Source of the DNA: Ruminococcus sp. Marseille-P6503
Lineage (GTDB): Bacteria > Bacillota > Clostridia > Oscillospirales > Ruminococcaceae
Reading direction: 5' to 3'
Assembly (NCBI RefSeq): GCF_900604945.1
Contig: NZ_UWPB01000002.1
Location: 868,001 to 932,000 of the forward strand
DNA length: 64,000 nucleotides
In this document: piece by piece, positions 1 through 64,000 of the stretch
Layout of the letters: every line of letters begins with the position of its first letter
Position numbering within the stretch: position 1 is the first letter of the stretch
The notes under the pieces: model-generated
Database searches by the model: none
What the model saw: only the letters and a program-made list of their open reading frames with translations
What the model was told of the DNA's origin: nothing
Program-made: the position numbers and the translations under genes

Positions 1-1
1 T

Positions 2-349
2 CAGTCGTTGCAGATGATAGGCAGACCGCTTATGACTGTTGACGAGTTGAAGTCTATGCCTAAAGGACAGTTTATCGTTATGAAAACCGGAACTCACCCT
101 ATGATCTCAAAATTGAAGCTGTACTTTAAATGGGGAATTAAATTTGAAGAAGAATACAAGCTTCCCGACAAGACCGCAAGGCAGGTTTCCTACAAAGAGC
201 GTGACGAATTAATCAGAGATGTAGAGGTCAAATATCCGCAGAAAAAAGCCGAGCCGGTCGATGAAATCGAGGTTGTCGATTATGAGGAGTTTGAGGAATT
301 TGAAGAAGAACGGGCTAAAAAAGCTAAGATCAAAACGAACAGGAGGTGA
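2..349 (+). CDS. Conjugal transfer coupling protein TraG/VirD4, C-terminal part
   Basis: The frame is open from the window edge and ends in TGA at 347-349, so only the last 115 or so residues are present. The stretch IGRPLMTVDELKSMPKGQFI resembles the C-terminal end of VirD4/TraG coupling ATPases, where (Q)xxRPLMTxDEL precedes a final beta strand and an acidic tail. Here the tail is rich in Glu and Lys. Coupling proteins bring the relaxase-DNA complex to the type IV secretion channel. The Walker motifs are upstream and not visible. The next gene starts within 10 nt, consistent with a transfer operon. Confidence 0.75.
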   Translation, partial: QSLQMIGRPLMTVDELKSMPKGQFIVMKTGTHPMISKLKLYFKWGIKFEEEYKLPDKTARQVSYKERDELIRDVEVKYPQKKAEPVDEIEVVDYEEFEEFEEERAKKAKIKTNRR

Positions 350-354
350 AATAC

Positions 355-777
355 TTGCCGCCGATGCAAAACGACGGAGCCTCCGCACACCAAAATCATA
401 TACGGAAATTTTGGCGTGCCTTTTCTCCTGTTTTGAAATCATCGGCAAGTATATGCAAATTGATATTACCAAGAAGAATTTACGACCTAGGACTAAGCCA
501 CAAGGCGGTGGCAGTTTACTGTTATCTTTGTAACCGTGCGGATAAAAACGGGGAATGTTTCCCGTCTGTACGCAGGATATCCGAAGATTTAAACATTAAC
601 AAAAGTACGGTGTTTCGGGCGTTTAATGAGCTTGAAGAACAAGGACTGCTGGAACGTGAAGCAAGATACCATACGCGGGGCGGACGGCGGAGTTCGCTGT
701 ATAGGATAAAGGGAGAGATAACGCCGAAAGGGGGCGGAAAATCCACCTCTAAAAAGGTAGGTGGATTGAATGTTTGA
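355..777 (+). CDS. Helix-turn-helix domain protein of the transfer operon
   Basis: A 140-residue protein with a winged-helix segment in the middle (LSHKAVAVYCYLCNRADKNG, then SVRRISEDLNINKSTVFRAF). This is the pattern of helix_turn_helix_36/replication-initiator-like proteins found in conjugative elements. It probably binds DNA and regulates the operon or assists replication, but the target is unknown. I chose the TTG at 355 because AGGAGG at 341-346 sits 8 nt upstream. The GTG at 346 overlaps that site and cannot use it. The stop overlaps the next gene by 8 nt, suggesting translational coupling. Confidence 0.65.
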   Translation: MPPMQNDGASAHQNHIRKFWRAFSPVLKSSASICKLILPRRIYDLGLSHKAVAVYCYLCNRADKNGECFPSVRRISEDLNINKSTVFRAFNELEEQGLLEREARYHTRGGRRSSLYRIKGEITPKGGGKSTSKKVGGLNV

Positions 778-1699
778 TTGGATAGGCGACGCTATTGACT
801 GGGTTTGCGACGGGATTTCAAGTTTGTGGGACAGCACAATTGGAGCAGCAGCCGACGCAGTCAGCGATGCTATATGGGACACTATGTTTAATTGGCTGTT
901 CGAAAAAATCTACGGACTGATAGCTGATCTTTTTACATTTATAAATGAGACTGCAACGGATATTTTTGCACTTCCATGGGTAAATACGTTTATAAGTCTG
1001 TTTAACAGCCTTGCATGGATGCTATTTGTCTGCGGACTTATCGTAGCCGTGTTTGATACGGCTGTCGCTTATGAATCGGGACAGGTAAATATAAAGAATA
1101 CCTGTATTAATGTTTTAAAGGGTTTTATGGCTGTAAGTATGGTGACTGTAATTCCGCAAAGGCTGTATTCATTCTGCATAAATTTGCAGAGTAATTTTGC
1201 AACTGAACTGCTTGGAAATTTTATAGGGTCAACAAATGACAGCGTAGTAGGAACGGGACTTGAAGTTATATTTGCTCTTGGTTCAGATATATCTCTTTTC
1301 AGCCTGTTCTTTATAATCCTGTTTGGCTACTGTACGGTCAAAGTAGTGTTTTCAAATATCAAGAGAGGCGGAATAATGATGTGTCAGATAGCGGTTGGGA
1401 GTCTTCATATGTTCGGAGTACCGAGAGGATATACTGACGGATTTTACGGCTGGTGCAAGCAAGTAATTGCGACCTGCCTGACGGCATTTTTGCAGACAAC
1501 GATTCTTTACATTGGACTGCTGACGTTTACACAGCACCCTTTGCTTGCAGTCGGAATATGTTTGTCAGCTAATGAAGTACCAAGAATTGCGCAGATGTAT
1601 GGACTGGATACAAGCGTCAGGGTGAATATGATGTCTGTAAGTCATACGGTTTCTATGGGAGCTAAGGCGGTTGGAATGCTGAAAGGAGGAGCAAAATGA
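770..1699 (+). CDS. VirB6/TrbL-like conjugal transfer membrane protein
   Basis: A 309-residue polytopic membrane protein with an amphipathic N-terminus rich in Trp and Asp. Hydrophobic segments lie near residues 81-100, 116-128, 175-194 and 232-252. This layout and its place directly before PrgI- and VirB4-like genes match VirB6/TrbL proteins, which form the inner-membrane channel of Gram-positive type IV secretion. No catalytic motif is expected. The start ATG follows AGGTGG by 6 nt and overlaps the preceding stop. The next gene overlaps by 4 nt (ATGA), so the genes are co-translated. Confidence 0.7.
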   Translation: MFDWIGDAIDWVCDGISSLWDSTIGAAADAVSDAIWDTMFNWLFEKIYGLIADLFTFINETATDIFALPWVNTFISLFNSLAWMLFVCGLIVAVFDTAVAYESGQVNIKNTCINVLKGFMAVSMVTVIPQRLYSFCINLQSNFATELLGNFIGSTNDSVVGTGLEVIFALGSDISLFSLFFIILFGYCTVKVVFSNIKRGGIMMCQIAVGSLHMFGVPRGYTDGFYGWCKQVIATCLTAFLQTTILYIGLLTFTQHPLLAVGICLSANEVPRIAQMYGLDTSVRVNMMSVSHTVSMGAKAVGMLKGGAK

Positions 1700-1962
1700 A
1701 AACCTACATTTACCCCGAAAACCTGAGAGCCACGGTAAAGCTGTGGTTTTGGAACGTTCGGGATTTTATTATAATCTGCGGCGGAATAATTCTGTCGGTG
1801 ATCGTGTTTGTTAATCTATGGAACGTCCTGCCTTTCGCGGCGACAGCCTGCTTTGCGTTTTTAAGTCTGAGGGTCGACGAAACGGCAATTATGGACTATA
1901 TTTTTAACGCCGCGAAGTTTTTTCTGACCTCGCAGCAGTTGTTTTTATGGAGGAAAAATTAA
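1696..1962 (+). CDS. PrgI/VirB3-like small membrane protein
   Basis: An 88-residue protein with two hydrophobic segments (about 22-42 and 46-60) followed by a basic aromatic tail ending FFLTSQQLFLWRKN. A short two-helix protein with a terminal W-R motif directly before VirB4 is the pattern of PrgI/TcpE/VirB3 family proteins, which anchor VirB4 at the membrane. It overlaps the VirB6-like gene by 4 nt and abuts the next gene without a gap. Confidence 0.65.
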   Translation: MKTYIYPENLRATVKLWFWNVRDFIIICGGIILSVIVFVNLWNVLPFAATACFAFLSLRVDETAIMDYIFNAAKFFLTSQQLFLWRKN

Positions 1963-2556
1963 ATGGCAAAAAGGAAAAATAACGGCGTTCAGAGTCTTAT
2001 TGGCTTTGAACGCTTTACTCGTTTCGGAGTAAAAACCGACAAGGCTGAAATTGTGTTTTTCAGCGTAGAACCCACCAATATTTCTGTTCTTTCGGCGGCA
2101 AATATTGACGTGAAGATACATCATCTTATGACGCTGTTAAGCACCATACCCGACCTTGAAATACTGGCTCTGGACTCCTGCGAGTGTTTCGATACAAACA
2201 AGGTGTATGTCAAAAAGCGTTTGCGGACCGAGCGGAATGAAGCTGTGCGAAAGCTTTTGCAGGCGGACTATGATTTTCTTGACGAGATACAGGTGGAAAT
2301 GTCCTCCGCAAGACAGTTTATGTTTGCGGTGAGATTCCGCAGAGAAAAAGACGAGCAGATATTCAGCACGCTGAATCGTATTGACAAAGCAATCTCAGAG
2401 CATGGATTTACGGCAAAACGAATGACTAAGCCTGAGATAAAAAGAATGCTCGCGCTGTACTTCGGTACAAGTATTTCAGGAGAAGAAATTTCGGATGTAG
2501 AAGGTTCAGAAAATTTTGTTTTAGAAAAACAGGAGGTGATTTCCGATGAAAATTAA
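1963..2556 (+). CDS. Conserved transfer-operon protein of unknown function before VirB4
   Basis: A 197-residue soluble protein, basic at the N-terminus (MAKRKNNGVQ) with a mixed alpha/beta core. A segment near residues 45-70 (DVKIHHLMTLLSTIPDLEIL) resembles the N-terminal region of some VirB4 proteins. A gene in this position, between PrgI and VirB4, is common in clostridial ICEs. It may supply the VirB4 N-terminal domain as a separate chain; that is inference. GGAGG lies 9 nt before the ATG, and the 3' end overlaps the VirB4 start by 11 nt. Confidence 0.5.
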   Translation: MAKRKNNGVQSLIGFERFTRFGVKTDKAEIVFFSVEPTNISVLSAANIDVKIHHLMTLLSTIPDLEILALDSCECFDTNKVYVKKRLRTERNEAVRKLLQADYDFLDEIQVEMSSARQFMFAVRFRREKDEQIFSTLNRIDKAISEHGFTAKRMTKPEIKRMLALYFGTSISGEEISDVEGSENFVLEKQEVISDEN

Positions 2557-4378
2557 AAATCAGAAGAAAAAAGAATATTCCGATGAGCAGCTTGAAGTTA
2601 TTGAAACAAAGGACTTTTTTGACCGCACAGTACCGGGAATGATCAGGTTTTACACCGACCACTATATCTGCGGAAACTTTTACAAGTCCTGCTGGGCGAT
2701 TACCGAGTACCCTCCAAACACCGAAGAAACGGCTATTTTAGCGCATTTAGCGGACAGGAACGGAGTAACTCTCAGAATTTACAACCGCCTTGTTACAAGC
2801 ATGGAGCAAAGAAAAATTGTTCAGCAGGCAATGCGTAAAAACCACATGATGACCACCACAAACGATGTAAATGAGAGCATAAAGGCTCAGAATAACATTA
2901 ACGATGTTGTTGAACTGCTGTCGGAGCTTAGGAGAAACAAAGAACCGCTGCTTCATACGGCTGTGTTTATTGAACTCAAAGCAAGTACAGAAGAAAAACT
3001 GAAAGAGCTTCAGGCGGATATACAAATGGAACTTACACGTTCAAAAATCAGCGTAGACCGTTTGCTCCTTCGTCAGAAAGAGGGGTTTTTGAGTGTTCTG
3101 CCAACGGGTAACAATGTTTTCGCAAGCCAGTTTGAGCGTGTTCTGCCTGCAAGCTCTGTTGCTAATCTCTATCCCTTGAATTACAGCGGAAAGACGGACG
3201 AAAACGGCTTCTATATCGGCAGAGATAAGTACGGCAGCAACGTTCTTGTGGACTTTGATAAGAGAACCGAGGACAAGACAAACAGCAATATATTGATACT
3301 CGGAAATTCAGGTCAGGGAAAAAGTTATCTGATGAAATTACTGCTTTGCAATCAGCGTGAGGCAGGCAAATCAATTCTCTGTCTTGACCCTGAGCATGAG
3401 TACGAGGATTTGTGTTTAAATCTCGGCGGAACCTATATTGACATGATGTCGGGTGAATTTATGATAAATCCCTTAGAGCCGAAAATGTTCGGAGAAGCCG
3501 AAAAGAACACCGACACTCCCGAAACATTCAGGAGAGTAACAAGATTATCTCAGCACATATCATACCTCAAGGACTTTTTCAGAGCCTACAAGGACTTTAC
3601 CGACAGCGAAATTGACACCATTGAAATTATGCTGATGAAGCTGTACGCAAGATTCGGAATTGACGATTTTACCGATTTTGAAAAGCTGAACAGCGAGGAC
3701 TATCCTGTGATGTCAGACCTCTACGAACTTACTGAAAAGGAATTCATGGCGTTTGATAACAAGAAAAAACATCTTTACACTGAAGAAATGTTACAGAATA
3801 TCTGTCTTGGACTGCACTCCATGTGCAAGGGCGCGGAAAGCAAGTACTTCAACGGTCACACCAACGTTAATGACGGCGAGTTTATCTGTTTTGGAGTAAA
3901 AGGTCTTATGGATACAAACAAGCGGCTTAAAGATACTATGCTGTTCAACATTCTCAGCTATATGAGCAATCAGCTTCTGGGAAAGGGAAATACCGTAGCG
4001 GCTATTGACGAGCTGTATTTGTTCCTCACAAACATGACGGCAATCGAATATATCCGCAACGGCATGAAACGTGTGCGTAAAAAGGAGTCCTCATTTATTC
4101 TGGCAAGTCAGAATATTGAGGACTTCCTTTTGTCCGAAATTAAGGAGTTTACAAAGCCGCTGTTCAGCATTCCTGCACACCATTTTCTGTTTAATCCCGG
4201 AAATATCTCGCCTGTGGAATTTGTGGACGCTTTGCAGCTGGAGGAATCGGAATATGCTTTGATCAAGTATCCCGAACGTGGTACTTGCCTTTACAGGTGC
4301 GGTAATGAGAGGTATCTGTTACAGGTCATTGCGCCGCAGTATAAGGCGGGGCTGTTTGGCTCGGCGGGAGGAAGATAG
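2546..4378 (+). CDS. VirB4-like type IV secretion ATPase
   Basis: A 610-residue ATPase that should power substrate transfer and pilus or channel assembly at the membrane. The Walker A motif GNSGQGKS lies at residues 253-260 (Lys259), and the Walker B strand ends in Asp488-Glu489 (TVAAIDELYLF). The C-terminal segment SSFILASQNIEDFL fits the sensor region of VirB4/TraC proteins. It is shorter than most VirB4 proteins (about 800 residues), consistent with the N-terminal part being carried by the overlapping upstream gene. The start ATG is preceded by GGAGGTG. Confidence 0.85.
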   Translation: MKIKNQKKKEYSDEQLEVIETKDFFDRTVPGMIRFYTDHYICGNFYKSCWAITEYPPNTEETAILAHLADRNGVTLRIYNRLVTSMEQRKIVQQAMRKNHMMTTTNDVNESIKAQNNINDVVELLSELRRNKEPLLHTAVFIELKASTEEKLKELQADIQMELTRSKISVDRLLLRQKEGFLSVLPTGNNVFASQFERVLPASSVANLYPLNYSGKTDENGFYIGRDKYGSNVLVDFDKRTEDKTNSNILILGNSGQGKSYLMKLLLCNQREAGKSILCLDPEHEYEDLCLNLGGTYIDMMSGEFMINPLEPKMFGEAEKNTDTPETFRRVTRLSQHISYLKDFFRAYKDFTDSEIDTIEIMLMKLYARFGIDDFTDFEKLNSEDYPVMSDLYELTEKEFMAFDNKKKHLYTEEMLQNICLGLHSMCKGAESKYFNGHTNVNDGEFICFGVKGLMDTNKRLKDTMLFNILSYMSNQLLGKGNTVAAIDELYLFLTNMTAIEYIRNGMKRVRKKESSFILASQNIEDFLLSEIKEFTKPLFSIPAHHFLFNPGNISPVEFVDALQLEESEYALIKYPERGTCLYRCGNERYLLQVIAPQYKAGLFGSAGGR

Positions 4379-4381
4379 AGC

Positions 4382-4459
4382 ATGAGCGGAGGTCATAATA
4401 TGAGTGTAATTAAAGACCAACTTGCCGAAAAGCTGAAAAATAACTGCTATGAGGATTAA
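4382..4459 (+). CDS. Possible 25-residue ORF after VirB4
   Basis: An ATG three bases after the VirB4 stop opens a 25-codon frame (ending LKNNCYED). GGGAGG sits just inside the end of virB4, and a second in-frame ATG at 4400 has its own GGAGG. It may be a real micro-ORF or the stub of a longer protein deleted here, since the downstream reading frame is not continuous. Nothing identifies a function. Confidence 0.3.
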   Translation: MSGGHNMSVIKDQLAEKLKNNCYED

Positions 4460-4520
4460 AGACAGATAAATCTTAATAAAATGCAAAAAAATTGATTTGC
4501 GTCAAGAACATTTTAATACG

Positions 4521-4555
4521 GAAGCCGCAGTAAAATGCGGTTCTTATTTTTATTA
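4521..4555 (+). terminator. Rho-independent terminator-like hairpin after virB4
   Basis: GAA(G)CCGCA pairs with TGCGGTTC across a GTAAAA loop with one bulged G, followed by TTATTTTTATT. It lies between the VirB4 block and the NlpC-like gene and would separate or attenuate the two parts of the transfer operon. Confidence 0.5.
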
Positions 4556-4616
4556 GCGACATATAGAATGCAGAAGAAAAGTTTTATATGTTATATATCG
4601 AAAATTGTGAGGTGAT

Positions 4617-5627
4617 ATGATGTCGGCAGCTATTATATCGGTTGTAAAGAAGATAGCCATATATATTTTAAGTGACAAAGAAAAGCGGGGGAAGTTTTTA
4701 GTTATTGTCGGAAGTATTATTGCAGGTGTTTTGGGACTTATGTTTCTGCCTGTGGCTGTGCTGTCCTCGATGGGAAATATGGAGATCGAACAGCCTCAGA
4801 TAGACAAAAGCTTGTTCAACGAGTCGGCAATTATGGCGAGTATGGACAGCGAACAGCAGGCGAAAATCGATGAAATTCAAACCGCCGGACAAGAAATTGA
4901 AATAAAAATGTCTGAAAAAAACATTCGAGAGCAGACAATAAAAGCACAGTTGATTTACTTTTCATATTTTGAAAGCAGCCCGATTACCGACTTTGAAGTT
5001 TACACAAATCTGTTTGCAACCGCCGCAAGCGATGAGATTTTGCTTGACAGCATCAAGGCAAATTACGGCATTGAAATTCCTTATGAGGACTTTATGCGGT
5101 CATATACTTTGGTGATGAACAGCACAATTAATGAGTATATGTTTTCCGACAGCACAATCAAAAACTGCGCCGATCTTGCGGCTTGGGCGGAGAACGCGTA
5201 CATCTCCGGCTGGGGATATATGAACGGATTTATCGGCGAGAGAAACGAAAGCGATCGTATCAGATACTGTGATAACGCGGGGCTTATGCTTGGGTATCTG
5301 AACTACGATCCCACGAAAAAGGTGTTCGGTTCCGATTACGATACGCTTGTTTACACCGAGCAAGGAGGTCTTGATACCATGCCGGAGGTCGCGGGGGTAG
5401 GACTGTTCGACGAAACAAATCACGGGATATATATTGGAAACGGAGAAGTAATTTACTGTTCTGAAACTGTCGGATATGTGACGAAAGACCTTGTTTCAAA
5501 TGGGAATTGGACAAGCTGGTGTACCTATGAGAGTGTGAATTATTCGCAGGAAGTGCAAGATAAAATTGATGAAATTCAGAACGTGGAAGAAGAATCAAGT
5601 GATGAAAAGGAAGATGATGTTGAATGA
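4617..5627 (+). CDS. CD1108-type NlpC/P60-like transfer protein, catalytic residues replaced
   Basis: A 336-residue protein with a basic N-terminus, one transmembrane segment (about residues 29-53), a helical middle and a C-terminal domain resembling the NlpC/P60 (C40) peptidase of clostridial mobile elements. Family members cut peptidoglycan to let the transfer channel through. From memory of the family, the motifs are DC-x-GLxxGY and HxGVYIGNG. Here they read CDNAGLMLGY and TNHGIYIGNG, so Asn replaces the catalytic Cys, and the usual His position is Asn with a His one residue later. It is probably a non-catalytic structural homologue. The ATG follows GAGGTGAT, and its end overlaps the next gene by 4 nt. 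Confidence 0.6.
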   Translation: MMSAAIISVVKKIAIYILSDKEKRGKFLVIVGSIIAGVLGLMFLPVAVLSSMGNMEIEQPQIDKSLFNESAIMASMDSEQQAKIDEIQTAGQEIEIKMSEKNIREQTIKAQLIYFSYFESSPITDFEVYTNLFATAASDEILLDSIKANYGIEIPYEDFMRSYTLVMNSTINEYMFSDSTIKNCADLAAWAENAYISGWGYMNGFIGERNESDRIRYCDNAGLMLGYLNYDPTKKVFGSDYDTLVYTEQGGLDTMPEVAGVGLFDETNHGIYIGNGEVIYCSETVGYVTKDLVSNGNWTSWCTYESVNYSQEVQDKIDEIQNVEEESSDEKEDDVE

Positions 5628-5860
5628 AAAAATCGGTTACGATAACAATTAACGCTGAAAAATTAGCGGCTCTGGAAATGTATTTAGGACAGAAAAATTT
5701 GAAGCTGTCGGAGGAACTTGAAAAGTTTTCGGAGCATCTCTATCAGAAATATGTACCCTCTAACGTCCGTGATTTTATTGGCATGATGTCGGCCAAAAAG
5801 CCTGCGAGAAAACCGAGAAACTCCTCGCCTGCCGAAACGGGAAATCAGTCCGAGCGGTAA
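5624..5860 (+). CDS. DUF6103-like small protein
   Basis: A 78-residue protein (MKKSVTITINAEKLAALEMY...) with an N-terminal beta strand and helix followed by YVPSNVRDFI and a basic tail. This matches the DUF6103 type of small ICE protein as I remember it; function unknown. The ATGA overlap with the NlpC-like gene places it in the transfer operon. A ribbon-helix-helix-like DNA-binding role is possible but unproven. Confidence 0.5.
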   Translation: MKKSVTITINAEKLAALEMYLGQKNLKLSEELEKFSEHLYQKYVPSNVRDFIGMMSAKKPARKPRNSSPAETGNQSER

Positions 5861-6236
5861 CTCGCCGCGGTTCGCACCACTTCGCCTCGTGTGGCGTTTT
5901 CAAGGCATGGGTGGGGTAACTTTACTTTAAGGACGATCGGGGCGAATTTGGGGCATTTTGTCGAGCGTTAAGGAGAAGCCTTAACGCGGAGTTTGAGAAT
6001 GGCGGAAATCATAAGATTTCAGGTGTGTTATAGGGTAAATATTTTATTGCTAGTTAAAGTATCGGGGTTGTGACCCCGATACGGTCACAGCGGACGGCAA
6101 AGCCGACCGCATTTTGCGAGGGTTTAAGCAATCTCGGAGTAAGGGGTTGTAAATTCAGCCTTTTTCAGATTTCGGGGTTGTATCAGCAGAAAGCAAAGAA
6201 AATACGACATTTGTAAAGGAGTTGAGGTTTAAATTC
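5861..6236. other. Candidate origin of transfer (oriT) with four hairpins
   Basis: This 376-bp gene-free region just upstream of the MobC-like and relaxase genes holds four inverted repeats. They are GCGTTAAGG/CCTTAACGC (5965-5973, 5979-5987), GAAATC/GATTTC (6005-6020), GTATCGGGG/CCCCGATAC (6059-6067, 6074-6082) and GCGGACGGC/GCCGACCGC with a central A-A mismatch (6090-6098, 6102-6110). Position and structure fit an oriT. The nick site cannot be read from sequence alone. Confidence 0.55.
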
Positions 6237-6641
6237 ATGAGTTTTCAGAATAAGGTGAAATTTGCGCTATGGGCGTATCCCGAAACGCTGAAAGATGTGG
6301 AGGTTCACTACAAAAACGACAACTGCAGATCGCAGAGCGAGTTCATTGAAAAAGCTATCAAGTTCTACATCGGTTATCTCGATGAAGAAAAAAGCGTGAA
6401 CTATATTTCTCCTATGATAACAGAAACGGTCAAAGCGCAGATAAAAGGTACGGAACAGCGGCTTGCACGTTTGCTTTTTAAGGTTGCCGTGGAGCTTGGA
6501 AAGCTGTCGCATATGACTGCGGCTATCAATGATGTAGATGATGAAACGCTTAGAAATCTTCATGTGATGTGCGTCAATGAAGTTCGTAAGATCAACGGTA
6601 TTATTGATTATGAGGATGCTGTAGAGTATCAGAAAAACTAA
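6237..6641 (+). CDS. MobC-like relaxosome accessory protein
   Basis: A 134-residue protein with an N-terminal ribbon-helix-helix-like unit (VKFALWAYPETLKDVEVHYK, then SQSEFIEKAIKFYIGYL) and a helical C-terminus. Proteins of this type sit directly upstream of MobP3-type relaxases and probably bind oriT to help the relaxase nick. I placed the start at ATG 6237, with GAGG 9 nt upstream; the TTG at 6222 is directly adjacent to AAAGGAG and is unlikely. Only 11 nt separate it from the relaxase gene. Confidence 0.6.
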   Translation: MSFQNKVKFALWAYPETLKDVEVHYKNDNCRSQSEFIEKAIKFYIGYLDEEKSVNYISPMITETVKAQIKGTEQRLARLLFKVAVELGKLSHMTAAINDVDDETLRNLHVMCVNEVRKINGIIDYEDAVEYQKN

Positions 6642-6652
6642 GGGAGAAATTT

Positions 6653-8074
6653 ATGCCGAAAATTATTGTTACAAGCCGCTATCTGAAAAGCGGCAGCGGA
6701 AACAGAAAACAACTATATCGCTATGTAAAATATATCGCGACCCGTGAGGGATCGGTTGCAGTTACAATAAAAGATGAACAAGCTCCCGCTACGAAAAATC
6801 AGCAGGAGCTTATTTCTTCTCTGCTAAAAGATTTCTCCGACAGCAAAGAATTATTTGAATACGCTGATTATTTGGAAAATCCCAATCAGAAAACAGCTTC
6901 AGATTTTATTTCAGCAGTCATAGACAGGAACATGGACAGACTTACTAACCGTGAAAATTATGTAGGTTATCTTGCAAACCGTCCCGGAGCAGTCAAGTTC
7001 GGTTCGCACGGTTTGTTCTCACAATCGGACGATTCTATTGATCTTGAAAAAGCCGCAAAAGAGATTGCGGACCATGGCGGTAACGTCTGGACTCATGTAG
7101 TTTCGCTGCGCAGAGACAATGCTCAGGCAATGGGATATGATAACTTAAAAGCGTGGCGGGAATTAGTCAAGCGGCAGATCCCTAACATTGCGAAGAATCA
7201 GAAAATTGATATGGCTAATCTGAAATGGTATGCCGCTTTTCACGATAAGATAACAAATCCTCATGTGCATATCATCGTGTATTCCACAAACGAGCGTGAA
7301 GGATTTCTCACAAACCATGGAATAGAGAAGATCCGCAGCGGTTTTGCAAACGACATTTACGCGGACGAGCTTCACCATCTTTATGCGCAGCAGACTGACT
7401 TGCGTAATATGCTGAAAAAAGAGTCAGAGCAACTGATGAAAAGTCTTGCAGAAAAAATATCTCAGAACAATAACTTTGATGTAGAGCTAATGAATCTTGT
7501 ATCAAAGCTAAATGAACAGCTTAGTTTCTCTAAAGGCAAAAAGGTCTATAGATACTTAAAGCCGGAGGTCAAGCAGATTGCGGATGATATATTTGCTAAA
7601 CTTGCAGATAACCAATCGATACAGAAAATGTATTCCCTCTGGTGCGAAATGGAACAGCAGAAGCATGACGTTTATTCGTCTGCAAAGGTCCAGTTTCCAA
7701 AGCTTGTTGATAACATGGAGTTTAAGTCAGTGAAAAATATGATAATCACAACGGTACTTGATATGAATGATTTTGATTCTGAAAATATTGATTTTACGGC
7801 AGACAGTGAGCTTAAATTAAATAGTAAAGAAACCTTTGCTGAGATTTCGGAGTCGTATCAACAAAACACTCACAACAACCAACAGGCTGTGCTTGCAAAT
7901 ACGATCTTTGCTCTATTTGCTAATCTCAGCAGGTGTATTGAAGATGATTATATGCAGAAGTATAAGTCTGTCAGACATACAGTTGACAGCAGGCTGCGGA
8001 GGATGATAAGTCAGAAGAAACAGTCGCTTGGAATGAAGGATGAGCAGTATCAGGGTTATGAGCAGGCATACTGA
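6653..8074 (+). CDS. MobP3-type conjugative relaxase
   Basis: A 473-residue protein beginning MPKIIVTSRYLKSGSGNR. This is the characteristic N-terminus of MobP3 relaxases, which nick oriT and stay covalently bound to the transferred strand. The metal-binding histidine motif is NPHVHIIVYS (His204 and His206). The preceding segment (WTHVVSLRRDNAQAMGYDNL) is also family-like. The C-terminal half is helical and probably contacts the accessory protein. The ATG has AGGGAG upstream. It follows the MobC-like gene and oriT candidate, forming one mobilization module. Downstream lies cargo rather than transfer genes. Confidence 0.8.
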   Translation: MPKIIVTSRYLKSGSGNRKQLYRYVKYIATREGSVAVTIKDEQAPATKNQQELISSLLKDFSDSKELFEYADYLENPNQKTASDFISAVIDRNMDRLTNRENYVGYLANRPGAVKFGSHGLFSQSDDSIDLEKAAKEIADHGGNVWTHVVSLRRDNAQAMGYDNLKAWRELVKRQIPNIAKNQKIDMANLKWYAAFHDKITNPHVHIIVYSTNEREGFLTNHGIEKIRSGFANDIYADELHHLYAQQTDLRNMLKKESEQLMKSLAEKISQNNNFDVELMNLVSKLNEQLSFSKGKKVYRYLKPEVKQIADDIFAKLADNQSIQKMYSLWCEMEQQKHDVYSSAKVQFPKLVDNMEFKSVKNMIITTVLDMNDFDSENIDFTADSELKLNSKETFAEISESYQQNTHNNQQAVLANTIFALFANLSRCIEDDYMQKYKSVRHTVDSRLRRMISQKKQSLGMKDEQYQGYEQAY

Positions 8075-8199
8075 CCGTACACATTAACGCTTTGTCTACG
8101 AGAACTATTTTGGCTCTAAATCAAACAAGTAAGAAATACCAACATATAATTTTGCTGTTAAATGTATTTTATGTTATAACTTAGTTAATAAAATGCGTA

Positions 8200-8228
8200 T
8201 TGATTTAAGTTGGAATATTTGATATAAT
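8200..8228 (+). promoter_or_regulatory. Promoter of agrA-agrC
   Basis: TTGATT (8200-8205) and TATAAT (8223-8228) are separated by exactly 17 bp, with an extended -10 TG at 8220-8221. The agrA ATG is 24 nt further on, preceded by AGGGGG. Confidence 0.7.
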
Positions 8229-8251
8229 GTAAAATAAAGGGGGCAAAGATT

Positions 8252-8992
8252 ATGTTGAAGATTGCGGTATGTGATGATAATGAAAATTTTTTGGAAGTTC
8301 TGAAAAGAATAACCTTAGAAAACGCATTACACTATTTTAAAAAAGTAAGTGTTCAGGATTTTACTGATGGACAAAGTCTATTAAATCATCATAAACAAAC
8401 GCATTTTGATATAATCTTTTTAGATATTGATATGCCAGAATTTACAGGATTTGATGTTGCTCAAGCATTAAGAAAACAACGAAAAGATTGTTATATAATT
8501 TTTGTCACCAATCACAATGAATTCGTATACGGAAGTATGGAATTTCAGCCGTTTTATTTTATCTGTAAATCTAATATTTTAAGTTTAAAAACTGATATTT
8601 CAAATGTTCTGAATAAACTGTCGATTCATTTTAGACAACATAAAAAATTAATAATAAGTGATGAAGAACACGGAAGAATCTGTGTACAATACAGAGACAT
8701 ATTATACATTGAAAGCGATAATCACCATGTGAAGTATTGTGTTATAGATGAACATGAAATCAGTACTTTTGTTAAAGTCCGTGCGGTTATAGGGGAACTT
8801 GAAAAAGAATTGTCAGACTTTAATTTTTCAAGAGTACACAAAAAATATCTTGTCAATCTTAGTCATATCTTTAACTTGGATATGAAAAAAGATGAGGTCA
8901 TATTTAAGCAAGGCTTTAGACTTCCAATGAGTAGAAAATACAAGCATATGGTTGATGATGATTTTTCAAAATATTTAAGGGAAACGATATAA
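8252..8992 (+). CDS. agrA: AgrA-like LytTR response regulator
   Basis: A 246-residue response regulator. The receiver domain (residues 1 to about 120) has the acidic pocket CDDNE at 7-11 and phosphoacceptor Asp58 in FLDIDMPE. The C-terminal LytTR DNA-binding domain (about 140-240) includes DILYIESDNHHVKY and FSRVHKKYLVNLSHI. AgrA-type regulators bind paired direct repeats and activate their own quorum-sensing genes. Its stop overlaps the first base of the kinase gene. The AT-rich composition contrasts with the conjugation genes upstream, suggesting agr was added to the element as cargo. The cacgtcaaa repeats at 10441-10469 are its likely operator. Confidence 0.85.
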   Translation: MLKIAVCDDNENFLEVLKRITLENALHYFKKVSVQDFTDGQSLLNHHKQTHFDIIFLDIDMPEFTGFDVAQALRKQRKDCYIIFVTNHNEFVYGSMEFQPFYFICKSNILSLKTDISNVLNKLSIHFRQHKKLIISDEEHGRICVQYRDILYIESDNHHVKYCVIDEHEISTFVKVRAVIGELEKELSDFNFSRVHKKYLVNLSHIFNLDMKKDEVIFKQGFRLPMSRKYKHMVDDDFSKYLRETI

Positions 8993-10323
8993 TGAGTATG
9001 TTATGGATTGTATTTGAAATAATAATTAATTTCTATGAAGGCTTTATGGAAACTTATTTTATATATAAGTATTTGCCTGCAAAAACAGAAAGAAGTAATA
9101 GGATTTCTAAGGTGTCTTTTATTGTGTGTGTTTGTACAGTTGGCTTTCTAATAACATTAATGAACTACATAACTATTTTTGAAGGTGTTGGGGGAATTAT
9201 ATGTTATTTGGCAGCTTTATTTATATATGCTTTAATTGACAAAAAAGGCAGTATCATAAAGAAATTGTTTGCAGCAACACTTCCTCTGGTTATAATTTCT
9301 CTTATATCTCTGATCACACTCAATTTTGTTTCATCTATTAATTCAATGTCTATCGAAGAGATCGTTACTGAGTCAGGATTTGCAAGGTTTACAGTATTGT
9401 TTTTAGCACAGGCTTTGTTTTTTGTCGCTGTAAAGTTAATGCTTAAAATTTTGACTGTAACTTCAAGTAATTTTAATGTTTCCGAATGGATAGCTATAAT
9501 TTCAATTTTTGCTGTATCTATTGTTATGATGTTTTTGCTTCACCTAATTGCAATCTATTCAGTCTATTCAGTTCAGAGAGTATATATTAACTTGCTGATT
9601 TTGACAATAGTTGTAGTTAATATTATAATATTTTATATGATTGACTCTATATCAATAAAAAACAATCAAAAACAAGAACTTGAACTTTTAAAAATTCAAG
9701 AGCAATATAGCCATCAGTATATAGAAAATGCAGGTCAGCAATACGATTCAATAAGGAAAATTAGACATGATCTAAAAGATCAGTTGTCTGTTGTGTATGC
9801 GATGATTTCAGATGGACATTCTAAAGATGCTATGAAATATATTGCGAAGAACGTAAATATAATTTCTGTTAATGAAGGTGCAGTTAATACAGATAATTAT
9901 GTAGTAAATGCTGTTATAAATTCCAAATTTGCAGTTGCAGATGCTGTAGGAATCAGAACTAGATGTAGTAGCATTAAGAATTTTAATGGAATAGATGATT
10001 TGGATCTTCTTCATATCTTAAGTAATGCTCTTGACAATGCTATAACAGGTTGTACCGCACTACCTGACGATTCGAAAAAGTTTATATCTCTTGATATTAG
10101 CAGAACAACTGATATCTATAGAATTGTAGTAAAAAATACAATAAAAGAATCCGTGTTGAATAAAAACCCAAATCTTAAAACTACAAAGTCTGACTTAGAC
10201 AGACATGGTTGGGGAACTAAAATAATTAGAGAAACAGCTGAAAAATATCAAGGAAGATGTGAGTTTTATGAATCTGATAATGTTTTTACTTGTTTGATAA
10301 CTTTAAAATCAAATTTAGTATAA
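8992..10323 (+). CDS. agrC: AgrC-like quorum-sensing sensor histidine kinase
   Basis: A 443-residue kinase. The first 215 or so residues form about six hydrophobic segments, the expected peptide-sensing membrane domain. The cytoplasmic part has the HPK10-type phosphorylation motif IRHDLKDQ (His259), an N box (HILSNALDNAI) and a G box (RHGWGTKIIRE) typical of GHKL ATPase domains. It should sense the cyclic peptide made from AgrD and phosphorylate AgrA. It overlaps agrA by one base. A strong terminator follows, so agrA-agrC and agrB-agrD are separate units. Confidence 0.85.
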   Translation: MSMLWIVFEIIINFYEGFMETYFIYKYLPAKTERSNRISKVSFIVCVCTVGFLITLMNYITIFEGVGGIICYLAALFIYALIDKKGSIIKKLFAATLPLVIISLISLITLNFVSSINSMSIEEIVTESGFARFTVLFLAQALFFVAVKLMLKILTVTSSNFNVSEWIAIISIFAVSIVMMFLLHLIAIYSVYSVQRVYINLLILTIVVVNIIIFYMIDSISIKNNQKQELELLKIQEQYSHQYIENAGQQYDSIRKIRHDLKDQLSVVYAMISDGHSKDAMKYIAKNVNIISVNEGAVNTDNYVVNAVINSKFAVADAVGIRTRCSSIKNFNGIDDLDLLHILSNALDNAITGCTALPDDSKKFISLDISRTTDIYRIVVKNTIKESVLNKNPNLKTTKSDLDRHGWGTKIIRETAEKYQGRCEFYESDNVFTCLITLKSNLV

Positions 10324-10389
10324 GATAACAAAATTTATTTTTCACACAAATATTTAATTGTAAAAAACAAATAAAAAATTGCCGTTTAA

Positions 10390-10436
10390 AGGATTGCTAC
10401 ACCGTTTTTTTTAGGTGTGGCAATCCTATTTTTTGC
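10390..10436 (+). terminator. Terminator after agrC
   Basis: A 14-bp stem (10390-10403 with 10414-10427, one T:G wobble) is followed by ATTTTTTG. It isolates agrA-agrC from the agrB promoter immediately downstream. Confidence 0.75.
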
Positions 10437-10440
10437 ATTT

Positions 10441-10502
10441 CACGTCAAAAAAATGCACGTCACGTCAAATCGCTTGACTTGAATGTAAATTAATTGTACT
10501 TT
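10441..10502 (+). promoter_or_regulatory. agrB-agrD promoter with paired LytTR-type repeats
   Basis: Two identical nonamers CACGTCAAA start at 10441 and 10461, a 20-bp period of two helical turns, as expected for a LytTR dimer site. A partial CACGT lies at 10456. The core promoter follows directly: TTGACT (10474-10479), a 17-bp spacer, then TACTTT (10497-10502). The weak -10 fits a promoter needing activation. That AgrA binds here is inferred. Confidence 0.6.
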
Positions 10503-10532
10503 TAAATTAGATAAATTAATTTGGAGTTGCTA

Positions 10533-11117
10533 ATGAAAAATTTAGTATCTAGAATTTTGGATTTTATGATTAATAATAATGTAATATCTACGGAAAGTTA
10601 TGAACTAGATTTTTATAGATATGGAATAGAAATAACGTTATCTTCCTTAATTAATGTTATTTTAATATTTTTGATCGGTATTATAGCTCATCGCATTTAC
10701 TCAAGTATTATTTTTCTTGTTGTTTTTATTTTAATGAGATCTTTAGCAGGAGGATTTCATGCTGATACATATTTAAAATGCAATTTAATAACATCATTAT
10801 CTTTTATTTTGTTGTTAGTAGTATATGAAATAATTACAAAACATTTTTCTTTAAATGTCGTTATATTCATTGCTATACTTCAATCAATAATTGTTGCGTT
10901 GTTGTCACCAATTGAAAATATAAATAAACCTATAGGAAGTAAGGTTGTGTACAAAATCATTTCTACATTTTTATCTTTATCATTGTCCATATTAAGCATT
11001 GTGTTAATTATAAATGGAAACAATATAGGATTGATAGTTTTATTGACATTAGCATTAGTATCTATACTAATGGTATTTGCGAAATTATTGGATAGGAGGA
11101 ATTCTTATGAAAATTAA
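10533..11117 (+). CDS. agrB: AgrB peptidase of the autoinducer system
   Basis: A 194-residue integral membrane cysteine endopeptidase with five or six hydrophobic segments. AgrB removes the C-terminal tail of AgrD and closes the (thio)lactone ring. The catalytic pair is clear: His76 in RSLAGGFHADTY and Cys83 in LKCNL, the same seven-residue spacing as in Staphylococcus AgrB. I chose ATG 10533 because GGAG is 6 nt upstream; the TTG at 10521 overlaps that site. The gene overlaps agrD by 11 bp, so precursor and processing enzyme are coupled. Confidence 0.9.
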   Translation: MKNLVSRILDFMINNNVISTESYELDFYRYGIEITLSSLINVILIFLIGIIAHRIYSSIIFLVVFILMRSLAGGFHADTYLKCNLITSLSFILLLVVYEIITKHFSLNVVIFIAILQSIIVALLSPIENINKPIGSKVVYKIISTFLSLSLSILSIVLIINGNNIGLIVLLTLALVSILMVFAKLLDRRNSYEN

Positions 11118-11241
11118 GACTTTTGTAGCGAAATCGTTGAAATTATTTACCGGACATATGGCCAAAGCTGCTTGTGGTTCTGCTTCACATTGGGGAGCAT
11201 ATCAGCCTAAAGAACCTCAAATTAAGAAAGCAAAGAAATAA
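11107..11241 (+). CDS. agrD: AgrD-like cyclic lactone autoinducer precursor
   Basis: A 44-residue peptide starting inside the end of agrB, with GGAGG 7 nt before the ATG. The N-terminal amphipathic helix (MKIKTFVAKSLKLF) would sit on the membrane. The core is ACGSASHWGAYQPKEP, with the single ring-forming Cys23, followed by a Lys-rich tail. The layout C-x(5)-W-x(2)-Y-x-P-K-x-P matches the clostridial cyclic lactone autoinducer family as I remember it. The exact mature boundaries cannot be read from sequence. Confidence 0.85.
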   Translation: MKIKTFVAKSLKLFTGHMAKAACGSASHWGAYQPKEPQIKKAKK

Positions 11242-11403
11242 GATGTTGTGTATAGATTGTGCTAACAATTATCTACATTATTCGAAAATAGGCTTTTATT
11301 TAATAAAGGTAAGGTGATTGCTATGATTTAATTGGATAGCGAAGTGATTTTGACTTCAGCAAAAGCAGAAAAAAAGAAAAACAAAGATAGGAGGAAAAAT
11401 GTT

Positions 11404-13443
11404 ATGAGATTAAGTAAAAAGATACTAAGCACAATAGCAGCAGGTGCAATGGCAATATCAGCACTTACAGCTTCTGTTTCTGTAAGTGCAGAAAATGAAG
11501 ATTTAACGCTGTTGACAAACAGCGGACCGTATAGTGGTAGCGGAACATACATAAGTACTACTTACAAGTCTGATTATTATCAGTACGATAGCTTTGAAAT
11601 CACCTATAAGTACAACAGTTTTGATGAAGATGGTACATATGTCGACAATGAGGGTACGATACAAAGCGTTAATTATGCGGATACCTTTGATTTTGTTGTC
11701 TTCAATACAAACTGGGGCGGCTGGGATAAGGTGACAGTTGGTCAGACAAATCCAAGCACAACTGAAACTTATACTAAATTAGTTAAAATTTCTGATATTG
11801 AAACAGCACTTATTAGCGGAACACCCTACGGTATAAATCTTCAGACAGGTGCTATTGGTGATACAAGCGTTACGGTCGTTTCTTTGAAACTGAAGAAATC
11901 GGGAACTTATGTTCAGCAGAACTTTACGGCAGAAGGAACATGGGTAAGAGATTCTGAAACCAATACTATGACAGTAACTCCTGCAAGTGCGGCAGTGGCA
12001 AATGCAAATCCATATAATATTGAGTTTTCGGCTATTGATCTAAGCGCATGGGAGAATCCGACTGTTAAAGTAACTGCACAATATACCGTTTCTCCTTCAG
12101 AGTATGTTCAGGCTGAAATTCTAATTCCAACAGGAGAAAAGGATTCTGACGGTAATGATGTATACGAGGCTGTTGATCCGAATTATATTAAACCAAGCGC
12201 AGGGACATATACTTTTGCAACAGAAATCCCTAATACGGTAACAAAATTCCTTATTTGTTACATGGGAAGTACTGTTACAAAAGTAGAAGTATTTAACAAT
12301 ACGGACGGCAATACTAATTATCCTATGGAAGATTTTTCGGCATCTGATATTGCTTCGGATATGGGAATTGCATGGAACTTAGGAAATTCTCTTGAAAGCG
12401 TTGATGGTGATACATCAAGTTCAACTTACGGAACTGTAAATGAAAAATTCTGGGGTAATCCGAAAACAACAAAGTGCTTGATTCAAGCTGTTAAGTCTCA
12501 GGGCTTCAATGCAATTAGAGTTCCAATTTCATATCTTGATATGATAGGTTCTGCTCCGAATTACACAATTAATGCAGATTACCTTGCAAGAATTAAAGAG
12601 GTAGTAGATTACGCTTATGACATGGGTATGTATGTTATTATCAATATTCATAACGACGGAGGCGAAGGAATTCCGGGAAAGTGGATAGATATAAGCACAA
12701 GTGATGCTACGGCAAGAGCAGCAATGGTTGATAAGTTCGGCAAGGTTTGGTCGCAGATTGCCACATACTTTAAAGATTATGATCAGAAGCTTTTGTTTGA
12801 ATCTGCTAATGAACTTATGATAAGCGGAAACTATAGCTATTCTCCTGATCCTGCATACACAAATATTAATGCTCTTAATCAGGAATTTGTTACAAAGGTA
12901 AGAGCCGCAGGAGGCAGCAATACTGACCGTGTACTTATTATTCCGGGATATAATACAAATATTGATTTGACCGATTCATCAACAGGTTCTGTAGGATTCA
13001 TAAAGCCTACTGATACTGTTACAGACAGACTTATGCTTTCAGTTCACTATTATGCACCGGACGGATTCACAATGGGTACGGATCAGCAATGGCCGGTAGG
13101 TACAGGCACAAATACATATACAAGCAAAGAGTATATGGAAGCGCAGATTAATAAAGCTGCAACGGCTGGAACAAAATACGGTATGCCTGTATTCCTAGGA
13201 GAATACGGACCGGCAAATAACAATAATACTGTAGCAAGAGCAACATATTGCTATTGGTTGAACTACTATGCAGCTCAAAAGGGAATTGTTACTGCTTATT
13301 GGGATAATGGTTCGATGACTACAGGCGGTACAGCGTTGTTTAACAGAAACAACTATACAGACAGTGGCGTAGTAACATCAGATGGAAATACAATAATAAG
13401 CTATATTATGGCAGGCTATAACAAACAATCTATACCAGTGTAA
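11404..13443 (+). CDS. Secreted GH5 family endoglucanase (cellulase)
   Basis: A 679-residue exported glycoside hydrolase. A signal peptide (MRLSKKILSTIAAGAMAISA to about VSVSA) is followed by two beta-rich, carbohydrate-binding-like modules (about residues 30-180 and 185-315) that I cannot assign to a CBM family, then a GH5 catalytic domain (about 320-670). GH5 landmarks are WNLGNSLE, FNAIRVPISY, the acid/base Glu470 in ESANEL and the nucleophile Glu600 in FLGEYGP. It probably cuts internal beta-1,4-glucan bonds. It lacks a C-terminal dockerin. The start is set by AGGAGG at 11389-11394. The gene follows agrD directly, so quorum control is plausible but unproven. Confidence 0.85.
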   Translation: MRLSKKILSTIAAGAMAISALTASVSVSAENEDLTLLTNSGPYSGSGTYISTTYKSDYYQYDSFEITYKYNSFDEDGTYVDNEGTIQSVNYADTFDFVVFNTNWGGWDKVTVGQTNPSTTETYTKLVKISDIETALISGTPYGINLQTGAIGDTSVTVVSLKLKKSGTYVQQNFTAEGTWVRDSETNTMTVTPASAAVANANPYNIEFSAIDLSAWENPTVKVTAQYTVSPSEYVQAEILIPTGEKDSDGNDVYEAVDPNYIKPSAGTYTFATEIPNTVTKFLICYMGSTVTKVEVFNNTDGNTNYPMEDFSASDIASDMGIAWNLGNSLESVDGDTSSSTYGTVNEKFWGNPKTTKCLIQAVKSQGFNAIRVPISYLDMIGSAPNYTINADYLARIKEVVDYAYDMGMYVIINIHNDGGEGIPGKWIDISTSDATARAAMVDKFGKVWSQIATYFKDYDQKLLFESANELMISGNYSYSPDPAYTNINALNQEFVTKVRAAGGSNTDRVLIIPGYNTNIDLTDSSTGSVGFIKPTDTVTDRLMLSVHYYAPDGFTMGTDQQWPVGTGTNTYTSKEYMEAQINKAATAGTKYGMPVFLGEYGPANNNNTVARATYCYWLNYYAAQKGIVTAYWDNGSMTTGGTALFNRNNYTDSGVVTSDGNTIISYIMAGYNKQSIPV

Positions 13444-13451
13444 CAAAATTG

Positions 13452-13479
13452 TATACCCCTCTTAACTTAGAGGGGTATA
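13452..13479 (+). terminator. Terminator-like hairpin between the cellulase and dockerin genes
   Basis: An 11-bp perfect stem, TATACCCCTCT (13452-13462) with AGAGGGGTATA (13469-13479), has a TAACTT loop. It is followed by TTATAAAAATAAAT rather than a clean T run, so it may be a partial terminator or an mRNA stabiliser. Confidence 0.5.
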
Positions 13480-13524
13480 TTATAAAAATAAATATTATTG
13501 ATGAATTATTGAGGAGAATTTATT

Positions 13525-16500
13525 ATGTTAAAGAAAGTACTAGCCGGGGTAGTGGCTGTAGTGGTTTCCATAACTACAATGGCGACAGTATCGCTTACAA
13601 GCGTATTAGCAGCAGAAATAACAGATCAAGGCAGCTGCGGAGATAGTGCTACATGGACTATAGACGCAGAAGGATTATGTATAATTTCAGGATCAGGAGA
13701 TGTATCCAGTACAGGTTCAATCAGAAACAATCATGCTTCTGATTTAAAAGAACTTGTAGTTGAAAACGATATAGTAGGAATTACTGCCGGATTGGCATTT
13801 AATAAATGTGTAAACTTAGCTAAAATAACTTTAAAAGAAAGTGTAGCAAGTGTAAGTAAAACAGCATTTAAAGCTTGTACGGGAATACAGGAAGTATATA
13901 TTTATTCTGAGAATTTCACAGCCGAAAGTACAGCTTTTGATGTAACAAGCAATCCGACATTTTACATAATAGAGGGCAGTGCAACTGAAACCAATTTGAA
14001 AAATTCAGGATATACAAATATTGAATATATATCTAAAGAAGAACCCACACCGGAAATAATAGACCAAGGCAGCTGCGGAGATAGTGCTACATGGACTATA
14101 GATGCAGAAGGATTATGTATAATTTCAGGATCAGGAAATGTATCCAGTACAGGTTCAATCAGAAACAATCATGCTTCTGATTTAAAAGAACTTGTAGTTG
14201 AAAACGATATAGTAGGAATTACTGCCGGATTGGCATTTAATAAATGTGTAAACTTAACTAAAATAACTTTAGAAGAAAGTGTAGCAAGTGTAAGTAAAAC
14301 AGCATTTAAAGCTTGTACGGGAATACAGGAAGTATATATTTATTCTGAAAATTTCACAGCTGAAAGTACAGCTTTTGATGTAACAAGCAATCCGACATTT
14401 TATGTAATAGAGGGAAGTGCAACTGAAACCAATTTGAAAAATTCAGGATATACAAATATTGCGTATATATCTGATACCCCCATCCCTTCACTCAATTATG
14501 CAGAGTTAAATCAAGCAATCGCAGACGGCGAGGCAATAGATACATCAAACTACACAGAAGATTCTGTTAAGATATTGACAGATGCTATTGCGGCAGGAAA
14601 GGCGGTTAAAGAAAACACATCGGCAACTCAGACAGATGTTAATAATGCGGTACAGGCAATTAAAGACGCACTGAACGGGTTAGTTGAGGAAATCACCGTT
14701 GTTTCAACTTATGACATAAGTGTTAACGGAGACGGCTCCGTAACAGCAACTCTCAGCAGCAACGGCACATTTGTTATCTCAGGAACGGGAGCCACAAAGG
14801 ATTATAATTTAGGTACAACAACAAACAAAGCGCCGTGGCAATATGATGATAACGCCGCAAAAATTACTTCCGTTGAAGTTAAAGACGGCGTAACAAGCTT
14901 AGGCAATAGCTTATTTGCACAGTTGGGCAATCTTGAGTCGGTTTCGCTACCTGATACTCTTACAAGTATAGGAACTTACTGCTTCGGCACAGATTATAAC
15001 GGTAAGAATAAACTCACAAGCGTTGTAATTCCCGAAAGCGTTACATCGATAGGTAATGGCGCTTTCAGGTATTCTACAAGCCTTGTTTCAGTAACTCTTC
15101 CAAGCGGACTTACATCAATTCCGGAATATATCTTAAGTGGCTGTACATCTCTTACGACAGTAAATATCCCCGAAACTGTTACGAGCATAGGCTCTTATGC
15201 ATTTTATAACTGTTCATTGCTTACATCGGTAACGCTTCTTGACAGTATAACATCAATAGGTGAAAGCGCTTTCCAGGGATGTTCTTCACTTACGAGCATT
15301 AATATTCCAAGTTCTCTTACAACTTTAGGAGCAAAAGCATTCAGAGGCTGTAATCTTACTGGTAAAGTAATAATCCCCGAGGGCATTACGGTGTTAGATA
15401 GTAATATCTTTAGAGCAAACCCAAGCACAGACTTAGAAATTTACGTTATGGGAGCAATTACAACAGTGGGAACTGCACCGTTTTCCGAAGGCGCGGGAAA
15501 GATTTATGTATACGATGCAAAAACATATAACCTTATTACCGGAACAAACTACGGAGCATTTGAGATAATTTACGACGGCGAAGTTGACACAAGCGACCTT
15601 GAAGCTGTTATAGCACAGGCTGAAGCTCTTAATGAATCGGATTATACAGCAAGCACATGGGCAGCTGTTGCAAGCGCGCTTGAAGCGGCAAGGACCGAGC
15701 TTGCAAACGAAGATAAGACATCTACATCTGTTATGGCTGCGACTACAGCGCTAACAAATGCGATAAATGGACTTATAGAAGAAGGCAAGTATATGTCGTA
15801 TATCTATAAAAACGGGAGTATGGCAACGCTTGTTTCCTGCAAGGTAACAGATGATATGACGGGAGCGACAAAGATCAAGGTGAACTTTGACTGTGCTTTT
15901 GATGTAAGCTATAACCCGAATGCTACAATTGATTTTCTTATCAACAACGATTGGGATAACAACTATGAGTTTAAGGGAACTTACGGATACGAGGATGGAA
16001 CAACCGGTTGCAGCGAGACACTTGAGCTTTCGAGCGCGCTTGTAAAAGGCAAGGATTTAACGCTCACGGGATATACTTATTCATGGGGCGGAGCTTCCGA
16101 TTATGTATACGCGGTAACATCGGTTGAGTTTCTTGACGATGACGGGAATGTGCTTTTTATAGTAACTTCAGACACAGTTATACTCGATACAGAAGCACTT
16201 GAAGCGGCAATTGCAAAGGGCGAGGCAGTAGATTCATCGCTATATACAGCAGATTCCTATGCAGTACTTACATCAGCGATAAGCGCTGCTAAGACTGTTC
16301 TTGCGAATGCAGAAGCAACACAAGACGATGTTGACGCAGCGGCTAAGACTATTACAGACGCAATAGCAGGGCTTAAGCGTATTGTTATTACAGGAAACGT
16401 AACAGGTACTATCAAAGTTTCCGATAAAAACTCAGAAACAGAAATAACAGTAGTTGCGGTATCATCAGACGGAAGCAAAACTACAGTTACAACCACAAGC

Positions 16501-16827
16501 ATGGGAAGCTATACGATTGAAAACCTTGAAGCAGGAGAATACACGCTTACGATAAGCGGAGGAAAATACGCTTCTAGAAGCTACTTGATTACAGTAGCAG
16601 AGGGTGAAAATACTCATAATGTTGAATTAAATCCGTACGGTGATTTAAACGGAGACGGAGAAATAACAACAGCGGATGTAGGTATGGCAAACTCACATGC
16701 AAAGGGAGTAATCATTCTCACTGACTATGTGTTCGCATGTGCGAATGTAAGCGGAGATAAAATTGTTTCAACCGCAGATGTTGGCATGATGAACAGTCAT
16801 GCAAAATTGGTAAATCCACTTTGGTAA
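13525..16827 (+). CDS. Secreted leucine-rich-repeat protein with FIVAR-like modules and type I dockerin
   Basis: An 1100-residue exported modular protein. In order it has a signal peptide (to about AALA), two near-identical 137-residue modules starting DQGSCGDSATWTIDAEG, a FIVAR-like helical module, a BspA-type leucine-rich-repeat block (about 440-680, with repeats such as SVTLPSGLTSIPEYIL), further FIVAR-like modules, a beta-sandwich, a carboxypeptidase-regulatory-like domain and a C-terminal dockerin. The dockerin shows the duplicated calcium loop (GDLNGDGEITTADVGM and NVSGDKIVSTADVGM). It should dock onto a cohesin-bearing scaffoldin. No catalytic domain is visible, so an adhesion or binding role is likelier. 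GAGGAG precedes the ATG. Confidence 0.8.
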   Translation: MLKKVLAGVVAVVVSITTMATVSLTSVLAAEITDQGSCGDSATWTIDAEGLCIISGSGDVSSTGSIRNNHASDLKELVVENDIVGITAGLAFNKCVNLAKITLKESVASVSKTAFKACTGIQEVYIYSENFTAESTAFDVTSNPTFYIIEGSATETNLKNSGYTNIEYISKEEPTPEIIDQGSCGDSATWTIDAEGLCIISGSGNVSSTGSIRNNHASDLKELVVENDIVGITAGLAFNKCVNLTKITLEESVASVSKTAFKACTGIQEVYIYSENFTAESTAFDVTSNPTFYVIEGSATETNLKNSGYTNIAYISDTPIPSLNYAELNQAIADGEAIDTSNYTEDSVKILTDAIAAGKAVKENTSATQTDVNNAVQAIKDALNGLVEEITVVSTYDISVNGDGSVTATLSSNGTFVISGTGATKDYNLGTTTNKAPWQYDDNAAKITSVEVKDGVTSLGNSLFAQLGNLESVSLPDTLTSIGTYCFGTDYNGKNKLTSVVIPESVTSIGNGAFRYSTSLVSVTLPSGLTSIPEYILSGCTSLTTVNIPETVTSIGSYAFYNCSLLTSVTLLDSITSIGESAFQGCSSLTSINIPSSLTTLGAKAFRGCNLTGKVIIPEGITVLDSNIFRANPSTDLEIYVMGAITTVGTAPFSEGAGKIYVYDAKTYNLITGTNYGAFEIIYDGEVDTSDLEAVIAQAEALNESDYTASTWAAVASALEAARTELANEDKTSTSVMAATTALTNAINGLIEEGKYMSYIYKNGSMATLVSCKVTDDMTGATKIKVNFDCAFDVSYNPNATIDFLINNDWDNNYEFKGTYGYEDGTTGCSETLELSSALVKGKDLTLTGYTYSWGGASDYVYAVTSVEFLDDDGNVLFIVTSDTVILDTEALEAAIAKGEAVDSSLYTADSYAVLTSAISAAKTVLANAEATQDDVDAAAKTITDAIAGLKRIVITGNVTGTIKVSDKNSETEITVVAVSSDGSKTTVTTTSMGSYTIENLEAGEYTLTISGGKYASRSYLITVAEGENTHNVELNPYGDLNGDGEITTADVGMANSHAKGVIILTDYVFACANVSGDKIVSTADVGMMNSHAKLVNPLW
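13624..14472 (+). repeat. Internal tandem duplication (two 411-bp copies)
   Basis: Copies at 13624-14034 and 14062-14472 are offset by 438 bp (146 codons) and nearly identical at the DNA level. The few changes include gat to aat and gct to act. The high identity marks a recent duplication or ongoing homogenisation of the N-terminal module. Confidence 0.85.
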
Positions 16828-16864
16828 AGCTTAATTCTCCTATATAGTGTTACATAAAGGGAAA

Positions 16865-16911
16865 CGGCAGATCTCACTATTTCCCCCTCTTTGAGATCTG
16901 TCGGTCTTTCC
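16865..16911 (+). terminator. Hairpin after the dockerin gene
   Basis: CAGATCTCA (16868-16876) pairs perfectly with TGAGATCTG (16892-16900), with weaker pairing beyond. A short T-rich stretch (TCTTTCCC) follows. It is a likely transcript end for the dockerin gene, although the T run is poor. Confidence 0.4.
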
Positions 16912-17063
16912 CAACAAGTTACTTGTAAAGAGGTGAGTCCCATGCAGATATAGAATATACAAAAACGCACAATGATATTTGTGCAAGTACACGAAAATGA
17001 AATAAGTTTGCAACAAAGCAGATTATTTCAGACACTAATATTAAAATGACGGAGGTATGTAAA

Positions 17064-17474
17064 ATGAAAACGATGAAATTAACCAAAAGAGTCACAGCTG
17101 TGTGTGCAGCAATTGTTATGTCAGTTAGTACACTGAGTTTTGGAGCAAGTGCTGCTACAAAGACTTATAATGGATCATTTGATGGCTACCAAACAACAGC
17201 AAAAGTTACTTGTGCATCAAATTATGGTTCTGCATATACACATATAAACGCACCTTCATCCACTACTATTTCTGCAACAATAACATATTATTATTATGAT
17301 AATGATGGCAATGTTAAAAGTTCATATAAAAGTGCCGGAGATCATGGACCATCTACATGGACGACGACAGTTACCCTTCCTTCAAATGGAAAGAAGTCTA
17401 AATCATCATCGTCATCTCATTATGTCGAAAGAGATGGTTCTGGATGGAGTAAGTCTCTTTCTGTAAATTATTAG
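17064..17474 (+). CDS. Small secreted protein of unknown function
   Basis: A 136-residue protein with a clear signal peptide (MKTMKLTKRVTAVCAAIVMS, cleaved near GASA). The mature part of roughly 105 residues is rich in Tyr, Ser and Thr, with alternating beta-strand pattern (SATITYYYYDNDGNVKSSYK), one Cys and a Ser-rich stretch near the end. It could be a small beta-sandwich binding domain or a secreted peptide-like product; I do not recognise the family. The start is placed at 17064 because GGAGG lies 8 nt upstream. It sits next to the agr/cellulase cargo. Confidence 0.6.
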   Translation: MKTMKLTKRVTAVCAAIVMSVSTLSFGASAATKTYNGSFDGYQTTAKVTCASNYGSAYTHINAPSSTTISATITYYYYDNDGNVKSSYKSAGDHGPSTWTTTVTLPSNGKKSKSSSSSHYVERDGSGWSKSLSVNY

Positions 17475-17856
17475 AGAGACAAGGGTAATTTTACACAAAT
17501 ATAGTGTTGAGAACAAGACATAATATTAAATTCATATATATTCGCAATATAGGTATTTGAGTGCTGAAAAGTCCTTTCTTGTAGGGCGAGTTTATTTTTA
17601 AAGCCTGACCATCGGACTATGTTAGAATCACCCTGTGTGTAGTACCTACGCACAGGGGATTTCGGTATTTATGGATACACACCAAAAGCAAATATATAAA
17701 AAAGGTTTAATTCTAGGTAAGTAAAAAAGCTTCACGTTATTTTTGTTTGTTTTGCAAAAGTTGTGATTTATATTAACAAAATTGGTATCTAATAATATAA
17801 TTTTAGGAGTAAATTGAATATATTTGACTGTTTTATATTGAAAAGGAGGATTTTGC
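17475..17856. other. Gene-free stretch with a hairpin and a promoter
   Basis: No coding sequence is visible. An 11-bp stem CCCTGTGTGTA/TACGCACAGGG (17631-17641, 17647-17657, one wobble) has a 5-nt loop but no T run. The promoter of the lipoprotein operon lies near the right end. The motif at 17555-17574 recurs at 29505-29524 (18 of 20 bases). Confidence 0.5.
17773..17801 (+). promoter_or_regulatory. Promoter of the lipoprotein/ABC operon
   Basis: TTAACA (17773-17778), a 17-bp spacer and TATAAT (17796-17801) lie 55 nt before the lipoprotein start codon. Confidence 0.6.
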
Positions 17857-18930
17857 ATGAAACGCAAAATAGTTTCACTTGCTTTGGCTGGCGTAATGTG
17901 CTTGTCTGTAACCGCTTGCGGGAAGAATACCCTTGCTAATAATTTTAGCCAATACGGAGTTTCCATATACGAGCAAACAGTTTACTATATCGGAAACGAC
18001 GGCAGACTTATGTATTATGATATTGCTAACGAAAGCTCAGGGATTTTGTGCTTTTCTCCTAATTGCAAGCATGAGTTTTATGACCCTTCTGCGAATTCCT
18101 CCCCTGAATGTAATGCAGTTCCTAAATCGGAAAGCGGATTTTATTCCTCTGTGTGTACAAATGGACTTGTGTACTATACAACTTCACAAAATCTTTCTGC
18201 CTGTTTGTACGAATATGACTGCAAAAACGATACGGTAGATATGGTTTGCACTGTTGATAATTTTGAACCCCAAGGACTTTCTATAATTTGTCTTGAGGAT
18301 AAGATTTTCTTTTACGGCTATGAGGTTAAAATAGACAACCTTAACGGCTCGGACAGCTCTGCGGATTGGTCGGTTTACTGTTATGATACTCAAAAAAAGG
18401 AAACCGAAAAGGTTCTTACTGTTTCGCATATTTCAAATATGTATCTTCATGATGACGAAATTTACATCTGTGCAATGCAAAGAAATGAAGATGATGAAAA
18501 CGCAGATCCTACCTTTTCAACATATAAGTACAAAAAGGGTAAGTGCGAGAAAATCTTTGACGAATCTCTTTATTTTTATAACAACAGTAAAGGATTTTAT
18601 GAAACAAAAGAAAACGGCGTTTTGAATATTTTGGAATATGATTTTAAAAGCGGAAAAACTCGGACTGTGGCAGAGGGAAATCCATATTACGCTTATGGTG
18701 ATTATCTGATTTACGGAATTAAGGAAAGTGACGATAATATTTCCTTTTTTAAATATAACAGTACCTCGCAAAAATCTGAGAGTATAAGCTTTAACTCTGT
18801 AGTAATAAGCTATTTAGATGACAATTATGTAATTTACAGTGAAATAGATACTTATGGAGATGATCAGCACACATACATATGTAACACCGATAACTTTTTC
18901 CAAAACGAGGAGGGAAAGCTGATATCATGA
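17857..18930 (+). CDS. Lipoprotein with beta-propeller-like repeats
   Basis: A 357-residue protein with a lipoprotein signal (lipobox SVTAC, lipidated Cys near residue 21). The mature part shows repeated beta-rich units of about 45 residues with YY/Y-D motifs (QTVYYIGNDGRLMYYDI, KIFFYGYEVKI, DEIYICAMQ). This suggests a beta-propeller akin to DUF5050/PQQ-like sensors. It would be anchored outside the membrane. It opens an operon with a solute-binding-like lipoprotein (ATGA overlap) and an ABC ATPase and permease, so it may be an accessory or sensor for that transporter. AAAGGAGG precedes the ATG. Confidence 0.6.
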   Translation: MKRKIVSLALAGVMCLSVTACGKNTLANNFSQYGVSIYEQTVYYIGNDGRLMYYDIANESSGILCFSPNCKHEFYDPSANSSPECNAVPKSESGFYSSVCTNGLVYYTTSQNLSACLYEYDCKNDTVDMVCTVDNFEPQGLSIICLEDKIFFYGYEVKIDNLNGSDSSADWSVYCYDTQKKETEKVLTVSHISNMYLHDDEIYICAMQRNEDDENADPTFSTYKYKKGKCEKIFDESLYFYNNSKGFYETKENGVLNILEYDFKSGKTRTVAEGNPYYAYGDYLIYGIKESDDNISFFKYNSTSQKSESISFNSVVISYLDDNYVIYSEIDTYGDDQHTYICNTDNFFQNEEGKLIS

Positions 18931-20453
18931 TAAAAGGTAAATTATCATTTGCTGTTGCAGCGGTAATGCTTTTGTGCGGCTGCTCCTCGGATTCAAATAG
19001 AAATAATCCTTCAAATGACAGCAGTATACCTGCTTCAAGTTATGTTTCAAATATGGGACTGGCGCCGTCATATGAAACCGTTTTGTACGAGATCCCCGAC
19101 ATTTCCGAGGTTAAATCCGGGGAATATGACAGCGGCAAAATCGTGTTTGTTGTTTCCGATTACAGCGGTGAGAAAGCTTTTGAAAACCAAAATAAAATAA
19201 ATGAAATACTTAAAAATAAGGGATTTAAAAAGCAGCTTGAGTTTAAGCTTCTTGACGATATGAATTACAAGTCTGAGCTTGTTGATTACATAAACGGCGG
19301 AGGGCAGGCGGATATTCTTTTTACAAATGCCGCCTATGCGGACAAAAACGCCATTGGAGCATATCACGAATTTGTGGACAGAGGTTGGCTTTGTGATATT
19401 ACCGAACTTGTAAATTCCTCTGAGGGAGAAAAGCTTAAAAACAGCTACAGCGAGACTTTCTGGACAGGTATGGAGATAAACGGGAAAATCTACGGAGTTG
19501 GACATAACATTACGACAGGCTATGGAATTTCCGCGGTTTTCAATACTGAGCTTTGCGGCAATTACGGCTTTGATCTGTCCACCTTTGACGGAAGTCTTGA
19601 AACCATAAGAGATTGGTGCTTTAAAATAAAGGAATCAAACATTTCCTGCGATATTTTTGAACCCCGAATTTCACTTTCAGGTGTTCTTCGCCTGTCGGGA
19701 ATGTACGGCGACCCTCAGCTTTCACAATTTGGAATGGGAGCAAGAGAGGAAAACGGGATTCTTACTGCTGTTAACATTTATGAGGATCAAGGCTTTAAGA
19801 ATACTGTAAAAACTCTTAGCGAAATATATTCAGGCGGCTGCTTTTATGATATTAATGCAAACGTCAGCTCGGGCAACTTTTTTGTGAAACTTGTTTCAAC
19901 CTCCGCTGAGGGAAACAGCTTAGTTTTTGCATATGGAAATGAAAATATGTATGAAATTGAAACAACAGAAATAGAGCTTATTAAGCCTCAAAGCATTACT
20001 ACTATAAATAACGTCAGCGGAGTGTGTACTCTTTCTCGGGATAAGGAAAGCGCCTTCGAGGCGTTGGCAATTATGTATTCAGACCCTGACATTTCAAATT
20101 TAATGGAGTACGGAACGACTGAATACAGCGAGGATTTAATCTCTCCTGGAATGTCCTTGGGAAACCATATTCTTACCTTTGCCGACAGTGAATTCCCAAA
20201 GGAAAAGGGAGATAAAAAACAGGCTATTCAAAGCTTTAACAGCTCTGTGGAGATAACACCCTTGTCAGGCTTCTGTCCTGATTATGAAAAGGGAAATTTC
20301 GCCGCTCTTTATAACGCAAACGCTCAGGGAGATTATCTTTATATGGGTATGTGCGGCTCAGACTGGGAAAGCATTATGACTGAGATGTCAAACCTAATGA
20401 AAGAAGCAGGAATCGACAATGCGATTTCGACAATCAATGAGGATTTAAACTAA
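18927..20453 (+). CDS. Extracellular solute-binding lipoprotein-like protein
   Basis: A 508-residue lipoprotein (MIKGKLSFAVAAVMLLCGC, lipobox LLCGC) with the overall layout of family 1 extracellular solute-binding proteins. These features include an ADILFTNAAYADKNAIGAYH-like ligand-binding region, aromatic residues (SETFWTG, RDWCFKIKE) and a C-terminal two-lobe pattern. The neighbouring ABC genes encode an exporter- or efflux-like pair (CcmA/ABC-2 type), not a classical importer, so the ligand and role are uncertain. It overlaps the previous gene by 4 nt. Confidence 0.6.
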   Translation: MIKGKLSFAVAAVMLLCGCSSDSNRNNPSNDSSIPASSYVSNMGLAPSYETVLYEIPDISEVKSGEYDSGKIVFVVSDYSGEKAFENQNKINEILKNKGFKKQLEFKLLDDMNYKSELVDYINGGGQADILFTNAAYADKNAIGAYHEFVDRGWLCDITELVNSSEGEKLKNSYSETFWTGMEINGKIYGVGHNITTGYGISAVFNTELCGNYGFDLSTFDGSLETIRDWCFKIKESNISCDIFEPRISLSGVLRLSGMYGDPQLSQFGMGAREENGILTAVNIYEDQGFKNTVKTLSEIYSGGCFYDINANVSSGNFFVKLVSTSAEGNSLVFAYGNENMYEIETTEIELIKPQSITTINNVSGVCTLSRDKESAFEALAIMYSDPDISNLMEYGTTEYSEDLISPGMSLGNHILTFADSEFPKEKGDKKQAIQSFNSSVEITPLSGFCPDYEKGNFAALYNANAQGDYLYMGMCGSDWESIMTEMSNLMKEAGIDNAISTINEDLN

Positions 20454-20488
20454 ATGATATAGATACCTATTGAAGGGAGTAATTAATC

Positions 20489-21349
20489 ATGACCCTGACA
20501 ATAAAGAATCTCACAAAGCAATACGGCGAATTCACAGCGTTAAAGGACTTCACCTACGAGTTCACCGCAGGCGTGTACGGTCTGCTTGGACCCAACGGCG
20601 CGGGAAAATCAACGCTGATGAATATAATCACCGACAATTTGAAAGCTACAAAGGGCGAGGTAAAGTTTGACGGAGTTTCCACAACCGAAATGGGAGCAGA
20701 TTTCCGCAAAATCCTCGGCTTTATGCCCCAGCAGCAGGGAATATATCCAAACTTCACATTGGAAAGATTTCTCTACTATATGGCGGCTCTTAAAGGCATG
20801 AAAAAAGCCGAGGCGAAAGCTGATATTGACAGACTGCTAAGGCTTGTAAATTTGCAGGACAGTACCTCAAAACGTCTTGGGGGCTTTTCGGGCGGAATGA
20901 AACAGCGCGCGCTTATCGCTCAGGCAATGCTGGGCGATCCCAAAGTAATAATACTTGACGAGCCGACGGCAGGACTTGATCCTAAGGAACGTATAAGAAT
21001 AAGAAATCTGATTGCGGAAATAGCCTTTGAAAAAATAGTTATCATCGCGACTCATGTTGTTTCGGATATCGAGTTTATCGCTAAGGAAGTCCTTTTGCTT
21101 AAAAAAGGCGAAATAATCGGCTCCGGCAAGCCTCATGAGCTGTGCGAAAAAATCGGCGGAAAGGTTTTTGAGATAAAAGCAAACGAAGAAAGCCTTGCCG
21201 AGATTTCTTCAAAATTCAAGGTAGGAAATATCTCAAAGGACGAAAAAAATATCTATGTAAGAGTTATCTCGGAAGATCCTCCTGCCGGTTATGACTTTAA
21301 ATCCTGTAAGCCCGATCTGGAGGACTTGTACCTCTACTACTTTGATTAG
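20489..21349 (+). CDS. ABC transporter ATP-binding protein
   Basis: A 286-residue ATPase with Walker A GPNGAGKST (near residue 35), a Q loop, the signature FSGGMKQRALIAQAML and Walker B VIILDEPTAGLD. It matches the CcmA/DrrA-like ABC-2 family that works with large permeases in export or resistance. It is the third gene of the operon, 35 nt after the solute-binding-like gene. A shifted frame over its start is only a shadow. Confidence 0.8.
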   Translation: MTLTIKNLTKQYGEFTALKDFTYEFTAGVYGLLGPNGAGKSTLMNIITDNLKATKGEVKFDGVSTTEMGADFRKILGFMPQQQGIYPNFTLERFLYYMAALKGMKKAEAKADIDRLLRLVNLQDSTSKRLGGFSGGMKQRALIAQAMLGDPKVIILDEPTAGLDPKERIRIRNLIAEIAFEKIVIIATHVVSDIEFIAKEVLLLKKGEIIGSGKPHELCEKIGGKVFEIKANEESLAEISSKFKVGNISKDEKNIYVRVISEDPPAGYDFKSCKPDLEDLYLYYFD

Positions 21350-21360
21350 GGGGCGGTAAT

Positions 21361-23589
21361 ATGCGGATATACTTAGGGGAATTAGTCAAAGCGTTCTGTA
21401 AGAAAACTACTGTCGCTATCTTCATTGCCCTCACTGTCCTTAACGGAGTTCTTCTTTGGGTAAATGAAAGTCAGAAAAACGATACATATACCACCGCCCT
21501 GTACAAGGCGGCTTTTTCGGATTTAGAGGGTCTGACTGCATGGCAGGCATACGAACAGGTCAGCTTGCAGCTGCAAAAATTACAGCTCACAGACCGTCTG
21601 TCTTATGGAGAGGATATTTCCGAAACGTTAAAGGAGTATCCTGAAATCGACGGCGAACAGCTCATAAATGACTATAAAAGCAAAAGCTATCTGAAATATA
21701 CAAACGACAGCTTTTATGAGCAGCAGCTTTTAAAGGACGTTCTTGCGGAGGTCGAAAGCTGCGCGAAATATGATGAATACTTAACGGGAATTGACGAAGC
21801 CGCGGCTAAAATGACAGCTATCTCTCTCTTTGCAGACCCCGACAGCTTTAGTTTTAAGAACATTGTCAAAACTCCCGAAGATTTTGCCCACTTAAAAGGC
21901 TCGCAGCTTGAAATTGCCCCCTCAAAAGGAGTTTCAATGGCAGCGGATTTTCTTGCAACAGATCTGATAGCTTTGCTGATGATTATGACGGTTGTTGTGA
22001 CGATTGTTACCCGTGAAAAAGAGTTAAATCAGATAGTGCTTTCAAGAACTGCGTTTAAGGGAAGAAAAACCTTAGGAGCAGCAAAGCTTTTTACTTGCTT
22101 TGCTGCGGCTCTTATAGCTGAAACAATTCTCTATGCTGTAAATTTCACTATTTCATATTTTACATATGGCTTTGGAGATCTTTCAAGACAAATTCAGTCG
22201 GTTTATGATTTTAACGGAAGTAATTTAAAAATCTCGGTTCTTGAATTTTTCATTCTTTTTTTAATCGCTAAGCTTGCGGTTTACTGCGTTTTTGCGGGGT
22301 TTATCTATCTTGTGACAGTTATCTCAAATACCGCAGTCAAGGTATACGGAATACTGGCTGTAACCATCGCGGCGGAGGCTGTGATGTATTACACGATACC
22401 AAGCGCAAGCTACCTTTGTCCGTTTAAATACATTAATATTCTTGCATACGCAAATACAAAGGATTTGTTTTCAAGCTATCTTAATCTTAACTTGTTCGGT
22501 GAGCCTGTAAACTATATTGCGGTATTTGTCATTTCAGCGGCAGTGCTTCTCATAGGATTTTCGGCAATATCGGTACTTGTTTTTTCAAAACAAAGGGTAC
22601 TTAAAAGCCGTTCAAAAAAATTCAGCCTTGAAAAAATCAACATTTTCAAGGGCAGAACAACAAATCTGTTTTTGCAGGAATGCTATAAAATTTTCATAGG
22701 CGGCAAAGCTCTTATTATTCTTGCGGTGTTTGCGGCTGTTGTTGGTTTAACATATGAGCCCGAAAAAGAGAAATTTACATCGGTTGATGAAATTTATTAC
22801 AAGCAGTATATGCTGAAATTAGAGGGAGAATATACTCCCCAAAAGCAAAAGATGATAGATGACGAGGAAGAAAAATTCGCGGAGGCTCAGATAAAAATGC
22901 TGGAAGAGCTGGCGAATACGGACGGCGACGGAATATTCATAATGATGAAATATCAGGACATTCTTGCTCCTCAGTACGCGTTTGAGCAGGTAAAACAACA
23001 CGCTGAGTATCTGAAAACCACGGAAAACGGCGAGTTTGTTTACGACAGCGGATATAAGCTTTTAACAGGGGATAAATCCGCAGGAAACAAGGATCTGACC
23101 TTGGGACTAACCGCAATGGCAATGGTTATCTGCTGTCTGGTGTATGTTTATTCCATAGAATATCAGACGGGAGCAAACGTCTTGCTTAAAACCTCGGCAA
23201 AGGGCAGAGTAGACACGTTTCTGCGGAAATTTACAATAGGACTGATAATAGTTACAATAATTTATGTTCTCACCTATGCGCCTTACTTTTACAATGTGCT
23301 TAACGCTTACGGAACAAGAGGAATAGACGCGCCTATATGCTCTCTCGAAGCCTTTTCAGACTGGGATATGAGCATAAAAGCTTATCTTATCTTAATCAGC
23401 GTCGCACGTTATATTTCCCTTATATGCGCAATGCTGATAATATACTTTCTGTCAAGCAGATTAAAAAGCGTTATCGGGGCTTTCCTTGCAGGTACGGCGG
23501 TTTTGGTGCTTCCTATTCTCTTGTCACTGCTTGGAATCAAGTTCTTTGATTATGTACTGCTTAATCCTATTTTGATTGGGAATTTGTAA
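21361..23589 (+). CDS. ABC-2 type transporter permease
   Basis: A 742-residue membrane protein. It has an N-terminal helix, a large extracytoplasmic helical region (about 35-190), a block of membrane segments (about 195-415), a second soluble stretch (about 450-575) and more membrane segments to the end. Two similar halves suggest an internally duplicated ABC-2 permease forming the channel for the adjacent ATPase. The substrate is unknown. It starts 11 nt after the ATPase stop. Confidence 0.7.
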   Translation: MRIYLGELVKAFCKKTTVAIFIALTVLNGVLLWVNESQKNDTYTTALYKAAFSDLEGLTAWQAYEQVSLQLQKLQLTDRLSYGEDISETLKEYPEIDGEQLINDYKSKSYLKYTNDSFYEQQLLKDVLAEVESCAKYDEYLTGIDEAAAKMTAISLFADPDSFSFKNIVKTPEDFAHLKGSQLEIAPSKGVSMAADFLATDLIALLMIMTVVVTIVTREKELNQIVLSRTAFKGRKTLGAAKLFTCFAAALIAETILYAVNFTISYFTYGFGDLSRQIQSVYDFNGSNLKISVLEFFILFLIAKLAVYCVFAGFIYLVTVISNTAVKVYGILAVTIAAEAVMYYTIPSASYLCPFKYINILAYANTKDLFSSYLNLNLFGEPVNYIAVFVISAAVLLIGFSAISVLVFSKQRVLKSRSKKFSLEKINIFKGRTTNLFLQECYKIFIGGKALIILAVFAAVVGLTYEPEKEKFTSVDEIYYKQYMLKLEGEYTPQKQKMIDDEEEKFAEAQIKMLEELANTDGDGIFIMMKYQDILAPQYAFEQVKQHAEYLKTTENGEFVYDSGYKLLTGDKSAGNKDLTLGLTAMAMVICCLVYVYSIEYQTGANVLLKTSAKGRVDTFLRKFTIGLIIVTIIYVLTYAPYFYNVLNAYGTRGIDAPICSLEAFSDWDMSIKAYLILISVARYISLICAMLIIYFLSSRLKSVIGAFLAGTAVLVLPILLSLLGIKFFDYVLLNPILIGNL

Positions 23590-23613
23590 AGATATTATGG
23601 GAGGTTAAATACA

Positions 23614-24429
23614 ATGAGCAGCTTTTCGACGGTTTACAGCGAATACTACTATTACTGCAGAATATCAAATGTTGAAGAAGCACAAAGTAAATTTATATGC
23701 TGTAATTCGATTTTAAGAGATGAAAGTAAAGGTACATCGTTAGCACTTCAATTATTTGAGGATAAATATGAAGAAGAAAAAACGAAGTTGTATGAAAAAT
23801 ACAAAAGGATATATGATGATTTTCTATCTTATTCCGATGCTCTTATTGATGGGAAGAAAATTGACAGCGAAGAAAAATATATCCGGTATATTCATAACCT
23901 AATGCGTATATCTAACGAAATGATAATTTTTACTAACCAGTATTTTGTATCATCATCAAATAAACTGCTGAAAAATAAATATGATTTTGATGGCAAAGAT
24001 AAAAAGCTTTCTTATATAATCAATCAGAACAGAAACATCCCATATATAATCAATAGCGATTTAGTGGATAATTTTATTGATGGAAATAGTAATACTATTA
24101 TGTTTTCTTTAGCAAGTGCTTTTTTAGTTATAGCAATAACATTAGGAATTTGGTTGTATAACTCATTTGCAGAAGCATTTAAAGAGAATACAAGTTTTAT
24201 TACTATTATTATTAATAATTTTTTGGTACTTGTATTATTTGTGTGTTTTGCTTTTTTATTTATTTTTTATCTTGTATTGCTTATAAAATACAAACGAATA
24301 TTTAAATTAAAAGAAGTAAAATATATGGCGCAGCGACGTAATCGTACATTAGTGTGTAATGCCTTTAAAACAAACTGGACAATGAAGAACATATTAAATA
24401 TAATGAGTATGCTTAAAGAATTAAAGTAA
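23614..24429 (+). CDS. Membrane protein of unknown function
   Basis: A 271-residue AT-rich gene. The N-terminal 155 or so residues are charged and helical (FEDKYEEEKTKLYEKYKRIY). Two transmembrane helices follow (about 168-187 and 196-225), then a basic tail. This soluble-helical plus two-helix layout is seen in some SLATT-type or effector proteins, but no motif proves a relationship. Composition differs from the ABC genes upstream. GGGAGG lies before the ATG and a terminator follows, so it may end the operon or be an independent cargo gene. Confidence 0.5.
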   Translation: MSSFSTVYSEYYYYCRISNVEEAQSKFICCNSILRDESKGTSLALQLFEDKYEEEKTKLYEKYKRIYDDFLSYSDALIDGKKIDSEEKYIRYIHNLMRISNEMIIFTNQYFVSSSNKLLKNKYDFDGKDKKLSYIINQNRNIPYIINSDLVDNFIDGNSNTIMFSLASAFLVIAITLGIWLYNSFAEAFKENTSFITIIINNFLVLVLFVCFAFLFIFYLVLLIKYKRIFKLKEVKYMAQRRNRTLVCNAFKTNWTMKNILNIMSMLKELK

Positions 24430-24476
24430 AGTGCAATATATAGTTTTGACGGCTATAATATTACATAATGAATTTT

Positions 24477-24512
24477 ACTCCATTTCGATTAAAACGGAAT
24501 GGAGTTTTTTTA
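24477..24512 (+). terminator. Terminator after the cargo block
   Basis: ACTCCATTTCG pairs with CGGAATGGAGT (one T:G wobble) across ATTAAAA and is followed by TTTTTTTATG, a classic intrinsic terminator. Confidence 0.8.
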
Positions 24513-24528
24513 TGCCCTTTTATATATG

Positions 24529-24602
24529 TTGGCAATGCTTAATTGCCAAATATCCATAGCCTTCGTTTTGATTCAAACGAAAAAAAGTAATCAAAACGGA
24601 GG
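24529..24602 (+). promoter_or_regulatory. Leader with mutually exclusive hairpins before the sigma-like gene
   Basis: An 8-bp hairpin TTGGCAAT/ATTGCCAA (24529-24549) is followed by two overlapping alternatives. TTCGTTT/AAACGAA (24562-24581) competes with CGTTTTGATT/AATCAAAACG (24564-24573, 24589-24598), whose last base is also the first G of the GGAGG ribosome site. Switching between them could control translation of the gene at 24610. Confidence 0.4.
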
Positions 24603-24609
24603 TTAAAAA

Positions 24610-25032
24610 ATGAAAAGTAAAAAACTCAGCGTGTATGACGCTGTAAATAAAAAATATACGGAAGTTGAGGTCAGCGATGAGGTTTATACATATTACAAAA
24701 GAACCGGGTGGGCTATTGAAAATAACGACAGATCATTTTACGAACATGAGATACAGTTTTCAATGCTAAAGGGCGGCACGGACGGAGCCTTTGAGAATTT
24801 TCACGAATTTATTGCAGCCGAGGATGTTACGGAAAAATATATCATGACAGAGGGACTGAATAAGGCATTGAAAATGATCTCTTCAAAAGACAGAGAGCTT
24901 ATTGAACTGCTCTATTACAAGGAAATGACTGAGCGAGAATGCGCTGCGTATTACGGTATTAGTCAGAAAAATATACACAAAAAGAAAGTGAGAATTTTAG
25001 ACAATCTTCACAAACTTTTGGGAAAGGCATGA
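24610..25032 (+). CDS. Sigma-70 region 4-like factor of the recombination module
   Basis: A 140-residue protein. The C-terminal part (KALKMISSKDRELIELLYYK, then CAAYYGISQKNIHKKKVRIL) is a sigma-70 region 4 helix-turn-helix. The N-terminal half shows no clear region 2, so it may be a sigma-like activator. Such genes are common immediately before the excision/recombinase genes of clostridial mobile elements. GGAGG precedes the ATG, overlapped by the hairpin described in its leader. The structured RNA candidate follows directly. Confidence 0.65.
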   Translation: MKSKKLSVYDAVNKKYTEVEVSDEVYTYYKRTGWAIENNDRSFYEHEIQFSMLKGGTDGAFENFHEFIAAEDVTEKYIMTEGLNKALKMISSKDRELIELLYYKEMTERECAAYYGISQKNIHKKKVRILDNLHKLLGKA

Positions 25033-25059
25033 TTTTAGGGGTATCAAAACTCCGACTTT

Positions 25060-25550
25060 TTACCGTATACAAGCGTAAGAAGTATAAAACTGTTTCTTAA
25101 AGCAACTTGAAAACAGAATATCAACTCTGCAAGTACGTTAATCACACGGCTGGTATGAAATCTCAGCAGCCGCATGGGATACACGCCAAGACCTTCGATG
25201 AAAGAAACTGTAGGTGACAGATGCAGCGGACTTCATCGGCAGCGAGCGAAAAATGTAAATCTCAGACCTTTGAATAGCTTTCAAAGTCGGCGATGAAACG
25301 TGTGAGGATAATGATACTTCCATATAAGGGCTGAAAAAGCGCGGGTGAAACGCCCATGAGATCGGTAAGCTGCTGATCGCTTGCAGAGTTCCGTCGTGTC
25401 GGGGTTTGGAACAAATAACACGGAAAACGTCCGAAACGAAAATGAATCGGACGAAGGCAAAACGAGTTAAAGTTATTCCGTACTTCCGTTTTGACGGTAC
25501 GGATATAACTCAAGTGCAGGAGTAGAGAATTTCTGTGCTTGAGTTATATA
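25060..25550 (+). ncRNA. Candidate large structured noncoding RNA
   Basis: About 490 nt without a credible ORF, visibly richer in GC than the flanks and dense with inverted repeats. These include CTGTTT/AAACAG (25090-25116), CGGCTG/CAGCCG (25147-25172), GTCCGA/TCGGAC (near 25429-25452), CCGTAC/GTACGG enclosed by GAGTTA/TAACTC (25464-25510), and AACTCAAG/CTTGAGTT with two further wobble-paired steps (25507-25545). It resembles the size and habitat of large ornate bacterial RNAs (for example the ROOL class), but I cannot assign a family by eye. The strand is assumed from the flanking genes. Confidence 0.5.
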
Positions 25551-25569
25551 CAGAATGGAGGATATGCGA

Positions 25570-25749
25570 TTGCTGAATGAAAAGGATAAATCCGATTGGG
25601 ATAAGGTACGTTGTAAACTTCTTAAAATCAAGAATAAAGATGAGGTTTACGTTAACGGAAATGAATGCCGTAAATGCGTATGGTCTAATACTGAATCGGG
25701 AAAAATATTATGCACCAAAAGGTGCGGAAGAAAAGGCGACAAAATATGA
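25570..25749 (+). CDS. Small cysteine-containing protein of the recombination module
   Basis: A 59-residue protein (LLNEKDKSDWDKVRCKLL...) with five Cys, including a C-x2-C (ECRKCVW) and a second C-x3-C (ILCTKRC) that could bind a metal ion. Function unknown. I favour the TTG at 25570 because GGAGG (25557-25561) lies 8 nt upstream. ATGs at 25555 and 25564 overlap or crowd that site. It follows the RNA candidate directly. Confidence 0.45.
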   Translation: MLNEKDKSDWDKVRCKLLKIKNKDEVYVNGNECRKCVWSNTESGKILCTKRCGRKGDKI

Positions 25750-25771
25750 ATAATACGAGGGAGGTCGTAAG

Positions 25772-25891
25772 ATGTCAGGCTTTATAATAGGACTTTTAAT
25801 AGGAGGATTTACAGGCGTTTTTGCAATGTGTCTTTGCACAGCTGCGGGGCAGGCGGATAGGCGTAAAAACTGCACAGGAAAAGACAAATAA
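25772..25891 (+). CDS. DUF3789-like micro-membrane protein
   Basis: A 39-residue ORF (MSGFIIGLLIGGFTGVFAMC, then LCTAAGQADRRKN) with a single glycine-rich hydrophobic helix, a Cys-Leu-Cys motif and a basic tail. This matches the DUF3789 family of tiny proteins in clostridial conjugative elements as I remember it. GGGAGG is well placed before the ATG. The function is unknown. Confidence 0.6.
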   Translation: MSGFIIGLLIGGFTGVFAMCLCTAAGQADRRKNCTGKDK

Positions 25892-25956
25892 TTTCGTTGG
25901 GTTTGGTAATACCATTATGAAAATAATTGTGATATTGTTGTAAGGAGGAAACGGAA

Positions 25957-26112
25957 TTGAATAAGGAAATTACAGAAATGTTCAATGACTGCGAGGTCAC
26001 CATTGCGTTTAAGAATAAGGCGGAACCTATAAAAGATCAAGTGCTGTGGCTTATACTTGAAAGTTTTAAGGAACGCATAGAAACGCAGTTTGGCTTTACC
26101 GTTGATCCGTAA
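25957..26112 (+). CDS. TnpW-like transposon-encoded small protein
   Basis: A 51-residue ORF starting at TTG 25957, with AAGGAGG 8 nt upstream. The core CEVTIAFKNKAEPIKDQVLW followed by LILESF resembles TnpW-type proteins encoded next to TnpX recombinases in Tn4451-like elements (pattern Y-T-V-x-F-x(n)-K-D-K-I-L-R-L-I). It immediately precedes the recombinase gene, as in those transposons. Its biochemical role is unknown. Confidence 0.5.
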   Translation: MNKEITEMFNDCEVTIAFKNKAEPIKDQVLWLILESFKERIETQFGFTVDP

Positions 26113-26134
26113 AAATACAGTTGGGAGGATAACC

Positions 26135-27742
26135 ATGTCAGAAATAGTATACTGCCTTTACAGAGTTTCAACTGCTAAACAGGTGGATAAAGTCAAGGAC
26201 GATATACCGATGCAGAGAGAAGCTTGCAGAGATTTTGCAAAGCGAATGGGCTGGACAGTGGAAAAAGAATTTCTTGAAAAAGGCGTGTCGGGCTTTAAGG
26301 TTTCTGCAACCGACAGAGACGCTATACAGGAATTGAAAGCCGCCGCTCTTAGAAATGAATTTCAGATTCTGCTGGTGTTTATGTTCGACAGGATAGGACG
26401 AATAGACGATGAAACGCCGTTTGTAGTAGAGTGGTTTGTAAAGCACGGCATCAGAGTATGGAGCGTTCAGGAAGGCGAACAACGGTTTGAAAGTCATGTG
26501 GACAAGCTTATGAATTACATACGTTTCTGGCAGGCATCGGGCGAATCAGAAAAGACTTCTATGAGAATAAAGACACGAATGCAGCAGTTAACGGCGGAGG
26601 GATGCTATACCGGAGGCGGAGTACCTTTTGGATATCAGCTTGAAAAGAGAGGTCGTCTTAACAAAAGAGGCAAGGAGATATATGACTTAGCTGTAAATCC
26701 AATAGAAGCCGAATGGGTAACGGTGATATTTGAGAAAACAGTCAAAGAGGGCTACGGTTCGCATAGACTGGCATCATTTATGAACGATAACGGCGTAAGG
26801 ACACATAGTGGAGCGAAATTTCAGTGCAATACTATAATAAGGATACTGAGGAATAAGCTCACCTGCGGATACATGGTATCGGGTGAAACAGTTTCGCCTC
26901 ATATGAAAGAGCTTCAGATTATAGACGAAAAGCTGTTTGAAAGGGCACAGTTCATACTGGATCAGAGAGCAAAAAAGAATGATGAGGAAAGACATATAGC
27001 TATGTCTACTAAAAGCCAGGCAATGCTGTCAGGCATAATGCACTGTGCTCACTGCGGAAGCAGACTTACGTCCAGTATGCATACTGAAAAGTATATTCTG
27101 AAATCCACAGGCGAAGTCAGAACTAAGCAATACCTAAGATATATGTGCTACCACAGAAGCAGAAAGCTTTGCGACTGCGACGGTCAGTCGGTATACTCGG
27201 CTGAAAAGGTTGACAATGCAATATGCAATGTGATGGCTGATATTTTTTCAAAAATCAGTGATGCTCCCGATGAAGCGGAGCTTAAAAGGGAATATAACAA
27301 GGAAATGCAGAAATGCAGAGCAAAACAGACCAAATTTAACGCTGAACTGAGAAAGTACAAGGCTCAGTATGAAAAGCTAAATGACGAAATAGCCAATACG
27401 CTGATAGGGGAGAGCTTCTACTCGCCGGAACAGCTTTCAGCAGCGATGACTACGGTACAGCAGAAGATCGACGTTATAAATCATCAGCTTGAAAAACTGA
27501 ACAACGAGATAGAATTTAAAAGGGCTTCAATGGAAAAGGTAAGACCTATGTACGAACAGTTTAAGGGTTGGGCAGAGGAATTCAGACTTGCATCCATAGA
27601 GCAGAAAAAGATGATAATATCTCAGGTGACGAGTAGGATAGAGCTTGGCAGGGGATATAGGATAAGGATAACGCTTAATATGGAGTATGAGCAGTTTTGC
27701 GAGGGGTGGAATGCATTGGAGACGGGCGGGAAAACAGAATAA
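26135..27742 (+). CDS. Large serine recombinase (TnpX-like)
   Basis: A 535-residue site-specific recombinase expected to excise and integrate the conjugative element. The N-terminal resolvase domain has nucleophile Ser12 in CLYRVSTAKQ and the conserved SGEKTSMRIKTRM-like helix. A recombinase domain follows (GGGVPFGYQ, then YGSHRLASFMND and IRILRNKLTCGY), then a zinc-ribbon region (CAHCGSRL...CYHRSRKLCDCDG) and a long C-terminal coiled coil. I place the start at ATG 26135 after GGAGG. Its last 100 or so bp recur twice downstream (31967-32075 and 33588-33703). Confidence 0.85.
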   Translation: MSEIVYCLYRVSTAKQVDKVKDDIPMQREACRDFAKRMGWTVEKEFLEKGVSGFKVSATDRDAIQELKAAALRNEFQILLVFMFDRIGRIDDETPFVVEWFVKHGIRVWSVQEGEQRFESHVDKLMNYIRFWQASGESEKTSMRIKTRMQQLTAEGCYTGGGVPFGYQLEKRGRLNKRGKEIYDLAVNPIEAEWVTVIFEKTVKEGYGSHRLASFMNDNGVRTHSGAKFQCNTIIRILRNKLTCGYMVSGETVSPHMKELQIIDEKLFERAQFILDQRAKKNDEERHIAMSTKSQAMLSGIMHCAHCGSRLTSSMHTEKYILKSTGEVRTKQYLRYMCYHRSRKLCDCDGQSVYSAEKVDNAICNVMADIFSKISDAPDEAELKREYNKEMQKCRAKQTKFNAELRKYKAQYEKLNDEIANTLIGESFYSPEQLSAAMTTVQQKIDVINHQLEKLNNEIEFKRASMEKVRPMYEQFKGWAEEFRLASIEQKKMIISQVTSRIELGRGYRIRITLNMEYEQFCEGWNALETGGKTE

Positions 27743-27772
27743 TATATGAAGATTGTAATTAACAAAAATGTA

Positions 27773-27801
27773 TTGATTTTATTATTAAAATGTGATATAA
27801 T
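27773..27801 (+). promoter_or_regulatory. Promoter of the broken Rpn-type gene
   Basis: TTGATT (27773-27778), 17 bp and TATAAT (27796-27801) with a TG extension lie 28 nt before the ATG at 27829. Confidence 0.6.
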
Positions 27802-27828
27802 ATAAATGACAATCAGCGAGGTATAATA

Positions 27829-28608
27829 ATGGACAGAAGTGAATTAAACAAGGCTATAGACGAGTTTTGTATTATGGACGATACTTTTATGTCGGCTGTG
27901 TTTGACGGAGATAAGGAAACTGTGGCTTTGCTGCTGAATATTATATTAAACAGAAGCGATATGGAGGTCATAGAGGTGACCGCATAGCGAAGCTATAACA
28001 ATTTACTGGATCGTTCGATACGGGTGGATATATTCGCAAAGGACAGCTCCGGCAAAGTATACGATATTGAGGTTCAGAGAAGCAGCGAGGGCGCCGATTG
28101 CCGCAGAGCAAGGTATCACAGCAGTATGATAGATACGAGGCTGCTTCGCAGAGGACAGAAATATTGCGAGTTTTCAGACAGCTATGTTATTTTCATAACA
28201 GAAGCCGACGTTATGGGCGAAGGCTTGCCGCTGTACGAGATCGAACGTGTTGTCAAACAGACAGGCGCGTGTTTTGGAGATAGGACACACATAATATATA
28301 TTAACGGTGAAAACGAGGACGAAACGTCGCTGGGCAGACTTATGCATGATTTTAAGTGCAGAAACGCTGAGGATATGTATTATCCTCAGATCGCAGACAG
28401 AGTAAGGTACATTAAGGAATCCGAAGGAGGTCGGGAGTATATGTGCAGGATAATGGAAGAATTAAATCAAAAAGCGGCTATTGAAGAAAGAAAAAAGAAT
28501 GCGTTGGCAATGATCAACAAAGGCAAGCTGTCATATGAGGAAATCTCGGAATACACAGGACTTTCGGTTGAGGAAGTTAAGGCTCTTGCAGATGGAAGGA
28601 CAGCTTGA
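27829..28608 (+). pseudogene. Rpn/PD-(D/E)XK nuclease family transposase-like gene, amber-interrupted
   Basis: One frame runs from ATG 27829 to 28608 (259 codons) with a single in-frame TAG at 27985-27987. Before it, codons encode MDRSELNKAIDEFCIMDDTF and on to EVIEVTA. After it, SIRVDIFAKDSSGKVYDIEV contains the D-x(n)-E-x-Q motif of Rpn-type nucleases, and the end carries a helix (SYEEISEYTGLSVEEVKALA) typical of the family C-terminus. CAG to TAG would explain the stop. Rpn proteins promote recombination by cutting DNA. The rest of the frame is undamaged, so the loss looks recent. Confidence 0.75.
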
Positions 28609-28654
28609 ATATTTGATCAATTAGGAAAGTTGTTTTTTATGGGAGATGAAAGCA

Positions 28655-28957
28655 ATGTCTGAAAGAATATATACGACTCAGCAGATACAGTCGATTCTGC
28701 GTCCTGTATTTATGAACCATAACGTGAAAAAAGCAATTCTTTTCGGGTCCTACGCAAAAGGTATTGCAAAAGAACAAAGCGATATTGATATTCTTGTTGA
28801 CAGCGGTCTTAAAGGTCTAGCATTCTTCGGATTGTTGGAAGATGTTGTTACATCTCTTGACAAAAACGTTGATCTTTTGGATGTATCTCAGGTTGCACCT
28901 GATTCTGAGGTTGATAATGAGATATCAAAAAGCGGAGTGATAATATATGGTGGATAA
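28655..28957 (+). CDS. mntA: MntA-like nucleotidyltransferase antitoxin
   Basis: A 100-residue minimal nucleotidyltransferase with the signature GSYAKGIAKEQSDIDILVD (GS-x(10)-D-x-D), the metal- and nucleotide-binding centre. In MntA/HepT systems this enzyme modifies the HEPN toxin with AMP and so neutralises it. The start at 28655 has GGGAG 10 nt upstream; the ATG at 28646 lies too close to it. It overlaps the HepT gene by 11 bp, the usual coupling. Confidence 0.85.
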   Translation: MSERIYTTQQIQSILRPVFMNHNVKKAILFGSYAKGIAKEQSDIDILVDSGLKGLAFFGLLEDVVTSLDKNVDLLDVSQVAPDSEVDNEISKSGVIIYGG

Positions 28958-29282
28958 GAACAAACAGATTCTAGGAAAGATATATAGTCATATAGTTTCC
29001 GTTTTGGATTATTGCAAAGATTGCAGCAGTTTGGAAGAGTTTGAGCAAGACTCCATGAGAGTAGAGGCTTGCGTGTTTAATCTTATGCAGATAGGCGAGC
29101 TTTCAAAGGTTTCTTTGTCAGATGATTTTAAATCCGGTATAAAAACAATACCTTGGAAACAGCTTTACGGTATGAGGAACAGGATAGTTCACGGTTATTC
29201 CGGCGTGGATATGAGAATTGTATGGGATACAATCCATGACGATCTGCCGTTGCTGAAGAATGAAATAAAAGCATATTTATAA
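28947..29282 (+). CDS. hepT: HepT-like HEPN ribonuclease toxin
   Basis: A 111-residue all-helical HEPN protein with the RNase motif R-x4-H in MRNRIVHGY, followed by Tyr as in HepT toxins whose modified Tyr lies beside the motif. It pairs with the MntA-like gene it overlaps. Free toxin should cleave RNA and stop growth; the pair may stabilise the island or act against phage. Confidence 0.85.
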   Translation: MVDKNKQILGKIYSHIVSVLDYCKDCSSLEEFEQDSMRVEACVFNLMQIGELSKVSLSDDFKSGIKTIPWKQLYGMRNRIVHGYSGVDMRIVWDTIHDDLPLLKNEIKAYL

Positions 29283-29980
29283 TATATATTTAACTTTCTT
29301 ATATGGGATAGTTTAGTCTTTGCTTTATCTAAGCATGGAGGTATTCAAGAAATTGCATTATAGATTTTTATATATGCTTTTCGGATTTAAAAATACCTTT
29401 GTATTGAAATGAATTTATAATTTTAAACGTTCAGACTGTTTTGACAGTTTGGACGTTTTTTACATCTTATAAATACTTTACTGTTTGTTATTTTTCTAAG
29501 TGTGATTTGAGTGCTGGAAAATCCAAAGAATAAGAACAGGAAAACTTGTTTGAAAAATATAGGATTAATAAATAGACAATTTCAAACATGCGTAGGTTTG
29601 TTGACATAAATAATACAGCCATTATAATAAAATACATATATAAATGTCGAATAATATAATAATATATATTAAAATGTCGTAAAATAATTGGCGAAAATAC
29701 GCTAAAATAACTTGAAACTTTAACTGATTTATGATATAATGTAATTAAATTGAGATTACTGTTTTTTGTGTGACAAATTTTGTTGGCGAGTATTTCGTTG
29801 AAGGATAATTGTATATTACCTTAACATTAAAATGCCTTAATAATAACTTTTATATAAAACCAATCCATTAAGCTTTGAAAGCGAAATTTTAATAAATGAG
29901 TTTTGAGAATTATAGTATGATATTCAAAAAAGATAAGGAAAGATGGGAGCAGTATAAAAAAACCGAAAGGGAAGATGTTT
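29283..29980. other. Long AT-rich region with terminator and two promoters, no firm gene
   Basis: It holds a terminator (29425-29463: AAACGTTCAGACTGT with ACAGTTTGGACGTTT, then TTT). Two near-consensus promoters follow: TTGACA (29601-29606), 16 bp, TATAAT (29623-29628); and TTGAAA (29712-29717), 17 bp, TATAAT with TG extension (29735-29740). A repeated AAATGTCG flanks an AT-rich run between them. A 40-codon ORF (29896-30018) overlaps the next gene start but has no ribosome site. A 240-380-nt leader is unusual. Confidence 0.55.
29425..29463 (+). terminator. Terminator after the MntA/HepT pair
   Basis: The stem AAACGTTCAGACTGT/ACAGTTTGGACGTTT (29425-29439, 29444-29458, two mismatches) has a TTTG loop and is followed by TTTTTAC. 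Confidence 0.7.
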
Positions 29981-30685
29981 ATGAACAATCAGTTAGAAGC
30001 TTATCCATCGGTAACTAATGAGATAGTGGATAATGCAAGTCGTTTTACGGAGTTTTTGTCATCAGACACTTTAGAACCTGTTCGTAAAAAGATAACAATT
30101 ATCCCGAATATTGTAAAAGATATTTTGGATGTAGCATTAGACAATAAGAAATTAAAAATTCAGGATAATCAATTTAGGAAAAAGGCAAAATTAGCACAAC
30201 ATTATTTAGAATGTCAAGATAAGGATGCACAGAGGAAATATCACATTGAACTAGAAAAAATACATGCACAAACAGATACCATTATTGCAGAATTAGAACA
30301 AAAACGTAATATTAAATTGTCACATATTGAGTCAACCAGACAAACACAACTTCAAAAAATTCAATCAGATGAAAGTATCGAATTGACAAAAATTCAATAT
30401 AAATACGAATTGGCACGACAAAAGCAAATAAATGAGAAGAAAATGTTTGAAAAAGTATTACGAGAAAGTAATAAACGATATGAAAGACAAATGAAAAATG
30501 TTGAAAGAGTACAATCGGAGTTGAGTGTTTTAATCAAAGCAATTGCTAATAAAATGATGAATGGTACAGTAAGTGATTATGAATGTAAATTGTTAGAACA
30601 CTTTTCAAACTTAAAAATTCAAACATTAGATAAATCTTTTGATATTTCTGAAGGACTTCTAAAGATGTTTGCCGGAGGTGAATAG
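29981..30685 (+). CDS. Coiled-coil protein of an unrecognised two-gene system
   Basis: A 234-residue protein. The centre (about residues 60-170) is a long charged coiled coil (HIELEKIHAQTDTIIAELEQ, then QKIQSDESIELTKIQYKYEL). A mixed N-terminus (ITIIPNIVKDILDVALDN) and a short C-terminal helical domain (DYECKLLEHFSNL) flank it. I recognise no enzymatic motif. AAAGGGAAG is 8 nt before ATG 29981. The stop is followed within 3 nt by the possible start of a membrane-anchored partner, so the two are almost certainly co-translated. Its island neighbours are toxin-antitoxin and ATPase genes, suggesting a defence or stress role. Confidence 0.5.
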   Translation: MNNQLEAYPSVTNEIVDNASRFTEFLSSDTLEPVRKKITIIPNIVKDILDVALDNKKLKIQDNQFRKKAKLAQHYLECQDKDAQRKYHIELEKIHAQTDTIIAELEQKRNIKLSHIESTRQTQLQKIQSDESIELTKIQYKYELARQKQINEKKMFEKVLRESNKRYERQMKNVERVQSELSVLIKAIANKMMNGTVSDYECKLLEHFSNLKIQTLDKSFDISEGLLKMFAGGE

Positions 30686-30687
30686 TT

Positions 30688-31377
30688 ATAATATTCTTGG
30701 TTTTGCTTGTAATAATTTTAGTGGTTTTTATTTTAATTAGAAAAGCAAAAATAGATTGTAATTCATCAACAGATAGTGATTCAGCATATGAAAACAATAA
30801 ATTTCCTCCCCTGTATAAATCTCAACATATTGAAGATTGTATTTCATCGGAGGATCTTCAGTATTACATATCATCTGAAACCCAACGGATAATTGATACT
30901 GTAGAAACAAGTAAAGACATGATAAAAAGTGCTATTGTAGCTGCTAATACCGAAATAAATACAGCGTGGCTTAATTCATATGAAAAAGTTATAAAAGTTT
31001 CAGCTAATTTAGATGAAAATCTTAAGCATCATGCTAAAAATGATTTGGTACAATCAAAGTTTCATTATTATACAAGCTTACATTTTCGTTCTATGACAGC
31101 TGCGAATATTGTTTACAAAGAATTTTGTGAAATAGATTCTAATTTCAATGATATAAATAATCTTATTGTCACTATAGCAAAAAATGGAAATACTACCGGA
31201 TTATCAAAAGCACAAATATTTTCAACAAAGGATACATTAAAAGAATTACGAAAAGTATTTCTTGATCGTGTTCATGAATTAAATGAGCAAACAGCCACTT
31301 TAAGAGATAAAATAGGTCGAGAATGTGGAGAAAGAGGTCACCGATGGTGGGAGGAAAGAATGAGAAATCATAGTTGA
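30688..31377 (+). CDS. N-terminally membrane-anchored partner protein of unknown function
   Basis: About 229 residues. A single N-terminal hydrophobic helix (FLVLLVIILVVFILIRKAK) is followed by a Ser/Asp-rich linker and a mostly helical soluble domain (ETSKDMIKSAIVAANTEINT). The end is HRWWEERMRNHS. GGAGG lies 9 nt before an ATA codon at 30688. The first standard start is TTG 30697, 18 nt from the ribosome site. I therefore give 30688 as the likely start, flagged as non-canonical. Function unknown. Confidence 0.45.
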   Translation: MIFLVLLVIILVVFILIRKAKIDCNSSTDSDSAYENNKFPPLYKSQHIEDCISSEDLQYYISSETQRIIDTVETSKDMIKSAIVAANTEINTAWLNSYEKVIKVSANLDENLKHHAKNDLVQSKFHYYTSLHFRSMTAANIVYKEFCEIDSNFNDINNLIVTIAKNGNTTGLSKAQIFSTKDTLKELRKVFLDRVHELNEQTATLRDKIGRECGERGHRWWEERMRNHS

Positions 31378-31385
31378 TAACCTTC

Positions 31386-31421
31386 ACGCAGTTTAATCCC
31401 TAAAGTCCAAACTGCGTTTTA
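31386..31421 (+). terminator. Terminator after the coiled-coil/membrane pair
   Basis: ACGCAGTTT (31386-31394) pairs perfectly with AAACTGCGT (31409-31417), followed by TTTTAATT. Confidence 0.7.
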
Positions 31422-31506
31422 ATTCTGAAAATCCCACAAATGCAATCTTTTCTTTATTTTGCATTATTAATCATAATCCAAACCCTTTAGTACACTTTTA
31501 TCATGT

Positions 31507-31552
31507 CATCTATTTCATAGTCCCAATATGTGTTGGGACTATGAAATAGATG
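31507..31552. repeat. Perfect 20-bp inverted repeat with 6-nt loop
   Basis: CATCTATTTCATAGTCCCAA at 31507-31526 is exactly complementary to 31533-31552, with loop TATGTG. No T run follows on either strand, so it is not a plain terminator. Confidence 0.85.
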
Positions 31553-31966
31553 TCCACCCCTGAAAGCCCGTATTTACAGGCTTTTTTGATGTTTAGGGGA
31601 CGAAAATTTTCAGTGTAAAACTGTAGATGTTTTTTACTTGTTTTGAGCGACTGGTGGGGTTCGAACCCTCGACAAATGAATATTGTCAAATAAATCGGTA
31701 GGATTTAAGTAGTTTAGCTTTAATCTTACCTAATTTTATGCAAAAACATTCACAAAGTTTTCAATCCAACTTTGTTGGATTTGACCGTTTTATCAATTCT
31801 CAATGCCGGAGAATCTTATCACGAAATGTGATAAGCGACAAGACGGTCTTTTTTTATTTCTCAAGGAGGGACGTGATTCCCATGTGGTTTTAAAGCTGCT
31901 GATTGAAAGCTAAAAAAGGAGGAAATGGAATGATAGGAGTATTGATTATACATAAAGGCAATAATT

Positions 31967-32075
31967 TCTTAGGTGACAAGCAGGATAGAGCTTGGCAGGG
32001 GATATAGGATAAGGATAACACTTAATATGGAGTATGAGCAGTTTGGCGAGGGGTGGGAGGGGTTAAATAACTAAA
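31967..32075 (+). pseudogene. Second copy of the serine recombinase 3' end
   Basis: The bases encode VTSRIELGRGYRIRITLNME and on to YEQF in frame and end in a stop at 32073-32075. They match the last part of the recombinase gene (27625-27742) almost base for base up to GAGGGGTGG, then diverge. Nothing of the 5' part of the gene is present. Confidence 0.85.
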
Positions 32076-32101
32076 AATATAGGAATGAAATCCTAAAACT
32101 C

Positions 32102-32130
32102 TTGACAAATGATTATTTTTGGAGTATAAT
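32102..32130 (+). promoter_or_regulatory. Consensus promoter of the AAA/DUF4143 gene
   Basis: Both hexamers are perfect: TTGACA (32102-32107), a 17-bp spacer and TATAAT (32125-32130). The start codon is 32 nt downstream. Confidence 0.8.
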
Positions 32131-32161
32131 GCATATAATAAGACTGTTAGGGGGCTTGTAT

Positions 32162-33373
32162 ATGTACAATCGTATTGAGAGAACGGTATATCTGGAGTGG
32201 CTTAAAAATTGGAGGGAAAGACAGATTATCAAGGTCGTATCGGGAGTTCGGCGTTGTGGCAAATCTACGCTGTTTGATATTTACAAGGATTGGCTTAATG
32301 AAAACGGAATAGAGCCGCAGCAGATCATCAGTATTAATTTTGAGGATATCGAGTATGAGTATCTTTCCGATTATCATATGCTGTATTCATATATAAAGGG
32401 GCGTTTACTGTCTGACAAGATGAATTATATCTTTTTAGATGAGATACAGCACGTTGATCAGTTCGAGAAAGTCGTGGACAGTCTGTTCCTTAAAGAGAAC
32501 TGCGATGTGTATATTACAGGCTCTAACGCTTATTTTATGTCAGGTGAGCTTGCTACGGTTTTAACAGGCAGATATGTAGAACTGAAAATGCTGCCGTTAT
32601 CATTCAAGGAATTTTGTTCCGGACTTGAAAATTCTGAAAGCATGAGTAATGCACAGAAGTTCAATCTTTATCTTGAACAAAGTTCTTTTCCATATTTGGT
32701 GAAATACAAAAGCAGTAAAAGTGAGGTCAGAGATTACCTTCGGGACATTTATAACTCCGTTTTGTTGAAAGACATTGTTGCAAGACTTAAAGTATCAGAC
32801 GTTACTACTCTTGAAAATGTAACAAAATTTCTTATGCATAATATAGGTAATATTGTATCTGCAACCAAGATTGCAAATACGCTGAAATCTCAGGGTAAAG
32901 GCGCGGATCAGAAAACCATTGACAAGTATCTTCGCGGTCTTACCGATAGTCTGATGTTTTATGAGGCACAGAGGTATAACCTTAAAGGCAAAATGTTCCT
33001 AAAAACCAACAGCAAATATTATGCTGTGGATATAGGACTCAGAAATATGCTGGTGAAAAGCAGCGAAAGCGATATTGGACATATTCTTGAAAATATAGTT
33101 TTCCTTGAACTGAAACGCAGAGGATTTGACGTATATGTTGGACATTTGGATGATAGTGAAATTGATTTTGTAGCGGTAAACGGTGATGATATTTCCTATT
33201 ATCAGGTGTCTGCAACAACTCTCGATGAAAACACATTGAAAAGAGAATTAACTCCATTTAAGCGGGTTGGCGATAATTATCCTAAATATCTGCTTACGCT
33301 GGATGAGGTTTTCGGTACTGCTGATTACAACGGTATAAAAAAGATGAATGTATTGGATTGGCTTCTAAATTAG
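32162..33373 (+). CDS. AAA_14/DUF4143 ATP-binding protein
   Basis: A 403-residue ATPase with Walker A GVRRCGKSTLF (near residue 30), Walker B YIFLDEIQHV, and a C-terminal DUF4143-type domain. That domain contains a PD-(D/E)XK-like pattern (EIDFVAV...YYQVSATTL). This family is common in gut Firmicutes and often found among mobile and toxin-antitoxin genes; its role is not established. The ATG at 32162 follows TTAGGGGG and a consensus promoter. Earlier in-frame codons overlap the promoter and are not used. Confidence 0.75.
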   Translation: MYNRIERTVYLEWLKNWRERQIIKVVSGVRRCGKSTLFDIYKDWLNENGIEPQQIISINFEDIEYEYLSDYHMLYSYIKGRLLSDKMNYIFLDEIQHVDQFEKVVDSLFLKENCDVYITGSNAYFMSGELATVLTGRYVELKMLPLSFKEFCSGLENSESMSNAQKFNLYLEQSSFPYLVKYKSSKSEVRDYLRDIYNSVLLKDIVARLKVSDVTTLENVTKFLMHNIGNIVSATKIANTLKSQGKGADQKTIDKYLRGLTDSLMFYEAQRYNLKGKMFLKTNSKYYAVDIGLRNMLVKSSESDIGHILENIVFLELKRRGFDVYVGHLDDSEIDFVAVNGDDISYYQVSATTLDENTLKRELTPFKRVGDNYPKYLLTLDEVFGTADYNGIKKMNVLDWLLN

Positions 33374-33453
33374 GTAAGGTTTATCAATGTGATTTTAGAG
33401 CTGAATATATTTTCAAAATTCAACAAATTGCTAAATTAAAAGTTATAATTATA

Positions 33454-33502
33454 ATATGGCATATGAATTGCTAAATGTGTAGTTCATGTGCCATATTTTT
33501 AT
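33454..33502 (+). terminator. Terminator after the AAA/DUF4143 gene
   Basis: ATATGGCATATGAA (33454-33467) pairs with TTCATGTGCCATAT (33483-33496, one wobble), followed by TTTTATATG. Confidence 0.65.
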
Positions 33503-33587
33503 ATGATAAAATGTAATTTATTTAAGTGTTATTTTTTAAAATTATAGAGTAATAAAATAGGTGGTTCTTTGTGAAATAGCAACATTT

Positions 33588-33703
33588 ATAGAGCAGAAAA
33601 AGATGATAATATCTCAGGTGACAAGCAGGATGGAGCTTGGGGGATATAAGGTAAGGATAATGCTTAATATGGAGTATGAGTAGTTTTGTGAGGAGTGAAA
33701 GAG
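33588..33703 (+). pseudogene. Third copy of the serine recombinase 3' end
   Basis: The frame encodes IEQKKMIISQVTSRMELGGY and on to VRIMLNMEYE, then TAG where the recombinase has CAG. It matches the recombinase gene from 27596 onward, with more substitutions and a small in-frame deletion (LGRGY to LGGY). It is longer at its 5' side and more degraded than the copy at 31967, suggesting greater age. Confidence 0.85.
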
Positions 33704-34070
33704 TTGAACGATGAAGTTATAATGAAACTATCAAACCATTTTTGATTTTTAACTTTAAGAGCTTAAAATGTTAGCTGTTAATGACAGCAATCATATTGTT
33801 GGAGAACTTGCCTTTATAAATTAGCAATGTTAGATAACTGCAGAAATAAAGAATCGTTTCATAAGTTTATTGTATCGAAAAATGCTATAAAAAATTATCA
33901 AAAAATAATTGAAATATTAGGAGATTTATGTTATAATTAAGCAAAAAATGTTGAATACATATCGAATGTAACGAGGTGTTTATGATACATAAACTTCGTA
34001 ACAAAGAAAGATGCAATTTTGAAATGGTAAAATAAAAAATGGATATTTTACTCGAAAGGATGTGACAAGA

Positions 34071-37000
34071 ATGGCAAAAAACAAGTATCACTTTGAACGA
34101 TTAACACCAACAGACAGCATTGATTTGAATGTATACGAGGAAGCAATAGACTATGTGTTCGATAATCCTGATGTTAGAAATGTAGCTATTTCCGGTGCGT
34201 ATAGTGCTGGAAAAAGCAGTATTTTGGCTTCATATAAGAAAAAGCATAGTAATAAGAGTTTTCTGCATATTTCACTTGCACATTTTCAATCTCTAAATGA
34301 GAAAGAGATAACAGAAACAACAGAGGTAGCAGAAACAACGGAAGTAAAAGAATCAGTATTAGAGGGGAAAATTCTAAATCAACTGATACATCAAATTCCA
34401 TCGGACAAAATTCCGCAGACCAATTTTAGGGTAAAAAAAAGAATTAGCACTGCAAGCATTATAATAAAGACATTAGAAACCATTGCTCTTTTGACTGCAA
34501 TCCTTTATTTTGTATTTTTTGACTTGTGGAAAAGTTATGTATCCACCTTGCCTGCTAACTGGTTAAAATCAATTTTGGAGTTATCTGCACACCAATATGC
34601 TCTAATGATAGACGGCATTATTATAATCGCCTTGTCATCTTTTCTTATATATGGATTGATTAAAATTCAAAAGAATAAGAATGTTTTTCGCAAATTGAAT
34701 TTGAAAGGTAATGAAATTGAAATATTTGAAGAAAGTGACGATTCCTATTTTGACAAATATCTCAATGAAGTGTTATATCTTTTTGAAAATGTAGATGCTG
34801 ATGTTATTGTCTTTGAAGATATGGATCGGTTTAATGCAAACAAAATTTTTGAACGCCTTCGAGAAGTAAACACACTTGTCAATATTCAACTTCAAAAAGG
34901 AAATAAAAAGGACAAAAGGATTCTCCGCTTTTTCTATTTATTGCGTGATGATATTTTTGTATCAAAAGACAGAACAAAGTTTTTTGACTATATTATTCCT
35001 GTCGTTCCGGTTGTAGATAGTTCCAACTCCTACGATCAGTTTATTTCCCACTTCAAAAAAGGTGGACTATTTGAAAAATTTGATGAAAGTTTCTTGCAAG
35101 GGTTATCGTTATACATTGACGATATGCGTCTTTTGAAAAATATCTACAATGAATTTATAATTTATTATAACAGGTTAAATATCACGGAACTTGATTGTAA
35201 TAAAATGCTTGCTATTATTGCATACAAAAATCTATTTCCGCGCGATTTTGCCGACTTGCAACTTAACCAAGGGTTTGTATATACTCTTTTCAATAAAAAA
35301 GATAATTTCATTGAAGCTGAAAGGGTAGAAATAGAAAAGGCTATTGACGAAAGACAGCAAAGAATCTCCATTTCTGAAAAAGAACACCTTGTGTCTATGC
35401 GAGAGTTAAATGCTGTGTTTGCAGACAAGTATTTAAGAAGTTATAGTTGGTCACGACGAAATGATAGTGATTTATCAGATTTTGTGATGAGCAATTTGGA
35501 CGGAAGCAATAAAAATGAATATTTATCTCGTAAACTGATACTTAAAGATAAATTAAGTAAAAATAGCGATGAATTACACCGAGAAATCCTCAACTTGGAG
35601 CAAAAGCTAATTAAAATCCAAGAGAAACAACTTCATCAAATTATTACTCGAGATAATATTGATACAGTATTCAGTGTTACAAGCACAAATGAAATTGGAA
35701 CGGTAACAAATTTTAATGAGATAAAGAGCAGCGAATATTTTGATCTCTTAAAATATCTTATTCGCAATGGATATATTGATGAAACCTATGCAGACTATAT
35801 GACCTATTTTTATGAGAATAGTCTTAGTCGTATTGATAAGACTTTCTTGCGCAGTGTAACTGATAGAAAGGCCAAAGAGTATACCTATCAGTTAAAGAAT
35901 CCTGCACTGGTTGTTTCACGACTTAGATTGGTGGATTTCGATCAGGAAGAAATCCTTAACTTTGATTTGCTTACATATTTGTTGCAGACTCAATCTCATA
36001 TTCAATATCTTGAAAGGTTTATCAACCAGCTTAGAGAAACAAAAAATTTTAAGTTTATAGGTGCATACTTTGATGTTACACCTGAAATGCCAGCCTATAT
36101 TAAATATCTCAACGTAAGGTGGCCGGAAGTATTTAACACGGTTCTTGAAGAAAAGTCCCTCGCTGAAAGGCAAATCCGTAAATATTCGATTTTTTCAATT
36201 TATTATTCTGATGACGATACAATAAAGTTGATTAACCAAGACGACTGCCTTTGTAATTATATTTCCAATGCTCGTGATTACCTTGCAATATATGAACCTG
36301 ATATCGACAAACTAGTTCATGGATTTAAGTTGCTTGACGTATGCTTTGTTGGTTTTGATTACGGAACTATCAATAAGGATTTATTTCACGCAGTTTACAA
36401 GGAATCTTTATATGAGATCAACGCTGAGAATCTGAGACTTATTCAGACTGAAGTTTTGGGTGTAAAGAATGATGAGGATATTATCCATAAGAACTATACA
36501 CTTCTGCTTTCGCACCCAAATTCTGAAATAACTCAGTATGTCAATCAGAACATAAATAAGTATTTTGATGTTATCTTACAGATGAGCGGAGAAACTATTC
36601 TGGACGATGAAAATGTTGCTATTGATATATTAAATAATCCTGATCTCGAAGTTGAACATAAACAGTCTTATATCTCTGCCTTACGGACAACCATTATTTG
36701 CATAAAGGAAATAACTGATAGTGCTTTGTGGTCTCCGTTGTTGGACGCTAATATAGTACAATATTCAGAAACCAACATTATAGACTGTTTTAGTGCTTTG
36801 AAACTTAATGAAAGCGTTATTTCCTATATCAACAGATGTAATATTGACTTAGATTTTTCAAAGCTCGAATTTGACGATGCAATCAAAGAAAAATTGTTTG
36901 ATAGCGCGATAATATGCAATTCGATTGAAAATTCAAAGTATGAACAGATATTAGTGTCATTGAAGTTTTATTATGATAATTTTGGCATTGTGGATATTTC

Positions 37001-37748
37001 CAATGATAAAATTGAAATTTTGATAAATACAAACATTATTAGAATGACCGCAGACAATTTGAATTTCTTGAGAGAAAACTATCCTGATCAGAATTTTAAT
37101 TTTATTCGCAAGAACATAGAACGATATATTGATATAATCGATAGCAATTTATTTTTACAAAAGGAATTATTGGAGATACTTACTTGGGATATTAGTGATG
37201 AACTTAAAATCAAACTGCTTGAATTCTCCGATAGTGCAATCTCTGTGATAGGAAAGAATTATTCTACATCTGTATGTCTACATATTCTTAACAATAATTT
37301 GATGCGTTCTGATTTGATGACTTTGTTTTCATCATTTGAACAATGGGACGATGTGATTCAAACAAAAATATTTGCTCATGCAGTAAATAACATAACGGAC
37401 ATTTTAGATAATCCAAATAACATTTCACAGAAGCTAAGAGATGATCTTCTTCGTACAGACGAATTAAGTAAAGACACAAGAATTGATCTTCTAATAGCTA
37501 TATTGCCTAATCTTAGCGAGGACTACATAAAAGAGATTCTCACTTTGCTTAACTTAAATGACTATCTCAAAATATTTGATACTCGCAGTAGACCAAAATT
37601 TGAAGTCAATGATGAGAATGAGAGATTGTTGACAGCATTTAAAGACAATCAGTATATTGAGGATTACAAAGTGGATGCAATTAGAGATGACTACTTTAAG
37701 ATAATAAGGAAAAAGCAATCTAATGATAAAGCCTTAATGAAGATATAA
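34071..37748 (+). CDS. YobI-like giant P-loop ATPase
   Basis: A 1225-residue protein. Near the N-terminus is Walker A ISGAYSAGKSSI, then an acidic linker, two transmembrane helices (about residues 130-150 and 175-200) and a Walker B-like strand ADVIVFEDMDRF. The remaining 900 residues are a helical, repeat-like domain (FLRENYPDQNFNFIRKNIER and similar). The layout fits YobI-type P-loop ATPases found in prophages and mobile islands. I infer a sensor or effector in defence. ATG 34071 is used because the GTG at 34062 is 1 nt from GAAAGGA. Confidence 0.7.
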   Translation: MAKNKYHFERLTPTDSIDLNVYEEAIDYVFDNPDVRNVAISGAYSAGKSSILASYKKKHSNKSFLHISLAHFQSLNEKEITETTEVAETTEVKESVLEGKILNQLIHQIPSDKIPQTNFRVKKRISTASIIIKTLETIALLTAILYFVFFDLWKSYVSTLPANWLKSILELSAHQYALMIDGIIIIALSSFLIYGLIKIQKNKNVFRKLNLKGNEIEIFEESDDSYFDKYLNEVLYLFENVDADVIVFEDMDRFNANKIFERLREVNTLVNIQLQKGNKKDKRILRFFYLLRDDIFVSKDRTKFFDYIIPVVPVVDSSNSYDQFISHFKKGGLFEKFDESFLQGLSLYIDDMRLLKNIYNEFIIYYNRLNITELDCNKMLAIIAYKNLFPRDFADLQLNQGFVYTLFNKKDNFIEAERVEIEKAIDERQQRISISEKEHLVSMRELNAVFADKYLRSYSWSRRNDSDLSDFVMSNLDGSNKNEYLSRKLILKDKLSKNSDELHREILNLEQKLIKIQEKQLHQIITRDNIDTVFSVTSTNEIGTVTNFNEIKSSEYFDLLKYLIRNGYIDETYADYMTYFYENSLSRIDKTFLRSVTDRKAKEYTYQLKNPALVVSRLRLVDFDQEEILNFDLLTYLLQTQSHIQYLERFINQLRETKNFKFIGAYFDVTPEMPAYIKYLNVRWPEVFNTVLEEKSLAERQIRKYSIFSIYYSDDDTIKLINQDDCLCNYISNARDYLAIYEPDIDKLVHGFKLLDVCFVGFDYGTINKDLFHAVYKESLYEINAENLRLIQTEVLGVKNDEDIIHKNYTLLLSHPNSEITQYVNQNINKYFDVILQMSGETILDDENVAIDILNNPDLEVEHKQSYISALRTTIICIKEITDSALWSPLLDANIVQYSETNIIDCFSALKLNESVISYINRCNIDLDFSKLEFDDAIKEKLFDSAIICNSIENSKYEQILVSLKFYYDNFGIVDISNDKIEILINTNIIRMTADNLNFLRENYPDQNFNFIRKNIERYIDIIDSNLFLQKELLEILTWDISDELKIKLLEFSDSAISVIGKNYSTSVCLHILNNNLMRSDLMTLFSSFEQWDDVIQTKIFAHAVNNITDILDNPNNISQKLRDDLLRTDELSKDTRIDLLIAILPNLSEDYIKEILTLLNLNDYLKIFDTRSRPKFEVNDENERLLTAFKDNQYIEDYKVDAIRDDYFKIIRKKQSNDKALMKI

Positions 37749-37824
37749 TATAATTATTAGAGTTTACAGTAAAAAATAGTTTTATATAATTAAGCTTTAT
37801 TTTGGTACAATCTCTACCACTGCT

Positions 37825-37880
37825 AGAGCATGCGGCTGTTAACCGCAGGGTCGTTGGTTCGAGTCCAACTTGGGGAGCCA
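37825..37880 (+). tRNA. Truncated tRNA-Asn(GTT) remnant, 3' part
   Basis: The bases from TCTACCACTGCTAGAGCATG to GGGGAGCCA contain a complete anticodon arm (CGGCTGTTAACCG, anticodon GTT at 37838-37840), a T arm (TTGGTTCGAGTCCAA) and a 3' CCA. The 5' acceptor strand is missing and the D arm is damaged. This is what an att site left by an element inserted in the 3' half of tRNA-Asn looks like. It is unlikely to yield a working tRNA. Confidence 0.7.
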
Positions 37881-37884
37881 AGAA

Positions 37885-37918
37885 AAAGTCTGTAAACAAA
37901 GCGTTTACGGGCTTTTTT
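37885..37918 (+). terminator. Terminator after the tRNA-Asn remnant
   Basis: AAGTCTGTAAAC pairs with GTTTACGGGCTT (two G:T wobbles) across AAAGC, followed by TTTTTAC. It would have ended the original tRNA transcript. Confidence 0.75.
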
Positions 37919-38065
37919 ACTGCCTGTTTTGGCTGGAGTTAAATGTGCAAATATATAAGCGTTGTTTGTAAATATGCATAAGTTATACTGTATAATTTAG
38001 TGCAAAACGCCGATTTTATAAGAAAAATTCACGACAAAGTGATCTTTTTATATTTCTAAAAAAAT

Positions 38066-38400
38066 AAGGAGAATCTTTATAGCAGTAGTTTCGGCTGTGT
38101 ATGCTTTATCAGTAATGACAATAACGGAGTCTGTAAACGGCGATGTTGCTGGAGCGGTCACAAGCAAATGGATTACTGCAAGATCGCAGGTCGTGTTGTT
38201 TCAAAGATAAGTATCAGCAGTACGGATCTGTTCAGAAGTCTGACGGTATGGCAACGCAGTTTGGGTATACCGAAATCTGCGCTGTACTTTCTGAGAAGAA
38301 GCTGACTGTTGTGTTGGAAGCATATCTTGGTACGGATATGATTGAAGGACGGAGTTTTTCGCAGCTTATGTTGAAGCTTGCTGAGAATGTAAAGTATTGA
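38066..38400 (+). pseudogene. Decayed ORF remnants of unknown family
   Basis: AAGGAG (38066) is followed at the right spacing by ATA 38081 and a 40-codon frame (AVVSAVYALSVMTITESVNG...). An overlapping second frame runs to TGA at 38400 (GMATQFGYTEICAVLSEKKL...MLKLAENVKY). Together they look like one frameshifted gene whose start has mutated. I do not recognise it. Confidence 0.35.
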
Positions 38401-38454
38401 TTCAACGTTAAAGGGGCCAAGATTTTTTTCTCAGTCCCTTGTAATTTAATAATC

Positions 38455-38800
38455 TCAATATAATCTGCTTTCAATATAATAATTTGGTTTAAGCTCTTCG
38501 TATCTTGCTTTTTCATATATACAGCTTGCTGTTTTAATATCTCCGTATCGGATAAAAGCGTTTACAGCTGAACATATTCCGATTGTCGATTGCTTAGATT
38601 TTACAGGCGGTTCAGTATATTTTCCCCATTCTCCAACCAGGTAGTCGTAGTGTTGTGTTTCATCTCTGATACTGAGTATAAGCTCATTAGAAAGAGATAA
38701 TAGCTCGCACTGTATAAGCAGTCCCTGCCGCTCGCTGTAAGGAGTGTCGTCTGCCCGTCTGTGTTTATCGAAAGTATAATTTCTGATATTATGACATTCC
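38455..38800 (-). pseudogene. Chimeric ORF: trmD fragment fused in frame to an unknown tail
   Basis: Bases 38703-38800 match the trmD gene at 52042-52139 with only five differences in 98. They encode ECHNIRNYTFDKHRRADDTP on the minus strand. The same frame continues without a stop into 80 or so codons of unrelated sequence (ILSIRDETQHYDYLVGEWGK) and ends at 38455. No start codon is obvious. A perfect palindrome (TTTGAAAAT-AA-ATTTTCAAA, 38801-38820) abuts the trmD homology. It is a fused remnant, not a working methyltransferase. Confidence 0.7.
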
Positions 38801-38915
38801 TTTGAAAATAAATTTTCAAACCGCGAGTTTTGTTTTCCGGTTACAAATCAGAATTTGAAAACCACAATTTTATAAGTGGTTATTGTCCGTCATAGGGCTT
38901 CAATAAAATCCTCCG

Positions 38916-38928
38916 AAAGCCTTGAAAA
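38916..38928 (+). repeat. Left attachment core candidate
   Basis: AAAGCCTTGAAAA is identical to the right copy at 49569-49581 in the same orientation; the next bases (TAGAGGATTT versus CAAAGGACTT) are also similar. Confidence 0.55.
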
Positions 38929-39005
38929 TAGAGGATTTATCGCAATGTGTTCATCTTATCCCTTTATATGATTTCACACAAGTTTACTCTTTCCCTGACT
39001 GCTTA

Positions 39006-39023
39006 TAAGGGCAAATACAAGGG
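39006..39023 (+). repeat. Left integrase arm-type repeat
   Basis: TAAGGGCAAATACAAGGG matches the right copy at 49518-49535 in 17 of 18 bases and the same direction, as expected of the arm sites bound by Tn916-type integrases. Confidence 0.5.
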
Positions 39024-39120
39024 CAAGAAAATCTCATAACAAGATATAACAGAGTGTGGCAATCGGAGAACTGTGACATATGTGCGAATATATTATAACG
39101 TTATAACGGAGGATTTTTTA

Positions 39121-39501
39121 ATGGACAAGTATATTTATGATGAAATCAACGGTCTTTGGTATGAGTTGCAGGGTGATTACTATATTCCTTGCCTTACTTT
39201 ACCAGCCGAAAAAGAAAACAAGCCTATCGGCTTATGGGGGCAGAGGCATTTGCGGTATCTCAAAGAATACAAGAGAGTAACTTATACAACGCTTCTAACA
39301 AACGGAACGCTGAACGTCTATCTTGTCGATATTGACGAGCAAGCGCAGGATATGTTTTCTCGGTTGATAAAGCAGATGGCAGCAAAAGAAGGTATAACGG
39401 AAATGCTCAAGGGTGAAAATCAAATGTTATGGATACAAAGAATGGGAAATATCCAAAGCAGAGCAAGAGAAATTGTCAATACAGAATTGATTTTCAATTA
39501 G
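39121..39501 (+). CDS. TnpV-like transposon-encoded protein
   Basis: A 126-residue protein (MDKYIYDEINGLWYELQGDY, then GLWGQRHLRYLKEYKRVTYT) matching the TnpV family carried by Tn4451-like and other clostridial mobile elements. Biochemical role unknown. GGAGG is placed 8 nt before ATG 39121, so the earlier in-frame codon at 39073 is not needed. It is the first gene inside the left end and is followed by a terminator. Confidence 0.7.
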   Translation: MDKYIYDEINGLWYELQGDYYIPCLTLPAEKENKPIGLWGQRHLRYLKEYKRVTYTTLLTNGTLNVYLVDIDEQAQDMFSRLIKQMAAKEGITEMLKGENQMLWIQRMGNIQSRAREIVNTELIFN

Positions 39502-39510
39502 TGTTTTAAG

Positions 39511-39540
39511 GCGGCAAGGATTTTCCTTGCCGCTGTTTTT
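39511..39540 (+). terminator. Terminator after tnpV
   Basis: GCGGCAAGG/CCTTGCCGC (39511-39519, 39525-39533) is a perfect 9-bp stem followed by TGTTTTT. Confidence 0.8.
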
Positions 39541-39564
39541 GAAGAAATGTCAATACTTATACTC

Positions 39565-39617
39565 TTGACAAACAGGACAAAACTTGCTATACTAACAACA
39601 GTCAATAAATTGACTGT
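39565..39617 (+). promoter_or_regulatory. Cargo operon promoter with MarR-type operator
   Basis: TTGACA (39565-39570), a 17-bp spacer and TATACT (39588-39593) form a strong promoter. The perfect inverted repeat ACAGTCAAT-AA-ATTGACTGT (39598-39617) sits on the expected transcription start and fits a MarR dimer site. A half site (TAATTGAC) follows at 39622. Binding by the MarR encoded next would repress the operon. Confidence 0.75.
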
Positions 39618-39639
39618 ACGGTAATTGACTTTAAGGGAG

Positions 39640-40113
39640 GTGGCTGAGATAACAAAGGAAACCAAGAAAAACGCATATCTATATTGCAAATTTCGGGATG
39701 AGCAGTTTGCGTTGTATGATGCGTATGCCAAACGCCACGGAATGTTGATGAAAACACTGTTAGTAGTTAACGTTTTATATTATGACGATTTCTATGACAA
39801 GGGCGGCGTGACACAGATGGAAATTTGTCAGCGCACCTTTCAGTCCAAACAGACAGTCAATTTAATTATTAAAAATCTTTTAAACGAAGCATATGTAACG
39901 GTTGAGGAACGCAAAGGAAATAAGCGGGAGAAAATAGTACGGATAACCGAAGCAGGCAAAGTTTACTGTGAAAAGGTTGTCCGCCACATCACATGGGCTG
40001 AAGATACAGCAATGTCTATGTTTACACAAGAGGAGCAAAAACAGCTGATAGACCTCTCACGAACATTTACAAAAAATCTCACTGAGCTTATCAACAGGGA
40101 AGCGGAGGATTGA
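39640..40113 (+). CDS. MarR-family transcriptional regulator
   Basis: A regulator of about 155 residues with the MarR winged helix (VTQMEICQRTFQSKQTVNLI, then IKNLLNEAYVTVEERKGNKR) and N- and C-terminal dimerisation helices. It likely represses the operon through the adjacent 20-bp operator and responds to a small molecule. The start is uncertain. GTG 39640 overlaps the AGGGAGG site, while the ideally spaced codon is ATA 39649, and TTG 39625 lies before the site. It ends 3 nt before the nitroreductase ATG. Confidence 0.8.
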   Translation: MAEITKETKKNAYLYCKFRDEQFALYDAYAKRHGMLMKTLLVVNVLYYDDFYDKGGVTQMEICQRTFQSKQTVNLIIKNLLNEAYVTVEERKGNKREKIVRITEAGKVYCEKVVRHITWAEDTAMSMFTQEEQKQLIDLSRTFTKNLTELINREAED

Positions 40114-40116
40114 ACT

Positions 40117-40743
40117 ATGGAACTTTATGAAGCAATCAACAAAAGAAAAACGACAAGGGAATTTTTAGATACAAAGGTTGATTTTGAGATTATCAAAAGA
40201 ATTTTAGAGGCGGGCAACAAAGCGCCCACTTGGGATCATAACCGCAACTGGCAGTATATCGTCCTCAGAACCGATGAGGAAAAGGAATTTGCCTTTCCCG
40301 AAGCGAAGAAAATCGCCGATAAATTCGACGCCGACCGATACCTCAATATGCCCCGCCCCTATCCCATAACTTTAGGGCAGAAAATGTACGGCTACGCTAT
40401 GCCGAAGCAGTTTACAATGCTCAAGGATGCCCCTTATGTAATAATCCCCGTGTTTAAATCCAAGCAGCTGAACGGCGAATATGTTTCAAAGCTAAATCCT
40501 TTTGCTACCATATGGTGTGTCATAGAAAATATCTTTTTGGCAGCTACGGCAGAGGGGTTGTCCTGCTCCATGCGCATACCGCTGAACGAGGAACACGACA
40601 CGGTGAAGAAAAGGCTTAAAGTGCCACCGACCTATATGATACCTGTGTTTATAGGTATTGGTTATGCAAATCCCGATGAAGTGCAGTTAGAGCAATATAA
40701 TCCCGACATAGACAAGCAAATACGCTTTGGAAGATGGAAATGA
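40117..40743 (+). CDS. Nitroreductase family flavoprotein
   Basis: A 208-residue FMN-dependent oxidoreductase-like protein. The N-terminus LYEAINKRKTTREFLDTKVD, followed by ILEAGNKAPTWDHNRNWQYI, is the nitroreductase FMN-binding signature. The C-terminus PVFIGIGYANPDEV is also family-like. These enzymes reduce nitro groups, quinones or enones using NAD(P)H; the substrate is unknown. It is second in the MarR-controlled operon and overlaps the next gene by 4 nt. Confidence 0.8.
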   Translation: MELYEAINKRKTTREFLDTKVDFEIIKRILEAGNKAPTWDHNRNWQYIVLRTDEEKEFAFPEAKKIADKFDADRYLNMPRPYPITLGQKMYGYAMPKQFTMLKDAPYVIIPVFKSKQLNGEYVSKLNPFATIWCVIENIFLAATAEGLSCSMRIPLNEEHDTVKKRLKVPPTYMIPVFIGIGYANPDEVQLEQYNPDIDKQIRFGRWK

Positions 40744-41423
40744 TAACGGCTAAAATATTTAATATCGAAAACCGCACCGTTGAAATCTATGCATGCACGG
40801 AACAAGATAAGCCTGTAATATATTTCAATAATTACGATAAAAGCGGCAGATCCGTTTATCGTGCATTAAAGGAAATAACAGACAAAGATTTTTCACTCGT
40901 CGTAATCGGCAATTTGAATTGGGATGGCGATATGACGCCGTATGCAATACCGCCTATATCCCCAAACGATACGCCGTGTTCGGGCGAAGCGGATGAATAT
41001 TTGCGCATTCTTACAGAGAAAATTATTCCTGCGTCAGAGGAACATATACAAGGAAACCCCGAATGGCGAGCAATAACAGGCTATTCTCTTGCAGGGCTGT
41101 TTGCGATATATTCTCTCTACAAAACGGATATATTCTCTCGTGCGGCAAGTATGTCGGGTTCGCTGTGGTATCCTAATTTTAAAGAGTACATTTTTAATCA
41201 CGAATTAAAACGAATGCCCGATTATATTTATTTTTCGCTTGGAAACAAGGAAAGCAAAACAAGAAATCCGTACTTGAAAACCGTGCAGGAAAACACCGAG
41301 CAAATCGAGTGTTACTACGCTCAAAAGAATATCCACACCGTTTTTGAACTGAACGAAGGCAATCACTTCAAAGATTGTGCTTTACGTTCGGCAAAAGGTA
41401 TCAAATGGATATTGGAAAATTAA
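40740..41423 (+). CDS. Putative esterase, alpha/beta hydrolase fold
   Basis: A 227-residue hydrolase with the nucleophile elbow GYSLAG (G-x-S-x-G), a probable acid in the following strand and the catalytic His in NEGNHFKDC. It resembles esterase D/Fes-type hydrolases that cleave acyl esters or siderophore-like esters. The natural substrate is unknown. ATG 40740 forms an ATGA overlap with the nitroreductase stop. Its pairing with an acyl-activating enzyme and an acetyltransferase suggests modification of a small acylated molecule. Confidence 0.65.
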   Translation: MITAKIFNIENRTVEIYACTEQDKPVIYFNNYDKSGRSVYRALKEITDKDFSLVVIGNLNWDGDMTPYAIPPISPNDTPCSGEADEYLRILTEKIIPASEEHIQGNPEWRAITGYSLAGLFAIYSLYKTDIFSRAASMSGSLWYPNFKEYIFNHELKRMPDYIYFSLGNKESKTRNPYLKTVQENTEQIECYYAQKNIHTVFELNEGNHFKDCALRSAKGIKWILEN

Positions 41424-41436
41424 CAGGAGACTATTT

Positions 41437-42915
41437 ATGGAAAAAACTATTTATGCTATGTTTGAAAATGCTGTAGCAAAATATACAAACAAAACAGCGA
41501 TTATCGAAAACGACAGAACATTGACTTTCGGACAACTTTCCGAATTAGTCGATTTAATTGCGGGAAGTTTTCCCGAAAAGATAACGAGCATCGGAATCGT
41601 TATGAGTCATTGTGCGGAAATGATAGCGGCGATATTGGCTGTACTCAAATGCGGCGCAAGATATATTCCCGCCGAGCCGAACTTCCCAACGGGCAGAATA
41701 CAATATATGATGAAAGAAGCAAATGTAGATTTTATTTTAACAGAAAAAGTGTTTGACAATAAATTAAAAGGATTCGATACAAACATTTTCGATTGCTCTA
41801 TCTGCGGACTTGAAACGCCTACGGTAAAAACGGTAAATACGGCAAAGGAAAATTCGCCCGCTTATGTTCTTTATACTTCGGGAACGACAGGCAAACCGAA
41901 AGGCGTTTGTGTTACAAACGGGAACGTCTGCCACTATGTGGAAGCGTTTACAAACGAATTCTGCCCTACGGAAAAAGACATAATGCTGCAATACTCGGTA
42001 TGCTCGTTCGATATTTTCGTTGAAGAAGTATTTACAAGCCTGTTAAACGGTGCAGCTCTTGCTATTCCGTCCGACGAAGATAAACAGGACATCCGTTCGC
42101 TTATGGCATTTGTGGAAAAACATAAGATAACAATGTTGAGCGGCTTTCCGTACCTTTTAGCGGAAATGAACCACTTACCTGAAATACCGTCTTGCTTGCG
42201 CTTACTCATAAGCGGCGGCGACGTTTTGCGTAGCGCATACATAAGCAATCTTTTGGGAAAAGCGGAAATTTATAATACCTACGGACCGTCAGAAACGACG
42301 GTGTGTGCCTCCTACTTCCGTTGCACGGCTGATAGCGTATTATCCGACGGAACATACCCTATCGGAACGGCGGTAAAAAATACCCGTATTAAAATTTTAG
42401 ATAAATACGGAAAAGAATTACCGCACGGCGAAACAGGCGAAATCTGTATTTACGGTAATGGTGTATCGCTCGGCTATATAGGCGATCACGCCGAAGAAAA
42501 TAAAGCGTTTGCAACGACGGATAGCGGCGAAAGATATTACCGCAGCGGCGATTTGGGATATATTCTGCCCGACGGAAATATTGCTTTCTTACATAGAAAA
42601 GACAATCAAATTATGATACTCGGAAAGCGTGTTGAAGTTGCCGAAGTAGAAGCACGACTCTACCAATGCAACGGCGTTGAACAAGCGGTAGTCCGTGCGT
42701 TTATCGACGAAGACGGACTCAGCTTTATGACGGCGTATATCGTTCCGTCAGATAACAATGTTAAAGTATCGCAAATACGCAAAGAACTTGCCGAACATTT
42801 AACAGCATTTATGATACCAGAATTTATGATTAAAATGCCGAGCATTCCGCTTAACAGTAACGGCAAACCCGATACAGCAAAATTACCCGTCGTTATGAAA
42901 GCAGGTGCGCTATGA
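41437..42915 (+). CDS. Stand-alone NRPS-type adenylation enzyme
   Basis: A 492-residue AMP-forming ligase with adenylation-domain motifs: VLYTSGTTGKPKGVC (A3), YNTYGPSETTVCA (A5), GEICIYGNGVSLGYIG and YRSGDLGYILPDG (A7), and a C-terminal GKPDTAKLPV with the conserved Lys (A10). It resembles amino-acid-activating NRPS modules more than fatty acyl-CoA ligases. No carrier or condensation domain is attached, so it may load a carrier elsewhere or make an amide directly. GGAGA precedes ATG 41437, and the gene overlaps the GNAT by 4 nt. Confidence 0.75.
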   Translation: MEKTIYAMFENAVAKYTNKTAIIENDRTLTFGQLSELVDLIAGSFPEKITSIGIVMSHCAEMIAAILAVLKCGARYIPAEPNFPTGRIQYMMKEANVDFILTEKVFDNKLKGFDTNIFDCSICGLETPTVKTVNTAKENSPAYVLYTSGTTGKPKGVCVTNGNVCHYVEAFTNEFCPTEKDIMLQYSVCSFDIFVEEVFTSLLNGAALAIPSDEDKQDIRSLMAFVEKHKITMLSGFPYLLAEMNHLPEIPSCLRLLISGGDVLRSAYISNLLGKAEIYNTYGPSETTVCASYFRCTADSVLSDGTYPIGTAVKNTRIKILDKYGKELPHGETGEICIYGNGVSLGYIGDHAEENKAFATTDSGERYYRSGDLGYILPDGNIAFLHRKDNQIMILGKRVEVAEVEARLYQCNGVEQAVVRAFIDEDGLSFMTAYIVPSDNNVKVSQIRKELAEHLTAFMIPEFMIKMPSIPLNSNGKPDTAKLPVVMKAGAL

Positions 42916-43373
42916 TGGAAATTAAAAAAGCAACAATAGAGGATATAGATACGCTTATGTCTTGGCGTATGGAAGTTTTGCACGACGTGTTTTCTATTGA
43001 AGAAAATTCGGATATGTCCGAACTCAGAGCAAACAACCATGCATACTATTTGAATGCCATACCAAACGGAGAGCATATTGCCTGTTTTGCTTGCATTGAC
43101 GGAGAAATCGTAGGTTGCGGCGGTATATGTATTTACCGGGAAATGCCTTCGCCCGATAATAAAAACGGTTTGTGTGCCTATCTTATGAATATCTATACCC
43201 ATCCTATGTTCCGTAAACAGGGCGTGGCGAAAGCAGTTGTAAATTGGCTAATAGAGCAAGCAAAGCAAAAAGAAATCACCAAAATATATTTGGAAACTTC
43301 CGATCAAGCTCGCTCACTTTATTCGTCTTTAAGCTTTTCGGATATGAAAGGCTATATGAAATTGGAAATATAA
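42912..43373 (+). CDS. GNAT family N-acetyltransferase
   Basis: A 153-residue acetyltransferase with the acetyl-CoA-binding motif MFRKQGVAKAVVNWLIEQAK (Q/R-x-x-G-x-G/A variant), preceded by the strand LMNIYTHP and followed by IYLETSDQARSLYSSLSF. It would acetylate an amine, possibly the product of the adenylation enzyme. Two adjacent ATGs (42912 and 42915) are possible starts. Confidence 0.75.
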   Translation: MMEIKKATIEDIDTLMSWRMEVLHDVFSIEENSDMSELRANNHAYYLNAIPNGEHIACFACIDGEIVGCGGICIYREMPSPDNKNGLCAYLMNIYTHPMFRKQGVAKAVVNWLIEQAKQKEITKIYLETSDQARSLYSSLSFSDMKGYMKLEI

Positions 43374-43383
43374 AGGAGCTGTT

Positions 43384-44283
43384 ATGGACGATATTATCAT
43401 AAATAAAGTGGGTACCAAGACTATTCTCACTAAATCCAATTTACCTATCAGCGATTATTCGGTAAATCCCTACATTGGGTGTACGCACGCTTGCAAGTAT
43501 TGTTATGCGAGTTTTATGAAACGATTTACGGGACATACCGAAGATTGGGGAAGATTCTTAGACGTAAAATATTGGGATGAGATAAAAAATCCACAGAAAT
43601 ACGACAGCAAAGAATTTTTTGTCGGCTCTGTAACCGACCCCTATAACCCTCAGGAAGAAATCTATATGCGTACCCGTGCACTTTTGGAGCAGTTGCAGGG
43701 AAGCAAAGCAAAAATTACCATTCAAACGAAATCTGACCTTGTTTTAAGGGATATAGAACTTATAAAATCTTTGCCGAATGCAAGAGTCGGCATAAGCATA
43801 AACACCCTTGACGAAACGTTCAAGGACGATATGGACAAGGCTGTTTCTATCGAACGGCGGCTTGCTACAATGAAATTTTTTCATGACGCAGGCGTTCGCA
43901 CTGCCTGTTTTATCTCCCCGATTTTTCCCGGCATTACCGATGTCAAGGCGATAATTGAACGGGCGAAGAAACAATGCAATTTGATATGGCTTGAAAATCT
44001 AAATCTGCGTGGCAGCTATAAAGCGGTCATTATGAATTATATCAAAGAGAAATATCCTGCTTTGCTGCCACTGTATCAGGATATTTATAATCGAGGTAAT
44101 CGCAGTTATTGGGAAATTCTCGACGCAGAACTAAAAGAATATGCTGCCGAAATCGGTCTTGACTATGTTACGAATGATGACAGTATGAGCTGTTCTTTTG
44201 ACGCTCCGCCTGTGATTGTTAATTATTTCTATCACAGCGAAATCAAAAAATCAGCAAGAAAAGGCGGTGACAATAATGCCTGA
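43384..44283 (+). CDS. Radical SAM protein, SplB-like
   Basis: A 299-residue radical SAM enzyme. The cluster motif CTHACKYC (Cys33, Cys37, Cys40; C-x3-C-x2-C) follows VNPYIGCTHA, typical of the Rv2578c/SplB-like group. SVTDPYNPQEE and ISINTLDE fit the SAM-binding barrel. It generates a 5'-deoxyadenosyl radical; the substrate is unknown. Its 3' end overlaps the mutM-like gene by 8 nt, linking it to DNA repair. A spore-photoproduct-lyase-like repair role is possible. Confidence 0.75.
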   Translation: MDDIIINKVGTKTILTKSNLPISDYSVNPYIGCTHACKYCYASFMKRFTGHTEDWGRFLDVKYWDEIKNPQKYDSKEFFVGSVTDPYNPQEEIYMRTRALLEQLQGSKAKITIQTKSDLVLRDIELIKSLPNARVGISINTLDETFKDDMDKAVSIERRLATMKFFHDAGVRTACFISPIFPGITDVKAIIERAKKQCNLIWLENLNLRGSYKAVIMNYIKEKYPALLPLYQDIYNRGNRSYWEILDAELKEYAAEIGLDYVTNDDSMSCSFDAPPVIVNYFYHSEIKKSARKGGDNNA

Positions 44284-45100
44284 GCTTCCTGAAATAGAAA
44301 CGATAAAAAATGTAATTGAACCGCAGATAAAAGGGCTTGTTATCAAAAAAATTACTGTCAATCGCTCAGAAGTTATCGCACAGCCGAAGGATGATGAATT
44401 TTGCAAAGCTGTTACGGGTCATGAAATATCTGATATGACGCGCAGGGGAAAGTTTTTAATACTTCATTTGAAAAATGAAAGCAGAATTATATTGCATTTG
44501 CGAATGACAGGCTGCTTGCTTGTTACACCGTCTGACTATCCAATGGAAAAGCACACGCATATCATTTTTCATCTAAGCGGCGAAAAGGAACTGCGATTTT
44601 CCGATATCCGCCGTTTCTGGCGTTTTTGGCTGATACAAGACGGCGAAGAGGATACATTCAGCGGAATCGGTAAATTGGGGCTTGAACCGCTGTCTCGTGA
44701 GTGTAACGCTGAATATCTGAAAAGCAAATTCGGAAAGCGAAAAAAGAAAATCAAAGAGTGTCTGCTTGACCAAAGCGTGATTGCGGGAATCGGCAATATC
44801 TATTCCGATGAGATCCTGTTTCTGGCAAAAATTTGTCCTGCTCGTTCCGCTGGCAGCTTAACAGAGAAAGAATGGGAACGACTTGCCGAGATGATTCCCG
44901 AATGTCTATCCTACTTTATCGAGAAGAATCATATTGAGCAGGAGGATTACCTTCAAACTAAAGGGCAGGACTATCGCAACACGCCCTTTTTGCAGGTGTA
45001 CGGTCACGCTGGCGAGTCTTGCCCAAACTGTGGCGAAACACTTGTCCGTGTTGTAATCAGCGGCAGGAGCAGCGTATATTGTCCGAATTGTCAGAAGTAA
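44276..45100 (+). CDS. mutM: Formamidopyrimidine-DNA glycosylase
   Basis: A 274-residue Fpg/MutM base-excision enzyme. It starts MPELPEIETI with the catalytic Pro2 and Glu3 exposed after Met removal, which fixes the start at 44276. A central helix-two-turn-helix (LLDQSVIAGIGNIYSDEILF) and a C-terminal zinc finger with two C-x2-C pairs (SCPNCGETL...VYCPNCQ) complete the family layout. It removes oxidised purines such as 8-oxoguanine. A DNA repair glycosylase as mobile cargo next to nitro/redox genes is notable. Confidence 0.9.
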   Translation: MPELPEIETIKNVIEPQIKGLVIKKITVNRSEVIAQPKDDEFCKAVTGHEISDMTRRGKFLILHLKNESRIILHLRMTGCLLVTPSDYPMEKHTHIIFHLSGEKELRFSDIRRFWRFWLIQDGEEDTFSGIGKLGLEPLSRECNAEYLKSKFGKRKKKIKECLLDQSVIAGIGNIYSDEILFLAKICPARSAGSLTEKEWERLAEMIPECLSYFIEKNHIEQEDYLQTKGQDYRNTPFLQVYGHAGESCPNCGETLVRVVISGRSSVYCPNCQK

Positions 45101-45111
45101 GGAGATTGGAA

Positions 45112-45282
45112 ATGAAAACCGAATGGATATTATGCCCTGTCTGCGGCAACAAAACCCGTGACAGACTGCGGGAAGATACCGTATTGAAAAATTATCCTCT
45201 CTACTGCCCGAAATGCAAGCAGGAAACGCTCATCAATGCAAAGGATTTACAGATAACCGTCATTCAAATGCAGGAACGCTGA
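45112..45282 (+). CDS. Cysteine-rich KTR-domain protein
   Basis: A 56-residue zinc-ribbon-like protein with two C-x2-C pairs (ILCPVCGNKTRDRLREDT and YCPKCKQETLI) and the K-T-R core that names the cysteine-rich KTR family. Such proteins are common in Gram-positive mobile elements; function unknown. AAGGAG precedes ATG 45112. It closes the cargo operon. Confidence 0.75.
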   Translation: MKTEWILCPVCGNKTRDRLREDTVLKNYPLYCPKCKQETLINAKDLQITVIQMQER

Positions 45283-45295
45283 CAAGACTATGTAT

Positions 45296-45335
45296 GCCGC
45301 CGTGTATGGATAACACCATAGCGGCGGTTTTTCTT
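45296..45335. terminator. Terminator ending the cargo operon
   Basis: CCGCCG (45297-45302) pairs with CGGCGG (45322-45327), with inner pairing TATGG/CCATA, followed by TTTTTCTT. It lies between convergent genes and could also serve the minus-strand relaxase transcript. Confidence 0.7.
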
Positions 45336-45375
45336 AACAACGAATGTCCCGTAAAGTGCAGCATTCGTTGTTTTT

Positions 45376-46788
45376 CTATCGGCTGTCTCTGTCAAAGGAT
45401 TTCTTTCTGCGTGGCTGCTGTCTGCCCTGCTTCTGCAACTGCCTGAGCCTGTTTCTGACGCTCTCTTTTTCAGGCGGTTTCTGTGGTCTGCGCTTTTCCT
45501 TAACTTGTCGTTCCCACTCGGCAAGACTGCGGTTGTACTGTTCCACAACGGCTTCGGCTTCTCGGTAGGTCGCCATAAATGCCTGCACATCGGGATAACC
45601 GTCCTCTTTCAGAATATCGGGCAGCTTGTCAAGCCTTTCTGAGATTTCGGCTTCGGTCTGCTGTATCTGCCCGGTAAGGGCTTTTCGCTCCTTGCCCTTG
45701 AAAATCCCCGTTGTCTCTGAAAGCTGTGTTCTCAGATTGGGCAGAATATTGTCCTGCAAGTTTCTAATCCCTCTTGCTTCGTCCTGTATCCGTATCATCA
45801 GGTTTCGCATAGTTTGGAACTCTGCCATATCAATATCCAGCGTGGGTTTCGGCGGCATACCGTGTTCACGGATAAGGTTTTGCAGGAAGTCTTTTGCTCG
45901 GCTTACGATACTACGGAACAGATTGGGCAGCCAGCCGCTTTTGCGGATGGAACTGCTTACCTTGTCGTGTATCTCAGTCTGCTTGACCTCCAAAATCCTT
46001 GCTTCGGATATTCCCGATACAAGAGCCATATCCACCGTCCTGTTCCATTCCTGCCTCGCCGCATTGTCGGCTTTGATTTCTTCCTCTTTAGGATTGTGCT
46101 TGCCGATTTTCTTTGTCGGCAGATACACGCTGTTTTTCTCAAAGACTTTCAAATGCTGTTCGGGATCAGCGATATGGCGGTTGATAAGGTCGGTATAAAC
46201 TGACTTCACTTCCCGAAGAAAAGGCTCTCCCTTGTAGCGGTCATCCTTTGTGGTGAATAGGTGGATTTCGTAAACCTCTCCCTTTTTGATAACCGTACAG
46301 CCTTTCCGTATCTGCCCGTCCTCGCCAGTTATCTCTTTCTTAGTGCGTACCCTTTTGCCTGTTTCATCAAAGAATACGCTTCGTGTGGCAATCTTCACAT
46401 CAGGCTCAGGGAGTAGCTTCCTTTCACTGAAAATCAAGTGAATGTGGTAATTGGTCTTGCGTTTGTTGTGGTGCAGAGCCGACACACATTCCACACCGTA
46501 CCGCCTGTGAAATTCCTCCGTGAAATCTTCGAGAACCTGCTGCGGCTCATACTGCGTATAGACTTCGGGCAGGGCGATAATCAGTTCCCTCGCTTCGATA
46601 CACTTTCCGCCTGCGCCGCTTCGCCTAAATTCCTGCTGGCTTTCCCTTGCGAGACTGCTCCAAAAGTCATTCTCTGCAGTGCGGTAGGCGGCGTACAGGT
46701 TTTCCTGTCTTGCGGGACTTGTGATATAGGAAATCCGTCCTTTGACATTCGGCAGCTTCGACATCTGTATGAAGCTGTGTCTTGCCAT
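45376..46788 (-). CDS. MobA/MobL family relaxase
   Basis: A 470-residue relaxase of the MobA/MobL group. The N-terminus MARHSFIQMSKLPNVKGRIS and the metal-binding triad segment TNYHIHLIFSER are clear. The C-terminal third is a basic coiled coil (QTEAEISERLDKL). It should nick the adjacent oriT candidate so that the element can be mobilized by a helper ICE. AAAGGA lies before the ATG. It is the only long minus-strand gene of the element besides xis. Confidence 0.8.
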   Translation of the reverse strand: MARHSFIQMSKLPNVKGRISYITSPARQENLYAAYRTAENDFWSSLARESQQEFRRSGAGGKCIEARELIIALPEVYTQYEPQQVLEDFTEEFHRRYGVECVSALHHNKRKTNYHIHLIFSERKLLPEPDVKIATRSVFFDETGKRVRTKKEITGEDGQIRKGCTVIKKGEVYEIHLFTTKDDRYKGEPFLREVKSVYTDLINRHIADPEQHLKVFEKNSVYLPTKKIGKHNPKEEEIKADNAARQEWNRTVDMALVSGISEARILEVKQTEIHDKVSSSIRKSGWLPNLFRSIVSRAKDFLQNLIREHGMPPKPTLDIDMAEFQTMRNLMIRIQDEARGIRNLQDNILPNLRTQLSETTGIFKGKERKALTGQIQQTEAEISERLDKLPDILKEDGYPDVQAFMATYREAEAVVEQYNRSLAEWERQVKEKRRPQKPPEKESVRNRLRQLQKQGRQQPRRKKSFDRDSR

Positions 46789-46871
46789 ATTATCCTTTCT
46801 CCCATAAATCGGGTGTTCTCATTTTGCAACCGTCTTGATGGTTGCCGCCGACACGAAACAGTGGCGGCGAA

Positions 46872-47010
46872 AAGTATCAATGCGGGAACGGGAAGTGACT
46901 GCGTTGATACTTAGCTCCCCGCAGGGGCGAAATACCCTGAGTACAAATCGGAGATTTGTGCGAGGGGTGTATTTCGCTCTCAAACGCCGAGGGCTTAAAA
47001 TCACTTCCCG
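46872..47010. other. Candidate oriT of the mobilizable element
   Basis: Nested inverted repeats fill the gap upstream of the MobL gene: AAGTATCAA/TTGATACTT (46872-46880, 46904-46912), GCGAAATAC/GTATTTCGC (46927-46935, 46969-46977), ACAAATC/GATTTGT (46943-46949, 46953-46959) and CGGGAAGTGA/TCACTTCCCG (46889-46898, 47001-47010). The position next to the relaxase gene fits an oriT. Confidence 0.55.
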
Positions 47011-47025
47011 AAAAAAGAATGGGCG

Positions 47026-47241
47026 TTATTCCACTCTGCGGACATCATTCTGATTGAGAAGATTTCTGCCCTGATTGACGCTCATAAAATGCTCCAGCGT
47101 GTCCCTGCGGATAATCGCTTTCCGCCCGACTTTAAGGACGGGTAGCTTACCCCAGTCCACCAGCTTCCGCATGGTGTTCCTGCCGATACCCGTACATTCG
47201 GCGGCTTCCTCTATGGTAAGTCCCATTTTGACTGCGTTCAT
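47026..47241 (-). CDS. xis: Excisionase-like helix-turn-helix protein
   Basis: A 71-residue MerR/Xis-type DNA-binding protein (LTIEEAAECTGIGRNTMRKL, then VDWGKLPVLKVGRKAIIRRD), matching Tn916-type excisionases that direct the integrase toward excision. AAAGGAGG precedes the ATG. It is divergent from the XRE regulator, and the shared region holds operator repeats, so excision is probably under XRE control. Confidence 0.8.
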   Translation of the reverse strand: MNAVKMGLTIEEAAECTGIGRNTMRKLVDWGKLPVLKVGRKAIIRRDTLEHFMSVNQGRNLLNQNDVRRVE

Positions 47242-47268
47242 TTTATCAACCTCCTTTCAATGATACTC

Positions 47269-47399
47269 GTTTTGCAACTATGTACCTGTAATTATACTTA
47301 TTTTACTACCTTCTGTCAACCTGTTTTGCAACTGTTCATAAAATATTTTTAATTATTATTGCAAAACAGGTTGCAAAGTGAGTTTATATGTGCTATAAT
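47269..47399. promoter_or_regulatory. Divergent control region with three GTTTTGCAA operators and XRE promoter
   Basis: CAACCTGTTTTGCAA (47317-47331) and its exact complement TTGCAAAACAGGTTG (47359-47373) form a 15-bp inverted pair. A third copy, GTTTTGCAAC, lies at 47269-47278 nearer xis. The XRE promoter is TTGCAA (47371-47376), 17 bp, TATAAT (47394-47399) with TG extension, so one operator overlaps its -35. This fits autorepression plus repression of xis. Confidence 0.7.
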
Positions 47400-47423
47400 A
47401 ATACCCGTTAGGAGGTGAAAACC

Positions 47424-48089
47424 TTGAAAGACAAAATCACATTCACCGCAAAACAAGTCGGCGAACGGGTAAAAGAACGCCGAACGGAGTTAAACTTAAC
47501 AATGCCCGAACTCGGCAAGCGTATCGGCGTAAACAAATCCACCATTCAGCGGTATGAAGCAGACGGCGTTGACCCGAAGCGCACAATGATTATCAACGGT
47601 CTTGCCGACGCTCTGCTTACCACTTCCGAATGGCTGACAGGGCTTTCCGAAGATAAAGAATACGACAGCCGCACATTGTGTGCAAAGGATATGGAGGAAC
47701 ACATCAAAAAGTATCTTGATACGGTTTCTTCTGTGGTAAAGGGAGAGCCACACCAACAGTTGCTCACTACATTTCTCGGAAAGATGATTGACCTCTATAC
47801 GGTTATGACTTATCACTTTGCGGACGCTTGTGCGGAGGTTGACCGTGTGGCAGAGGACGAAGGTTTAAAGCAGTCGCTTAAGCGGTATGCCATTGAGTCG
47901 GGCGCAATTACCGAACGTGTTTACCGCAAAGAGATGGAATTACCTATCGAAGATATGAAACGCTTTTTAGACGGGATTTTACATATCTACGATGAGGGAC
48001 GTACCAAAGTATCTATGGGCGACCTTTTCGGGATAGTAGCGGAAGCCGAAGCAAGGCTTACCGAAAAAGAAAATTCCGTGGCACCTTGA
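47424..48089 (+). CDS. XRE-family regulator with C-terminal helical domain
   Basis: A 221-residue regulator. The N-terminal Cro/CI helix-turn-helix (LTMPELGKRIGVNKSTIQRY) is followed by LADALLTTSEWLTG and a helical C-terminal domain of unknown sensing role. It is likely the lysogeny-type repressor of the element. I use TTG 47424, 8 nt after GGAGG (47411-47415); the GTG at 47415 overlaps that site. It lies directly before int. Confidence 0.75.
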   Translation: MKDKITFTAKQVGERVKERRTELNLTMPELGKRIGVNKSTIQRYEADGVDPKRTMIINGLADALLTTSEWLTGLSEDKEYDSRTLCAKDMEEHIKKYLDTVSSVVKGEPHQQLLTTFLGKMIDLYTVMTYHFADACAEVDRVAEDEGLKQSLKRYAIESGAITERVYRKEMELPIEDMKRFLDGILHIYDEGRTKVSMGDLFGIVAEAEARLTEKENSVAP

Positions 48090-48196
48090 CAATAGAAAAG
48101 CCGATTGAACACAATCGGCACAAGTGACACTATTTACTTTACGCACACCATATGTCACAGTCCCGATTGCCACGGATAGAAAGGAGTTTTTTATCT

Positions 48197-49495
48197 ATGG
48201 CAAAAGGTTCTGTAAGAAAGAAAGGCAAAAAGTGGTATGGTCGCTTTTACATTGAAGATGAAAGCGGAAAAAAGGTGCAAAAGGAGTTTGTAGGGACAGA
48301 AAGCAAGTCTGAAACAGAAGCCCTGCTCAGAAAGGCAATCGCTGATTATGAGGAAAAGAAGTTTGTTGCAAAGGCTGAAAACGCAACAGTTGGTATGCTG
48401 TTGGATATGTGGGTGGAGGAAGAACTGAAACCCGGCAATTTAAGCAACGGTACGGTAATGGCATATCAGGGAACGGTCAACCGTATCAAGCAGCACCCTA
48501 TCGCTAACCGTAAGCTGAAAACCGTTACCGCCGACCATTTACAGGCGTATATGGACTATCTCAGTTTCGGCGGGACAAATCCCGACGGTACGACTGCAAA
48601 GGCTCTCAGCAAGGGGTATTTACGGTTATTTTCGGCTGTGTTACAAGGGGCGTTCCGTTTTGCGGTATTCCCGAAGCGGATGATTACCTTTAACCCTATG
48701 CAGTATGTGGTGTGGCGGGGCAAGAAAGAGGACTATGACCTGTTCTCGGACGAGGACAGCGACACGACTTCCACTCCCACCCTCAGCCACGAGCAGTATT
48801 GCAAGCTGGAGGATTTTCTGAAAGCAAAGGACAATCCCGCATTGCTCCCCGTTCAAATCGCTTACTATACGGGACTTCGCATTGGCGAGGTCTGCGGCTT
48901 GACTTGGCAGGACATCAATCTTGAGCAACAATATCTCACGGTACGCCGCAGTATGCGCTACAACGGGGCAAGGCACAAGACCGAGATAGGGGCAACAAAG
49001 CGGAAGAAAGTCCGCACCGTTGATTTTTGCGATACGCTGGCGGCAATCCTGCGGACAGCAAAAACCGAACAGCACAAAAACCGCTTCCGATACGGAGAAC
49101 TTTACAACCTCAACTATTACAAAGAAGTCAAGGAAAAAGACCGCACTTATTACGAGGTATACAGTCTGCCGAGAACGGAAGAAATCCCCGATAGCTACAA
49201 GGAAATATCCTTTGTCTGCCTTAAACCAGACGGAGCGTATGAAGCGCCGAGTACGGTAGGGATTATGTGCAGGGCGGCAAGCAAAAAGGTCGAGGGGTTA
49301 GAGGGCTTCCATTTCCACCAACTCCGACACACCTTCACAAGCAACCTGCTCTCAAACGGGGCAGCACCGAAGGATGTGCAGGAACTTCTCGGACACGCTG
49401 ATGTCAGTACCACAATGAACATTTACGCTCACGCTACAAGGGAAGCGAAGCGCAGTTCCGCAAGGCTGCTGGATAAAGTAGTCAGCGGGGCATAA
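48197..49495 (+). CDS. int: Tyrosine-type site-specific integrase (Tn916 Int-like)
   Basis: A 432-residue tyrosine recombinase. An N-terminal arm-binding domain ([20 protein letters not shown]) and a core-binding domain precede the catalytic domain. Active-site residues are Arg228 ([11 protein letters not shown]), His374 and Arg377 (HQLRHTF), a later His in [10 protein letters not shown] and Tyr410 in MNIYAH. It integrates and excises the element. ATG 48197 follows AAGGAG. The next element feature is a strong terminator and then the right att core, the normal position for int. Confidence 0.9.
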
Positions 49496-49498
49496 AAA

Positions 49499-49540
49499 TT
49501 TCCCTTGTTTCGGCTCGTAAGGGCAAAAACAAGGGAAAAT
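49499..49540 (+). terminator. Terminator after int
   Basis: A perfect 12-bp stem TTTCCCTTGTTT/AAACAAGGGAAA (49499-49510, 49527-49538) closes the int transcript; the right arm overlaps the integrase arm-type repeat. Confidence 0.65.
49518..49535 (+). repeat. Right integrase arm-type repeat
   Basis: TAAGGGCAAAAACAAGGG is a direct-repeat partner of 39006-39023 (one mismatch). Confidence 0.5.
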
Positions 49541-49568
49541 ACATAAGGTTTGAACACAAAACAGGCGT

Positions 49569-49581
49569 AAAGCCTTGAAAA
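49569..49581 (+). repeat. Right attachment core candidate
   Basis: AAAGCCTTGAAAA is identical to the left core at 38916-38928 and lies 74 bp after the int stop. Confidence 0.55.
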
Positions 49582-49657
49582 CAAAGGACTTTTAGAGGGT
49601 TAAGTAGATAAATTGGAATTTATCGTTTTATGGATTACACTCATTATAAGAAAATTC

Positions 49658-50638
49658 TCATATTTCTTTTTTCAGCTTTTTAACAGGTCTGATATACTTC
49701 CAAAATCGTTCAGGGTCATGATAAAAATAGAATACTCTGCCTTGAGTAGTGTCAAGACAATAACCTGATGCAGCATAGTCGTAATTTTTCATTGCGTCTT
49801 CAATTTCTTGCTCAACATTACAGTTTTGAGTTTGAAAGTCGAACGGACCGTGTTCAAACACAATATACTCTCCCTCGGGGACATCCATTATCTGCATCTG
49901 TTCAGGAATTTCACCGCAATAATCAGCAGGAAGCCGTACTCCATAGCTTTCTGCTCTCGGAATACCCCAACTGCAAATTCTGCCTGTGGGTTCGTTGATA
50001 TATGCCATTATCTGACCGCTTCCGCTGTTGGCATCTGTACCGCCCATATCGTCCAGTTTCCCTTTTATACTGTCAAGCAGTCCGCAGATCGTAGCACAGT
50101 CCTGCCCCGGTATTTGGTTTTGCTTTTGCCAGAAATCCCAATAACCGTTGCTCTCATAATTTCTTATGTGCAGATACTTGTGTGCGGGTATTGTCACAAA
50201 ATATACTTTTACATCATTTTGGGTTTTTGCCATATTTGTTCCTCCAATACTTACCAAGTAGCAATCAAAAGGCTTAATGATAGTGCGAAGGACAACAGGA
50301 ACAGGATCGCTGCGGTAATCGCTGGGCGTTATACCATAAGCCTCTTTAAAAGAACGGGAAAACGCTTCATGACTGGAAAAACCGTGTTCCAGCGCAATTT
50401 CCAAAAGACCTCTTGAAGTATCCCGAATATCTTTTAATGCAAAAGCAAGCGTGCGGTGACGTAAGTAATCACGAAAATGCATTCCGGAGATTTCCCTGAA
50501 TTTACGGGAAATATAAGATTCAGAATAGCCTAGCTTATGAGCAAGGCAGGAAAGCGTTAATGTTTCATCAGTATGCTTTTTAATGCACTTATCGACTTCT
50601 TCCACAATTATCTGCACCAATTCTTCCCATTCGCCCAT
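49658..50638 (-). CDS. AraC-family regulator with GyrI-like effector domain
   Basis: A 326-residue transcription factor. The N-terminal AraC double helix-turn-helix (LSCLAHKLGYSESYISRKFR, then LLEIALEHGFSSHEAFSRSF and YGITPSDYR) is joined to a C-terminal GyrI-like small-molecule-binding domain (about 140-320, ending FYFYHDPERFWKYI). Such regulators activate efflux or resistance genes on drug binding. It is the first chromosomal-type gene right of the mobilizable element. A segment near residue 140 is rich in polar residues and acts as the linker. Confidence 0.8.
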   Translation of the reverse strand: MGEWEELVQIIVEEVDKCIKKHTDETLTLSCLAHKLGYSESYISRKFREISGMHFRDYLRHRTLAFALKDIRDTSRGLLEIALEHGFSSHEAFSRSFKEAYGITPSDYRSDPVPVVLRTIIKPFDCYLVSIGGTNMAKTQNDVKVYFVTIPAHKYLHIRNYESNGYWDFWQKQNQIPGQDCATICGLLDSIKGKLDDMGGTDANSGSGQIMAYINEPTGRICSWGIPRAESYGVRLPADYCGEIPEQMQIMDVPEGEYIVFEHGPFDFQTQNCNVEQEIEDAMKNYDYAASGYCLDTTQGRVFYFYHDPERFWKYIRPVKKLKKEI

Positions 50639-50945
50639 ATCTTGTTACCTCGCTTTTTGATTGCTCTATGATAATTATACATGATAACAAACAATTTGAC
50701 TTGATTTCAATTGCAAAACTCCGATTTATCTTATTGCCTATGATATCACACTCAACCCGAAAAATCAACCAAACAATCCAGGAAGAAGTGATATTTTGCC
50801 TTATACCCCATTTACAGACAAAACGAAAAGTAATGGCAAAATCCGTAAATATAACGGAGTTTTTAAAAATACGAGACAAAAAATGAGGTCCGGCATAAAA
50901 GCTGAACCTCAGATATTATAATCTTCGCAAATAAAGTGTATATTA
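50639..50945. other. Intergenic region between the AraC regulator and HPr genes
   Basis: No gene is visible. The HPr terminator (50876-50911, minus strand) occupies the right part. An AT-rich tract near 50660-50700 probably holds the regulator promoter. Confidence 0.4.
50876..50911 (-). terminator. Terminator of the HPr gene
   Basis: On the minus strand TGAGGTTCAGC pairs with GCCGGACCTCA (one wobble, one mismatch) across TTTTAT, then TTTTTTG. Confidence 0.75.
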
Positions 50946-51218
50946 TTATCTGGCGTCCTCGGCAAAACCGCTGTCAACCAGAGCAACCAGACCGTCTACA
51001 GCCTCGCGTTCATCGGAACCGTCAGCGATGATCCTGATGGTAGTACCGCCGATGATACCAAGGGAAAGAATACCGAGAAGGCTTTTAGCGTTTACTCTTC
51101 TTTCCTCCTTCTCGATCCAGATGGACGACTTATACTCGTTTGCCTTCTGAATAAAGAAAGTTGCAGGACGCGCGTGAAGACCTACCTTATTCTGCACTGT
51201 TACATCTTTAACGAACAT
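50946..51218 (-). CDS. ptsH: HPr family phosphocarrier protein
   Basis: A 90-residue HPr. His15 in NKVGLHARPAT is the PTS phosphorylation site, and Ser46 in NAKSLLGILSL is the regulatory serine phosphorylated by HPr kinase in Firmicutes. It passes phosphate from enzyme I to sugar permeases and takes part in carbon catabolite control. I place the start at the inner ATG (51218), 7 nt after GGAGAG; the outer ATG at 51233 lacks a site. Confidence 0.9.
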   Translation of the reverse strand: MFVKDVTVQNKVGLHARPATFFIQKANEYKSSIWIEKEERRVNAKSLLGILSLGIIGGTTIRIIADGSDEREAVDGLVALVDSGFAEDAR

Positions 51219-51296
51219 ACAATATCTCTCCATTCATAAAATTTCCATTCATAAAAGCAATGGATAAAAAATTGAATTTACCTGTTTAATACTTAT

Positions 51297-51325
51297 ATTA
51301 TACAGGACAACCCCGAACCCGTCAA
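51297..51325 (-). promoter_or_regulatory. Promoter of the HPr gene
   Basis: On the minus strand TTGACG (51325-51320), 17 bp, TATAAT (51302-51297), about 80 nt before the HPr start. Confidence 0.65.
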
Positions 51326-51487
51326 CGCAAATTATCACCAAACCGCAGAAAAAAACAAAGATTTTGTTGTTTTGCTCATATTGAGTTTTTTCAAACTATC
51401 AATCTTGTGCAATATGTTCAATAAGTTTTCAACACTTGTGTCATTCTGTACAAAAACACTTAACAATTCATTGTTGAAAACCTTTTT

Positions 51488-52237
51488 CTATACGTTTTCA
51501 CTGTCATTTTCGCCCGATAATTTAGTGATAATAGACAAATCTTTTTTACTTAGTGAGTAATTTTTCAATAGGTCGGGACGCTTCTCCAAGGTTGTTTTCA
51601 GCGACTGCTCATGCCGCCATTTCTGTATATTGGCATGGTGTCCGCTGAGAAGAACGGAAGGCACCTTCATACCCTCCCACACTTCGGGACGGGTGTACTG
51701 AGGATACTCCAGAAGTCCGCTGAAATGGCTTTCGTCCTCATAACAGTCAGGACTGGCAAGAGCGCCGTCAAGCATCCGTACAATGCTGTCTATAAGCACC
51801 AGCGCCGGCAGTTCCCCTCCGGTAAGCACATAATTGCCTATTGATATCTCCTCGTCTGCTATTTTTTCTATAACTCTGGCGTCAACTCCCTCATAATGCC
51901 CGCATAATATAAATATGCTGTCGAGGCGGGAAAGTTCAATGCACCTTTTTTGAGTAAGCGTCTTGCCCTGAGGGGACATATAAATAACATGAGGCTGAGA
52001 ACAGGTCATGCTGCATACGGCCTGCCAGCAGCGGTATATAGGCTCGCACTGCATAAGCATTCCCTGCCGCTCGCTGTAAGGAGTGTCGTCTACCCGTCTG
52101 TGTTTATCGAGAGTATAATCTCTGATATTATGACATTCCGCGGTAAATATATTTTTTGCTCTTGCCCTTCCTATTATACTCTGATTGAGATAATTTTCTA
52201 TCATTTCAGGAAAAAGCGTAGCTATGTCAATCCTCAT
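51488..52237 (-). CDS. trmD: tRNA (guanine-N1)-methyltransferase TrmD
   Basis: A 249-residue SPOUT methyltransferase that methylates G37 next to the anticodon to prevent frameshifting. Family signatures are RIDIATLFPEM at the start, the DKHRRVDDTPYSERQGMLMQ region, LCGHYEGVDARVIEK and SIGNYVLTGGELPAL, which form the trefoil-knot SAM site. The start at 52237 gives the standard length. It overlaps the upstream gene by 11 bp and belongs to the rimM operon. A 98-bp copy of its interior occurs at 38703-38800. Confidence 0.95.
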   Translation of the reverse strand: MRIDIATLFPEMIENYLNQSIIGRARAKNIFTAECHNIRDYTLDKHRRVDDTPYSERQGMLMQCEPIYRCWQAVCSMTCSQPHVIYMSPQGKTLTQKRCIELSRLDSIFILCGHYEGVDARVIEKIADEEISIGNYVLTGGELPALVLIDSIVRMLDGALASPDCYEDESHFSGLLEYPQYTRPEVWEGMKVPSVLLSGHHANIQKWRHEQSLKTTLEKRPDLLKNYSLSKKDLSIITKLSGENDSENV

Positions 52238-52739
52238 AATCAATAAAAATCCTTTTCGTAAAATCCGGCTCATTCTCAGAATCGCCGTTCAGATGTCTTT
52301 GAACACTGCCGCCGTCGCTCTGATAATGCTTTATTCCCTTTGCTGCGGCAAAGAAAAGAATAATGCACAGTAATATCACTATGGCGGCTGCCGCAAGGTC
52401 AGCTTTGCGTTTCTTAGGTCTGTTTCCTTCGTTGTTGTAATAAACCCTCAGGCTTGTAAGCATATTGTCACGCTCAATAAACGTCAGCCTGTCTTCGGTA
52501 TAGTTATTGGCAAGCGCATTGAAGCCGCTTTCCTTACGGAGAGTCTTTATCAGCCACTTCTGCTCCGATTTCTGATTTCTCAGCCTCGGGCTGGCGTCAA
52601 TATATCTGATATACACCGTTTCAATACATTTCAGCGCTTTTGCGCGGCTGTGCATTTTGGGATATATCAGACAAAACATACTGCTGCTGTAAAGCTCTAC
52701 AAGCCTTTCGACGTCCTCATATCTGCAAAACATATACAC
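52227..52739 (-). CDS. Sigma region-2-like membrane-anchored protein of unknown function
   Basis: A 170-residue protein between rimM and trmD. Residues 5-75 (DVERLVELYSSSMFCLIYPK, then EQKWLIKTLRKESG) resemble a degraded sigma-70 region 2. A single transmembrane helix (about 114-134, AAAAIVILLCIILFFAAAKG) and a short acidic outer tail follow. It has no region 4. It may be a sigma-derived membrane regulator, but no family is recognised with certainty. It starts 10 nt after rimM and overlaps trmD. Confidence 0.55.
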   Translation of the reverse strand: MYMFCRYEDVERLVELYSSSMFCLIYPKMHSRAKALKCIETVYIRYIDASPRLRNQKSEQKWLIKTLRKESGFNALANNYTEDRLTFIERDNMLTSLRVYYNNEGNRPKKRKADLAAAAIVILLCIILFFAAAKGIKHYQSDGGSVQRHLNGDSENEPDFTKRIFIDYED

Positions 52740-52748
52740 CGCCGGTTT

Positions 52749-53249
52749 TCAATCGAACAGACCGTCAAGCGGTATGATTTTCATAATACCGGCTTCAATG
52801 TCGGTTTCCTTTATTACGTCCGGTATAGCGGGAATATAGTACATTTTTCCCTGCGGCGACTTTATGTGATAAACATCGTTGGCTCCGGTCTGAGTTACAT
52901 CGGTTATTATGCCGTATTCCTCAGAAGTCAAAGCGTTTATGACCTTAAGGGAAAGCAGATCCTGCACAAAATAACAGCCTTCGTCAAGACCAATATCGTT
53001 ACGATCCATATAAAGCACCCTGTTTCTCAGCTTCTGAGCTTCCTCAACAGTATCAACGTCCTTGATTTTCATTACAACAATATTTTTATGGACTCTTGCT
53101 TTTTCAATTATTACCGGAGTACGGCTCTTATAATAAAGCGTGTCAAACCCGCACAGAAAATCCGGAGTATCGCACCAGGGATTAACCTTGACCTCGCCTT
53201 TCAGTCCGAATACAGATACGATTTTGCCTATTTCAAGGTATTGCTTCAT
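52749..53249 (-). CDS. rimM: Ribosome maturation factor RimM
   Basis: A 166-residue RimM protein. The N-terminal barrel begins YLEIGKIVSVFGLKGEVKVN, and the C-terminal PRC-barrel includes GIITDVTQTGANDVYHIKSP and YYIPAIPDVIKETD. RimM helps fold the 3' domain of 16S rRNA and binds S19. rimM next to trmD is the conserved gene order, here split by the membrane gene. GGAGG is 8 nt before the ATG. rpsP is not adjacent upstream. Confidence 0.95.
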   Translation of the reverse strand: MKQYLEIGKIVSVFGLKGEVKVNPWCDTPDFLCGFDTLYYKSRTPVIIEKARVHKNIVVMKIKDVDTVEEAQKLRNRVLYMDRNDIGLDEGCYFVQDLLSLKVINALTSEEYGIITDVTQTGANDVYHIKSPQGKMYYIPAIPDVIKETDIEAGIMKIIPLDGLFD

Positions 53250-53287
53250 ATAAAAACCTCCAGTAATAGCCGCACTTATATATTATA

Positions 53288-53316
53288 ATTATATCATAGT
53301 CATAGATTTTTTTCAA
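53288..53316 (-). promoter_or_regulatory. Promoter of the rimM operon
   Basis: On the minus strand TTGAAA (53316-53311), 17 bp, TATAAT (53293-53288) lies about 38 nt before the rimM start. Confidence 0.65.
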
Positions 53317-53427
53317 TAGCGTCAAATAAATAAACCCGATTGAGTGTGCGGCGCCGCGATAAAAAATCGGATTCTTTATTTATAGCGTCCGATATGCTGC
53401 TTATATAAATTCTGTTTGATCCTATGC

Positions 53428-53456
53428 TTGACAATATGTATGATTTATGATATAAT
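53428..53456 (+). promoter_or_regulatory. Consensus promoter of tRNA-Leu
   Basis: TTGACA (53428-53433), 17 bp, TATAAT (53451-53456), both perfect; the tRNA starts 15 nt later. Confidence 0.85.
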
Positions 53457-53470
53457 AAACAAGTTAAATT

Positions 53471-53557
53471 GCCGCTGTGGTGGAATAGGCAGACACAAGG
53501 GACTTAAAATCCCTCGGAGTAAAATCCGTACCGGTTCAAGTCCGGTTAGCGGCACCA
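53471..53557 (+). tRNA. tRNA-Leu (TAA)
   Basis: An 87-nt class II tRNA with the acceptor GCCGCTG/TAGCGGC (one G:T pair), a long variable arm (TCGGAGTAAAATCCGT), the T arm CCGGTTCAAGTCCGG and an encoded CCA. The anticodon TAA lies at 53505-53507 in the loop CTTAAAA. Confidence 0.95.
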
Positions 53558-53578
53558 GTCCTAGCGCGGACAGCGCAA

Positions 53579-53614
53579 TACCCGTCATCATTTTGTGGTG
53601 ACGGGTAATTTTTG
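53579..53614 (+). terminator. Terminator of tRNA-Leu
   Basis: TACCCGTCATCA/TGGTGACGGGTA (53579-53590, 53596-53607, one wobble), then ATTTTTG. Confidence 0.85.
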
Positions 53615-53820
53615 CCGCTGGGTAAATATCTATTTTATAGTCATAACACATTTTTAAGCGCAAGAGAAATCTTGTGCTTTTTATTTTGGCAATTTCAGCG
53701 TTTTTATTCAGCTTTTCTTTTTCCTCCGCTTCCGCGGAACCGCTTTGGCGGGAACGGCTGTTTACAGCAAAAAGAGAGGTAAGCAGGGCAGATAAATAGA
53801 TATATACCTGTATAAAGGAA

Positions 53821-53858
53821 ACGCGGCAGGATTGTAAAGCTCCTGCCGCGTTTTTTGC
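53821..53858 (+). terminator. Isolated strong terminator
   Basis: A perfect 11-bp stem ACGCGGCAGGA/TCCTGCCGCGT with TTTTTTGC. No plus-strand gene precedes it closely. It lies downstream of the minus-strand ABC operon but points the other way. Confidence 0.75.
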
Positions 53859-54046
53859 ATATTCGGGGGATTCAGACGTTGTTGTTAAGCTCTGTAGCGC
53901 CGGTAAATCCGGATTTTATTTGCGTAATATGATTTTGATGAGAAAAGTTGAAAGCGGCAATATATGCTTGTTGTCAGTATTACATTTAAGAACCGCCTGC
54001 GTACATAAGCTGATAATAACGGACTGAGCAGCTGAAAGGACTGTGA

Positions 54047-55924
54047 CTAAGCGAACAATTCGCTTGCCGTATCCTTGTAATATTCCGCCTGCGCTGCCCA
54101 TAATTCAGAATATGCGCCGGCGTTGTTCAGCAGCTTATCATGGGAGCCGCGCTCTACTATTCTGCCGCCGTCAAGGACAGTAATATCGTCGCAGAAACGG
54201 CAGCTTGAAAGTCTGTGTGAAATATAAATTGCCGTTCTTGTTCCGACAATGGAATTGAATTTCGTGTAAATATCGTGCTCTGAAATTGGGTCAAGCGCCG
54301 CTGTCGGCTCATCGAGTACTATAAAGGGCGAGCCCTTATAGATCGCTCTTGCAAGACAAAGCTTCTGCGCCTCGCCGCCGGAAATTTCTACTCCGTTTTC
54401 GTCAAAATCCTTGTAAAGACAGGTTTCAATGCCTTTTTCCATACTGTCAAGCCGCTCGGAAAAACCAGCTCTGCGGACGCAATCCTCCACGCGCTTTGCG
54501 TCATACTCCGTATCTGCGGCAACATTCTCCGCGATGCTGAAAGAAAACAGCTTGCTGTCCTGAAACACAACCGAGAACAAATCCATATATTCCTCGTATT
54601 TATATTTGCGTATGTCAATCCCGTTAAGGGTGATCTCTCCTTCGGTAGGATCATAAAGCCGGCAGAGCAGCTTTACAAGAGTTGACTTTCCGCTTCCGTT
54701 TTTGCCTACCAGAGCCATCTTTTCACCGACGCGCCATTTGAGATTTATGTCCTGCAAAACATACTGCTCGCTGCCCGGATATTTAAAATAAACGTGCCTG
54801 AATTCAAATTCGTATTCGTTGTCGTCGCGCTTTTCGGTTGGAATCGTGCCTTTGTATTTTTCATCGGGTATGTAGAGAAATTCAAAAACCTGACTCCACA
54901 TCTGCGATTTGGTAAGCGTACTGCTCACGTTCTGCGATACCTGCTCTAACGCCCATTGTATTCTTGTAAAATACATAACAAAAGCCACTACCTCGCCTGC
55001 TGTCATTACACCGTTTACCGCACGGAAAATCGCAAAGGCATACAGAATAAGATTTGCAAGTATATCAAGGAAATACATAACAATAAGCAGTCTGGTCATG
55101 CCTTTGAAAGAGCTGCTCCACTCATTTGTTATAAGGCTTATTGCTTTTTTATACTTTCTCTCGATAAGCTTTTGCTCACTATAAAGGCGTATTTTTTTAC
55201 CGTTTCGGTATTCGTATATTGTGTGGCTCTGAAAAAAATTACGTTCTCTTTCTGCTTGTAATATATCGGGATTGGTATATACCTTGTTCATGATCTTATC
55301 GGATTTCGGAATAAGCACCAGTGATTGAAGCAGCTCCTGCGCGCCGCACACAGCCAGTACCGCTGCAACACCCCAGCCCGACAGCATAAAGCTCCTCAGA
55401 TCGGTTATTTTAACCGAATGTGAAAACAGGATAGGTACGGCAAGCGCGAAACCAACCGCCATTTCAAGCACGCCCTTTGCTGCGCCTGTAAGGTGACCTG
55501 TAAGCGCCGGTAATCCTGTATTTGTGTTGTAACAGCCGTAATTTCTTGCGTTGTCAAGCTTGTTCTGGGTATCAATATCCTCAATTTTCGCATAGTCCAT
55601 ATTAAGAACCTTGCGCCACATACTGCCCTCAACGTTTCGTTTATATAAAGTGTCGTGCGTTTGCAGACGGCGGTTGTTAATACAACGTATCAACTGTGAT
55701 ATAAGCTCGATCACGCATACTATTGCCGCCGCTTTAAGCAGATATGAAACAGGCTTTCCGCCTGTTACCCCGTCTATTACAAGAGAGGCCAAAAACACCC
55801 CCGAAAAGGTAGATATGACGTCGGGAATGATATTTACGAACGCTCTGCGGAAAATACCCTTGTCTGCCGCTTCTGCAAACCTTATACTGCGCTTGATTAT
55901 ATTGAGCTTTTCTCTAACGGTCAT
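54047..55924 (-). CDS. ABC exporter half-transporter (second of pair)
   Basis: A 625-residue fused permease-ATPase. Six membrane segments (about 25-320) precede an ATP-binding domain with Walker A GKNGSGKSTLVKLL, signature ISGGEAQKLCLARAI and Walker B FIVLDEPTAALD. The exporter probably works as a heterodimer with the upstream half-transporter, whose gene it overlaps by 4 nt. The substrate (peptide, drug or lipid) is not evident. Last gene of the LytTR-controlled operon. Confidence 0.85.
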   Translation of the reverse strand: MTVREKLNIIKRSIRFAEAADKGIFRRAFVNIIPDVISTFSGVFLASLVIDGVTGGKPVSYLLKAAAIVCVIELISQLIRCINNRRLQTHDTLYKRNVEGSMWRKVLNMDYAKIEDIDTQNKLDNARNYGCYNTNTGLPALTGHLTGAAKGVLEMAVGFALAVPILFSHSVKITDLRSFMLSGWGVAAVLAVCGAQELLQSLVLIPKSDKIMNKVYTNPDILQAERERNFFQSHTIYEYRNGKKIRLYSEQKLIERKYKKAISLITNEWSSSFKGMTRLLIVMYFLDILANLILYAFAIFRAVNGVMTAGEVVAFVMYFTRIQWALEQVSQNVSSTLTKSQMWSQVFEFLYIPDEKYKGTIPTEKRDDNEYEFEFRHVYFKYPGSEQYVLQDINLKWRVGEKMALVGKNGSGKSTLVKLLCRLYDPTEGEITLNGIDIRKYKYEEYMDLFSVVFQDSKLFSFSIAENVAADTEYDAKRVEDCVRRAGFSERLDSMEKGIETCLYKDFDENGVEISGGEAQKLCLARAIYKGSPFIVLDEPTAALDPISEHDIYTKFNSIVGTRTAIYISHRLSSCRFCDDITVLDGGRIVERGSHDKLLNNAGAYSELWAAQAEYYKDTASELFA

Positions 55925-57783
55925 ATCGATACCTCCCCGTCATTGTAATAGCTGCTCTGCAATTCAAATAGCTCTGCGTATTTTCCGCCAAGCTCCATAA
56001 GCTCTGCATGAGTTCCGCATTCAGCCAATGTTCCGTTTTCTATCATTATAATGCGATCGCAGAAACGTGTTGAGGCAAGCCTGTGAGATATGAAAAGGCT
56101 TGACCTTGCTTTTGAAAATTCAAGATAATTCATATACATTTTCTGTTCTGCAATAGCGTCAAGCGCCGCCGTCGGCTCATCAAGCAGCAATATAGGCGCG
56201 CCCTTATATAGCGCCTTTGCAAGAGCAAGCTTCTGCTTTTCACCGCCCGAAAGGTCAACGGAGTCCTGATAAACGGAACGGACAAGGGGCGTTTCTTCCC
56301 TCTGCGGAAGCGTCATCACCTTATCGTAAATTCCCGCTTTTTTCATACAGTCCCAAAGCAGCTTTTTATCCATAGTCGCTTCCGGCTGTCCTGTTATATT
56401 TTCCGCAACGCTTACTGCCAAAACGGAAATATCCTGAAATACCGCAGAAAACAGCTTAAAATATTCCTCTCGGTTATACTCCTTGACGTTAACTCCGTTC
56501 AGCAGAATTTCGCCGTCGGTAACATCATATAAACCGCACATAAGCTTTACGATAGTTGTTTTGCCTGCTCCGTTAAGACCGACAAGCGCAAGCTTTTCTC
56601 CATTATGGAGCGTAAATGAAAGGTTATTGATAGTAGGCTTTTCCGCACCGCCGTAGGTATAGGTAACATTACGGAATTCAATCTCATATTCGCCGTCGGG
56701 AATATTTACGCCTTTATCCCGGTTGGTGATATCCTCGGTTTCAAGATATTCACGATAATTATTTATATTGCCCGAGATCCATTGATAACCCGACATATTG
56801 TTGCACCAGTCGCTTGTAGCTTCTTTTAATCTGAAAACGGAGTTGAAGTACAGTACAAAATCACCTGCGCCTATACCTCCGTTTGCAACAAGCCATATAA
56901 GGTAGCCGTATGTGCAGAAATTTCCGATAAAGCTGACTATCGTACTGAGAAGATTATGTCTGAACTCCCATGCGTCCTGCTGTCTGAGCCAGTTCAATCT
57001 ATCGGAAAGTGAACGTGAAAACGCTTTTTCAAGCCATTCCTGCATACCGAAAACACGCACGTCCTTTGCTTTTGAAAAATCTCCGCCTACGTTTTGTATA
57101 TAGCTGAGCTGACGGTCATATTTCTGCCAGTTATCCTGCATATTCCATATCCATTTCATTTTGTGCCGTTCTATGTTGTAGCAAGCCACCGCAGGAAGAA
57201 CTACTACTGGAAGCACCCTTATATCAAGGGTCGTAAGCAGAGCCGAGTATGTAAAAAATTCAAGAGTGTGGCGAAGCGTTCCCCTGATATTAATTACGAC
57301 GTTAAGAGAAATAACGCTCAAACTGTCACGAGCCTTATTAAGCCTGTCGCTTATTCCGGGTTTTTCGTTGTTTTCATAGTCGGTAGTCATATTTTTATGC
57401 ATTAGCTTCAGAGCGAAATGGTTGTAAAGATTATTAAAACCGATAAAGCCCTGATAATTTCCAACTATATTTTGAATACTTCCGAATACCTTATTGCCTA
57501 CAATAAGCATGATACAGATCATTAACAGATTTGTGCTGCCAAAGCCTGCGGCAGCAAGCTCTACAACATATTTATCCGTTAAGGTAGCGCACAGACGGGC
57601 CAAATAGTAACTCACAGCAAATGCAAAGCAGGAAAAAATCATCTTTTTATCAATGCTCCATATTTCGCCCATCGCATAAGTCAGATTCTGCACAACGCCG
57701 TATTTTCGGCTCTTGATTTCCGCACGGTATTTTTCACGGTCTTCCTTTTTCTTCTTTTTGCTTCGTTTTGTGATTTTCTGCAT
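55921..57783 (-). CDS. ABC exporter half-transporter (first of pair)
   Basis: A 620-residue fused permease-ATPase with a very basic N-terminus (KRSKKKKKEDREK), six membrane segments and an ATPase domain: Walker A GLNGAGKTTIVKLM, signature LSGGEKQKLALAKAL, Walker B ILLLDEPTAALD. Its partner follows with a 4-nt overlap. ATG 57783 is chosen after AGGTGAG; the outer codon at 57798 has no site. A hairpin with a T run separates it from the kinase gene, so its expression may be attenuated. Confidence 0.85.
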   Translation of the reverse strand: MQKITKRSKKKKKEDREKYRAEIKSRKYGVVQNLTYAMGEIWSIDKKMIFSCFAFAVSYYLARLCATLTDKYVVELAAAGFGSTNLLMICIMLIVGNKVFGSIQNIVGNYQGFIGFNNLYNHFALKLMHKNMTTDYENNEKPGISDRLNKARDSLSVISLNVVINIRGTLRHTLEFFTYSALLTTLDIRVLPVVVLPAVACYNIERHKMKWIWNMQDNWQKYDRQLSYIQNVGGDFSKAKDVRVFGMQEWLEKAFSRSLSDRLNWLRQQDAWEFRHNLLSTIVSFIGNFCTYGYLIWLVANGGIGAGDFVLYFNSVFRLKEATSDWCNNMSGYQWISGNINNYREYLETEDITNRDKGVNIPDGEYEIEFRNVTYTYGGAEKPTINNLSFTLHNGEKLALVGLNGAGKTTIVKLMCGLYDVTDGEILLNGVNVKEYNREEYFKLFSAVFQDISVLAVSVAENITGQPEATMDKKLLWDCMKKAGIYDKVMTLPQREETPLVRSVYQDSVDLSGGEKQKLALAKALYKGAPILLLDEPTAALDAIAEQKMYMNYLEFSKARSSLFISHRLASTRFCDRIIMIENGTLAECGTHAELMELGGKYAELFELQSSYYNDGEVSI

Positions 57784-57809
57784 AATCTCACCTCGCAATC
57801 ATCATAACA

Positions 57810-57851
57810 TAAAAACCGACCGCTGTGCCCGTTTTTGCACGAACGGTCGGT
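57810..57851 (-). terminator. Intercistronic terminator between kinase and ABC genes
   Basis: On the minus strand ACCGACCG pairs with CGGTCGGT (57851-57844 with 57822-57815), with an inner GTGC/GCAC stem, followed by TTTTTATG. It lies inside the operon and would reduce read-through from the kinase to the transporter genes. Confidence 0.65.
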
Positions 57852-57870
57852 ATTTGTAACGAAATGCAGC

Positions 57871-58626
57871 TTACGGCTCCAGCGGCAGCATTATTTCCGT
57901 GGCAAATATGCCCTCCTCGTTCTGCCTGTTGACATAGCCGCCGTATTTTTTGGCAATACGGTCTATGCGGAATATTCCGTAGCCGTGATTTTCACCCTTT
58001 GTGGAACGGTATTCATTTCCTGACTTTCTGACCTCTCCCGCCGAATTCTGAACCGAAAGATAAAACTGATTTTTTAAAGTGCCTATGTAAATTCTCATAA
58101 ATCTCTCGCTTTCAGGTAGCTTAGCGCAAGCCTCGGCCGCATTGTCAAGAAGATTTCCCATAACCGCGCACAGCTCCACATCGGACAGCGTCAGATGTTT
58201 AGGAATGTTCGCTTTGACATTCAGCTTTATATTCAGCTTTTGCGCTATGGACAGCTTGCTGTTTAGAATAGCGTCAGCCATTACATTTCCTGTTTTTATA
58301 ACCGTATCAACAGTGGTTAAGTCGTCTGCAAGACTGTCAAGATAGCTGTTGAGAGCTTCATAATTTCCCTCGGCAAGCTGTATTTTCATATTCTGAATAT
58401 GATTACGGTAATCATGCCGCCAGCCCCGCACCTGTTTATACATATTCTCGATTTCATTTACCTGTTTTTCAATAAGCTCGCTCTGGAAGCGTTCTATGCG
58501 GCGGTCGATGAGATTGTAAAGATATTTTTTCATCCATATAAGCAGCAAAATAACCGCCGATACAGCAAGAGCAGCTGTAACTGTAATTACGGCAAGTTCC
58601 ATTTTATTCTCCTGTGTAAAACTCAA
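57871..58626 (-). CDS. Sensor histidine kinase, GHKL type
   Basis: A 251-residue short kinase with one transmembrane helix (about 12-31), a coiled linker, phosphorylation motif WRHDYRNHIQNM (His71), N box (AVMGNLLDNAAEACA) and G box (ENHGYGIFRIDRIAKKYGGY). The lack of a large sensor domain suggests sensing within the membrane or through the adjacent ABC exporter. It overlaps the response regulator gene by 23 nt. It is AgrC/HPK10-related but distinct from the agrC at 8992. Confidence 0.8.
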   Translation of the reverse strand: MSFTQENKMELAVITVTAALAVSAVILLLIWMKKYLYNLIDRRIERFQSELIEKQVNEIENMYKQVRGWRHDYRNHIQNMKIQLAEGNYEALNSYLDSLADDLTTVDTVIKTGNVMADAILNSKLSIAQKLNIKLNVKANIPKHLTLSDVELCAVMGNLLDNAAEACAKLPESERFMRIYIGTLKNQFYLSVQNSAGEVRKSGNEYRSTKGENHGYGIFRIDRIAKKYGGYVNRQNEEGIFATEIMLPLEP

Positions 58627-59308
58627 TAAATTTTTTATTTACTTCGCCATAGCGCCGCCTTGAAAGAGGTATTTCCTTGCCGTTATCAAGCATGACCGCC
58701 GTTTTTCCTATGCTTTTGACAAACCGCAGATTTACAATATAAGAACGGTGAGTATGAATAAAGCCGGTTATCCCCTCAAAGCTTGCGATGCTCATATTGC
58801 AGTCAAGCATTCTGCCGTCTGATATATGCACCTGAGTATTCCTCCCGAAGGCTTCAACAAAGACTATTCTGTCAGTTGAAATATGCGTTGTTCCGCTGTC
58901 GGTCGTCAGCACTGTTTCGGCTGATTTTTCAGCATATCGTTCTGCATTTCTGTCAAGAACTGCAACCAGCTTGTCCTTGTTCAGAGGCTTCAGAAGATAA
59001 TGGAGCGCTTCCACGTCATATCCGCCGCTCATATATTCTGAAAAGCCTGTTATGAACACTATCGGAAGCATATCTCCCTTTGCGCGAAGCTGTTTTGCAA
59101 GCTCCATTCCGTTTATGCCTTTCATTTCAATGTCAAGCAAAAGCAGATCGCAGGGATCATCAGGATAACAGAAAAGAAATTGTTCGGCGCTTTCATAGGT
59201 GTTTATATGCACAGCAAACGGCTTGCCGGCAGACCATTCACTTAAAATGCTTTTCAGGCTGCTTATTTGGATACTGTCATCATCGCAGATAGAAATCGTT
59301 ATTGGCAT
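58604..59308 (-). CDS. LytTR response regulator
   Basis: A 234-residue regulator with a receiver domain (acidic pair at CDDD, phosphoacceptor Asp59 in LLLLDIEMKG) and a C-terminal LytTR DNA-binding domain (TTHISTDRIVFVEAFGRNTQ, then GFIHTHRSYIVNLRFVKSIG). It likely controls its own operon with the ABC exporter. First gene of the unit. Confidence 0.85.
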   Translation of the reverse strand: MPITISICDDDSIQISSLKSILSEWSAGKPFAVHINTYESAEQFLFCYPDDPCDLLLLDIEMKGINGMELAKQLRAKGDMLPIVFITGFSEYMSGGYDVEALHYLLKPLNKDKLVAVLDRNAERYAEKSAETVLTTDSGTTHISTDRIVFVEAFGRNTQVHISDGRMLDCNMSIASFEGITGFIHTHRSYIVNLRFVKSIGKTAVMLDNGKEIPLSRRRYGEVNKKFIEFYTGE

Positions 59309-59329
59309 AAACTCACCGCCTTTTGAATT

Positions 59330-59358
59330 AGTATAGCATATTTTATAAGCATTTTCAA
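59330..59358 (-). promoter_or_regulatory. Promoter of the LytTR/ABC operon
   Basis: On the minus strand TTGAAA (59358-59353), 17 bp, TATACT (59335-59330), about 21 nt before the regulator start. Confidence 0.65.
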
Positions 59359-59552
59359 TCTTATGCGGCGTACTTTAAAGATATTTTACTGTGATCAAAG
59401 TCTGAAATTATGTGATGCAGCCCCTGATTCTCAAAATGATCGGTCGGCTATTTGTTTATGCTTTCTCACAGAAAATCGGCAGATATAAAAGAAATTTTCT
59501 TGAAAATCTGCCGATTGCTTTAATAATATTCGGTTGTGAAAGATTTTTTGGC

Positions 59553-59583
59553 GTCAAAAAAAGCCGCATAACTGCGCGGCTTT
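59553..59583 (-). terminator. Terminator of tRNA-Pro
   Basis: On the minus strand AAAGCCGC/GCGGCTTT (59583-59576, 59567-59560) with a T run of seven. Confidence 0.8.
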
Positions 59584-59613
59584 CGGAGTGGATATCTTTT
59601 TGTTCCACAAATA

Positions 59614-59690
59614 TGGTCGAGGTGACGGGACTTGAACCCACGGCCCCTACGTCCCGAACGTAGTGCTCTACCAAACTGAGCTACACCTCG
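59614..59690 (-). tRNA. tRNA-Pro (CGG)
   Basis: A 77-nt tRNA including encoded CCA: acceptor CGAGGTG/CACCTCG, anticodon arm CTACGTTCGGGACGTAG with anticodon CGG, T arm GTGGGTTCAAGTCCCGT. Confidence 0.95.
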
Positions 59691-59897
59691 AAAACTCTGC
59701 TATAATATTTTAGCACTAAATCTTCATTGTGTCAAGAGATTTTCAGGGAAGTTCATAGATTGTTTTTAAACCAGTCGGTTATATATTGTGCTTTCTCGGT
59801 CGGATGCACAGGACAAACCTGCGCTGTAATAATATATATCTGAAAACGTGTCATATTTCCTGTGATTCATTCATATTTTATGAAAATTCGGAATAAA

Positions 59898-59941
59898 TAA
59901 AGTCCCGTATTTGCGCGGTTTAACGTAAATACGAGACTTTA
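59898..59941 (-). terminator. Terminator of tRNA-Lys
   Basis: TAAAGTCCCGTATTT/AAATACGAGACTTTA (one mismatch), with ATTTATTCC following on the minus strand. Confidence 0.7.
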
Positions 59942-59944
59942 TCC

Positions 59945-60020
59945 TGGTGAGCTATCGGGGATTCGAACCCCGGACCCTTTGATTAAAAGTCAAATGCTCT
60001 GCCAACTGAGCTAATAACTC
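59945..60020 (-). tRNA. tRNA-Lys (TTT)
   Basis: A 76-nt tRNA including encoded CCA: acceptor GAGTTAT/ATAGCTC, anticodon loop CTTTTAA with anticodon TTT, T arm CCGGGGTTCGAATCCCCG. Confidence 0.95.
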
Positions 60021-60213
60021 ACAGCTAGTTATGAAGCGGCAGAATTTTCATTCTGCAACGACTTAATTATTATAGCAAACTGACGTTTATTTGTCAAGTG
60101 TTTTATGCAAATTTTATTATACTGACAAAAATAATTTTCCTGCAAATTGTTGGGTTATACAGTTTGTACAACCCTATCTGACAGATAAAGCGCAGCGGCA
60201 GCAGGCAGAATAA

Positions 60214-60708
60214 TCAAAGCTCCAGTCCGAAAACATAATCGTCCATGACGTATCCGCCGCCTATGTCGGCAGCTTCGGTTCTGAGCACTTTCATTCCCCA
60301 GTGCTTATAAACTTCAATAGACGGATCGTTATGCCTGTTTACCGTAAGCCATACCATAGTGTTTCCGTTTTTTCTTCCTATATTCCTGATAAAATCAAAA
60401 GCTTTTGAAGCATAGCCCCGTCCTCTGTATTCCTTTTTGAGGTACAGCTTTGAAAGAAACAGCGTATTGTCAGGCTTTTCGCATATTCCGAAATAACCCG
60501 CCTGAATACCGTCAACAAAAAATCCGTAGTAGTCATATCCGGATTCTGTCTGTGCTTTTAAAGCCGGATATGACTGAAACTTTTCAACCATATAGTCTAT
60601 CTGTCCGTCGGATATTATACCGCTGAAATGCTGGTGCCAGATTTCGTCGGCAAGAGCGGCGGTCTGCCTTAGCTGCTCGTCAGACAAAATTTTTTCAAAA
60701 GTAAGCAT
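60214..60708 (-). CDS. GNAT family N-acetyltransferase
   Basis: A 164-residue acetyltransferase with the CoA-binding motif YRGRGYASKAFDFI (Q/R-x-x-G-x-G/A) after the strand LFLSKLYLKKE, and a late VNRHNDPSIEVYKHWGMKVL segment. The substrate is unknown. Its start overlaps the stop of the DUF815 gene by one base, so the two form an operon. Confidence 0.8.
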   Translation of the reverse strand: MLTFEKILSDEQLRQTAALADEIWHQHFSGIISDGQIDYMVEKFQSYPALKAQTESGYDYYGFFVDGIQAGYFGICEKPDNTLFLSKLYLKKEYRGRGYASKAFDFIRNIGRKNGNTMVWLTVNRHNDPSIEVYKHWGMKVLRTEAADIGGGYVMDDYVFGLEL

Positions 60709-61901
60709 TATTCCTCAATTCCTTTCAGATATTCTATAAACTGCTTGGCGACTCTGGGCGAGCGTCCGCCTCTTGTAAGGGCGAAGGCCTCAGCCTTTGC
60801 GCACACCTCGTCCTCAGGCATTTTAAGACCGTACTGACCTGCCAGATCGCGTACCACCGACAGAAACAGCTCCTTATTAGGCTTGGAGTATGTAACGGTA
60901 AGTCCGAAGCGGTCGGAAAGCGACAAAAGCTCCTGCATCGTGTCGTTGAAGTGGATCTCGTCGCCTTCTCTTGCGGAAAACGTTTCACGCACAAGGTGAC
61001 GGCGGTTTGAAGTAGCATATATCGCAAGATTTGACGCGGTGGAGGAAACGCTGCCTTCCAATATGGCTTTAAGCGCGGCAAAATCATCGTCGTCCTCGGT
61101 AAACGAAAGATCGTCTATAAAAATAATGAATTTAAGAGGATTTTTGCTTATGACCTCAACTATCGCGGGAATTTCGTGAAGCTGCTTTTTCTTAAGCTCT
61201 ATAAGCCTGAGTCCGTCGGGATAGTATTCGTTTGCAATAGCCTTGACCGTAGAGGATTTTCCCGTTCCGCAGTCGCCGTAAAGCAGAACGTTGTTTGCAG
61301 GCTTGCCTTTAAGCAGAGCCAGAGTGTTGTCTATAACCTCTTTGCGCTCCCTTTCATAACCCGAAAGCTGAGAAAGTCTGATAGGGTCAGGGTATTCAAC
61401 CGGAACTATAGAACCGTTCTTTATGACAAAAACATGGTAATGAGAGTATATTCCGTAGCCGTATTGGTTTATCTGATGGATCCTGTCGGCGTATATTTTA
61501 GAAAAATCCAGTTCCTCGGTTTTGTAGCGGGGGAGAAATCCGCTGTATCCGATTTTTGATATGATAGCCTCGGAAGATATGCGTGAAAGATCCTGCAAAA
61601 CCATAAGCTCGCTGGCAAGACATTCGTCCAGCAGCGCTCCGGTTTCCTTTCCCTCGCCCTTTTTGAGCATATAAAGATTTTCGTTTTCAAGCGCGAGCCT
61701 TAGGATATAGCGTGTAAGATTATCCGAGTGAGTATAAAGCTGAGCGGCAAAGTCGCAGTATTTTTCCACCGCCTTGTCCATTTTGCCATCTTCGCAGGCT
61801 TCAAGAGCCAGCAAAAGCTTTTTTATAACATTTCTTTCCTTAAGACTTTTAAAAATAACCAGAGTTTTTGTCTGCATAAGCAGCTCTTTGAAGTCGTTCA
61901 T
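60708..61901 (-). CDS. DUF815 family AAA ATPase
   Basis: A 397-residue protein with an N-terminal helical part and a DUF815-type AAA domain: Walker A LLYGDCGTGKSSTVKAI, Walker B KFIIFIDDLSF, sensor region IYATSNRRHLVRE and a C-terminal arm SPRVAKQFIEYL. Family members are widespread in bacteria; the substrate is unknown. It has its own promoter upstream. Confidence 0.85.
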   Translation of the reverse strand: MNDFKELLMQTKTLVIFKSLKERNVIKKLLLALEACEDGKMDKAVEKYCDFAAQLYTHSDNLTRYILRLALENENLYMLKKGEGKETGALLDECLASELMVLQDLSRISSEAIISKIGYSGFLPRYKTEELDFSKIYADRIHQINQYGYGIYSHYHVFVIKNGSIVPVEYPDPIRLSQLSGYERERKEVIDNTLALLKGKPANNVLLYGDCGTGKSSTVKAIANEYYPDGLRLIELKKKQLHEIPAIVEVISKNPLKFIIFIDDLSFTEDDDDFAALKAILEGSVSSTASNLAIYATSNRRHLVRETFSAREGDEIHFNDTMQELLSLSDRFGLTVTYSKPNKELFLSVVRDLAGQYGLKMPEDEVCAKAEAFALTRGGRSPRVAKQFIEYLKGIEE

Positions 61902-61937
61902 TTTAAAATACCCTCTTTGAAATCATATATCCATTAT

Positions 61938-61966
61938 ATTATAATACTTTAGATTCCATTAGTCAA
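61938..61966 (-). promoter_or_regulatory. Promoter of the DUF815/GNAT operon
   Basis: On the minus strand TTGACT (61966-61961), 17 bp, TATAAT (61943-61938), about 37 nt before the start codon. Confidence 0.7.
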
Positions 61967-62098
61967 GAATCGGCGGAAGAAGCGAACGCTTTTCATATCG
62001 GCATACCAGTGTTCAGGAAAAAATATTGTAAAGCCAGTCATATTCCTTAAGTTCCGTGAATATAATTATATAAAAAGGACATTGAAAGGAAGATCGAC

Positions 62099-63064
62099 TT
62101 GAAAAATCATATTCAGCTGATGGCGGTTTTTGCAGTGTTTCTGATACTTGTTCCCTGCATAGCCTTTTTCAACGGAAAAAGCGGACAGGCTCCCGCCAAT
62201 ACCGAGGCAGGTTCCGATACGGTAAAATTCTTATTTACCGAGGAGGACAAGGTCGAGGAAATACCTATGGAGGATTACATGATAGGAGCGGTCCTGGCGC
62301 AGATGCCCGCCGATTTTGAGGAGGAGGCGCTGAAGGCGCAGGCTGTTCTTGCGCATACATATGCCGTAAGGCGTATTCTGAATGAAAAGGAAAATCCGAC
62401 TGAAGCGCTGAAAGGCGCGGCAATGAGCGACGACGCTTCACTGTATCTCGGCTACTTTACCGAGGCGCAGGCGAAGGAGCTTTACGGCGACGACTATAAA
62501 ACCGCCTATGAAAAAATATCAAAGGCGGTAAAAGCGGTAAAGGACGATATTCTGGAATATGAAGGCGAGCCGATAACCGTAGCCTTTCACGCTATAAGCG
62601 GAGGGAAAACCGAATCGGCTCTTAACGCGTGGGGGGAGGACATACCTTATCTGACCGTATGCGACAGCTCGTGGGACACTGAAATATCCGGCTTTGAGAA
62701 GCAAACCGAATTTACTCCGGACGAGCTTTCCGCCAGAATCTCCGCTCAGTTTCCAGATGCGGATATCAGCGGAGTTTCTGAAGAAAAGTGGATCGTTCCC
62801 GATGAAACGACTGCTTCGGGGACGGTGCTTTCGGTCGGAATAGGAGAAAGCTTTTTCATAACAGGTCAGCAGTTTGCTAACGCGCTTTCTCTTCCGTCGC
62901 CCTGCTTTGAAGCGGAATATTCGGACGGAAAATTTATCATAACGACGCGGGGCTACGGACATCTTGTGGGAATGAGCCAATACGGCGCCAACTACCTTGC
63001 GCGTGAGGGAAAGAGCTGCGAGGAAATATTATCCCATTACTTTCCGGGAACGGCTTTGTCCTGA
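62099..63064 (+). CDS. spoIID: SpoIID/LytB-type stage II sporulation protein
   Basis: A 321-residue protein with an N-terminal membrane anchor (residues 5-25) and a SpoIID domain: EIPMEDYMIGAVLAQMPADF, then ALKAQAVLAHTYAVRRI, AFHAISGGKTESALNAWGED and the late GYGHLVGMSQYGANYLAREG. SpoIID is the lytic transglycosylase that remodels septal peptidoglycan during engulfment, so the host has sporulation-type genes. The start is TTG after GGAAG. Confidence 0.9.
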   Translation: MKNHIQLMAVFAVFLILVPCIAFFNGKSGQAPANTEAGSDTVKFLFTEEDKVEEIPMEDYMIGAVLAQMPADFEEEALKAQAVLAHTYAVRRILNEKENPTEALKGAAMSDDASLYLGYFTEAQAKELYGDDYKTAYEKISKAVKAVKDDILEYEGEPITVAFHAISGGKTESALNAWGEDIPYLTVCDSSWDTEISGFEKQTEFTPDELSARISAQFPDADISGVSEEKWIVPDETTASGTVLSVGIGESFFITGQQFANALSLPSPCFEAEYSDGKFIITTRGYGHLVGMSQYGANYLAREGKSCEEILSHYFPGTALS

Positions 63065-63126
63065 TTCATGCGCGGTTTTTTACTGCCGTGTCAGGAACAA
63101 TGCCGGATACCTTGCGTTATCGCGTT

Positions 63127-63156
63127 AAAAGCCTGCTTATATACGCAGGCTTTTGT
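63127..63156. terminator. Bidirectional terminator between spoIID and paaK
   Basis: AAAAGCCTGC/GCAGGCTTTT (63127-63136, 63145-63154) is a perfect 10-bp stem with A and T runs on both sides, suitable for both convergent genes. Confidence 0.85.
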
Positions 63157-63164
63157 TATAGCTG

Positions 63165-64000
63165 TTATTTGTTTCTTAAATCAAGGATACGCTGAGCCTT
63201 GCCCTGAAATCTTTGCAGCGTTTTATGACCGACTATCGTGATCTTGGTATCTATGCCAAGAACGGTTTTCATTCCGTGACGAATGTCCTTATGCAGCTGC
63301 TCCAGTCTGGGGAAGTTGTCGAGAATATCGCTGCACTTGTCGGAGAGCTCGACCTTTATTTCAAGATGATCCGCGCAGTTTTCTCTTGTCAGCACCAGCT
63401 GATAGTGAGGGGCAATCTGTTCAAAGCCCATAAGCACGCTTTCTATCTGCGACGGGAACACGTTTACGCCTCGGATTTTCAGCATATCGTCCGAACGTCC
63501 TCTGGGCTTTGCCATTCTTGCAAAGGTTCTGCCGCATTTGCAGGGCTCGTAATTGATCTGGGTAATGTCCTTGGTGCGGTAGCGCAGCATGGGAATTCCT
63601 TCCTTGGTAAGAGTAGTGATAACCAGCTCGCCCTCAGAGCCCTTGGGAAGCGCCTCGCCGGTCCGGGGGTTTATAACCTCGGCATAGAAGTGATCCTCGT
63701 TAATGTGCATTCCGTCGCGCTCTATACATTCGCCGGAAACGCCCGGTCCCATAAGCTCGCTCATTCCGTAGTTATCGGTAGCGAAAATGTTCAGCGTCTT
63801 TTCGATCTGATCTCTCATTTCGGGAGTGCAGCCCTCGGAGCCGAACAGACCGAGCTTGAGATGTATTTTGTCAATAACGCCCATTTCGCGTGCCTTTTCG
63901 CCTATGTACTGGGCGTATGAGGGAGTTGAAACTAAAGTATTAGTACCGAAGTCCTGCATAAGCATGATCTGTTTTTCGGTATTTCCGCTAGAGGTAGGCA
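63165..64000 (-). CDS. paaK: Phenylacetate-CoA ligase, C-terminal part
   Basis: The frame is open to the window edge (upstream PTSSGNTEKQIMLMQDFGTN, so the start is outside). About 278 residues are visible. Landmarks include PSYAQYIGE, ATDNYGMSELMGPGVSGEC, LRYRTKDIT and SDDMLKIRGVNVFPSQIESV, all typical of the PaaK family of AMP-forming aryl-CoA ligases. The enzyme makes aryl-CoA thioesters in aromatic acid metabolism; in anaerobes it may serve indole- or phenyl-acetate pathways. Confidence 0.9.
   Translation of the reverse strand, partial: PTSSGNTEKQIMLMQDFGTNTLVSTPSYAQYIGEKAREMGVIDKIHLKLGLFGSEGCTPEMRDQIEKTLNIFATDNYGMSELMGPGVSGECIERDGMHINEDHFYAEVINPRTGEALPKGSEGELVITTLTKEGIPMLRYRTKDITQINYEPCKCGRTFARMAKPRGRSDDMLKIRGVNVFPSQIESVLMGFEQIAPHYQLVLTRENCADHLEIKVELSDKCSDILDNFPRLEQLHKDIRHGMKTVLGIDTKITIVGHKTLQRFQGKAQRILDLRNK

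Follow-up and report, generated by a model that had tools for sequence, protein, structure and literature searches.

What lies between the sigma-like gene and the recombinase gene of the conjugative element in this window, the 64,000-nucleotide stretch of Ruminococcus sp. Marseille-P6503 DNA that was analysed? A preliminary description had marked 25040..25555 as a protein-free, hairpin-dense segment of an ICE recombination module and suggested a large structured RNA of a family it could not name, which might regulate excision or be ROOL-like. We find that the segment holds a member of the RNA family that includes canT of Tn916, a 452-bp region described by Wirachman and Grossman in 2024 as a cis-acting, orientation-specific processive antiterminator, most likely an RNA, in the available part of their report (PMC11658703).

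Results and Discussion

The gene directly upstream of the RNA (24610..25032, + strand) encodes a sigma-70 region 4 protein (Pfam PF04545, E 1.4e-5) and takes the place of orf7 in Tn916-type elements. Downstream, on the same strand, lies a serine recombinase gene (26135..27742; Pfam Resolvase and Recombinase), and genes for TrbL, a TraG P-loop protein and a MobL relaxase are found to the left, again on the same strand. These latter genes presumably belong to the same element as the RNA, and the layout, with conjugation genes left and the recombinase right, resembles that of Tn916. A terminator-like hairpin (24477-24505) lies 5' of the sigma gene and a weak one (25038-25053) ahead of the RNA, while a terminator scan gave no such site directly 3' of it. 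The 3' side adjoins a small gene (25555-25749) whose cysteine-containing product has a CVW...C...C pattern and no Pfam match; a similar CVW...C...C protein is encoded directly 3' of the RNA in a second element of the same genome (L055, 1815-2030).

The segment is indeed free of any open reading frame of credible length or family over 25033-25554, where the longest frame (83 aa, TTG start) runs on the minus strand, antisense to the RNA. Its propensity to fold is strong: for the + strand of 25033-25560 the folding energy is -163 kcal/mol, where shuffles average -129.7 (sd 5.8; z -5.73) and 0/100 are equally stable, and the minus strand folds less well (z -3.39).

The Rfam covariance search that the preliminary description had proposed identified positions 25308..25359 (+ strand, AUAAUGAUACU...CCCAUGA) as RF02913, 'pemK RNA', at 40.8 bits by cmscan (gathering score 34.8), which gives the segment a family. 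RF02913 was the sole family above its Rfam threshold here, and the likeness to ROOL is not upheld: in a scan of 24400-26200 at E up to 5, RF02913 was accompanied by four chance-level matches and by none of ROOL, GOLLD, HEARO and EAR, which we take to be names of Rfam families. The RF02913 model, of Rfam type 'Cis-reg', has 61 positions and lacks the 5' box and the helices P1, P2, P3, P5 and P9 described below; the layout of the relatives shows that it is a piece, the core, of a larger RNA class. Two papers that name the pemK motif or RF02913 deal with structure updates in their accessible text, and another mentions pemK with RNAs found close to defence genes. The original Rfam motif paper for pemK is reportedly that of Weinberg et al. 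from 2017.

Two further RF02913 copies are present in the same genome. Matches occur in 70/197 genomes of the family, 121/391 of the class and 26/398 of the phylum (overlapping samples, each including this genome), with up to 9 per genome, and in 0/14 control genomes. DNA similarity alone finds relatives in merely 10 of the 197 family genomes, this one included. A DNA search with the window RNA gave no match in plasmids and a single one in phages, L133 (MT839456.1, 1395-1790), a scaffold from the human gut that was deposited under the name 'Bacteriophage sp.' and aligns with 79% of the query at 70.4% identity; a search for Tn916 in plasmids with the sigma protein returned just two Paenibacillus records.

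For comparison of the complete RNAs, 62 fetched loci and the window were scanned with a regular expression for the core. This left out 16 of the fetched loci, all at RF02913 matches, and gave 52 matches, from which five second or spurious ones were dropped; the remaining 47 loci, window included, were joined by four added by hand from named records, making 51. They show a common layout, in which a box, the 5' strand of helix P1, an AC.TT motif and P2 are followed by a hairpin region of variable make-up (motifs AGCC, CGCC and GAGCGA in the relatives), P5, the core, P9 and the 3' strand of P1. In the window, on the + strand, P1 pairs AACTCTGCAAGT (25123..25134) with GCTTGCAGAGTT (25379..25390), strands some 250 nt apart, and closes a multibranched domain of ~270 nt with variable hairpins 3' of it. 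The AC.TT motif, conserved in alignment A1, follows at 25135..25139; P2 joins TCACACG (25142..25148) to CGTGTGA (25299..25305), and P5 (CTTTGA/TCAAAG, 25268..25286) and P9 (GATCGG/CTGATC, 25360..25378) are local hairpins.

Covariation among homologues, another check that had been proposed, strongly supports a large structured RNA in the ICE recombination module. In a permutation test, the 5' strands of P1 and P2 were paired with 3' strands of other loci 2000 times, over 40 unique loci (the 51 less 4 without a 5' anchor and 7 duplicates); wrong anchors were kept, which lowered the score. P1 scored 16.65 on average against 5.88 permuted (z 17.9) and P2 15.45 against 7.81 (z 14.8), with 0/2000 permutations reaching the observed value in either case, and a helix of 6 pairs or more could be formed in 27/40 loci for P1 and 32/40 for P2. 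Because the ParA-type RNAs are shifted by one, the 26 sequences of alignment A1 combine two registers of P1; pairs were therefore counted on A2, which holds 18 sequences including the window and leaves aside L057, the canT copy of L128 and the ParA group. Both sides had changed in 39/45 named pairs of A2, including 6/6 pairs of both P5 and P9, and 201 cells were changed on both sides against 67.6 when shuffled. Paired cells amounted to 88.0%, against 65.6% shuffled and 38.6-46.3% slid, a measure on which the structure is favoured, as the window and one relative were the basis for drawing it. P5 was paired in 98.1% of cells, and the weakest helices were P2 (73.0%) and P3 (74.6%). RNAalifold predicted P1, P5, P7, P8 and P9 on A2, but neither P2 nor P3, placing a 3-pair helix over part of P2; on the ParA-type alignment A3 (7 sequences) it predicted P1, P2, P5, P9 and further helices.

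The self-complementary repeats that had first drawn attention to the segment are all present, with varying relevance to this structure. P1, the most important helix, was not among them. CGGCTG/CAGCCG falls at P3, a covarying helix with no more than the above 74.6% of cells paired, and CTGTTT/AAACAG, which overlaps the conserved box, was not seen as a stem in L093 or L133. GTCCGA/TCGGAC forms P11 (CGTCCGA/TCGGACG, 25428..25453, followed by AAGGCAAAACGA), with matching stems by eye in L006, L093 and L133. P12 (CCGTAC/GTACGG with GAGTTA/TAACTC) and P13 (AACTCAAG/CTTGAGTT), which together span 25464..25545, were seen by eye in L093 only, and L133 has another hairpin there. The P10 hairpin (25391..25423) encloses CGGGGTTTGGAACAAATA, and several relatives have a similar loop by eye. 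P12 and P13 share TAACTC and are mutually exclusive; P13 stops just 5' of the ribosome-binding site of the 25555-25749 gene, a possible switch. The original bounds were about right, with a family-wide part at ~25104-25390 and subfamily hairpins to ~25545.

The tetM Tn916-family element of pCF10 (NC_006827; L128) links this RNA to canT. It matches RF02913 at 2323-2423 (55.0 bits), within the 460-nt gap between an orf8-like HTH gene (ending at 2040) and xis (2501), and a vanB element (L132, 57.8 bits) has its match likewise between an orf8-like HTH gene and xis. Among the seven named records searched, L131 (39.8 bits) and L133 (46.7 bits) also matched, and L129, L130 and L134 gave no match at E 0.5; L129 and L130 have the same kind of xis-int pair, and thus not every such element has the RNA. 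In pCF10, orf5 is 83 codons long with GCA as its codon 30, in agreement with what is published for Tn916, so that published coordinates should transfer. The S3 mutation, which inactivates canT and starts 283 nt after the orf8 stop (PMC11658703), then begins at L128:2323 with ATA, the opening bases of the RF02913 match, and corresponds to the first three bases of the window core; in a 400-bp canT fragment, S3 is reported to have little or no effect. The published 162-bp canT deletion (L128:2269-2430) takes out the core, and an old Tn5 insertion at orf5 codon 41 that abolished conjugation (PMC11658703) maps within it, at L128:2395-2397.

P1 and P2 are found at the expected places in L128, which could be aligned with the window in A1, so that core and closing helices are common to both; in both, the RNA lies between regulator genes and a recombinase gene on the same strand. 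canT and 'pemK RNA' are one family, a union that is new here. The discoverers folded canT with ViennaRNA and, in the part of their report available, went no further in analysing its sequence or structure; pemK, Rfam and NusB did not turn up in a term search of the text. The window RNA shares with canT the RF02913 core, P1, P2, the box, a size of ~450 nt and a position between sigma-like/orf8 genes and recombinase genes. Unlike canT, it has a serine recombinase as its neighbour and a MobL relaxase gene on the left, and in contrast to the pCF10 copy its core has no long insert and it carries its own subfamily 3' hairpins. Regulation of excision as such is not borne out: canT is needed for conjugation, not excision, and canT mutants excise normally, as reported in the accessible text (PMC11658703).

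Ahead of P1 lies the boxA-like sequence CTTGAAAACAGAATA (25106..25120, + strand), which a genome pattern search and A1 identify as the consensus of a box before the host 16S and 23S genes. The 15-mer CTTGAMAANNGAATA has 11 matches in the 2.64-Mb genome and 0 in a reversed control: six precede 16S or 23S genes in three rRNA operons (leader or spacer), three head the three copies of the window-type RNA and two lie elsewhere. The operons were identified from 16S and 23S motifs surrounding the box matches, and a 23S pattern search in this genome gave no match. Eight other genomes contain 25 box matches (control 1), comprising 7 in 16S-23S spacers, 6 at RF02913 matches (L204, L205, L208, L210, L218 and L219, confirmed against the RF02913 list), 2 with a core-like motif only (L206 and L213) and 10 others, among which L200 was counted; a script had sorted them as 7 canT, 9 spacer and 9 other, and L206 and L210 were moved from 'spacer' by hand. 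One of the eight, G051, has no box match despite 4 RF02913 matches, and its RNAs bear a variant box. Across the family, YTTGAMAA occurs 5' of the core in 48/51 loci against 4.9% of random background windows, and the 15-mer with up to 2 mismatches in 36/51 against 1.7%.

Boxes also occur apart from the RNA. In this genome, L118 (C4:616857) and L126 (C7:1245192) have the box CTTGACAATAGAATA before a gene but no RNA core, each at a distance of 7-8 kb from the other two copies of the RNA; in L207, L214 and L216 a box near position 1500 stands directly 5' of GGAGG and an open reading frame starting ATGGCAAAAAG, again without the core.

That the box is common to all three rRNA operons of the host suggests use of the rRNA (NusB/S10 boxA) machinery. 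Judged by its position and by a presumed likeness to Bacillus boxA, it may be the Firmicutes equivalent of boxA; we found no paper showing this in a search that most subscription journals lie outside. In E. coli rRNA operons, boxA occurs in the leader and before 23S, recruits antitermination factors and is bound by NusB, as described in the available part of PMC10250234, and the window box would by analogy recruit NusB/S10. rRNA antitermination leaders, with boxA, boxC and a leader-trailer helix, share with our RNA the host box and the succession of box and long-range helix; the enclosed domain was compared by Rfam scans alone. In the active 452-bp canT fragment the box is truncated, as the fragment begins at L128:2166 and lacks TGTTCT, though it retains TTGAAAACTGAATA. 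This speaks against a simple boxA model, a complete boxA apparently not being needed in that assay.

The relatives stand in varied surroundings. Two sigma-70 region 4 models each match 20/47 upstream proteins, including that of the window, where the upstream frame was set by hand to the sigma gene (the rule picked 23614-24426; 19/47 by rule alone), and 2/47 upstream proteins have weak Pfam matches to Phage_antitermQ. Among the genes a short way downstream, the largest codes for PemK at 12 of the 47 loci and for a serine recombinase at another 12; a ParA-type ATPase accounts for 10 loci and a phage-type integrase for 3. These unrelated kinds fit an operon-wide function better than single-gene control. 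Terminator-like sites just 3' of the RNA, in 17/47 loci against 20.5% of background windows, are modestly enriched, and we discount a general excess as weak. Nine ParA-type loci (L061, L063, L064, L065, L072, L076, L078, L082 and L097) have a strong terminator-like hairpin 5' of the RNA, perhaps an insulator like T1 of Tn916, or a host gene end.

We consider it probable (about 80%) that the window RNA is a canT-type cis-acting processive antiterminator. The window copy is presumably transcribed and active, acting on the polymerase. Transcription would start upstream of the RNA, probably before the sigma-like gene; as the nascent RNA emerges, the box would be exposed and P1 would close the multibranched domain, and the folded RNA would stay with RNA polymerase and confer terminator resistance. 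Read-through would take in the DUF3789 and recombinase genes and, after circularisation of the element, continue over the joint into the transfer genes, much as in Tn916, whose transfer genes are reached only by transcription that passes the circular joint and terminators. Other RNA-based antitermination systems are conAn2 of pLS20, put of HK022 and EAR of eps operons, according to the accessible text of PMC8955417. EAR had no match in the window in the Rfam scan, and conAn2 was set aside as a relative, with no good box or core in pLS20 1-40000 and no RF02913 match in 1-6500.

Both the 'Cis-reg' type in Rfam and the name pemK point to another reading, an attenuator or translational leader whose control would extend no further than the first gene downstream. 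A terminator-like hairpin directly 3' of the RNA in L087, L089, L098 and L112 would suit such a local role, as would the competition of P12 and P13 beside the ribosome-binding site of the 25555-25749 gene; yet the downstream genes are as unrelated as PemK, recombinase, ParA and integrase, and canT of Tn916 acts on heterologous and serial terminators (PMC11658703), which makes local control unlikely.

The strong fold and the up to 9 RF02913 matches per genome would also fit a structured RNA of the element that acts in trans, but canT supplied in trans is reported not to complement a Tn916 canT mutant (PMC11658703), and we regard this as very improbable. Slightly less credible still is a site that works as DNA, such as an origin of transfer, an attachment site or a recombinase-binding site, to which the adjoining recombinase gene and the inverted repeats might point. 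Against it, the sequences of the helices change yet their pairing persists, with G-U steps, the fold of the + strand is the stronger of the two (z values above), and relatives adjoin serine recombinases, tyrosine integrases or ParA alike; canT, moreover, depends on orientation and is dispensable for excision (PMC11658703).

Conclusion

The RNA of the window belongs to the canT-RF02913 family, with the structure and gene layout described above, and is most likely a real, so far unannotated member of this family of antiterminators. The union of canT and RF02913, the covariation-supported structure and the rRNA-type box are new here: among the papers listed, none relevant to canT, Tn916 or the antiterminator beyond PMC11658703 was found since 2024, and none that joins boxA, antitermination and Tn916 was found, most subscription journals lying outside the search. 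More tentatively, and at odds a little short of even, all RF02913 RNAs may be cores of one class of large RNA that mimics the way an rRNA operon begins (boxA and long-range helix) and would use host NusB/S10 together with its own folded domain to make the polymerase terminator-proof for entire ICEs, whether Tn916-like, vanB-carrying, ParA-headed or of the serine-recombinase type.

The little-explained RF02913 is joined to a genetically proven antiterminator, and canT gains a covariation-supported structure and a testable mechanism in the rRNA-type boxA. Given the presence of RF02913 in 70/197 genomes sampled from the family, in 121/391 from the class and in a tetM and a vanB element, the mechanism is relevant to the activation of conjugative transfer in many gut Firmicutes.
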